Of a stretch of DNA of 36,316 bases, positions 1-36,316 are shown in pieces. The notes under the pieces were generated by a model, which was not told where the DNA came from, did not search any database, and worked only from the letters and a program-made list of their open reading frames with translations. Origin of the DNA: an uncultured Desulfuromonadales bacterium. Its GTDB lineage: Bacteria; Desulfobacterota; Desulfuromonadia; Desulfuromonadales; Trichloromonadaceae. The position numbers and the translations under genes were made by a program. Each line of letters opens with the position of its first letter. Within the stretch, counting starts at the first letter, position 1. The stretch is taken from NCBI GenBank assembly GCA_945787465.1, contig CALZIZ010000006.1, forward strand, positions 1 to 36,316, written 5' to 3'.

Positions 1-131
1 TTACTGACTGCAGGCTCGTACCGCCCGGCCTCCGGATCAACGGTTATGACCGATGGGGCATCGAAGAACAGGGCGATGACAAGCGCCAGCAGGAATAGCG
101 GCACCAAGAATTTGCTTACGTATTTTTCCAT
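1..131 (-). CDS. N-terminal part of a small or truncated membrane protein, MEKYVSKFLVPLLFLLALVIALFFDAPSVITVDPEAG..., running off the window edge
   Basis: Manual minus-strand translation from ATG at 131; strongly hydrophobic N-terminus; lies directly downstream of riboswitch and terminator. Confidence 0.4.
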   Translation of the reverse strand, partial: MEKYVSKFLVPLFLLALVIALFFDAPSVITVDPEAGRYEPAVS

Positions 132-185
132 AACGCACATTGAAGGTCAGGTCTTGGATTGCCACCTCTACCCCCTCGCCCCAAA

Positions 186-221
186 CAAAAAAAGCACCCA
201 TCTTCTCGAAAAGATGAGTGC
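186..221 (-). terminator. Intrinsic terminator (riboswitch expression platform)
   Basis: Minus strand GCACTCATCTT-TTCGAG-AAGATGGGTGC followed by TTTTTTTG. Confidence 0.8.
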
Positions 222-335
222 CCTGCTTGCCAACGGTCTCAAGCACTTCCCCTCTTCGACAGTCCGGCCGTCCGAACATCCGGACCCGTAACTTTGCGTC
301 ACCGGATCTCTCCGGCTTTGCCTTTTCGGCAGGGC
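220..335 (-). ncRNA. GEMM-type (cyclic di-GMP-I / cGAMP class) riboswitch
   Basis: Minus strand GCCCTGCCGAAAAGGCAAAGCCGGAGAGATCCGGTGACGCAAAGTTACGGGTCC... matches the GEMM core (GGCAAA-stem-GACGCAAAG-ACGGG); outer GCCCTGC/GCAGGGC pairing; terminator immediately downstream. Confidence 0.75.
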
Positions 336-524
336 GAATTTTTTTGAAAATTAATTTGCCCTATACATCTCACCATAAAGAGGGACCGTCAACGATTAAA
401 CGGATCATATTATATTTACTTCAGGACCTAAGACTTAATTCAATTTCAAACACTTGTCAGGCTTTGGTTCGGTCAGGACAGAGCTTTTTCAGCAAAAAGT
501 TCTATAGGCAATTGAATTCCAAAA

Positions 525-690
525 GGCAAAGACCTCTTAGCCTCGGGATGACTCTGGATGTCTCGGGATTTAAAAACCCAAAAGAGCCTGCCCTTAATCC
601 GGGATTATCCTGAATCATCCTGAGGCTAAAAACCTTCTTTGCTTCGGGATTGCTTTGAATGACTAGAGATTTCAAATCCTTGAAGCGCTT
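525..690. repeat. Dispersed hairpin repeat family A, copy 1 (GGGATTATCCTGAATCATCCTGAGG type)
   Basis: CCTCGGGATGACTCTGGAT is inversely complementary to ATCCTGAATCATCCTGAGG; similar module at ~4780-4925. Confidence 0.5.
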
Positions 691-795
691 CGTAGAACAG
701 GGTCGGACTTGAAAGAATGCAACTTGAGGTCTTCAAACTTATTGCCCTGCCGCTATCTTTCATTATTTCAAGCCCGCCCCCCTGATGCCGGGAAT

Positions 796-1686
796 TCAGT
801 AAATGCCCAGCAGTTTTCGGGCTTGGTCCGCATCTGCCACCTCCCTGCCCAACAGGGAGGCAGCGGCAATGTTTTGTGCGACCAGGGCGGCATTATCCGG
901 GGCAAGGGTGCCGTCACTGAGAAACAGGTTGTTTTCAAATCCCACCCTGGTATGCCCGTGCAAACCGATGGCGGTCATGGTACAAACCGCCTCAAGCCGG
1001 CCAAAGGCACACACAGCCCACGGGCACTCAGGATCATGGGCCGCCAGAAAAGGCAGCAGGTCTCGGGGATCGGACTGCTGGCCACGGCTGTATCGCCCCA
1101 GAACAAAGAGAACAAAAGGACGATCCCCAGGCACCACAGCCCGCCTTCTCAGCTCATGGAAATAGCTCACTTCTTCGGCAGAATAAAGGATAAATTGCGG
1201 CGCGATGCCTTCTTTGCCAAGCCAGGCAAAGAATTTCTCCGCCGATGACTCATCGGCCGGATCCGGGATCAACTCTTTAAGGGCGAGGGAAACGGCCTCG
1301 GGTCGCAACTGCCGGACCATAGCCATCTGTTCTTCGCGGTCATACATTCCCACGGCTTCGCTGGTGACCTGGATGATCAGCCCGCTGCCGACTTGCTGAC
1401 GGATTGCCGCCGTTGCGCTGCGGTAGGCATCGGCATCCAGGGTATGGCGACCGGCGGCATCGCGGACATGCAGATGAATCATGGCGGCACCGGCGGCGCG
1501 GCAGGCTGCTGCCGTATCGGCGAGCTCCCGGTCGGTCATCGGCAGTGCCGGGTGATCTGCTTTAGTCCTGCGGGCCCCGTTGGGGGCCACGGTAATAATC
1601 AGGGGGTGTGGCGTCGTCATCATCTTTTTGATTCCGCAACTATTCATCTCTAGAGACATGGTACCCCTTGGGATGGGCAAAGACAA
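796..1686 (-). CDS. 3-keto-5-aminohexanoate cleavage enzyme (BKACE / DUF849) family protein; true start probably ~1620
   Basis: PLIITVAPNGARRTKADHPALPMT and AAGAAMIHLHVRDAAGRHTLD are characteristic of the family. Confidence 0.8.
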   Translation of the reverse strand: MSLPIPRGTMSLEMNSCGIKKMMTTPHPLIITVAPNGARRTKADHPALPMTDRELADTAAACRAAGAAMIHLHVRDAAGRHTLDADAYRSATAAIRQQVGSGLIIQVTSEAVGMYDREEQMAMVRQLRPEAVSLALKELIPDPADESSAEKFFAWLGKEGIAPQFILYSAEEVSYFHELRRRAVVPGDRPFVLFVLGRYSRGQQSDPRDLLPFLAAHDPECPWAVCAFGRLEAVCTMTAIGLHGHTRVGFENNLFLSDGTLAPDNAALVAQNIAAASLLGREVADADQARKLLGIY

Positions 1687-1870
1687 AACCCTCTGCGAGC
1701 ATTAGCTGTTTTTGGGGGGTTAAATCCGTGTTAATCCGTGTAATCCGTGTTCCAAGGTTTTGACCTGGCCTGACCCGGCAAAATCGGTGGGGACCTCAAA
1801 TTGACAATCACATGAATCGGGATAGCATTATTACCAGAACCCTCTTTTTAGGCTGGCCCTGGAGTTCAGT

Positions 1871-2863
1871 ATGAAAAAACGGTTCAGAATAGGCATAGCC
1901 CTCGGCGGCGGCGCGGCCCGCGCACTCTCGCATATCGGCGTGATCGAAGGGCTGAAAAATCACGGCATACCCGTTGATATTGTCACCGGGACCAGCATGG
2001 GGGCGGTGATCGGTGCCATATATGCTGCGCAACCCGACGTTGCCCACCTAAAAGACAGAATCCATTCCTACCTGGACAGCGAGGAGTTTCAAGAGTCAGG
2101 ATTCGACTTTCTCAAGGAGAAGGAGTCCCAGCCCGATGGGGGGATTCTTTTTCGGATGGCCTACCTGGCCCGCCGCGGACTCTTCAATACCCTTGCGGTC
2201 ACGCGAACTGCCCTGGTTGCCGATGAGGTTGCGGCCAGGAGTTATGCCTTTCTTATTGACGATATTGCCGTCGAGCAGACCCGGATACCCTTTGCCGCCG
2301 CTGCCCTCGATCTGCGCTCCGGCACCCCGGCAGAGCTCAACCGCGGCTCGCTAAGGCAGGTGGTGACCGCTTCGTGCGCCATGCCGGGGATTCTCAATCC
2401 AGTGGAAATAAACGGTCAACTGCTGATCGACGGCGGATGGGCCGAGGCCGTGCCGGTACAAGCCGCCCTGAACCTGGGAGCCGATTTTGTCATCGCCGTC
2501 GAAGGTGGGGAAGGTCCCGGGGCCTTTGAACCGCCGCGCAATAGCCTCGATGTGGTCTCTCGGGCCGATGCCCTGGTCAGACGGGCACTGCGGCAGGAAC
2601 AGCTCAAGAAGGCCGACTTCGTTCTTGCGCCGCGAAACGGCGTGCACCACTGGGCCGATTTCTCCACCGCAAAGAATGCGATCGAAATTGGCGCAAGGGA
2701 AGTCGATCGCTTCGCCGGACAGATCCACAGGATGATCCGGACGGCACGCGTCATGGCCTGGCTCGGCCTGGGGAGGGGACAGTCCAAGCCCCGCAAGCCG
2801 ATCGACATTCCACCGATTATCGAATCGCTTCCGGAACCGGTGAAGAGGGGGGCCGGAGCATAA
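1871..2863 (+). CDS. Patatin-like phospholipase family protein (RssA-like)
   Basis: GGGAARALSHIGVIEGL, GTSMGAVIGA (GxSxG) and DGGWAEAVPV (DGG) motifs. Confidence 0.88.
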   Translation: MKKRFRIGIALGGGAARALSHIGVIEGLKNHGIPVDIVTGTSMGAVIGAIYAAQPDVAHLKDRIHSYLDSEEFQESGFDFLKEKESQPDGGILFRMAYLARRGLFNTLAVTRTALVADEVAARSYAFLIDDIAVEQTRIPFAAAALDLRSGTPAELNRGSLRQVVTASCAMPGILNPVEINGQLLIDGGWAEAVPVQAALNLGADFVIAVEGGEGPGAFEPPRNSLDVVSRADALVRRALRQEQLKKADFVLAPRNGVHHWADFSTAKNAIEIGAREVDRFAGQIHRMIRTARVMAWLGLGRGQSKPRKPIDIPPIIESLPEPVKRGAGA

Positions 2864-3063
2864 TAAGACTTCCGGATTTTCCGGTGGCGGACCATGTCTT
2901 CCGGGGGCAGACAAAGACAACCCCTTTTGGACGCGGATCAAATCTGATTTTCACGGATCAGGCTTTAAAGCATAAACCCGAACTTGGTTCCGGGTTTAAT
3001 ACGTGTTCATCCGTGTAATCCGTGCCCAGAGGTCTTGACCTGCCCCATTAGGCGCACTGGACG

Positions 3064-3339
3064 CTAGCGATACACCTCATCATGGCTCCCGATATCAAGC
3101 AGGATGATCTCTTTTTCGGTGATGAGCAGGGTCAGGGTGATACGGTAACTGTAGGTGAGGCTGACGCCGTGGCATCCGGTGAGTTTGCCGCGCAGGGGGT
3201 GCAACTCAAGATGAGGCTGAAACGGGTCACTTTGCAAGTCGGCCAGCACCTTGGCAAAGCAGGGTTTGAGATCTGGATGTTTTTTGAAGAATTTGCGGGC
3301 TTGGCGAAGGAACTGTTGCGGCGTGAGGATAGTGAACAT
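3064..3339 (-). CDS. RelE/YafQ-type mRNA interferase toxin
   Basis: Small basic RelE-superfamily-like protein (..LELHPLRGKLTGCHGVSLTYSYRITLTLL..ILLDIGSHDEVYR), coupled to the upstream antitoxin. Confidence 0.7.
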   Translation of the reverse strand: MFTILTPQQFLRQARKFFKKHPDLKPCFAKVLADLQSDPFQPHLELHPLRGKLTGCHGVSLTYSYRITLTLLITEKEIILLDIGSHDEVYR

Positions 3340-3611
3340 CAGGCCGACTCGTCGGCATCGAGGGCCTTGAGCAAATCTTCAGGGGATGTGAATTTCTCTA
3401 CCCTCCCCGCTTGAACATCTTCGAACGAGGCCCGCACCCGAGCCAGATAGGCCTCGTTCGCTTCGGCGACCAGTTCCTGATAACGCTCTTCGGAAAGAAC
3501 CACATATTGGGGCCGGTTGTTCCTGATGATATGAACGTCCCCCTTTGCAATCACATCATCTACGGCGGCAATACCCCGCCGCTTAAGCTCTTGTGCCGAC
3601 AAAGTATTCAC
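3339..3611 (-). CDS. Phd/YefM-type antitoxin
   Basis: MNTLSAQELKRRGIAAVDDVIAKGDVHIIRNNRPQYVVLSEERYQEL; overlaps the toxin start. Confidence 0.75.
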   Translation of the reverse strand: MNTLSAQELKRRGIAAVDDVIAKGDVHIIRNNRPQYVVLSEERYQELVAEANEAYLARVRASFEDVQAGRVEKFTSPEDLLKALDADESA

Positions 3612-3698
3612 ATCTGCACTCCTTTTGGGACCTTATCAAGTACCTGAATCATAACGCCAACAATGTAGCATTGCAAGACCCCAAAGACAGACAGCCCC

Positions 3699-4478
3699 TT
3701 AAGCCATCCCCAGATGATCCGCAACATCCCGGAACCAGACGTCGAGATCGCCGTCAACGAAGAAGCGGTTTGGTGCGGGAGGGAGCATCACCTCTCCCCG
3801 GTTCACAACCACGGTTACCGTTTCTGTGCCGTAAGGCAGAAGTGAGGCGGGTGTGACATTGAGGGATGACCCGAGAACCAGCAGCAGGTCGCACTGCCCG
3901 ACCATCCGCTCCGCCTCGTCGTACCCTTTGACCATCTCGCCGAAAAACACGATATCGGGCTTGAGAACGCCGCTGCAGGCAGCGCAGCGGGCAATCGGGG
4001 GGGGCACGCTGGTAGCCATGGCCTGATCCCACCAGGCATAGGTGAGTTCTCTATACCTGGTGCCACAGGATGAGCAGGTGGCGGAGCGGTACGAGCCGTG
4101 CAATTCGATGACCGTTTGGTTTCCGGCCAGCTGGTGGAGCATGTCGATATTCTGGGTTATGACTCCCGAAAGGCGACCACTTTTCTCCAGTTCGGCCAGC
4201 AACCGGTGGGTAAAGGTCGGCTGGATATCTTTCACCGTGGCGACAAAATCGCGGGAGAATTCGTAAAAGTGTTGGGGCTCACGTCGAAACCAACCGATAT
4301 CGAAGGTCTTCTCGGGATCATACCGCCGGGTCACATAAAGCCCCTGCGGCCCCCTGAAGTCAGGTATGCCCGCGGCCGTTGAAATCCCCGCACCGGTCAG
4401 GGCAACCACGGATCTGGAGTTGCGGATCATCTCGGCGCAGCGGCCCGGTTTGAGTGATTGAGCTTCTGGCATGAACAT
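3699..4478 (-). CDS. SIR2-family NAD-dependent protein deacetylase
   Basis: ALTGAGISTAAGIPDFRG, TQNIDMLHQLAG, ELHGS, CxxC...CxxC zinc site, GSSLNVTPA. Confidence 0.92.
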   Translation of the reverse strand: MFMPEAQSLKPGRCAEMIRNSRSVVALTGAGISTAAGIPDFRGPQGLYVTRRYDPEKTFDIGWFRREPQHFYEFSRDFVATVKDIQPTFTHRLLAELEKSGRLSGVITQNIDMLHQLAGNQTVIELHGSYRSATCSSCGTRYRELTYAWWDQAMATSVPPPIARCAACSGVLKPDIVFFGEMVKGYDEAERMVGQCDLLLVLGSSLNVTPASLLPYGTETVTVVVNRGEVMLPPAPNRFFVDGDLDVWFRDVADHLGMA

Positions 4479-5099
4479 TACTCCCGCGCAATAGGTGACA
4501 AAGCGCCGCGAGGGCAGGTTCTTGAGATTTTAACATGTCTTACTCAAGCCCACTTGATCCTCAGGTGAAATAGCCTGCCCCTCCGGTATCCCAGCTGTCA
4601 AAGCCTTTAATGTTTGATTTTTCAGAAAGGTGAAAAGCTATTGGAAACGGATCAAATCTGATTTTCACGGATCAGACCTGAAAGCAGTAGGGTGGGCTGT
4701 GCCCACCGGTTTTAAGCCAGAAACTTACGCTTTCAAAGGCGGTGGGCGCAGCTGGATTTCTTTGGATGAAACCCTAAAGGACCTGCCATTAATCGGGAGT
4801 TATCCTGTGTCATCCTGAGGGCAAAACTTTCTTTTGCTTCGGGATGACTCTGGATTTCTCTGGATTAGCCCCAAATCGACCTGCCTTTAATCCGGGGTTA
4901 TCCTGAAGCTGAAGATTGGTGTTCCTGGACAGGACAACCCCTTACTCGCCGTCAATGGTCCCAAAAACTTCCATCTTTTGATTCAGGTCAACGATTGCAA
5001 GAACAGGAGTCTGTTATTCTGCGGGCACTTATCAGTTGACTATTCAGGACATAAAATCAACGAAAACATAACCAACGACTGGGATGAGGAGTTGTGACG

Positions 5100-5381
5100 A
5101 TGGGAAGTTGTTCAAGCTGCGGGTCGGGTGCCGGCCCTTTTGCCGAAGGTGTGGAACTGGTTGAATTTGTCTATGAGGCTCACGGTGGCGGATTACGCAA
5201 CCGGCCTATTTCAGGCGGGGGGCTGCAAACCCATTGCCAGGGTTGCGAAGCGGAGTTCATTCTGAAGACCTTTGTTGGCAAATGCCCCCACTGCGGCGGG
5301 GTTCACGCCGTATCGCCCCCTCGCAGCAACGATGCGGCAAACATTCAGTACGCCGGCCAGGGATATCGGCTGCCTGGGTAA
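5100..5381 (+). CDS. Small Cys-rich (zinc-ribbon-like) conserved hypothetical protein
   Basis: MGSCSSCGSG...CQGCEAEF...CPHCGGVH; GAGGAG Shine-Dalgarno upstream of the ATG at 5100. Confidence 0.7.
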   Translation: MGSCSSCGSGAGPFAEGVELVEFVYEAHGGGLRNRPISGGGLQTHCQGCEAEFILKTFVGKCPHCGGVHAVSPPRSNDAANIQYAGQGYRLPG

Positions 5382-5400
5382 TAGAGCGACAGGGGTCAAG

Positions 5401-5435
5401 AAAAAAGGGACAGGCAAAGAGCCTTTCCCTTTTTT
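5401..5435 (+). terminator. Intrinsic terminator downstream of the zinc-ribbon gene (symmetrical, may be bidirectional)
   Basis: AAAAAAGGGACAGGCAAAGAGCCTTTCCCTTTTTT. Confidence 0.75.
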
Positions 5436-5602
5436 CGTCAGCCCTTCCCCCTCCTTCCAAAACGCGAAATTCTGGTTGCCCCTGATCGAAGCAGACCCTG
5501 GGCCCATCAGGGGGATACTCCTAGATAAAATCTATTCGCGTGATCAACCTGTAGGAGCGACTTCAGTCGCGAAAAGTCCGAGCGGAAAAGCATAGCAAAT
5601 CC

Positions 5603-6256
5603 TCACGGCTCCATCTCACTAACGGCTTGGCGCCAACGGAAAATAGCCTCCTCATTCAACTGCTGCTCTTCTTTTTCATTCAGCTTTTTTCCATAGGGTT
5701 GAAATCCGGCCACATCGGGTTCCTGCCCCAGAGTGAGATTCGCTCCGGTGTGCATCCAGAACCCCTCATAGGGAAAGATCCTGAAGCCGCTCAAAAGGCC
5801 TACGGCGTTCTGCTGCGGAAGAGCCAGGTCCCGGACGAAGTATTCTTCACCGGTATAGATATCGAGCCCGACAAACCCTGCCGGGCGGATGATCTCCTTG
5901 ACCAGAAAGATTGAAAATCGCGCCTTCACCATTCCTTCGAGCAGTCGCCGCTTATCGCTCCCTTCGGGGTAGCGGTTGCGATTCAAGAACTGCTGGACTG
6001 CGTTTATACCGCGCGGTCGATGCATGTAGATCTGGTAGTCCTGAAAGAGGTCCCCCTCGAACTCATTCTCCAGGACAATGACCTTCTTCCCTTGCTGCCT
6101 GGAGAGCATCTGCAGACGCTTGGCGCATGCAAACATGACGTCTTTTTTGACAAGCCGCACGATTTCGGTATGAAGCTCTGTCATCAACGGCCGCAGTTGC
6201 TTGTACTCGGCAACCGTTGCGTCAAGATCAGACGGGATTTCAGCTAATTCGCTCAA
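5603..6256 (-). CDS. Hypothetical protein (217 aa), no family recognised
   Basis: Long ORF with no competing ORF; alpha-helical N-terminus. Confidence 0.55.
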   Translation of the reverse strand: MSELAEIPSDLDATVAEYKQLRPLMTELHTEIVRLVKKDVMFACAKRLQMLSRQQGKKVIVLENEFEGDLFQDYQIYMHRPRGINAVQQFLNRNRYPEGSDKRRLLEGMVKARFSIFLVKEIIRPAGFVGLDIYTGEEYFVRDLALPQQNAVGLLSGFRIFPYEGFWMHTGANLTLGQEPDVAGFQPYGKKLNEKEEQQLNEEAIFRWRQAVSEMEP

Positions 6257-6322
6257 AATGATCTCCGTTGCTTTAGAAGCAGTTTCTGGCTGTGAAACCT
6301 GGGGGGCCTGAGATTAACCGCT

Positions 6323-6661
6323 TCAGCCGGTACGAGTTTCACCCGACTGCAGCACAACCTTCCCTTTTTCAATAATCCTCCGAAACGTCTCACTTGTGGT
6401 TGCCCAATCAACCACATCGACCTTGAAAACCAGATCAGACTCATCGAAAGCCTCTTTAAGATCTGCAACGGTTGAAAGCGGAAGAGGATCTTTGGTGATT
6501 ACCGTAAGATCAAGATCGGAATAGGTTCCAGCCTCCCCCGTAACCCGTGAACCGAAAACCCAAACCGGGAATCCCAGCACATGCGCCCGCAGGATGCGCA
6601 AGACCTTGTTCAAATCCTTCTCGCTCAGGTCAATATCTGGATCAGCTGAGCTGCGGGTCAT
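6323..6661 (-). CDS. Minimal nucleotidyltransferase (MNT) domain protein
   Basis: VFGSRVTGEAGTYSDLDL (GS..TG..SDLDL) motif. Confidence 0.85.
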   Translation of the reverse strand: MTRSSADPDIDLSEKDLNKVLRILRAHVLGFPVWVFGSRVTGEAGTYSDLDLTVITKDPLPLSTVADLKEAFDESDLVFKVDVVDWATTSETFRRIIEKGKVVLQSGETRTG

Positions 6662-7086
6662 ACCTTTTTCGTTTTCTCAATGAGTTTTTGATACAGATAT
6701 TTCGCTTCAGCCAAAAAATCAGGCGCTATCTGATATACGACGGCAGCCTTTTGTTCATCATAGGCGTGCCTGCTGTCCGTGCGGGCCTGGCGATGGGCTT
6801 TCCAGCGAGACCAGTCAGATCGCAACAGTCCGTTTTCATTTCCGGTGCGAATCAGGTTGGCAAAAGTGCTCAAATCAATTTCTTCTGGACTTGCAGCAGC
6901 CTCTTTCAAATACCTCTTGAGCATTTTATGGCTCAGTTCGTAAGTAAACTCGAAACATTGAATGACCGAGTTTCGCAGCTGTTCGAACAGCCCCGAATCC
7001 TTTTGGACCATTGGAGAATTGGCGTACTCAAGACTTTTCTCAAGCTGACCTATGGCATTTTGCAAGGGACTGAAATCCAGTGTCAT
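6658..7086 (-). CDS. HI0074-family nucleotidyltransferase substrate-binding (HEPN) protein
   Basis: MTLDFSPLQNAIGQLEKSLEYA...RNSVIQCFEFTYELSHKMLKRYL; overlaps MNT gene by 4 nt; start refined from ORF 7245. Confidence 0.82.
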   Translation of the reverse strand: MTLDFSPLQNAIGQLEKSLEYANSPMVQKDSGLFEQLRNSVIQCFEFTYELSHKMLKRYLKEAAASPEEIDLSTFANLIRTGNENGLLRSDWSRWKAHRQARTDSRHAYDEQKAAVVYQIAPDFLAEAKYLYQKLIEKTKKV

Positions 7087-7298
7087 GAAAGGGCCTCTTG
7101 CAATTTTGGTGTATTTCGGCACCGCCGCAGGGGAGGTGCTTGCAATAAAAAAAAGGTGGAGGAAATACCAACTTACCGCAAACCAGTCTCTTTTCCATGG
7201 TCCTCGTAACCCCCTGAATATAGGCACCAAAGCCGTCTCACGCAAGCATTTCCAGCAAGCCCCATCAGAGAAACGATTTTTTCTCCCGAAAATAAGTA

Positions 7299-7349
7299 CA
7301 GGTACTCAGCGGTGGTCTGCTGGACGAGGGTGTCTTCGGTGTTGCTCAT
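7299..7349 (-). pseudogene. Remnant of the N-terminus of a type I restriction endonuclease (HsdR-like): MSNTEDTLVQQTTAEYL
   Basis: 17 codons resembling HsdR N-termini, then abrupt loss of similarity; lies just downstream of vapC-like gene. Confidence 0.5.
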
Positions 7350-7358
7350 GCCTGGCGA

Positions 7359-7727
7359 TCAATCCTTCTCGTAAGCCAGCGCCAGTGAATCAGCCACTTT
7401 CTGCAGGCGCTTGTCACGCGTCCAAAGCCGTGCCCAACCTGTCAAGGCCACCGCCGCCAGCAAATGGGCATCCACATAGCCGATACCCTGGCCCATCAGC
7501 GCGTGCCGTTCGATAAAGAACAGCACCTCCTCGTTGTCGGCAACTGTGACCCGGGGCAGATCCTTCAACAAGGCAAGTACCTCCGCCCGGTTACGCAGGT
7601 GACCGCAAGCCAGTTCCCCCAGCACGAAGGGGTGCATCAGCACCTGGCTGCTGTTTAACAGCGCAACCAACGCATCGTCACCGGCGCGCAGATGATCGAT
7701 CCAGACAGACGTGTCGACCAGGATCAT
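7359..7727 (-). CDS. VapC-type PIN-domain toxin
   Basis: MILVDTSVWIDHLRAGD...GYVDAHLLAAVAL...LWTRDKRL. Confidence 0.88.
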   Translation of the reverse strand: MILVDTSVWIDHLRAGDDALVALLNSSQVLMHPFVLGELACGHLRNRAEVLALLKDLPRVTVADNEEVLFFIERHALMGQGIGYVDAHLLAAVALTGWARLWTRDKRLQKVADSLALAYEKD

Positions 7728-7921
7728 GCCGGATCGGACTGCCGTCGGGACACCGGCTGCAATTGCGGTTCAGTGCCACCCAGTCGCGCCAGCCGCCGGG
7801 CGCTCTCGCGCTCGATCAGGGCGCGCAATCCCTCCCGCACCAGGGCGGCCTTCTCAGTCACGCCGGTTATACGCTGGGCCTCGCTCAGCAATTGGTCATC
7901 GATATTCAGGGTTGTGCGCAT
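7724..7921 (-). CDS. VapB-type antitoxin
   Basis: MRTTLNIDDQLLSEAQRITGVTEKAALVREGLRALIERE; 4-nt overlap with toxin. Confidence 0.88.
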   Translation of the reverse strand: MRTTLNIDDQLLSEAQRITGVTEKAALVREGLRALIERESARRLARLGGTEPQLQPVSRRQSDPA

Positions 7922-8061
7922 AGCAGCACCTCCTTCGATTCAGCTCCGGATTACACCAGTGCTTCATCCGGAATGGCAAGGGTTACTGTATGCATCAAAT
8001 ACTACATCATTTGATGCTATTTGTCATGCATTTAGCTTATCAGTGGGAGACGCCATCTTTC

Positions 8062-8094
8062 CCGGATTACGCTCCGCTTCATCCGGGCTACTCC
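8062..8094. repeat. Dispersed hairpin repeat CCCGGATTACGCTCCGCTTCATCCGGGCTAC; related imperfect copy at ~7945-7972
   Basis: Inverted repeat CCCGGAT...ATCCGGG; second copy CCGGATTACACCAGTGCTTCATCCGG. Confidence 0.6.
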
Positions 8095-8424
8095 GCTGTT
8101 TTTTTTGGGCAGAACCTGGTTGCTTTAATATCAGAATAAGCTGTTTCGTTAATCAGTAATATATGCCTTGACCAAAACATAGGAGTCGATCATTTAACCT
8201 CGGCGATATCAAAACAGGCTGCCGTTGGAGTCCCGCCCCAGGAGGCAATAGGCGTCTTTTCAAACGGTGGCGCGTCCTTTAGCTGTTTTGCCAGGGACTC
8301 GACCAGCCGCAACCAGTGCCGTTTCTTGTATTGAATTTTCTTTTGGGCCTTTCCTCAAAAAGGCTAAACCATACCCCCCATGACATCATCAGGTAAATCA
8401 CAGTCGAATCGTCACATTGCTCTA

Positions 8425-8751
8425 TCACTCTATTGCTCCCTTGTCCGCTTCATAAAAGGCAGCGACAAGCTCAGCGCCAACACGAGGGTCACCGACGCCA
8501 GCCTTCAAATCCTCGAGCAGAGTGGTCAATCCCTGAGCGAAAGACGCCGACTCTCCCCAGGAAATATAGCTCTTCCTTCGCTTAAGACCTGCAAGCTTGG
8601 CCTTGAATCGTTTGATATTTTCGTCTGCAGTCGCTACCATTCGATCCACCAGATCATTGGCCGTATCATCTTGAGACGCAAGCTCTAACAGAGCATCAGC
8701 CAAAGCTTCAGCTCCCAATTCAATTAATCGTTCTCTAGTTTTATCGATCAT
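8425..8751 (-). CDS. Short DUF6880-like hypothetical protein, possibly truncated
   Basis: ALADALLELASQDDTANDLVDRMVA...RRKSYISWGESASFAQGLTTLLEDLK; start refined because the N-terminal ORF extension is translated tmRNA. Confidence 0.5.
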   Translation of the reverse strand: MIDKTRERLIELGAEALADALLELASQDDTANDLVDRMVATADENIKRFKAKLAGLKRRKSYISWGESASFAQGLTTLLEDLKAGVGDPRVGAELVAAFYEADKGAIE

Positions 8752-8814
8752 CCCTGCCTGCCCTTCTGACTTTAAATCAGCGCTCGCTACACTTCGATTC
8801 TCACCACACCAATA

Positions 8815-8855
8815 AAAAAAGGCCTGGTTACGCAAGGCAACCAGACCCTTTTCAA
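8815..8855 (-). terminator. tmRNA terminator
   Basis: Minus strand AAAAGGGTCTGGTTGCCTTGCGTAACCAGGCCTTTTTTT. Confidence 0.75.
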
Positions 8856-8856
8856 T

Positions 8857-9213
8857 TGGTGGAGGTGGCGGGAATCGAACCCGCGTCCGAAAATCTTTCA
8901 CATAAGGCTTCTACATGCTTAGTCTGTATATTGAATTTAACCCGAAACAGCTCCCACAGACAGGATATGAAACGGGCGATTCTGCTTTAATTTCGCCCCT
9001 GCACCGCAGACCCTTGCAAAGACTAGCCTACTAAATTGACGTCTCTTAAACTACGCAGGCGATAGAAAAAGAGACGTGACAGCAATTAAGCTGCCAGTGC
9101 GTACGAAACGTCAGTATCGGCGTTTGTATTGTTGCCAGTTTTTTAACGAGGCCAACTGGCGTCCCCGGCATGCCACCTTCGCTTCCAATCCCCGTCGAAA
9201 CCTTGGCACCCCC
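8857..9213 (-). ncRNA. ssrA: tmRNA; predicted tag (resume codon GGC at 9134-9136, stop at 9086-9088): GNNTNADTDVSYALAA
   Basis: 3' end CGGACGCGGGTTCGATTCCCGCCACCTCCACCA, 5' end GGGGGTGCCAAGGTTTCGACGGGGATTGG, tag ending ALAA-stop, adjacent smpB. Confidence 0.95.
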
Positions 9214-9356
9214 ATGAATGCTGTGATTGGTGATTAGTTATTGGTAAATGTAAAATCAGACAAATCACTGAATACTCATTCCACCCTTTTTGCTTTTCTT
9301 ACAGACCCAGTATGCCACAGTTGAGCTTGATTGCCAACATCAGACTTACCCCAGCC

Positions 9357-9812
9357 TTAACGACTGTGATCGCGGATGGCTCGAGCGGTTTCGCGGTCGT
9401 GCTGCTTGCGCTTGAGGGTTTCGCGTTTGTCGTGGAGCTTTTTGCCGCGACCGAGGCCGATTTCGAGTTTGGCGCGACTGTCCTTGAAGTAGATCTTGGT
9501 CGGCACCAGCGAGAGACCCCGTTCATCGACCTTTTTGGTCAGTTTCTCGATCTCGAGCTTGTGCAGCAGCAGTTTGCGCACCCGGGTCGGGTCGTGGTTC
9601 TCTCGGTTTCCCTGCTCGTAGGGAGTAATGTTCATATTGTTGATGAACACCTCACCGTTTTTGATGCGGCAGAAGGACTCCTTGATGTTGACCTGGCCCA
9701 GACGCAACGACTTGACTTCGGTGCCTGTGAGCACAAGCCCCGCCTCGAAGACCTCGTCGATGAAATATTCGTGATAGGCCTTCTTGTTTGTAGCAATTAT
9801 TTTAATACCCAT
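9357..9812 (-). CDS. smpB: SsrA-binding protein SmpB
   Basis: [29 protein letters not shown]...[13 protein letters not shown]. Confidence 0.97.
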
Positions 9813-10275
9813 GACTCTTCAGATCGTCCGGCAGATGCTTATCCCCTGGGATGATTTCAATGATACGGGGCATGTAGTTTTCTTTGGGGATGGCCCGGCT
9901 TCCCACCCGGATCACCAGGAACGAACCGACCAGAAACGATGTCCCAAGTAGCGCTGCAAATACGTTGGGATCGTTGCCCATGGCCTCGCCGATGGCGTTT
10001 CCGGCCACCGCCCCGACGATCAAGGCGATGAGCGGCACAACATACAGCAGAAAAGAGGATTGCAGAAAATTCTTGGAGCTGGTCGCCAGCTTGACCCGGT
10101 CCCCCACCTGGGCCCCCAGTACATTGTGGGCCTCGACGATTTTGGACTTGTTGTCGCTGCCGACCTGGCAGGCATCCATGGAGGCGCAGTTTTCGCAGAA
10201 ACTGCTTTTCTGGCACAAAACCGCAGCGATGTGCTTGCCCTTCAATTCGACGATGGTTCCCTCTTCCTCGATCAT
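9802..10275 (-). CDS. SoxR-reducing system RseC/MucC family protein
   Basis: [36 protein letters not shown] plus two hydrophobic segments. Confidence 0.85.
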
Positions 10276-10384
10276 AGCGCCCTCCCGTATCCAATTATGT
10301 GCTGTAAATTCTAACACATAACCAGTCAGGTGGATATCTCTGCAACCCGCCAAAATGGCTGAAGGAGGGGATTATACGAGCAGA

Positions 10385-11653
10385 TCAGCCTTTTTGCAAC
10401 ACATTGCTACCGTCAAGATAAAGTTCGCTGACCTCAGAGCTGCGCCCGGAGGATGTCAGAAATTCTTCAAGTTCGGCAAAAGGCGGCAGCGCGGCAGGAC
10501 GCAGGACCTGAAAGTTGACTCCACCCTCGACGTGCAGGCCGCCGAGCAGAAGTTCCAACCCCAGGGCTCTGGCGCCCCCCTTGGTTGCCATGGTCAGGAG
10601 CTCCCCGGGGGAAACCTCGCCGCCGAACCAGCTGCGGGCAAAGGCCAGTTCGTCCCAGACCGAAAGCGTGTCGCAACTGGCCAGGCTGTCGGTGCCCAGA
10701 GCCAGATTAACACCGGCATCGAGGTAGGCCCTCACAGGCGCCATACCAACCCCCAACCTGGCATTGGAACGGGGACAAAGGGCCACGGAAGCGCCGGCTG
10801 CAGCGATCGAGGGCGCCTCGCTGGCGAAAACCTGAACCCCATGGACGAGGAGAAGCGGATCCTTGAGGCCGCCGCAATCTGCCAGATAGGCAAGGGGCCG
10901 GCGGTGGGCAGGAGGCGGCACCATCCCCACCCAGCCGACAAAGGGATAGAGGCGTTCGGCAATCTCCCCCTGGGACGCCTCGAGAAAAGCGACCTCTTCG
11001 GGGGCCTCGGCAAAGTGCAGACTCAAAGGGATACGGCGCCTGCTAGCGAAATTTAGGCATTCCTCAAGGTATTCGGCCGACAGGGTGTAGGGCGAGTGGG
11101 GGGCCAGGCCGAGCTGCAGATTGCCCAGCAGGCGACTGTCGAGGATGGCCCCGATCGACTTGAGGATCTTGCGGTTCTGCAGCGGATCCCGGCCCAGGGT
11201 TTCCAGAAAAATCCGCCCGTTGATCGGGGCCTGCTGATACTCGTTGCGCGCCGGAAAATACGAAAGGATATCCCCTACGGCACCTGTGCCGGCCGCGAGG
11301 CTTTGGCAAATCCCCTCCTTCAGCGAAGGTGCGTAGCTCTTGTGGGGCTGGGCACGCTTGACCCGAATGACCTGCTGGATCCAGTCGACAAAACTTTGCG
11401 GCTGCGAGGTTTCACCGGCTTTCTGCGCCCAGTCGGGAAAATGGGTCAGTTCGAGATGGGTGTGGGCATTGACCAAAGGCGGCAGCACCACGGCATCGCC
11501 AAAATCAACGACCGCAGCCTGGGGGTAGGCTGCGGTCACCTCTTTGCGCTGCCCGAGGGCCACAATCCGTCCATTTCTGGCCACCAGGGCGCCATCCTGC
11601 AGAGATGGTGAGGATACGGGCAACAGGTAGCGGGAAAGATAGATGGTTTCCAC
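10385..11653 (-). CDS. Amidohydrolase family protein (aminofutalosine deaminase/chlorohydrolase-like)
   Basis: VNAHTHLELTHF, SLHFAEAPEE, LVHGV, LGTDSLASCDTLSVWDEL metal-dependent hydrolase motifs. Confidence 0.82.
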   Translation of the reverse strand: METIYLSRYLLPVSSPSLQDGALVARNGRIVALGQRKEVTAAYPQAAVVDFGDAVVLPPLVNAHTHLELTHFPDWAQKAGETSQPQSFVDWIQQVIRVKRAQPHKSYAPSLKEGICQSLAAGTGAVGDILSYFPARNEYQQAPINGRIFLETLGRDPLQNRKILKSIGAILDSRLLGNLQLGLAPHSPYTLSAEYLEECLNFASRRRIPLSLHFAEAPEEVAFLEASQGEIAERLYPFVGWVGMVPPPAHRRPLAYLADCGGLKDPLLLVHGVQVFASEAPSIAAAGASVALCPRSNARLGVGMAPVRAYLDAGVNLALGTDSLASCDTLSVWDELAFARSWFGGEVSPGELLTMATKGGARALGLELLLGGLHVEGGVNFQVLRPAALPPFAELEEFLTSSGRSSEVSELYLDGSNVLQKG

Positions 11654-11657
11654 GGGG

Positions 11658-11777
11658 TCAGATCGCCTTTTCAAGCTGCGCCTGGCCGGGCTCTTTCCGG
11701 TACCGGTGCAGGTTGACTCGGGCCACGGCGGCCCGATAAATTATGGATTTGAGCCTTGTTCTGGTCTTGAAAATCAT
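11658..11777 (-). CDS. Small 39-aa basic protein MIFKTRTRLKSIIYRAAVARVNLHRYRKEPGQAQLEKAI
   Basis: ATG overlaps panC stop (ATGA); stop lies 4 nt before GTG start of the next gene; AGGAGG upstream. Confidence 0.5.
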   Translation of the reverse strand: MIFKTRTRLKSIIYRAAVARVNLHRYRKEPGQAQLEKAI

Positions 11778-12625
11778 ACCTCCTCGCAGAGGTAGTGATT
11801 ATCAATCAGTCTGGTCGAGCCGACTTTTACCGCAAGCAGCAGAACCGAGTCGCCGGTCACCCGGTCCATGTCCTGCAGGGTGTCGGCGTGGCAGATCTGT
11901 ACATAATCGATGCTGGCCTCAGGCTCTTGCCCAATGCGCCCTTCGACCAGAGAGATCAGGGTCGCAGCATCACTCTGGCCCTGGTTGAGTTCTTTTTTGA
12001 CAAGGCGTATGGCATCGATCAGCGCGACCCCCTGGCGGCGCTGATCGGCAGAGAGATAGATGTTGCGAGAACTCATGGCCAACCCGTCGGCCTCGCGGAC
12101 GATGGGCATGCCGACAATCTCCACCGGCAGGTTGAGATCGCAGGTCATGCGCCTGATGACGGCAAGCTGCTGAAAATCCTTGCGACCGAAGAGCGCGACA
12201 TCAGGCTGGACGATATTGAACAACTTGGCAACCACCGTGGTCACCCCGCGAAAGTGCCCGGGGCGGTTGGCCCCGCACAGGTTATCGGTCAGCCCTTCGA
12301 CGTTGACATAGGTGGCGTAACCAACCGGGTAGATATCCTGCTTGTTGGGCGTAAAGAGCAGATCGACGCCAAGGTCACGGGCCAACTGGGCATCGCGCGG
12401 CATATCCTGGGGGTACTTGTCGAGATCTTCGCCCTGGCCGAACTGAGTAGGATTGACAAAGATCGAAAGAACCAGCAGGTCGCCGCGTCGCTTGCCTTCG
12501 CTCAGCAGCGAAAGGTGCCCCTGGTGCAGATAGCCCATGGTGGGCACGAAACTTATCCTGCGCCCCTTGCGGCGCTCGGCCAGGCAGCGCTGCTGCATGG
12601 TTGAGATGTCGGAGATGATTTCCAT
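11774..12625 (-). CDS. panC: Pantoate--beta-alanine ligase
   Basis: SFVPTMGYLHQGHLSLL, FVNPTQFG, FGRKDFQQL, MSSRNIYLS. Confidence 0.96.
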   Translation of the reverse strand: MEIISDISTMQQRCLAERRKGRRISFVPTMGYLHQGHLSLLSEGKRRGDLLVLSIFVNPTQFGQGEDLDKYPQDMPRDAQLARDLGVDLLFTPNKQDIYPVGYATYVNVEGLTDNLCGANRPGHFRGVTTVVAKLFNIVQPDVALFGRKDFQQLAVIRRMTCDLNLPVEIVGMPIVREADGLAMSSRNIYLSADQRRQGVALIDAIRLVKKELNQGQSDAATLISLVEGRIGQEPEASIDYVQICHADTLQDMDRVTGDSVLLLAVKVGSTRLIDNHYLCEEV

Positions 12626-12726
12626 TTGTTTAAAACCCGTGAGGTGTAAGCAGTAATAAGTAATATGAAAAACCTCTTCTCTGTTCACAAATTACAGATC
12701 ACAAATTACTCATCACGCCTTTCGCT

Positions 12727-13530
12727 TTATTTAAAAGAATGTTCCTCGTCGGGGAAGGTGCCGCCCTTGACTTCGCTGATGTAGTCGCTGATGCCCTGGC
12801 TGATGGTGCCGGAGACGTCGGCGAATTGTTTGACGAATTTGGGCGAATACTTTTCGCACAGACCGAGGATATCGTGAATGACCAGCACCTGGCCGTCGCA
12901 GTCGACGCCGGCACCGATACCGATGGTGGGAATTTCGACCGCGGCGGTGATCTCCCTGGCCAGGGGGGCGGGAATTCCTTCCATAACCAGGGCAAAGGCT
13001 CCGGCCTCTTCAACCGCCCTGGCATCGGCCAGCAGCTGGCGGGCCTGCTCCGCATGCCGGCCCTGCACCCGGAACCCGCCCATGCGGTGAATCGACTGGG
13101 GAGTCAGGCCAATATGCCCGACCACCGGGATATCCATTGCGGTGATGGCCCGGATGGTCTCAGCCATATTGGTGCCGCCTTCAAGCTTGACGGCCTGGGC
13201 GCCACCCTCTTTGATCAGTCGGCCGGCATTGAGCCGCGCATCGCGAACATCGACCTGGTAGGACAAAAAAGGCATGTCGGTCACGACCAGGGCCGACCCG
13301 GTCCCTCGCACCACAGCGCGGGTGTGGTAGATCATTTCGTCCATGGTCACGGGCAGGGTGTGGTCATAACCGGAGACCACCGAACCGACCGAATCGCCAA
13401 CCAGGATCATGTCGATACCGGCCAGGTCCATCATCCGGGCAAAAGGGAAATCGTAAGCGGTCAGGACGGCAATTTTCTCGCCCTCGGCCTTCATACGTTG
13501 AATATCCAGAACCGTTTTTTGCTTTGCCAA
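12727..13530 (-). CDS. panB: 3-methyl-2-oxobutanoate hydroxymethyltransferase
   Basis: [43 protein letters not shown]. Confidence 0.97.
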
Positions 13531-13564
13531 CTTTATCCCCTTGAAACTGCTAAGGTATTATTGC

Positions 13565-13604
13565 CAAAAAAAGTGCCTTCCGGAAACAGTCCGGAAGGCA
13601 CTTG
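13565..13604 (-). terminator. Intrinsic terminator upstream of panB
   Basis: Minus strand AAGTGCCTTCCGG-ACTGTTT-CCGGAAGGCACTTTTTTT. Confidence 0.85.
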
Positions 13605-13609
13605 TATGG

Positions 13610-13755
13610 TAATGGGGGATTTTCTCCGCCTTAACCTGCTATCGCCTCCCGTCCCGGTCTCTTGGATCCAGGCGGTATCTAGTTTTAAAACTCCCACGGT
13701 TTCTAGCACTCCGGCACAAGTTCCGGGCACACCGCGACACCTCTATAAAGGCGTT
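13610..13755 (-). ncRNA. Candidate 6S-like RNA (structured RNA in panB leader region)
   Basis: Closing stem CGCCTT/AAGGCG; GGTGTCGCGG near 5' end, CCTGGATCCAAGAGACCGGG hairpin near 3' end resembling 6S; TGGACA-N18-TATAGA promoter-like boxes upstream; terminator downstream; no credible ORF. Confidence 0.45.
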
Positions 13756-13831
13756 CTACCTCTATATCATATGCCGTTTACGGCTGTCCATAATTTTCTG
13801 ACCAGATCGTGAACTTTTTCTCACAAACGGA

Positions 13832-14404
13832 TCAGCCGATCTTCTTTCCGTCCTCATAGGCGTTGGCCACTTTTTGCCCAAGGTCCCAGTATTCACGGAT
13901 ACCTCCAAGGTAGACCAGGGGATCGAAGGCTTTTGCGTCCATCTTTCCTGCTTCGTCAAAGGCAGCTTCTACGGCATGGATCTCAACGATTTCGCCCAGA
14001 ATCAGGCGATAATCGCCCAGCTCGATTTCACCACTGAGGCGGCACTCCACATTCAAGGGAGAATCCTTCACCAGGGGCGCCGCCACCTGACTGGCCGGCT
14101 CAAGGTGCAAACCCGCCACCGCAGCCTTATCGTCGGTGCGTCCCGATTTCAGGCCGCAGTAATCGGCTTCGACCGCAAGGGAGGCCGGCACCATGTTGAC
14201 CACAAAGCTACCGCTGGCCTGGATGTTTTCGTAGGTCTTGCGCCCCTTGTTCAGAGAGACCGCCATGGTTGGCGGGGTCTTACTGACGATACCCGCCCAG
14301 GATGCGGTCATCAGGTCGACCTTGCCGGCGTCGTCGACACTGGAAACCAGGGTGGTCGGCTGGGGAAAGAAGGTGACGCAGGGGCCCAACTGGCGTTTTT
14401 TCAT
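13832..14404 (-). CDS. Flavin reductase family protein
   Basis: TTLVSSVDDAGKVDLMTASWAGIVSKTPPTMAVSLNKGRKTYENIQASGSFVVNMV. Confidence 0.88.
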   Translation of the reverse strand: MKKRQLGPCVTFFPQPTTLVSSVDDAGKVDLMTASWAGIVSKTPPTMAVSLNKGRKTYENIQASGSFVVNMVPASLAVEADYCGLKSGRTDDKAAVAGLHLEPASQVAAPLVKDSPLNVECRLSGEIELGDYRLILGEIVEIHAVEAAFDEAGKMDAKAFDPLVYLGGIREYWDLGQKVANAYEDGKKIG

Positions 14405-14751
14405 AATAAACTCCCTCTGATAAGGCAAGGAAAAAGCCCTTTATGCCAGATTCGAAAAGGATTTTCAAGGCCGGGCCGACCCAATGTTGCAGCGGGCGCC
14501 TCTTGCAAAGCCCGCCGAAGACGATAGATTGTAACTAGTAACCATCCTAAAACTATGGATGGGACTAGCACCGTTTTCATATGGAGAAACGAGCAATCTT
14601 CCCCAAGGTTCAGGAAATCAAGGGCTTGCGCGGAGTTATACACCACTACGTCGCACAAGAGAAGCTGCAGATTGCCCCAGAAATTGCGGAAAAGGGCCGT
14701 TTCCGGATGAAAACCAGTAAAGGGATGGCAACTTCAAAGAGGAGGTGTCAC

Positions 14752-15006
14752 ATGCAAGGCCTGTTAATCAAGGATGAGTTACGCTGGCATGGTAAATGGT
14801 CATCGGAAATCGGAAAACAACTTGCCGTTAAGGACAGCACCAAGGATCTCTACATCTTTGACCCCAAGCATAGCCGAAAAGATATCCTGAAACTGCTGAA
14901 CCAGGTTCCGGCGGACATGTACCAGTTGCTCGATCTCGAAGAAGCCGCTGAAGAGGACTGCGACTACATGGCTGATTCGGGTCTTTGCTATCGCAAAATC
15001 CACTAG
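14752..15006 (+). CDS. Small conserved hypothetical protein (84 aa)
   Basis: GAGGAGG Shine-Dalgarno upstream of ATG 14752; stop codon overlaps the repeat element at 15005. Confidence 0.65.
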   Translation: MQGLLIKDELRWHGKWSSEIGKQLAVKDSTKDLYIFDPKHSRKDILKLLNQVPADMYQLLDLEEAAEEDCDYMADSGLCYRKIH

Positions 15007-15167
15007 GAGGCTGTCCGATAATGGGGCCGAAGCGAAAATCCAGAAGTTTGAGAACAGATTTTGGGTCGTTTGAGAGCTCATAGCCGTGGCTATGGGCCGA
15101 AAAGGAGCCGAAATATGGGCCAAACAGCTGGGTTTGCAGCCGGTCTCTAATTGTCGGACAGCCTCCT
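15005..15167. repeat. ~164-nt structured repeat (MITE-like), copy 1
   Basis: Terminal inverted repeats AGGAGGCTGTCCGA...TCGGACAGCCTCCT; internal GCTCATAGCC-GT-GGCTATGGGC hairpin; copies at 26787-26950 and 26951-27114. Confidence 0.85.
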
Positions 15168-15284
15168 AGAGTCAGTGCTGGATTCACCCCGTGTCGCAGC
15201 AGGGCCCTGAGGCAAAGCTCCCCTGCCCCCTTTGCAAGGGTTGGCAGATACCAAAGTGGGCAACGCCGAACATTGGAGGTCCAT

Positions 15285-15325
15285 CACAACAGCCAGGTTG
15301 CCAGGCAGGCAACCTGGCTGTTGTG
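15285..15325 (-). terminator. Strong stem-loop just downstream of the GDH gene (18-bp arms, no U-tract)
   Basis: CACAACAGCCAGGTTGCC-AGGCA-GGCAACCTGGCTGTTGTG perfect inverted repeat 15 nt after the stop. Confidence 0.55.
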
Positions 15326-15339
15326 CTTGGGCGTTCAGC

Positions 15340-18300
15340 TCAGGGCAGCAGCCCTTCAAGGGCGTGAATCAGCACGGTAAAGGGATGGTAATTGGCCGGT
15401 GTGGTAGCGCTTAGCCCTTCGCGCAGCCTGAGGTAAAACTTGAGCTGTTGCCGATGGGCGGCAAAGTAGGTTTCGGGGTTGCCATCGGCCCCTTGGAGAA
15501 CGGCTCCGGCCAGCTTGAATGCAGCTGCGGCAAAACCGTTGCGCGCCGCCTGCAGGGCCATGCGGTCCCAGCGGTCGCGCACAGGCACCTCATCGAGCCA
15601 TTGCAGAAGCTCCTTGGCACCGAGCTGGTCGCGAATTTCGTTAAAGACTTTGGCCACGGAATGCAGGTCGCCGCTGGTCTGCTGAACGAGGCTGACAATC
15701 GGCAGAAAGTCTTCCAGAAATGGCAGAGCGGCAAGCTTGTGGGCAACGTCTTTGGAAAACCCTTTATTGGTCAGCGAGGCGGCAAAGGCTTTGCACTGTC
15801 GCCATTCAGGCTCGGGAAGAATGGCGCCAAGATGCTTCTCGTAGGTCAGCAGCTGCTCGGCGTAGCCTTGCGTTATATCGGGGTCGGGTCGAATTTCGAG
15901 GTCATGATCCAGAGCCCAGGAGCACAGCGAGGTCAGGGTATCCTCAAGGCGCTGCAGAAGGCTGTACTGAAGCCCGGTGGGGATGCGGTTATCGAGCTCG
16001 AAGATCTTCTGCCGCAGGCCCTGACCGCCGACCAGTCGGTCAAAGGTCAGATAGCCCCCCACGGTTTGAATCAGTGTAGCACCGAAACGCCGCGACAGGT
16101 TGTTGGCAAAAGAGCTTCCGGCCAGGTCAACAACCTTGTTGGTAATCACTGTCGCAGTGATTTCACGGGCCAGGGGGTGGCTTGCGATGTGGTTGCCAAA
16201 ACGTTCGCGAACGGCGGTGGGAAAATAGCTCATCAGCTCATCGAGCACCCCGGGCTGGTCGGGCAGGTCGCTTTCGAGCAGAGCCTGGTAGATCTGCATC
16301 TTGCTGTAGGCCATGAGGATGGACAACTCGGGGCGGGTCAGGCTCTTTGCCTTGCGGGCCCGAACCTCTTTGGCGGTGGGCAGAAACTCGCCCCGGCGAT
16401 CCATCAGGCCGGCGCTGCCGAGACGGTCGGCCAGGTCGAGAAAGGGATCGACATTCTGTTCGCAGCGACTGGTGTCCAGAGACAGACACATCCCCTGGGT
16501 GTAGCTGTTGGCAAGCACCTTGGCGCAGACCTCGTCGGTCACCTCCTCGAGGCGGCTGTTGCGCTCGTCGAGGGAGCCGAGGACCTTCTTTTCGAGCAGC
16601 ATCCCCATGAAGATCTTCAGGTTGACCTCATGGTCCGAGCAATCTACCCCGGCTGAATTGTCAACCGCATCGGTGTTGATGCGCCCCCCCGCAAGGGCAT
16701 ACTCAATGCGGGCCTTCTGGGTCAGACCGAGGTTACCGCCCTCGCCGATAACTTTGGCCTTGAGCTGGTAGGAGTCGATCCGCACACCATCATTGGAGCG
16801 GTCGCCTGCATCTTCGTTCTTTTCGGTAGATGCCTTGACATAGGTTCCGATGCCGCCGTTCCAAAGCAGATCGACCGCTGAACAGAGAATCAGCCTGATC
16901 AACCCCTGGCCATCCATCGATTCATGCCTGACGCCGAGCCACTGGCGAACCTGGGGCGAGAGCGGGATATCCTTGGAGTGGCGGGGAAAGACCCCGCCCC
17001 CCTCGGAAATCAGCGACCGATTGTAATCGTCCCAGGAGGAACGAGGCAGGTCGAAAAGCCTCTTCCGCTCGACAAATGAAGTCTCCGGATCAGGATCAGG
17101 GTCGAGAAAGACATGCCGGTGATCAAAGGCGGCAAGCAGGCGAATCTTCCGGGACAGGAGCATCCCGTTGCCGAAGACATCGCCGCTCATGTCCCCAATG
17201 CCCGCTACGGTAAACGGCTCGCTCTGGATGTCGGCACCCATTTCACGGAAGTGACGCTTGACGCATTCCCAGGCGCCGCGGGCGGTAATGCCGAGCTTCT
17301 TGTGGTCGTAGCCAAAGGATCCACCGCTGGCGAAGGCATCGTCGAGCCAGAAGCCGTATTCGGCGCTCACCGCGTTGGCCGTATCCGGCAGATGGGCGGT
17401 GCCCTTATCCGCTGCTACAACCAGATAAGGATCTTCTTCGTCATAAGCAACCACCCCTTCGGGACGGATCACTTGCTCTCCCCGCCGGTTGTCGGTCAGA
17501 TCGAGCAGTCCGCGGATCAGCGTCTGGTAAGCCGCCTTGGACAGAGCGCCCCCTTCTTCACGGGTGGTAAAGGGGGTTTTGACCACAAAGCCCCCCTTGG
17601 ACCCTACGGGGACGATCAGCGCGTTCTTGGTCATCTGGGTCTTCATCAAACCGAGAATTTCGGTGCGGAAATCGTCGGGGCGGTCCGACCAGCGCAGGCC
17701 GCCGCGGGCGACCTTGCCACCGCGCAAGTGGATGCCTTCCATCTCTGCGGAATGGACATAGATCTCGTACATGGGCCGGGGCGCGGGCATTTCGATGATC
17801 CCCAGGGCGCTGATTTTGAACGAGAAGAAGTATTCGGATCGCTGCTGGCGCAAAAAGAAGTTGGTCCGCACTGTCGAGTCGATGAGGTTGAACAGGGTGC
17901 GCAGGATGCTGTCCTCGTTGATATCCGATACCGACTCGAGGGCCTGAACCATCTCCATGCGAAGCGGCGACAGCGCCTTCTCCTCCCGCTCAAGGGCATC
18001 ATGCCACTCGGGGTTGACCTGAAAACGAGCCCTGAAATAGCGAAACAACAATTCAGCCACCTGGGGGTTGTTGATCAGGGCATAGGCAACACGCTTCTTG
18101 CTGTAGGGCGAACCAAGTTGAAAATAGTAATTGCGGTAGCCGCGAAACACGTCGATTTCGCGCCAGGACAGACTGGTGAGCAGCAGCAGCCGATTGAGGT
18201 AATCATTCTCCGCCTCGCCGCGGCGCAGGGCCATCAGGGCCTCGAGCAACCGACCGCTGAGTTCCGAGAGTTTATTTGCTCCCTCGCCGCCGCGGATCGA

Positions 18301-20103
18301 AAAACTCTTGATAAAGACCTCGTTTCCCTCGAGGGTGATCGAGAAATCGACCTCATCGATGACCCAGATATTCAGGTTCTCCAGCAGCGGCATCAGTTCG
18401 TTGAGATAGCTCTTTCGGGGACTGTAAAACTGCAGCCGGTAGAATTCCTCCTGTTCCCGGAAGGGACCCCAGAGGTTGGCGACCTCCTGACCGGTGCTCA
18501 GAACCTGTTCGATGCATTTTACATCTCTAATCGCAAATCGGGGATGAACCAGAGTCCGGTACTCACGGCTGAATCCCGCCTGGTATTTTTCTTCGAGGGC
18601 CCGGCAGGTCTCGTCGCCGTATTCCCGTTCGAGCAACATCCGAAACCTTGCCCTCCATGGCCGGGCGACATTGGTCAAACCACGTTCCAGGCGCTCAAGG
18701 TCAAAGTGCAGCTCACTTTTGGCGGGCTGCACGCTGACATGCAGGCTCATGTACTCGGATGAGATATGAATGATACGGGATTTGGCGGTCGGCGACTGGA
18801 AAAAACGACAGAGATAGGTTTCAAGACGCAGGGTATACTCGGTGGAATAGAATTCGCGGGGCATGATCAACAGCAGGGTCAATCCGCGCACCGCCAGACT
18901 GCGGGCCGCCACCACCTTGACCGCCCCCTGGCGGTACAGCAGGGTAAAGGAACGAACCGTCTGCACCAGCTCTTGCTGGTCCATAAAGAACAGCTCCACC
19001 TTGGGAAAGGTATTAAAAATTTCGACGGTTTTACGATAGTCGTGTGAATCCTTGGGGATATGCAGAGCGCTCAGGGCCTTTTCGAGGCGACGGCGCAAGG
19101 CCGGCACGTTGGAGGTCAGTTCGTCATCGATTTTTTGCGGGAAAAGCCCGAGAAAGACATGCTCCTTCCAGCGCCCTTCCCCCAGTGGTTCACGCAGGCC
19201 AAGATAAATCAACCGGTCACCTCGATGAACGGGGCTGGGCCGGTCGATCTCTTCGACAACGACCTGGCCCTGGCGCAGGACGCGGTCCTGGAAGGCCTGG
19301 GGAAACTGCTCGATTAAACAGGGCTCGACACAATTCATCTCGCCGGTGTCGAGCGACAGCCCCAGCGTCGCGCCCTCCTCAAGCTGAACATCGAAAGAGG
19401 CCTGCCTGTTTTTGGCCACCAGCAGGCTGCGATAGCCGAAGGGCATGAAATTGCCGCTCTGCAGCCAGCGTAAAAAATCCTCGTAGGGGTTAAAAACCTT
19501 CAGGGCAGCGAGTTCCTTCAGGTGGTGGTTCATCTCTTTGAAATCACGATGGGCCTGAAGGGTTTCGCTGTAAAACTCAAAAATCCCGGCCACAAGATCT
19601 GCAAAGAGCGCTTCGGCAACCCCCTCAAGTTCGATGACGATAAAGGACTCCCGGCTGCCCTCCCCTTCGAGATCGGCCAGATGAGCGATGCCCCCCTTTT
19701 TTCGGCGGACCTTCAAAATGGGATGGGCCACCATGAAAAAACGCAGCTTTTTACGGGAAAGATAAGTCTGGAGAGAGTCGACCAGGTAGTTGGCATCGGG
19801 AGAGTTGGTCAGCAACAGGGAGTGCCCCTTGTCACCAAAGGGCAGGATCTCTACCGCGGTTTCGGTCTTGCGTTCGGCTATAAATCGGTAGAACCCCCCA
19901 ACCCAATCGGCGAGTTGCCGTGCCGCAGGGGACTCGAGGTAGGAACTCGGTGTGTTGGCCTGAAGAATTCTGGCAAACCGCACTATGTTTTCCCGATTCT
20001 CGGGGGCGGCTTCGCTCTCCAAAAGTTCCAGAGCGGCCTGGATCTTCTGCTTCAGCTCTTCGTGGGCAGCGCTATCTCCTTGGGACTCGACAAAGATTTT
20101 CAT
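15340..20103 (-). CDS. Large (~1587 aa) NAD-specific glutamate dehydrogenase
   Basis: [97 protein letters not shown]. Confidence 0.96.
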   Translation of the reverse strand: [1587 protein letters not shown]

Positions 20104-20221
20104 GGCCTCCTGCATCGGGGAATGAGGGGTAGGCCGCAAGGCGGCAATTTCAGGGCTATGATGCTTAACTCTAAAACACGCCTGCCGGTTTTGCAAGGGC
20201 CTGCACAACGTCTGGTGCAGC

Positions 20222-20265
20222 AAAAAAAAGAGCGACGGGTCGGCAAGCCCGTCGCTCTTTTTTCG
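20222..20265. terminator. Intrinsic terminator between PPIase and GDH genes
   Basis: AAAAAAGAGCGACGGG-TCGGCAAG-CCCGTCGCTCTTTTTT. Confidence 0.88.
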
Positions 20266-20299
20266 CATTAATGATGCCGTTATTATAATACTGTAGTGC

Positions 20300-21187
20300 T
20301 CAAGTGAGTGATTCCGGCATTTCAATCTCAGCCCTGGTCTTGAGCTCTTCCACCCAGGCCTGAAGCACCTGGGATCCGGCATCCTCTTTGAGATACTTGC
20401 TGATCAACGGGGTTGCCTCTGCCAGAGACAGACGGCTTTCTTCTTCGCGCTCGAGCACCTTGATCAGGTGAAACCCGAAGGGGGACTCTACCGCCTCCCC
20501 CACAATCCCCGGTTGCTGGGAAAAAGCCGCATCGGCAAAGGGTTTGACCATATCCCCGTGAAAAAAGAAGCCCAGGTCACCGCCACTCGAGGCGCTGGGG
20601 CATTGCGAATGTTGCTGGGCCATGGCCGCAAAATTATCCGGCGTCACTTCAGCCTGCAGTTGCTTGATTCGCTCCAGGGCCTGTTCGCGGGTTTCCGGGG
20701 TCGCTTTGACGAGGATGTGGCAGGCTCGAACCCGGGCCGGCTTATTCATCTTCTCGGGGTAACGGCGATAGGTTTCCTCTATCTGCTCGGCGCTGGGATC
20801 GGGCATCTCTGCCAGCTTGCGCGCAGTCATGAGATTGACGGTTAAATCCTGGCGGATCATGCGGTGGTAACGGGCCGAATCGATGCCTGCCTTTTCAAGG
20901 GTGGCGTAAAATTCGTCCTCACTGGGGAAGTTGGCAATAACTTTCTGCTTCTCTTCTTGAACAGAATTTTCATCGGCCACCACCCCCTGGCTCATCGCTT
21001 CCTGGAAGATCAACTCCCGGGCCAGCAATTTCTCCAGGGCCATCCCTTCGAGAGCCTTGAGCTCATCGACGTTGAGCTGCTCCAGGGTCTTGCGATGCAG
21101 CTCCATGGCAAAGCCCTGCAGAGCATTCTGATAGTCAAAGCGGGTAATCGGCTGCCCGTTTATTTTAGCAACATATTGATCTGACAA
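20300..21187 (-). CDS. PpiC-type peptidylprolyl isomerase
   Basis: RACHILVKATPETREQALERIKQLQ...GGDLGFFFHGDMVKPFADAAF...SPFGFHLIKV. Confidence 0.92.
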   Translation of the reverse strand: MSDQYVAKINGQPITRFDYQNALQGFAMELHRKTLEQLNVDELKALEGMALEKLLARELIFQEAMSQGVVADENSVQEEKQKVIANFPSEDEFYATLEKAGIDSARYHRMIRQDLTVNLMTARKLAEMPDPSAEQIEETYRRYPEKMNKPARVRACHILVKATPETREQALERIKQLQAEVTPDNFAAMAQQHSQCPSASSGGDLGFFFHGDMVKPFADAAFSQQPGIVGEAVESPFGFHLIKVLEREEESRLSLAEATPLISKYLKEDAGSQVLQAWVEELKTRAEIEMPESLT

Positions 21188-21216
21188 CTTATGACTCCTT
21201 TGCCCGCAAGGGCCGA

Positions 21217-22014
21217 TTATATATTTGAAGACTGGCGGAAACCTTCAGTCAGACGGGCAAACTCTTCCAGGTTCAAAGTCTCGCCCCGTCGCCTGGGGTC
21301 GATGCCTGCAGCAGAGAAGATGTCATCCACCCCTTCGGTCGGCAGGCCGCTTCCGGCAAGGGAGTTGCGCAGGGTCTTGCGCCGCTGGGCGAAGGCTCCC
21401 TTGACCACTCGCCGAAACAGGGCTTCATCGACCACTTCGACCCTGGGCCGCTCGAGAGGTTCAAAAAGCAAAACCGCGGAGGTAACCTTCGGCGGCGGGA
21501 AAAAGGCCCCCGGGGGCACCAGCACCACCCTGCTCACGTCAAACCAGAGCCGGCACAGCACCGAGAGGATGCCGTAGTCCTTGGTACCGGGCTCCGCACA
21601 GAGGCGATCCCCCACCTCTTTTTGAAACATGAGCACGAGGCGCTTGAAGAGATGCTTGTGATCGAGGACCTTGAACACCACCTGGCTTGAAATATTGTAA
21701 GGCAGGTTGGCGACAAGCTTGTAGGGCGGCTCAGGAAGAACCTCTTCCCAGACCATGGAGAGGGCATCGCCGACATGCACCTGCAGATGGGTCTCCTCGC
21801 GAAGCTGCCACTGTTCAGCGAGATCCCGGTCGACCTCCATAATGTGCATCTGCCGAACCCGCGGCAAAACCTGATCAGTGAGCGCGCCCAGACCGGGGCC
21901 GATTTCAACGACCGCATCCTCGGGACTCAGAGCCGCGGCATCAATAATGCGCTGAACGATATTGGGGTCACGCAGAAAATTCTGACCGAAACGTTTTTTG
22001 GGACGATGATCCAT
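21217..22014 (-). CDS. rsmA: 16S rRNA (adenine1518-N6/adenine1519-N6)-dimethyltransferase
   Basis: KKRFGQNFLRDPNIVQRI, VEIGPGLGALT, LVANLPYNISSQ. Confidence 0.96.
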   Translation of the reverse strand: MDHRPKKRFGQNFLRDPNIVQRIIDAAALSPEDAVVEIGPGLGALTDQVLPRVRQMHIMEVDRDLAEQWQLREETHLQVHVGDALSMVWEEVLPEPPYKLVANLPYNISSQVVFKVLDHKHLFKRLVLMFQKEVGDRLCAEPGTKDYGILSVLCRLWFDVSRVVLVPPGAFFPPPKVTSAVLLFEPLERPRVEVVDEALFRRVVKGAFAQRRKTLRNSLAGSGLPTEGVDDIFSAAGIDPRRRGETLNLEEFARLTEGFRQSSNI

Positions 22015-22173
22015 GAAAAATCCGTGGCTAGAGGCTAAGGGTTTTAAAAGCGTGATATGTGATCTGTAATGGGTGATGTGAGAAAGGCTTGAATCATCGG
22101 GCCCGGCCAGCAATAGCCTTTTTCTGCATATTACATATTACATATTACGCCTTTGCCCTTTGGCCTTTCACCT

Positions 22174-22665
22174 TTAACCTTTCGCCTTGTTTTTTCGAGG
22201 TCTGGGCCAGCGGGGGATGTGCCAGGTCTTGACCACCGGGATCATGCGCAGGGTCAGGGCATAGGCCAGGACCCCGCAGACAACACCATAGATCAGGCTG
22301 CCGAGCAACAGGGGGGCGAAGACATCCCACCCCAGGTTCTGAAAGGCCGTAAAGGTGAACTCGGATGGCAGTCCAACCCGCTGCATGCCGAGCACCAGCC
22401 GGCCCGATTCATATTCGAGGGCATAGATAAATGGAGCGGTAACCGGGTTGGTGACCCAGACACCCAGGATGGCCGCAACCTTGTTCTCCCTCAACAAAAA
22501 GGCAAAGAAGATCGCGAGCACCATCTGAAACCCGAAGGTCGGAGTCATGCCGATGAAGATCCCCAGGGCGACACCCTTGGCCACCTCATCAGGGGACCCG
22601 CGCAGACGCGCAAACCGTAAAAGGTTCAATTTTACCTGTCGGATGAAACCCCAGCGCCGCCACAT
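22174..22665 (-). CDS. DUF2062 domain membrane protein
   Basis: GSPDEVAKGVALGIFIGMTPTFGFQMVLAIFFAFLLRENKVAAILGVWVTNPVTAPFIYALEY. Confidence 0.88.
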   Translation of the reverse strand: MWRRWGFIRQVKLNLLRFARLRGSPDEVAKGVALGIFIGMTPTFGFQMVLAIFFAFLLRENKVAAILGVWVTNPVTAPFIYALEYESGRLVLGMQRVGLPSEFTFTAFQNLGWDVFAPLLLGSLIYGVVCGVLAYALTLRMIPVVKTWHIPRWPRPRKNKAKG

Positions 22666-22777
22666 ACAAAAAAACCCAATACCTGCGATACCAACATCTT
22701 TCTCTCCCGAAGCGCCACGCCTGCAGGGACAAACATACATCTTAATCCGAAAGCCCGCCGATGATCAAGGCAATGCC

Positions 22778-23791
22778 TCAGTTGCCGACACGATCCAGAG
22801 GCCAACTTGCCACGGCGTTAAGGTCAAGAGGGGCCCGAAAGCCGCTGCTGAGGTAGTGATCCCCGGCCACCGCCAGCATGGCCGCATTATCTCCGCACAG
22901 CGCAGGTGAGGGAAAGTGAACCTCAAGCCCCTCTTTCTGGGCCAGCAGCTGCATCTGCCGCCTCAGGCCACTGTTGCAGGCCACCCCTCCGGCCACCACA
23001 ACCCGCTGCAGGCCCGTCTCGCGGGCGGCGCGCAGGGTCTTTTGACACAGAACCTCTGCGGCGGCGGCCTGAAAGCTGGCGGCTACATTTTCGAGGTGGG
23101 CCCCTTCAATCGGTCCGGGTTGGCTTTTGACGTAATTCAGAACTGCGGTCTTGATTCCACTGAAGCTGAAGTTCAGGTTCTTCTTGTGAAGCAGCGGCCG
23201 GGGAAAACTGATCGCTTCAGGGTCACCTTTGGCGGCCAGGCGATCGATGTGCACCCCGCCGGGGTAACCGAGCCCGAGCAGCTTGGCGACCTTGTCAAAA
23301 GCTTCACCTGCTGCATCATCAAGGGTTCGCCCGAGGATCCGGTATCGACCGATCCCTTCGACATGGTAGAGATGGGTATGCCCCCCAGAAACGGCAAGGG
23401 CCAGGTAAGGAAAGGCAATATCCCCCTCCATCAGCGCGGCGAGGATGTGCCCTTCGATATGATGCACGCCGACCAGGGGCAGATCCCGGGCAAAGGCAAT
23501 CGCCTTGGCAGCCGACAAACCGACCAGCAAGGCCCCGACCAGCCCGGGGCCGCGGGTCACCGCCACCCCTTCGATGTCATCAAGGCTGACACCGGCCTGC
23601 TCAAGGGCCTCATCGATCACCACGGTGATGGCCTCGACGTGCTTGCGCGAGGCGAGCTCGGGGACCACCCCGCCATAACGGGCATGCACGTCGACCTGAG
23701 AAGCCACGATGTTGGAGAGAATCTGCCGCCCGTCGCGGACCACCGCCGCGGAGGTTTCATCGCATGAAGATTCGATTGTGAGTAAGAGCAT
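22778..23791 (-). CDS. tsaD: tRNA N6-adenosine threonylcarbamoyltransferase
   Basis: LTIESSCDETSAAVVRDGR, VGVHHIEGHILAAL, AVSGGHTHLY, FSFSGIKTAV, VVAGGVACN. Confidence 0.97.
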   Translation of the reverse strand: MLLLTIESSCDETSAAVVRDGRQILSNIVASQVDVHARYGGVVPELASRKHVEAITVVIDEALEQAGVSLDDIEGVAVTRGPGLVGALLVGLSAAKAIAFARDLPLVGVHHIEGHILAALMEGDIAFPYLALAVSGGHTHLYHVEGIGRYRILGRTLDDAAGEAFDKVAKLLGLGYPGGVHIDRLAAKGDPEAISFPRPLLHKKNLNFSFSGIKTAVLNYVKSQPGPIEGAHLENVAASFQAAAAEVLCQKTLRAARETGLQRVVVAGGVACNSGLRRQMQLLAQKEGLEVHFPSPALCGDNAAMLAVAGDHYLSSGFRAPLDLNAVASWPLDRVGN

Positions 23792-23931
23792 AAAAAACCA
23801 GGCTAAGGGCTAAGGGCTAAGGGCGGAAAGGCGTAATATGTAATGTGTAATATGTAAAAATCATCGGGTGGCGTTGGCATTCGCCACTCATCACACATTA
23901 CTCATTACGCCTTTAGATTTTGGCCTTCGAT

Positions 23932-25248
23932 TTATAAAAGATTAGCCGCCAGTTCGGCCAGTGGGGAGCGTTCGCCCTTGCTCAGGGTCACGTGGCCGGC
24001 AATATCCTGTCCTTTGAACTTTTCGACCGTGTAGGTCAGACCGTTGCTCGAGGAGTCGACGTAGGGGTTGTCGATCTGGTAGGGGTCGCCGGTCAAAACG
24101 ATCTTGGTCCCCTCCCCTGCGCGGGTGATGATGGTCTTGATCTCGTGGGGTGTCAGGTTCTGGGCCTCGTCGACGATCATGTACTGGTTGGGGATGGAGC
24201 GGCCGCGGATGTAGGTCAGGGGTTCGATCTCGAGCAGCCCCATATCGACCAGCTCCTTGTAGCCGCGCTTGCGCTTGCCGCGCTCTTCGACGCCGCTCAG
24301 CAGCAGATCGACGTTGTCGAAAATCGGCTGCATCCAGGGGGCCAGTTTTTCCTCGACGTCACCGGGTAAAAAGCCCAGGTCGCGGCCGAGGGGAAAGATC
24401 GGCCGGGAGACCAGCAGGCGGCTGAAGGTGCCCTCATCGGCCGACTTAAAGAGACCGGCGGCGATCGCCAGCAGGGTCTTGCCCGTACCGGCCTTACCGA
24501 CCAGGGTGACAAGCTGGATATCGTCATTGAGCAGCAGGTCGAGGGCGAACTGCTGCTCCCGGTTGCGGGGGTGAATGCCCCAGACCCCGTCCTTGGGCGG
24601 GCGGATCAGCGGCTGGACCCTCTTGAGCGAGCCGTTGTAGCGCCCGATGCCGGTATGGGAGGGATTGGTGGCTTCGACGAGCGTGATGCACTGGTTGGGC
24701 AAATAATCGCCCTCAAGATCAAGGTAGCCCTGCCCGTAAAAACGATCGACTTCATCTCCGTCAACGGTCACCTCGACCGTTCCCGAATACAGGTCCTCGA
24801 TGGAAACCTTGTCCGAGGCATAATCCTCGGCTTTAAGTCCGATGGCATCGGATTTGATGCGCAGGTTGGTGTCTTTGGTGACAAAAATTACCGGGCAGTC
24901 ACACTCCTTTTTCAAACGCATGGCGACCGCAAGGATGCGGTTATCTCCCTGGTCGACGCGCAACTCGGGAGGCAGGCCCTTGAGGGCATCCTCGGTGTAG
25001 AGCACGACCTTGAGCATCCCGCCACTGTCCAGGGTCACCCCTTCGACCAGATGGCTGGTGCTGCGCAGCGAGTCAAGGAAACGGGAAACCTGGCGAGCGT
25101 TGCGGCCTGTTTCGCTCAGATCCTTCTTGAACCGGTCAATCTCTTCAATAACGGTGATCGGAATGACCACGTCGTTGTCTTCGAACTTGAACAGGGCCGA
25201 AGGATCATGGAGCAGCACATTGGTGTCGAGTATGTAGATTTTTTTCAT
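23932..25248 (-). CDS. PIN-domain/PhoH family ATPase
   Basis: N-terminal PIN (ILDTNVLLHDP) plus PhoH (LVGKAGTGKTLLAIAAG, FLPGDVEEKLAPWMQP, IVDEAQNLTPHEIKTIITRAGEGTKIVLTGD). Confidence 0.94.
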   Translation of the reverse strand: MKKIYILDTNVLLHDPSALFKFEDNDVVIPITVIEEIDRFKKDLSETGRNARQVSRFLDSLRSTSHLVEGVTLDSGGMLKVVLYTEDALKGLPPELRVDQGDNRILAVAMRLKKECDCPVIFVTKDTNLRIKSDAIGLKAEDYASDKVSIEDLYSGTVEVTVDGDEVDRFYGQGYLDLEGDYLPNQCITLVEATNPSHTGIGRYNGSLKRVQPLIRPPKDGVWGIHPRNREQQFALDLLLNDDIQLVTLVGKAGTGKTLLAIAAGLFKSADEGTFSRLLVSRPIFPLGRDLGFLPGDVEEKLAPWMQPIFDNVDLLLSGVEERGKRKRGYKELVDMGLLEIEPLTYIRGRSIPNQYMIVDEAQNLTPHEIKTIITRAGEGTKIVLTGDPYQIDNPYVDSSSNGLTYTVEKFKGQDIAGHVTLSKGERSPLAELAANLL

Positions 25249-25291
25249 GGTCCTCAGCTTTCTTGGGAGGGGCAACCGGTCACAGGGCTGG

Positions 25292-25567
25292 TTACCGATC
25301 GTAGGGAAGCACCTCTATTCCATCGGAGGTAGCGAGCAGCTTAAGGTACACAAGGTAGTCTTTGCCAGGGACATTGCGTTTGCTCTCGAGAATCACCTCG
25401 CCTTCTTTGTTGAGGGCATTGAGAACTTCTTCAGGGGACTCGTCAATGACGTACTGCCGGTATACCCGGGTGCGCATCAGTTCGGCGCGGGTCACCGGTA
25501 TTTCCGGGGGCAGAGAACATCCGGCCGCCAGGATCAGGGCGAGGATTCCGATAAAAAATCTTTTCAT
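25292..25567 (-). CDS. Small putative lipoprotein
   Basis: MKRFFIGILALILAAGCSLPPE lipobox-like signal. Confidence 0.65.
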   Translation of the reverse strand: MKRFFIGILALILAAGCSLPPEIPVTRAELMRTRVYRQYVIDESPEEVLNALNKEGEVILESKRNVPGKDYLVYLKLLATSDGIEVLPYDR

Positions 25568-25595
25568 GACAATCTCCAGGCTGACGCCGGACCGT

Positions 25596-26747
25596 TCAGG
25601 CCGGCGGATGGCTGGCCAGGGCGGAGATGGCCCTGAGCAGTTGATCGATATCCTCGGTAGTGTTGAAGTAACCGGGGCTCACCCGCACCGTGCCACGCGG
25701 AAAGGTGCCGATGCTGCGGTGGGCGTCGGGCGCGCAGTGCAGGCCGACCCGGCTGAAAATACCATATTCGCGATCGAGCAGAAACCCGACTTCAGAGGGA
25801 TCCTGATCGCGCAGGTTAAAAGAGAGGGCACCGCCGTGCAGACGGGGCTCCTGGGGACCGTAAAGCTGCACCGCGGGAACGGCCCTGAGCCCTTCGATCA
25901 ACCGTGCCATAAGGTCGGTTTCATGGGCCCTGATGCGCGACTGCCCCTCGCTGCGGATAAATTCGACCCCGGCCTTCAACCCTGCAAGCCCCGGGGTGTT
26001 CAGGGTGCCGCTTTCAAAGCGCTCGGGCATCTGGTCGGGAGGCAGATCGGATTGGGAGTTGCCGCCGGTGCCGCCATAAAGCAGGGGGGTCAGGTTGAGC
26101 CCTTCCCTCAGGTAGAGAAAGCCTGTCCCCTGGGGGCCCATCAACCCCTTGTGCCCCGGAACCGCAAGCAGGTCAATCCCCATGGCCTCAACGTCGATGG
26201 AAAAAAGCCCGGCGCTCTGGGCTGCATCAACCATGAACAGGATCCCGTCGCGACGGCACCTGGGACCGATTTCTTCGATCGCCTGCAGGGTTCCGGTCAC
26301 ATTGGAGCAATGAGAGAGCACCACCATGCGGGTCTTCTGCCGGCAGGCCTCAAATATCGCCGAGGGCTCGACAAAACCACGCTTGTCTGCGGGGACCTTG
26401 ACCAGGATAATGCCGCGGTCCTGCAACGCCCTTAAGGGACGGGTTACGGCGTTGTGTTCCATGGTCGTGGTGACCACCCGGTCACCAGGCTTAAGCATGC
26501 CGAACAAGCCAAGATTGATCGCCTCTGTGGCATTGGCGGTAAAAGCAATGCGGGCTGCGTCGCGGATCGCGAATAACTCGGCAAGCGCCTCACGGGTTTC
26601 AAAGACGATCCGCCCGGCGTCAAGCGCCATGCGGTGCCCGCCCCGGCCGGGGTTGGCGCCTGAATAACGCAGCGCCTGATCGACCGCTGTGCAAACGGCT
26701 TCGGGCTTGGGAAAGGAAGTGGCAGCGTTATCGAGATAAATGCTCAT
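25596..26747 (-). CDS. Class V aminotransferase / cysteine desulfurase family protein
   Basis: YLDNAATSFPKPEAV, SHCSNVTGTLQ, VDAAQSAGLFSIDV, VPGHKGLMGPQGTGFLYL. Confidence 0.9.
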   Translation of the reverse strand: MSIYLDNAATSFPKPEAVCTAVDQALRYSGANPGRGGHRMALDAGRIVFETREALAELFAIRDAARIAFTANATEAINLGLFGMLKPGDRVVTTTMEHNAVTRPLRALQDRGIILVKVPADKRGFVEPSAIFEACRQKTRMVVLSHCSNVTGTLQAIEEIGPRCRRDGILFMVDAAQSAGLFSIDVEAMGIDLLAVPGHKGLMGPQGTGFLYLREGLNLTPLLYGGTGGNSQSDLPPDQMPERFESGTLNTPGLAGLKAGVEFIRSEGQSRIRAHETDLMARLIEGLRAVPAVQLYGPQEPRLHGGALSFNLRDQDPSEVGFLLDREYGIFSRVGLHCAPDAHRSIGTFPRGTVRVSPGYFNTTEDIDQLLRAISALASHPPA

Positions 26748-26786
26748 GGCAATCCAGATGCAGGAGATTCGGGAAGGTTCAGCCCC

Positions 26787-26950
26787 AGGAGGTTGTCGGA
26801 CTTGACGAACCGTAACGAGAAATTGGATGTTCGAGACCAGAGTTTCGAGAATTTGAGAGTGAATAGCAGCGCTATTTGTCGAAAATTGTCGAGACTATGG
26901 GCCGATCAGCCGATTTCGCAGTAGGTTCATGTTAAGCCCTACAGCCTCCT
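26787..26950. repeat. ~164-nt structured repeat, diverged copy 3
   Basis: AGGAGGTTGTCGGACTTGACGAACC...GGTTCATGTTAAGCCCTACAGCCTCCT; AATAGC-AGC-GCTATT hairpin at the homologous position. Confidence 0.75.
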
Positions 26951-27114
26951 TGGAGACTTTCCGGCAATAAGGACCGAAGCGAAAATCCAGAAGCTTGAGA
27001 ACAGATTTTGGCTCGCTTGAGAGCTCATAGCCGTAGCTATGGGCCGAAAAGGAGCTGAAATATGGGCCAAGCAGCTGGGTTTGCAGCCGGTCATGGATTG
27101 TCGGACAGCCTCCT
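26951..27114. repeat. ~164-nt structured repeat, copy 2, in direct tandem with copy 3
   Basis: High identity to copy 1 (gaccgaagcgaaaatccagaag..gagaacagattttgg..); ends ATTGTCGGACAGCCTCCT. Confidence 0.85.
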
Positions 27115-28083
27115 AGGCCCCGGGCACAGCGGATCCCGTCCGCCACCCGGTTGGTTCAGGGTTCGCCCCAGGCCCCGGCAGCCGCCCATACACAGGCTGT
27201 AGTCACGGCATCCCTCGCATCCGACGGGGATGGCTGCGATCTGCCGGCGCACGGCAAAGCGCTCTTCGGTCTGCCAGAGGTCTTCAAGGTCTTGATCGAG
27301 CAGCGAGCCAAGCTTTACGGGCCAGGACGAGCAGGGGTAGAGCTCTCCCAGCCTGTCAACATGCGCAAGGCTGTTGCCTGCCTGGCAGCCGCCGTACTCA
27401 CTGCGCCCCTCGCCACCCTCGGGAAAGAACAACTCCCAGAGGAACAGGTCATGGACCTCAAGGGACAGTCCCTGACGACAGGCAGAAGGGTTCTCGCCCA
27501 GCTTCAACCGCAGTGATTCCAGGTCCTGAGGACGGATTAACCGCTCTGCCGCAAAGGGGCAAAAGCTATCATCGATCTTGGTGTTTGGCAACTTAATTCG
27601 CCCCACGCCGCGGGAGCGGCAGAGCTCGAGAAACTCAGGTATCTTCAGGAGATTATTCCGGTTGGGAACAAGAAGTAAAGCCGGATCATACCCGGATTTT
27701 CTTACCTGCTCCAGGAGTCGGTCCAGGCCGGCCCGATCGACTCCGCCTGCGGTGACCAGGTCGCCCACGTTAAGCCACAGGGCGGCCAGGGGCAGAGCAG
27801 GTTTCAAGGCCAGAAGTTCCTGCTCAGTTCCTTCGCAAAGCACCTGCACCTGGCATCCCTCGCTTATCAGGGCCTGTACGACCTCGCCAAAGCCTCGATG
27901 AAGGAGAGGACGCTCCTCAAGGGTGACAAAAAAGACCCCGGCCGCGGCAAGCGCATCGGCTACCCGCAGTGCGTTCTTGGTGCTCAGGGGGGTCTCTTCA
28001 GTATACAGCTCCCAGGTGACCCGCAAAGGAGCATCGAGTAAATCGATCGACATAATCGGTTCCGCTTCGGTTGGCAGTTTCAT
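27091..28083 (-). CDS. GeoRSP-like SPASM-domain protein (degenerate radical-SAM fold, no CxxxCxxC)
   Basis: C-terminal Cys-rich SPASM region CQAGNSLAHVDRLGELYPCSSW...CEGCRDYSLCMGGCRG; no N-terminal radical SAM cysteine motif; adjacent to radical SAM and PqqD genes. Confidence 0.75.
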   Translation of the reverse strand: MKLPTEAEPIMSIDLLDAPLRVTWELYTEETPLSTKNALRVADALAAAGVFFVTLEERPLLHRGFGEVVQALISEGCQVQVLCEGTEQELLALKPALPLAALWLNVGDLVTAGGVDRAGLDRLLEQVRKSGYDPALLLVPNRNNLLKIPEFLELCRSRGVGRIKLPNTKIDDSFCPFAAERLIRPQDLESLRLKLGENPSACRQGLSLEVHDLFLWELFFPEGGEGRSEYGGCQAGNSLAHVDRLGELYPCSSWPVKLGSLLDQDLEDLWQTEERFAVRRQIAAIPVGCEGCRDYSLCMGGCRGLGRTLNQPGGGRDPLCPGPRRLSDNP

Positions 28084-28141
28084 TCATATTGCACACAAAC
28101 TATTTTATGCAAAATCCATGGCTAGTTTGCAAAAAGGCAAC

Positions 28142-28176
28142 AAAAAAGGGGGCAGCCAAGCTGCCCCCTTTTTTGG
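28142..28176 (-). terminator. Intrinsic terminator after the 18-aa peptide ORF
   Basis: Minus strand AAAAAAGGGGGCAGCTTGGCTGCCCCCTTTTTTG. Confidence 0.9.
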
Positions 28177-28233
28177 TTAGCAGGGATGGACGTTAGAGGA
28201 ACCGACCACCCGGGGCTTCATGTACTTCTTCAT
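28177..28233 (-). CDS. Candidate RiPP precursor peptide, 18 aa: MKKYMKPRVVGSSNVHPC
   Basis: AAGGAGGTGAGG Shine-Dalgarno at 28237-28248, ATG, stop, terminator 1 nt later; located between radical SAM and SPASM genes. Confidence 0.75.
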   Translation of the reverse strand: MKKYMKPRVVGSSNVHPC

Positions 28234-28258
28234 TTGCCTCACCTCCTTCAGGGTTAAA

Positions 28259-28302
28259 GTTCACGGGCCAAGCAACTTGGCCTTCTCGTGGCAGATGTGA
28301 AC
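28259..28302 (-). promoter_or_regulatory. Stem-loop between radical SAM gene and precursor peptide
   Basis: GTTCAC...GTGAAC enclosing GGCCAAG-TTG-CTTGGCC. Confidence 0.5.
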
Positions 28303-28316
28303 AGAACGTTCAAGGT

Positions 28317-29321
28317 CTATTTCCAGCAGTGGGGATCAGGCTCGTTGAAATCCCCCGTTGTAGCAAATGAGCGGGCCGTGCAGCCACCGAGGCATTGTTC
28401 AAATGCTCCACAGTCCAGGCACTTGCCTGTCGCTTCTTTGTTGCGCATCTTGTTCAGAACCGGCGAGTCGTACCAGATACGGTCAAAGTCGTCCTTAAGG
28501 ATATTACCCACGGCCAGGGGAATAAAACCGCAAGGGGTAATATCGCCGTTAGGGCGAAGATTGAGAGAAAGTTTACCACAGCTGCTGCCCTTGACCAACG
28601 GCATTTCGTCGTAACCGGGCAGCGAGGCGATAACCGGGTCATCGAAGGAGATAAGCAGATCGTCCGTCTCCTGCTTGACCGTAAGTGCTTCGATGTAAAA
28701 GGCCTTCCACTGCTCGGGTGAAAGATCGAGGTCCTCGCGGTTCTTGAATCCCCGGCCGCTGCACTTGAAATTGTGCAGATAGACCTGGCTGACCCCGTGG
28801 TCACGGGCCAACTGGAGCAATTCGCGGAAATGCTGATGATTGATCCGGGAAATGACCGAACTCATGGTGGTCTTAAGGCCGGCTTCACGCAGCGCATCGA
28901 GGGCGCCCACAGCCCGCTCGAATGAACCGGGCATATTGCGAAAATCGTCGTGCAGCGCGGCTTCTGCGCTGTCGATGCTGATTCCCACGCTCTTAAAGCC
29001 GCATTGCTTGAGCTGCCGGGCTGCGTCCCGGTCGATCAGCCAGCCGTTGGAGTTCATGGAGACATTGAGCCCCTTGCCCGAAGCATAACTGGCGATCTCG
29101 AACAGATCGTCCCGCACCAGTGGCTCTCCGCCGCCAAAGTTGATAAACGGCACCTGCTTGTCGGCAAGAATATCGACAATGCGCAGAATCTCCGCGGTGG
29201 TTAACTCCTGCGCCTCCTCATCCCGGCTGTAGCAGTGGGAACAGGCAAAATTGCAGCGAAACGACAGGGTCCAGTTAAAGGTCAGCGGCGCAGAAAACAG
29301 GTCGGTAAAGGCATCAGCCAT
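28317..29321 (-). CDS. GeoRSP-like radical SAM/SPASM peptide maturase
   Basis: SFRCNFACSHCYS (CxxxCxxC), FGGGEPL, SPASM cysteines CGKLSLNLRPNGDITPC...CLDCGAFEQCLGGC. Confidence 0.9.
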   Translation of the reverse strand: MADAFTDLFSAPLTFNWTLSFRCNFACSHCYSRDEEAQELTTAEILRIVDILADKQVPFINFGGGEPLVRDDLFEIASYASGKGLNVSMNSNGWLIDRDAARQLKQCGFKSVGISIDSAEAALHDDFRNMPGSFERAVGALDALREAGLKTTMSSVISRINHQHFRELLQLARDHGVSQVYLHNFKCSGRGFKNREDLDLSPEQWKAFYIEALTVKQETDDLLISFDDPVIASLPGYDEMPLVKGSSCGKLSLNLRPNGDITPCGFIPLAVGNILKDDFDRIWYDSPVLNKMRNKEATGKCLDCGAFEQCLGGCTARSFATTGDFNEPDPHCWK

Positions 29322-29628
29322 AGGTCAGCCACCCTCTTTTGAGAAGATCATCGATGAAGTCCTGAACATCCTGGGCAAGAACCTCGCGCTCCACCTCGAA
29401 GTCGGCAGCCAGGGCATCGACAACCTCGTTCTGGCCGCGGGAACCGTCACAGAGGCTCCAGATTTTGCCGCCGACCAGGTTGAGCTGGTGCATCATGCCG
29501 GAGATGATCAGGATCACGGTACCCAGCTCGGAGGCATCTTCCCCCTGTTCCAGGGTCTGGAGCACTTCCTGTTCGCGACGTTTTTCAACCCGCCAGATGA
29601 TCTCGGGGTTGCGTAGCAGAGGTCCCAA
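29314..29628 (-). CDS. PqqD-family (RiPP recognition element) protein
   Basis: NPEIIWRVEKRREQEVL...LNLVGGKIWSLCDGSRGQNEVVDALAADFEVEREVLAQDVQDFIDDLLKRGWL; overlaps radical SAM gene. Confidence 0.85.
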   Translation of the reverse strand: MGPLLRNPEIIWRVEKRREQEVLQTLEQGEDASELGTVILIISGMMHQLNLVGGKIWSLCDGSRGQNEVVDALAADFEVEREVLAQDVQDFIDDLLKRGWLTYG

Positions 29629-29724
29629 ATTCTTAATTCCTTTCTAAAAAATAAATTCTCAAAACCTTATCTCTGGCCACCAAGGCACCAAGCCACCAAG
29701 AAGAGCGAAAAACCTTTTTTCCTG

Positions 29725-29799
29725 CCGTTCATGCTGAGCCTGTCGAAGCATTGGTTCAGCAGACGCTTCCAGGGCCTTCGACAGGCTCAGGCCGAACGG
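29725..29799. repeat. Dispersed inverted repeat CCGTTCATGCTGAGCCTGTCGAAGCA...CCTTCGACAGGCTCAGGCCGAACGG
   Basis: Complementary arms; sequence type widespread in intergenic regions of many bacteria. Confidence 0.8.
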
Positions 29800-29944
29800 A
29801 GTAGGGCCTACCCCACCACTGAAAACACCATACAAGGCACGAAGACACCAAGAAGGGCCATTATGGTTACGAGGTTTTCGAATTTCTTGGTGCCTTGGCG
29901 TCTTGGTGGCAAATAGCCTTTGTCTGGGTTACGAGTCAGAAAAT

Positions 29945-30967
29945 CTAAGCCGTCGACCGTTCGCGAAACAGCAGACTGCTGCCAAGAACGAAAACGAAAC
30001 CGACAAGAAGAGCGACCTTGGCATTCATGGAAACGCCGGCTGCGGTGGCGGCAATGCCCCAGGACTGGACAAGTGCCCCGCCGATAAACATTCCAATCAC
30101 CACCAGCCCGGCATCGGCATCCCCTTCTCCGGCTTTGACCAGCTGGCGAAACGGGCAACCGCCGATAAGGACCGAGATCCAGCCGACCAGGCCCATCCCC
30201 AGAAAACTCCAAAGGTGCTCAAGGTGAGCGCCGGGCTGCCCGTAAAGCCCGAGCCGGAAGCGGCCCGTACCAATGTTGAAGGCCACCGCGGCAACGACAA
30301 ACGCCAGCAACCCCCAAAGCAGGGGAGAGCGGCGGCCCATCAGCATGGTATCGCGCAGGCTTCCGGTAATGCAGAAGCGACTTCGTTGTGCCAGAGCCCC
30401 GAGAACCAGGCCCGCGCCCAGAGACATGAGCAGAGGGGCATGCTGGGCGGCGCTGCCGCGACCAGAAAAGATCAGAAATCCCGGTCGGGTGAGCAGAAAG
30501 CCCAGCAGCAGTACAAACAGCGCGGGAACCAGCAACCCGCTGCCGCCCCCCTGCTCGCTGTGGCGCCCCAGGTGCACCCCGGAGGCCAGGGACCGAAGCC
30601 CGACCCAGACGCCGGCCACAAGGCCGAGCACCCCGCCCAGGGCCGTCAGGTCACCGGCGGTGAACCTCAGCAGCAGCTTGATGGGGCAGCCGATAAAGAC
30701 CGCGCAACCGACGATCAGAAAAATACCGGAGACCAGGCGAGGCAAAGGGGCACTGCCGCCCCGGGAGCGAAATTCGCGAAAGCCGCAGGCACAGATCAGG
30801 GCCCCAAGGACAAAGCCGATCAACTCGGGACGCAGGTACTGCATGCGCGGGTTGTCGTGGAACCCCAGGGCACCGACACTGTTTTCGATAAAACAGGACA
30901 CGCACAGACCGGAGTTTTCAGGGTTGCCCCAGACCGCAAGAAGCACCCCGAGACTACCCAGCAGCAC
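29945..30967 (-). CDS. YedE-type (YeeE/YedE superfamily) selenium/sulfur-metabolism-associated membrane protein
   Basis: GNPENSGLCVSCFIENSVGALGFHDNPRMQYLRPELIGFVLGALICACGFREFRSRGGSAP, FIGCPIKLLLRF, QRSRFCITGSLRD, GGCPFRQLVKAGEGD. Confidence 0.88.
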   Translation of the reverse strand: MLLGSLGVLLAVWGNPENSGLCVSCFIENSVGALGFHDNPRMQYLRPELIGFVLGALICACGFREFRSRGGSAPLPRLVSGIFLIVGCAVFIGCPIKLLLRFTAGDLTALGGVLGLVAGVWVGLRSLASGVHLGRHSEQGGGSGLLVPALFVLLLGFLLTRPGFLIFSGRGSAAQHAPLLMSLGAGLVLGALAQRSRFCITGSLRDTMLMGRRSPLLWGLLAFVVAAVAFNIGTGRFRLGLYGQPGAHLEHLWSFLGMGLVGWISVLIGGCPFRQLVKAGEGDADAGLVVIGMFIGGALVQSWGIAATAAGVSMNAKVALLVGFVFVLGSSLLFRERSTA

Positions 30968-31012
30968 ACCGGCACCGACGCCCAGAAATTTGCGTCTCGA
31001 AGATTCATAGCT

Positions 31013-31558
31013 CTATTCACAGCCCCCGGCCAGACGGCTCTGCAGGTAATAGACGTTTTTAAGCGCCGCGGCGAGGGTGGGATTGTCAGGGTTGCGCCGG
31101 GCCCGGGGGCCAAGGGTTGTAAGCCCCTCATCGACCAGCTGACGGATTTCCGTCCGCCGGGACAGGGGACTGGCCTCGTCGATGTAATCGCCGTTGAGTC
31201 GCACCCCGTGCACATAGTTGCCGACCGCCTCTTCGAGCACCCCCTGCTGCTTGAGGATAGCGCCTTTTAGCAGGTAACCATGGGCCTCGCCGGGGTAGCT
31301 GCGCTCGAGCTCCTGCAGCTTGAGCAGGGCCCGCTGCGTCTCTCCGCCATCCTGCAGAGCCTGCACCGGGCCGTAGAGCTTTTGCAGGAAACTGACCCTG
31401 GCCTGGTAGGCGATCTCCTGCTCCATCCCCTTGTCGAGGGCGGACAGATGCCGGGCATCGCTCCCCGAGGGGGCGCCGAGCAGAACAAGGGCGGCAAGGG
31501 CCGCAAGAGTTGCGCCCAGCCCAAGCCAGATCAACCTGTCAAACCAGTCCTGCAGCAT
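31013..31558 (-). CDS. TPR-like membrane-anchored protein
   Basis: N-terminal TM segment; helical LKLQELERSYPGEAHGYLLKGAILKQQGVLEEAVGNYVHGVRLN. Confidence 0.65.
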   Translation of the reverse strand: MLQDWFDRLIWLGLGATLAALAALVLLGAPSGSDARHLSALDKGMEQEIAYQARVSFLQKLYGPVQALQDGGETQRALLKLQELERSYPGEAHGYLLKGAILKQQGVLEEAVGNYVHGVRLNGDYIDEASPLSRRTEIRQLVDEGLTTLGPRARRNPDNPTLAAALKNVYYLQSRLAGGCE

Positions 31559-31564
31559 GTTTCT

Positions 31565-32506
31565 CTAAAACTCCTGGTAAGGCGGCATGTTGGCCCGGCG
31601 GGCCATGCCCCGGATCGGGTCGTAATCGCTGTCGAGCAGCTGCTCGAATCCATCGACCCAGGCCGACTTGAGCACGCGGATCCGCTCGCCTTCTATCTCA
31701 ACCGTATCCTCGGGTTTGAGCTCAAGGAGCGCCTTGCGGAACTTTTCCCTGAGTTCGGCATTCACTCCGGCTGAAGCCCCGAAGGTGCAGTAAGGGATGA
31801 CCGGGCTCTGCGCGAGAATATTAAAATCATCAGCGGTGATTTTTCCCTCGTGGGTCATGACCTCGAGGTCGAGTGCCGGGGCCGCGGCCACGTCGAACTC
31901 GCCGAAATATACCCCGTAGACGACCTTTTCGTGCTTGAAGGAACCAGAGGGGATGGCGTAATAGCTGAGTTCAAGCTCAGGATCGATGCCGGCGGCGAGC
32001 ATCAGGTCGTACTGGGCAAGGTAACCGGTGGGGGCGAGCTGGGGGCCGAAAAGCATGCGCTTGCCGCGGATATCTTCGAGTTTCTCGATGCCGCTGCCCT
32101 TGCGGGAGATGATGGCGCCTGCGGTACGCGAGCCGTATTGGCCGCGTTTTTCGGTGGCCAGAAGTTCAAGTGCGTGGTTTTCGCGCAGGATGATGTAAAC
32201 CAGGGAGTTGCTGTGGGTAAAATCGAACTCCCCCTTGGCAAAGCGCTCTTCGAAATCCTGGGTATCGACCGGGACCGTCTCGAAATCGACGCCGAGCTTT
32301 TCCGAGAGGTAGCGGGTCAGGGGACGAAACCTTTCCAGGGTCTCAGCCTCGCTGTTGCAGTTCATGTAGCCGATACGCATTTTGGGCCGCTGTTGAGCCT
32401 GGTCGCAACCGCAAAGAACAAGCAGCAGAGCGGAGAAAACCAAAGCGAATAAAGAGACCGACTTGCAAAACCTTGCCCTGTAAAACTTCATATCATTCCT
32501 TAACAT
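31565..32506 (-). CDS. PhnD-like phosphate/phosphonate-type periplasmic binding lipoprotein
   Basis: LLLVLCGCDQ lipobox; RIGYMNCNSEAETLERFRPLTRYLSEKLGVDFETVPVDTQDFEERFAKGEFDFTHSNSLVYIIL. Confidence 0.85.
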   Translation of the reverse strand: MLRNDMKFYRARFCKSVSLFALVFSALLLVLCGCDQAQQRPKMRIGYMNCNSEAETLERFRPLTRYLSEKLGVDFETVPVDTQDFEERFAKGEFDFTHSNSLVYIILRENHALELLATEKRGQYGSRTAGAIISRKGSGIEKLEDIRGKRMLFGPQLAPTGYLAQYDLMLAAGIDPELELSYYAIPSGSFKHEKVVYGVYFGEFDVAAAPALDLEVMTHEGKITADDFNILAQSPVIPYCTFGASAGVNAELREKFRKALLELKPEDTVEIEGERIRVLKSAWVDGFEQLLDSDYDPIRGMARRANMPPYQEF

Positions 32507-33599
32507 TCAGAACATCCGTTGTCATGGCAGGGGGATGGGCCAGGGGAGCGGAAAAATCGACCAGCCCCAGCCCCTGACGATCCTGGCCATCGCGAATCAG
32601 CGTGGAGATCTCCTCTTCGGCCAGCGCCCCCCACCAGTTGGAGCCGAGGGCGGCATCTTCGGTACCGTCATTGATGACAGCGTATTCGCCATTGCCGGCA
32701 AGCCAATTGCCTTCGATACGACCGGAGGAATCGATCAGCCGAAGCCCCGCCCGGCCGTTGCCGGTGATGCGATTGGCTGCCAGCTCACATTCACTCTCTT
32801 CAAGAAAAATGCCATGCTCGCTGTTATCGGCAAGCAGATTGCCCTCGATGGTCCCCTTTGAGCGTTGCAGGTAAAGCCCTTTGCGATTGCCGCTAATGCG
32901 GTTGGCCCGAGCCTGAAGGTTCGAATCGCGCAGGCTCATGCCGTTGATGAGGTTCCCCTCGATCCGGCAATTGTTCATGGCGACATCACTGTAAACGCAG
33001 CGCACCCCCCAATGATTATCGGTCACCGTCAGGCGTTCCAGGGTGACCTCAGAGTTGCGAAACTGCAGACCGTTGAGGTTGCGCTCAATGCGGCATTGCT
33101 CTATGGCAACGGTCGATTCCTGAAACTGCGCGCCGCGGACATTGAAACGGAAAAGGCAGTTTTTCAGCTCGGCCCTGGCAAAATGCGCATGAAAGCCGCG
33201 ATAGGCGTATTCGACGATGCAGTGCTCGAGGCGGTTGTTCTCTTCAGAGGCCATCATATTGAGGGCGCCCCAGAAACCGGGACGGGGATCGGAGCCGGCC
33301 GAGGTGAAAACCACCGGCCGCTCGGCCGTACCGCGGGCCAGGAAAATCCCCTGCACAAAAATTTCGTGTTCGCCGATGCCGTCCTCGTTACTGTCGAAGA
33401 AGGTGAAACGAATCACTGTTCCTGGGCGGATTTCCAGCGTAACGCCAGGCGCAACTGTCAGAATCCCGTCAATTAATACCTCTCCCTCCCAGACCGTATC
33501 CTCGTAAACCGTATTTTCTCCGATATAGGTCAAGGGAGTCGCGGCGCCGGCAATACCGTTCAAAAAAATCAGCGCTGTGGCGAGCAGAAATATCCTCAT
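32493..33599 (-). CDS. Secreted right-handed parallel beta-helix (NosD/PbH1-like) protein
   Basis: Signal peptide; iterated CRIEGN / NRITGN / NWLAGN rungs. Confidence 0.85.
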   Translation of the reverse strand: MRIFLLATALIFLNGIAGAATPLTYIGENTVYEDTVWEGEVLIDGILTVAPGVTLEIRPGTVIRFTFFDSNEDGIGEHEIFVQGIFLARGTAERPVVFTSAGSDPRPGFWGALNMMASEENNRLEHCIVEYAYRGFHAHFARAELKNCLFRFNVRGAQFQESTVAIEQCRIERNLNGLQFRNSEVTLERLTVTDNHWGVRCVYSDVAMNNCRIEGNLINGMSLRDSNLQARANRISGNRKGLYLQRSKGTIEGNLLADNSEHGIFLEESECELAANRITGNGRAGLRLIDSSGRIEGNWLAGNGEYAVINDGTEDAALGSNWWGALAEEEISTLIRDGQDRQGLGLVDFSAPLAHPPAMTTDVLNVKE

Positions 33600-34405
33600 C
33601 GGACTCCCTCCCCCGCCAGAATGCGGTGGTCCTGGCGGTTGCCTTGAAACTGCCCGGCGCCTCCGGAGATCTCGGCCCCGTACTGGGCGAGGCCGATGCC
33701 GTTACCGGTGATGCGGTTGCCCCTCAAGGTCGGGCGGCTGGCGCGATCGACGAACAGGCCCTCTTCTTCGTTGCCGGCAATCTGATTTTCCGCCAGCAGG
33801 GGGTGGGAGTTCCACCAGCAGAAGACCCCGCCTTCACCGCCGGAGATACGGTTGCCGCGGATTTCGGGGGAGCTGTCGCGCTGGGCGATGATGCCGTAGC
33901 GACAGCCCAGAATCTGATTGTTGCGCAGCAGCGCAGAAGAGCTGATGCAAAGGATGCCGGTTTCGGCCCGGGTAATTTCGGCATGCTCGATACGGCTGGT
34001 TTCAGCACTATCGAGGATGATTCCCGCCCAGGCCACCGGTTCACCTGCAGGAACACCTTGAGGGATAAAGCGCACCGGCTGACGCGCTGTGCCGCGAATT
34101 TCGAGGGTTCCTCGGATCAGCAGCTCGGTGGCAGAGGAGAGGTACTCGGGATCGATTTTGGTGCTCTCGGAGAAAGGCACCAGGATCTCGGTCCCAGGCT
34201 CGATCACCAGAGAACTGCCCCGGGGCACAAGAACATCCCCGGTAAAAACGACCTGCCCCGAAAGGACCAGCCGTCCCTGTATCTGGCCGCCGATCTCCTG
34301 TGGCACAGTTGGCGGCACAGAATGCGGAACCGGAGCGGAAAGACACCCGAAGAGCGAGGCGAGGGCAACGAGGCAGAAAAAGCGAAGCACCAGCATCAGA
34401 TCCAC
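33596..34405 (-). CDS. Beta-helix (NosD-like) lipoprotein
   Basis: LASLFGCLSAPVP lipobox; repeated NQILGCRYGI, NRISGGEGGV, NQIAGNEEEG, NRITGNGIG. Confidence 0.83.
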   Translation of the reverse strand: MDLMLVLRFFCLVALASLFGCLSAPVPHSVPPTVPQEIGGQIQGRLVLSGQVVFTGDVLVPRGSSLVIEPGTEILVPFSESTKIDPEYLSSATELLIRGTLEIRGTARQPVRFIPQGVPAGEPVAWAGIILDSAETSRIEHAEITRAETGILCISSSALLRNNQILGCRYGIIAQRDSSPEIRGNRISGGEGGVFCWWNSHPLLAENQIAGNEEEGLFVDRASRPTLRGNRITGNGIGLAQYGAEISGGAGQFQGNRQDHRILAGEGVR

Positions 34406-34881
34406 CCCTGGGACATCAGAAACCGCCGTGCCGCAGCGCCGGGAAAGGCTCCCTGCTCGACCTGCTTCACCAGTTTTTTCACCTGCTCGGCCCCAAGGAG
34501 CCGGTCGAGCTTTTTCAGGGCCGGAGCGACGGTGGTAAACTGCAGATCGTTCAATGGGCGAGGCCCTGCGACCAGCAGCGGCAGCCCGGGGATTTCAAGG
34601 ACCACCGTTCCCGAGGCGGGATGCTGGGTGAAAAACGCCATGTCAATCTCTTCGGCCCTCAGCTTGACGGCAGGATCGGAGCCTTCGAGCTCAACACGCA
34701 CCGATTCGGTTCCGGTCTTCTCCTTGACATAAAGGGCGACCAGCTCAAAAAGAACCGTCTCAGCAGGCTCCTGCCCCGTGCCCAGATAGAGCTTGGGCCC
34801 GAAACAGGCCCCTGCGGGCATGGCAAGCAGGGTCAGCAGAAGGGTCGTTGTCAGCAGTCGCAACATTGGATACCTGTCCAT
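34396..34881 (-). CDS. Small periplasmic substrate-binding-like protein (OpuAC-like fragment fold)
   Basis: Signal peptide; LGTGQEPAETVLFELVALYVKEKTGTESVRVELEGSDPAVKLRAEEIDMAFF. Confidence 0.55.
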   Translation of the reverse strand: MDRYPMLRLLTTTLLLTLLAMPAGACFGPKLYLGTGQEPAETVLFELVALYVKEKTGTESVRVELEGSDPAVKLRAEEIDMAFFTQHPASGTVVLEIPGLPLLVAGPRPLNDLQFTTVAPALKKLDRLLGAEQVKKLVKQVEQGAFPGAAARRFLMSQGWI

Positions 34882-34908
34882 CTGAAAGGTTAAGGATCAT
34901 ACTTGTCG

Positions 34909-34924
34909 AGCAATTTGCATACCA
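34909..34924 (-). promoter_or_regulatory. Sigma-54 (-24/-12) promoter-like sequence
   Basis: Minus strand TGGTATGCAAATTGCT vs consensus TGGCACGNNNNTTGCW, with correct GG-GC spacing; just upstream of the six-gene operon. Confidence 0.6.
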
Positions 34925-35059
34925 CTGAAAAACACAGACATGAATCCTTAAGGCGTGATACGTGAAGAGTGAGGAGAAGAAACTGACCTTTCGATTCGAT
35001 TTGCAGGGGACTTCGCCTGCGGAATCTGGGCCATGGGCAGGGATTTTTCTGGAAGGGCG

Positions 35060-36316
35060 TCAGTCCAGCAGCCGGTATTTTTCCATCTTATACCGCAAGG
35101 TGGTGCGCTTGATCCCCAGGGCCTCGGCAGCCCTGGTTTGCGACCCCTTCTCCCGCCGCAGGGTCTGAATAATAAGCTGACGTTCGAGGTCTTCGAGAAT
35201 CTCCGTAAGGCTCCCGCCGCGCTCGGGAAGCTCGAGGCAGATCTGGGCATCTCCGCGCAACCCTTCGGGGAATTCGCGAGGGGTCACCACCTCGCCCCTG
35301 GCCAGAACCACAGCCCGTTCGATAACGTTCTGCAGTTCGCGCACGTTGCCCGGCCACTCGTAAGCCAGCAGGCAGCTCAGGGCCCGGGGGGAAATCTGTT
35401 CGATGCGCTTGCCCGTCTCACGGGCATATTTTTCGAGAAAGTTGCTGGCCAGCGCTTCGATGTCCTCCCGACGCTCGCGAAGCGGCGGCAGGTGGATATT
35501 GACGACGTTGAGGCGGTAGAAGAGGTCTTCGCGAAACCTGCCCCGCTTGACCTCATCCTCGAGGTTTTTGTTGGTGGCAGCGACAATGCGCACATCACTC
35601 TGGATGGTTCGCGTGCCGCCGACCCGCTCGAATTCATGCTCCTGAATCACCCGCAACAGCTTGACCTGGGCGTTGAGGCTCATCTCACCGACTTCGTCGA
35701 TAAACAGTGTGCCCTCATGGGCAAGTTCAAAGCGCCCCTTCTTGGTATGCAGCGCCCCGGAAAAGGCCCCCTTTTCGTGACCGAAGAGTTCGCTCTCGAG
35801 CACCCCCTCGGACAGCGCGGCGCAGTTAAGAACAATAAACGGCTTTTCCTTGCGCAGCGAACTGAAATGAATGGAGCGGGCAATGAGCTCCTTGCCGGTG
35901 CCGCTTTCGCCGGTCACCAGAACATTGGCGTTGCTCACCGCCACCGAGGAGGAAACATCGAAAACCTGCTTCATGGCAGGGGAGCCGCCGATAATTCCGG
36001 AAAAACTGTAACGCCCTTCGAGCTCCTCGTGCAGGTAGCGGTTCTCGGCAAGCAGCCTCTCCCGCTCGAGGGCCTTGGCCACGGTCAGTTTGATCTCGTC
36101 GGTCTCAAAGGGCTTGGTGATGTAATCGTAGGCCCCGGAACGCAAGGCCTGGACGGCATTCTCGACAGTGCCGTAAGCGGTGATCATGACAATCGGCAAT
36201 CCAGGGTCAAAGGACTTAAGCTCCTTGAGCAGTTCGAGCCCATCCATCCCCGGCATCTTGATATCGGTGATCACCAGGTCGAAATCCTCACCGGCGACCT
36301 GCTGCATCGCCTCGGC
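35060..36316 (-). CDS. Sigma-54-dependent NtrC-family response regulator (N-terminus truncated by window edge)
   Basis: Receiver ([27 protein letters not shown]), AAA+ ([28 protein letters not shown]), C-terminal Fis-type HTH. Confidence 0.96.

Follow-up and report, generated by a model that had tools for sequence, protein, structure and literature searches.

The locus studied here raises the question of whether an unannotated open reading frame of only 18 codons, lying inside a GeoRSP-type cassette, is a real gene and, if so, what the encoded peptide is for. In the window, by which we mean the whole stretch of DNA that was analysed (36,316 nt from an uncultured Desulfuromonadales bacterium), the reading frame lies on the minus strand, where positions 28248-28177 read AAGGAGGTGAGGCAA-ATG...TGC-TAA and encode MKKYMKPRVVGSSNVHPC*. 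The hidden 18-aa precursor-like peptide MKKYMKPRVVGSSNVHPC (28177..28233; ATG at 28233, TAA at 28177, 18 codons plus stop), the ribosome-binding site upstream of it (AAGGAGGTGAGG, 28237..28248, minus strand) and the clean start and stop put forward in the original prediction are all present as described. The strong terminator expected right after the stop was likewise found, as an intrinsic hairpin on the same strand (28141..28175; 16 pairs and a T run) no more than 2 nt past the peptide stop, with a folding energy of -29.3 kcal/mol, a folding z of -4.9 against shuffles and a T-run on both strands.

The case for a real gene rests on conservation. Related GeoRSP radical SAM loci were collected by protein similarity and the TIGR04303 model, without reference to the peptide, and the scan for local copies constrained nothing but the N-terminal part, through the 5' pattern ATGAAR...TAY......CC. 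The original prediction was to be checked by the presence of a homologous micro-ORF at such loci and by a coding constraint in its substitutions, and both checks came out in its favor. Of 40 related GeoRSP loci (Desulfuromonas-type clade), 33 have a homologue immediately after the radical SAM gene, and every one of these has 18 codons and a C-terminal HPC, though the scan had left the 3' end free. Some genomes were present in both locus sets, and the substitution rates were computed on the 27 distinct DNA sequences of the local copies, which gave a pS of 0.63, a pN of 0.078 and a pN/pS of 0.12. All three stop codons are used among the copies, the flanks are not conserved, and serine is mostly encoded by TCN in local and by AGY in dispersed copies at the same residues; an SD-like purine run stands before nearly all copies. 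This is purifying selection at the protein level with free synonymous change, and the 18-aa micro-ORF is a real gene, far beyond what chance would give. Being short, selected at the protein level and placed next to genes for an RRE and a maturase, the ORF also satisfies one of the criteria for a RiPP precursor.

The family consensus is M-K-K-(x)-Y-x-x-P-[KR]-[VI]-V-G-[ST]-[AS]-x-[VI]-H-P-C-stop. The predicted likeness of the basic KKYMKPxV-type N-terminus to leaders bound by PqqD was upheld in the form of a PqqA-like KKYxKPxV, as a resemblance only and without binding data. The C-terminus had been proposed to offer a terminal Cys and small polar residues as modification sites. The Cys is kept, but conservation within the family does not extend to the small polar residues: N, D, S, T, V and A all occur at position 14, and S12/S13 vary as well. 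Judged from the alignment, only G11, V/I15, H16, P17 and C18 are strong candidates for core residues. The searches for dispersed copies described below fixed Y, P, V and HPC, for which reason the conservation of these residues is unbiased in the local set only.

The peptide gene sits between the gene of the GeoRSP radical SAM/SPASM protein and that of a degenerate radical-SAM-like SPASM partner. The three proteins of the cassette had been said to resemble GeoRSP families, which holds at the curated cut-offs for two of them. The radical SAM/SPASM maturase (28317..29321, minus strand, 334 aa, CxxxCxxC at CNFACSHC) scores 462.6 bits with TIGR04303 (cut-off 400), and the PqqD-family peptide chaperone, or RRE (29314..29628, minus strand; TIGR04302, PF05402), scores 102.5 bits with TIGR04302 (cut-off 100); as predicted, the two genes overlap, 29628-29314 running over the start of 29321-28317. 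The SPASM partner (about 27091..28083, minus strand; assigned from TIGR04304, alignment and a model) reaches only 97.8 bits where TIGR04304 asks for 300, and because of this we regard the cassette of the window as a divergent GeoRSP. The partner aligns over its full length with Geobacter-type partners (24-27% identity) and occupies the same gene position. It has a radical SAM fold without the catalytic CxxxCxxC motif, in agreement with the expectation of a second SPASM protein lacking these cysteines, and its C-terminal (SPASM) cysteines are invariant across 22 homologues. Its predicted structure (pLDDT 89) matches the fold of SuiB, PqqE, SkfB and anSME, and it is probably a dead relative of radical SAM enzymes that positions the substrate or relays electrons.

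For the active enzyme, the closest solved structure by sequence is PqqE, and the next NCBIfam matches after GeoRSP are AhbD, MftC and NirJ. It fails the criterion for mycofactocin (TIGR03962, 200.7 bits, cut-off 265) as well as that for PQQ (TIGR02109, 128 bits, cut-off 381), and the peptide contains no Glu and so no ExxxY core. Neither a peptidase nor tailoring enzymes of the PqqB/C or MftD-F type were recognised in the cassette of the window.

The surrounding genes, all on the minus strand, encode a YedE-family putative selenium/sulfur transporter (29945..30967; TIGR04112, 400 bits; conserved neighbour cluster 3, also in G309 and G399), a membrane protein with TPR-like similarity (31013..31558) and a PhnD-like periplasmic binding protein (31565..32506; PF12974), the latter two also being conserved GeoRSP neighbours. 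They are joined by a NosD-like secreted protein with a parallel beta-helix (32493..33599; neighbour cluster 1, homologues in G309 and G399) and a second NosD-like protein related to the first (34405-33596); a comparable 833-aa protein of the Geobacterales is NosD/Beta_helix. A cysteine desulfurase family protein is encoded beside the cassette (25596..26747; TIGR01977, 475 bits; cluster 10) and recurs at 8 loci, which are Desulfuromonadales loci only. We observe that the YedE, TPR, PhnD-like and NosD-like genes (29945-33599 in the window) accompany GeoRSP in distant lineages (L011-L025, L241, L242), and that the gap between the PqqD and YedE genes (29676-29923) holds nested inverted repeats with arms of 36 nt and 24 nt and a dispersed, REP-type look. 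The YedE neighbour prompted us to consider a role for selenium; as all three stop codons occur after TGY in the copies, the peptide ends in a true stop and not in a selenocysteine codon.

The peptide is not confined to the cassette. Genomes were searched with a degenerate DNA pattern for the peptide, the reversed pattern serving as a control. The pattern matches 57 of the 136 genomes of the order Desulfuromonadales, and the reversed control gave zero matches in the same 136 genomes. Six copies were found in the window's own genome and 1-5 in most of the other matching genomes of the order. The five extra copies of the window genome, which the original prediction had missed (G000:C41, C46, C387; L087-L089), adjoin large CxxCH-rich proteins, and two of them stand in tandem, 100 bp apart. 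By the same search, 37 of 141 Geobacterales genomes carry the peptide in 1-6 copies each, further copies occur among Nitrospirota genomes that bear GeoRSP and elsewhere in that phylum group, and each of the three more distant GeoRSP genomes tested (3/3) has 2-5. In a genome from the phylum search (G309, locus L241) the radical SAM protein shares 60% identity with that of the window, and the peptide comes immediately after it. At L225, in the Geobacterales, NosD-like, ResB and permease genes separate the cassette from a pair of peptide genes further upstream. In some distant genomes (L237 and L239, in G299 and G308) the peptide was seen to adjoin genes of the response-regulator and pseudopilin-like kinds, some ending in YADW or YSDW. 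The peptide is thus a dispersed multicopy family with near-identical copies.

If these peptides are substrates of the cassette, the two should occur in the same genomes. We took GeoRSP to be present when a radical SAM protein exceeded the TIGR04303 cut-off or was found as fragments at contig edges. Among the Desulfuromonadales, 53 genomes have both, 3 the peptide only, 1 GeoRSP only and 79 neither (Fisher p 7e-33); the corresponding numbers for the Geobacterales are 33, 4, 2 and 102 (p 2e-25). Neither p-value is corrected for phylogeny, although single genera (e.g. g11, g28) show presence and absence in alternation. The mismatches are mostly genomes that are incomplete, and the only GeoRSP-only mismatch of the Desulfuromonadales (G093) disappeared on renewed search, when copies were found. 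The exceptions are three. G182, which is complete and has the best GeoRSP radical SAM score of its order, and G226 both have the enzyme but no recognisable HPC peptide was found in them, possibly because their precursor is a diverged form; in G239, which is 97% complete, the peptide is present and GeoRSP was not found. Cassettes without a local copy (G021, G092, G094, G095, G132) have dispersed copies elsewhere in the genome, so that the cassette, if it acts on these, must do so in trans. The near one-to-one co-occurrence supports the view that the peptide is the GeoRSP precursor.

We examined 90 distinct dispersed copies for upstream genes on the same strand within 400 bp, and 70 of them have one, at a median gap of about 60 bp and with a median length of 1270 aa; several copies lack such a gene, a few of these standing at contig ends. 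The upstream protein contains at least 5 CxxCH haem motifs in 44 of the 70 cases, as against 19 of 307 other ORFs nearby (p 2e-24), and this count is conservative, since the 'upstream genes' on the opposite strand are often antisense ORFs over multihaem or FG-GAP genes. Domains of the partners in Pfam and NCBIfam include cytochrome c7/c3, MtrC/F-like and GSu_C4xC__C2xCH, and the remaining partners are mainly FG-GAP/ASPIC propellers and FN3-rich giants, together with one CarboxypepD_reg protein. At a series of loci (L107-L115, L118, L119, L136, L145) we noted a second class of partner, in which the peptide comes about 70 bp after the gene of a secreted, FG-GAP/ASPIC-UnbV-like propeller (470-530 aa), and beside two peptide-cytochrome pairs small proteins that look dodecin-like by eye (L088, 4545-4769, plus strand; L104, 5473-5691, minus strand).

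Many partner cytochromes end in a common tail, G-W-N-x-(V/L)-T-P-W, which in Geobacterales and Nitrospirota takes the form W-N-x-x-[TS]-[PQE]-W. The GWNx(V/L)TPW tail occurs in 26 of 136 Desulfuromonadales genomes, all 26 of which belong to the 57-genome set with peptide or GeoRSP (p 2e-12), and the W-N-x-K-T-[PQ]-W tail in 10 of 141 Geobacterales genomes, all 10 GeoRSP-positive (p 3e-7). A peptide gene lies within 250 bp of 18 of 41 and 10 of 17 tails in the two orders, and in more distant genomes the same tail also precedes the peptide. Tailed giant multihaem proteins were seen at L139, L143, L144, L211, L213, L240, L244-L247 and other loci. The tail is absent from the FG-GAP and FN3 partners. 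We also considered that the product might be required for CxxxxCH cytochromes generally and rejected this, as TIGR01904 cytochromes are found in 98 of 141 Geobacterales, most of them without GeoRSP. Since the tail occurs only in genomes with the system and TIGR01904 is widespread, the system tracks the tailed subset, not the CxxxxCH cytochromes as a whole.

We favor the reading, to which we assign a probability of roughly 0.78, that these peptides are the precursors so far missing from GeoRSP, that their maturation takes place in trans at the C-terminal HPC, and that the extracellular redox proteins encoded with them make use of the result. That the peptide of the window is the precursor of a GeoRSP-type cassette was the central claim of the original prediction and remains the best-supported reading, given the conservation, the PqqA-like N-terminus, the invariant HPC and the co-occurrence, though modification has not been shown. 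The gene, its conservation and selection, its co-occurrence with GeoRSP, its neighbourhood and the association with the tail are observed, whereas binding, modification, its site, export and use are inferred. PqqD is known to bind PqqA (PMC8326336); here the PqqD protein would bind the basic N-terminus KKYxKPRV, for which there are no binding data, and present the C-terminus to the radical SAM/SPASM enzyme. This enzyme, together with its catalytically dead SPASM partner, would then modify the invariant C-terminus V/I-H-P-C, where the terminal Cys is the prime target because only G11, V/I15, H16, P17 and C18 are strongly kept. The mycofactocin enzyme, a related SPASM maturase, carries out an oxidative decarboxylation of a peptide Tyr followed by formation of a C-C bond to the adjacent Val (PMC8326336), and by analogy we would expect, as the most likely chemistry, oxidative decarboxylation of the terminal Cys or a Cys cross-link. 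Most of the other copies would be translated at the 3' end of genes for giant secreted proteins, either multihaem or beta-propeller, and matured in trans by the same cassette. The product could be a small cofactor derived from the peptide, or a group attached to the extracellular redox proteins that it serves, and its use would probably be connected with the C-terminal WNxxTPW tail domain. Against this reading stand the lack of biochemical evidence for any modification, a peptide without a signal sequence and with no exporter identified, the copies that are not behind a giant gene, the mismatches in G182, G226 and G239, and the missing correction for phylogeny.

The use of the inferred product can be pictured in more than one way. 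One possibility, which we hold only tentatively, is that the same precursor and cassette yield a free, diffusible redox cofactor like PQQ or mycofactocin, with the neighbouring giants as its users in the manner of PQQ- or mycofactocin-dependent dehydrogenases. The core is nearly invariant in every copy whatever the partner, the multicopy precursors lie near user genes, the partners include propellers of the FG-GAP kind as well as multihaem proteins, PqqE/MftC/AhbD come nearest to the radical SAM protein, and the co-occurrence follows the logic applied to mycofactocin (PMC3023750); but the cassette has no recognised tailoring enzymes or peptidase, and the partners are not known as cofactor-dependent dehydrogenases. 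Slightly weaker, and on balance unlikely, is a modified peptide that is covalently joined to the tailed giant through its WNxxTPW domain, or tightly held as its subunit, and acts as a surface anchor or electron-entry group. The restriction of the tail to system genomes in two orders and the closeness of peptide genes and tails, repeated in distant genomes, speak for such attachment, while FG-GAP and FN3 partners have no tail, some tails have no adjacent peptide gene and no ligase has been identified. In broader terms, it could go either way whether GeoRSP makes an unknown peptide-derived group from dispersed micro-genes that is installed on, or used by, giant multihaem and propeller proteins via the C-terminal tail domain.

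We find it hard to believe that the peptide stays unmodified, with a small structural or signalling role, and that GeoRSP has some other target. A modification has yet to be demonstrated and short secreted-protein partners do exist, but GeoRSP is present in 53 of 56 peptide-bearing Desulfuromonadales genomes and 33 of 37 in the Geobacterales, and the peptide comes immediately after the GeoRSP radical SAM gene at 33 of 40 loci and in a more distant genome. Even less credible is a regulatory leader or attenuator whose translation would govern the terminator or the SPASM gene that follows, without being an enzyme substrate: the strong hairpin 2 nt past the stop and the tight spacing would suit it, but the majority of copies form the 3' end of other operons and are often followed by a gene on the opposite strand, the conservation is in amino acids and not in nucleotides, and the co-occurrence with GeoRSP is near-exclusive. 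That the ORF arose by chance or travels with a repeat element, as the multiple copies and the position of some near contig ends might suggest, is refuted by the pN/pS of 0.12, the fixed length, the three stop codons, the lack of conserved flanks and the zero matches of the reversed pattern.

Returning to the proposed precursors of GeoRSP, we see a strongly supported substrate family that is multicopy, expected to be processed in trans, and tied to giant secreted cytochromes of mineral-respiring bacteria, which suggests that mineral-breathing bacteria fit giant secreted electron-carrying proteins with a chemically modified mini-peptide. If true, this would add a new class of post-translational component to what is used for extracellular electron transfer, and it raises the question of what product is made from the HPC end and whether extracellular electron transfer depends on it. 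Four variants of the peptide gave no match to NCBIfam/Pfam models at E up to 10, although filters may miss models of short peptides, and we found no description of GeoRSP in this sense, its substrate or the peptide in the literature searched, which did not cover most subscription papers.

The cassette shares with GeoRSP (TIGR04302, TIGR04303, TIGR04304) the gene order PqqD - radical SAM - SPASM and two proteins above the cut-offs, and differs in an SPASM partner well below its own; the precursor, its multicopy nature and the partner proteins are added here. With PqqA/PqqD/PqqE it has in common a very short precursor with a basic, Pro-containing N-terminus, a separate PqqD chaperone and a SPASM maturase of the same fold, but the peptide lacks the Glu/Tyr pair in its core and ends in HPC, and the cassette lacks PqqB/C. 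In the PQQ system, too, extra precursor copies lie near user genes. The precursor core of mycofactocin ends in GVY, and the Tyr that is decarboxylated is C-terminal. Like mycofactocin (MftA/B/C), the GeoRSP peptide is expected to carry its reacting residues at the extreme C-terminus and is paired with redox proteins; unlike it, it ends in HPC and has partners that are extracellular and not nicotinoproteins. Another feature in common with mycofactocin is a sporadic presence that is matched by that of partner families (PMC3023750). The giant CxxxxCH-CxxCH or GSu_C4xC__C2xCH cytochromes (TIGR01904, PF09698) are one family of partners encoded upstream of the peptide, but a family much wider than GeoRSP, of which only the WNxxTPW-tailed subset follows the system. 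In conclusion, the cassette was known from the TIGR models, whereas what appears to be new is a family of precursors that comes in many copies, is tied to tailed giant cytochromes and extends to the Geobacterales and Nitrospirota.
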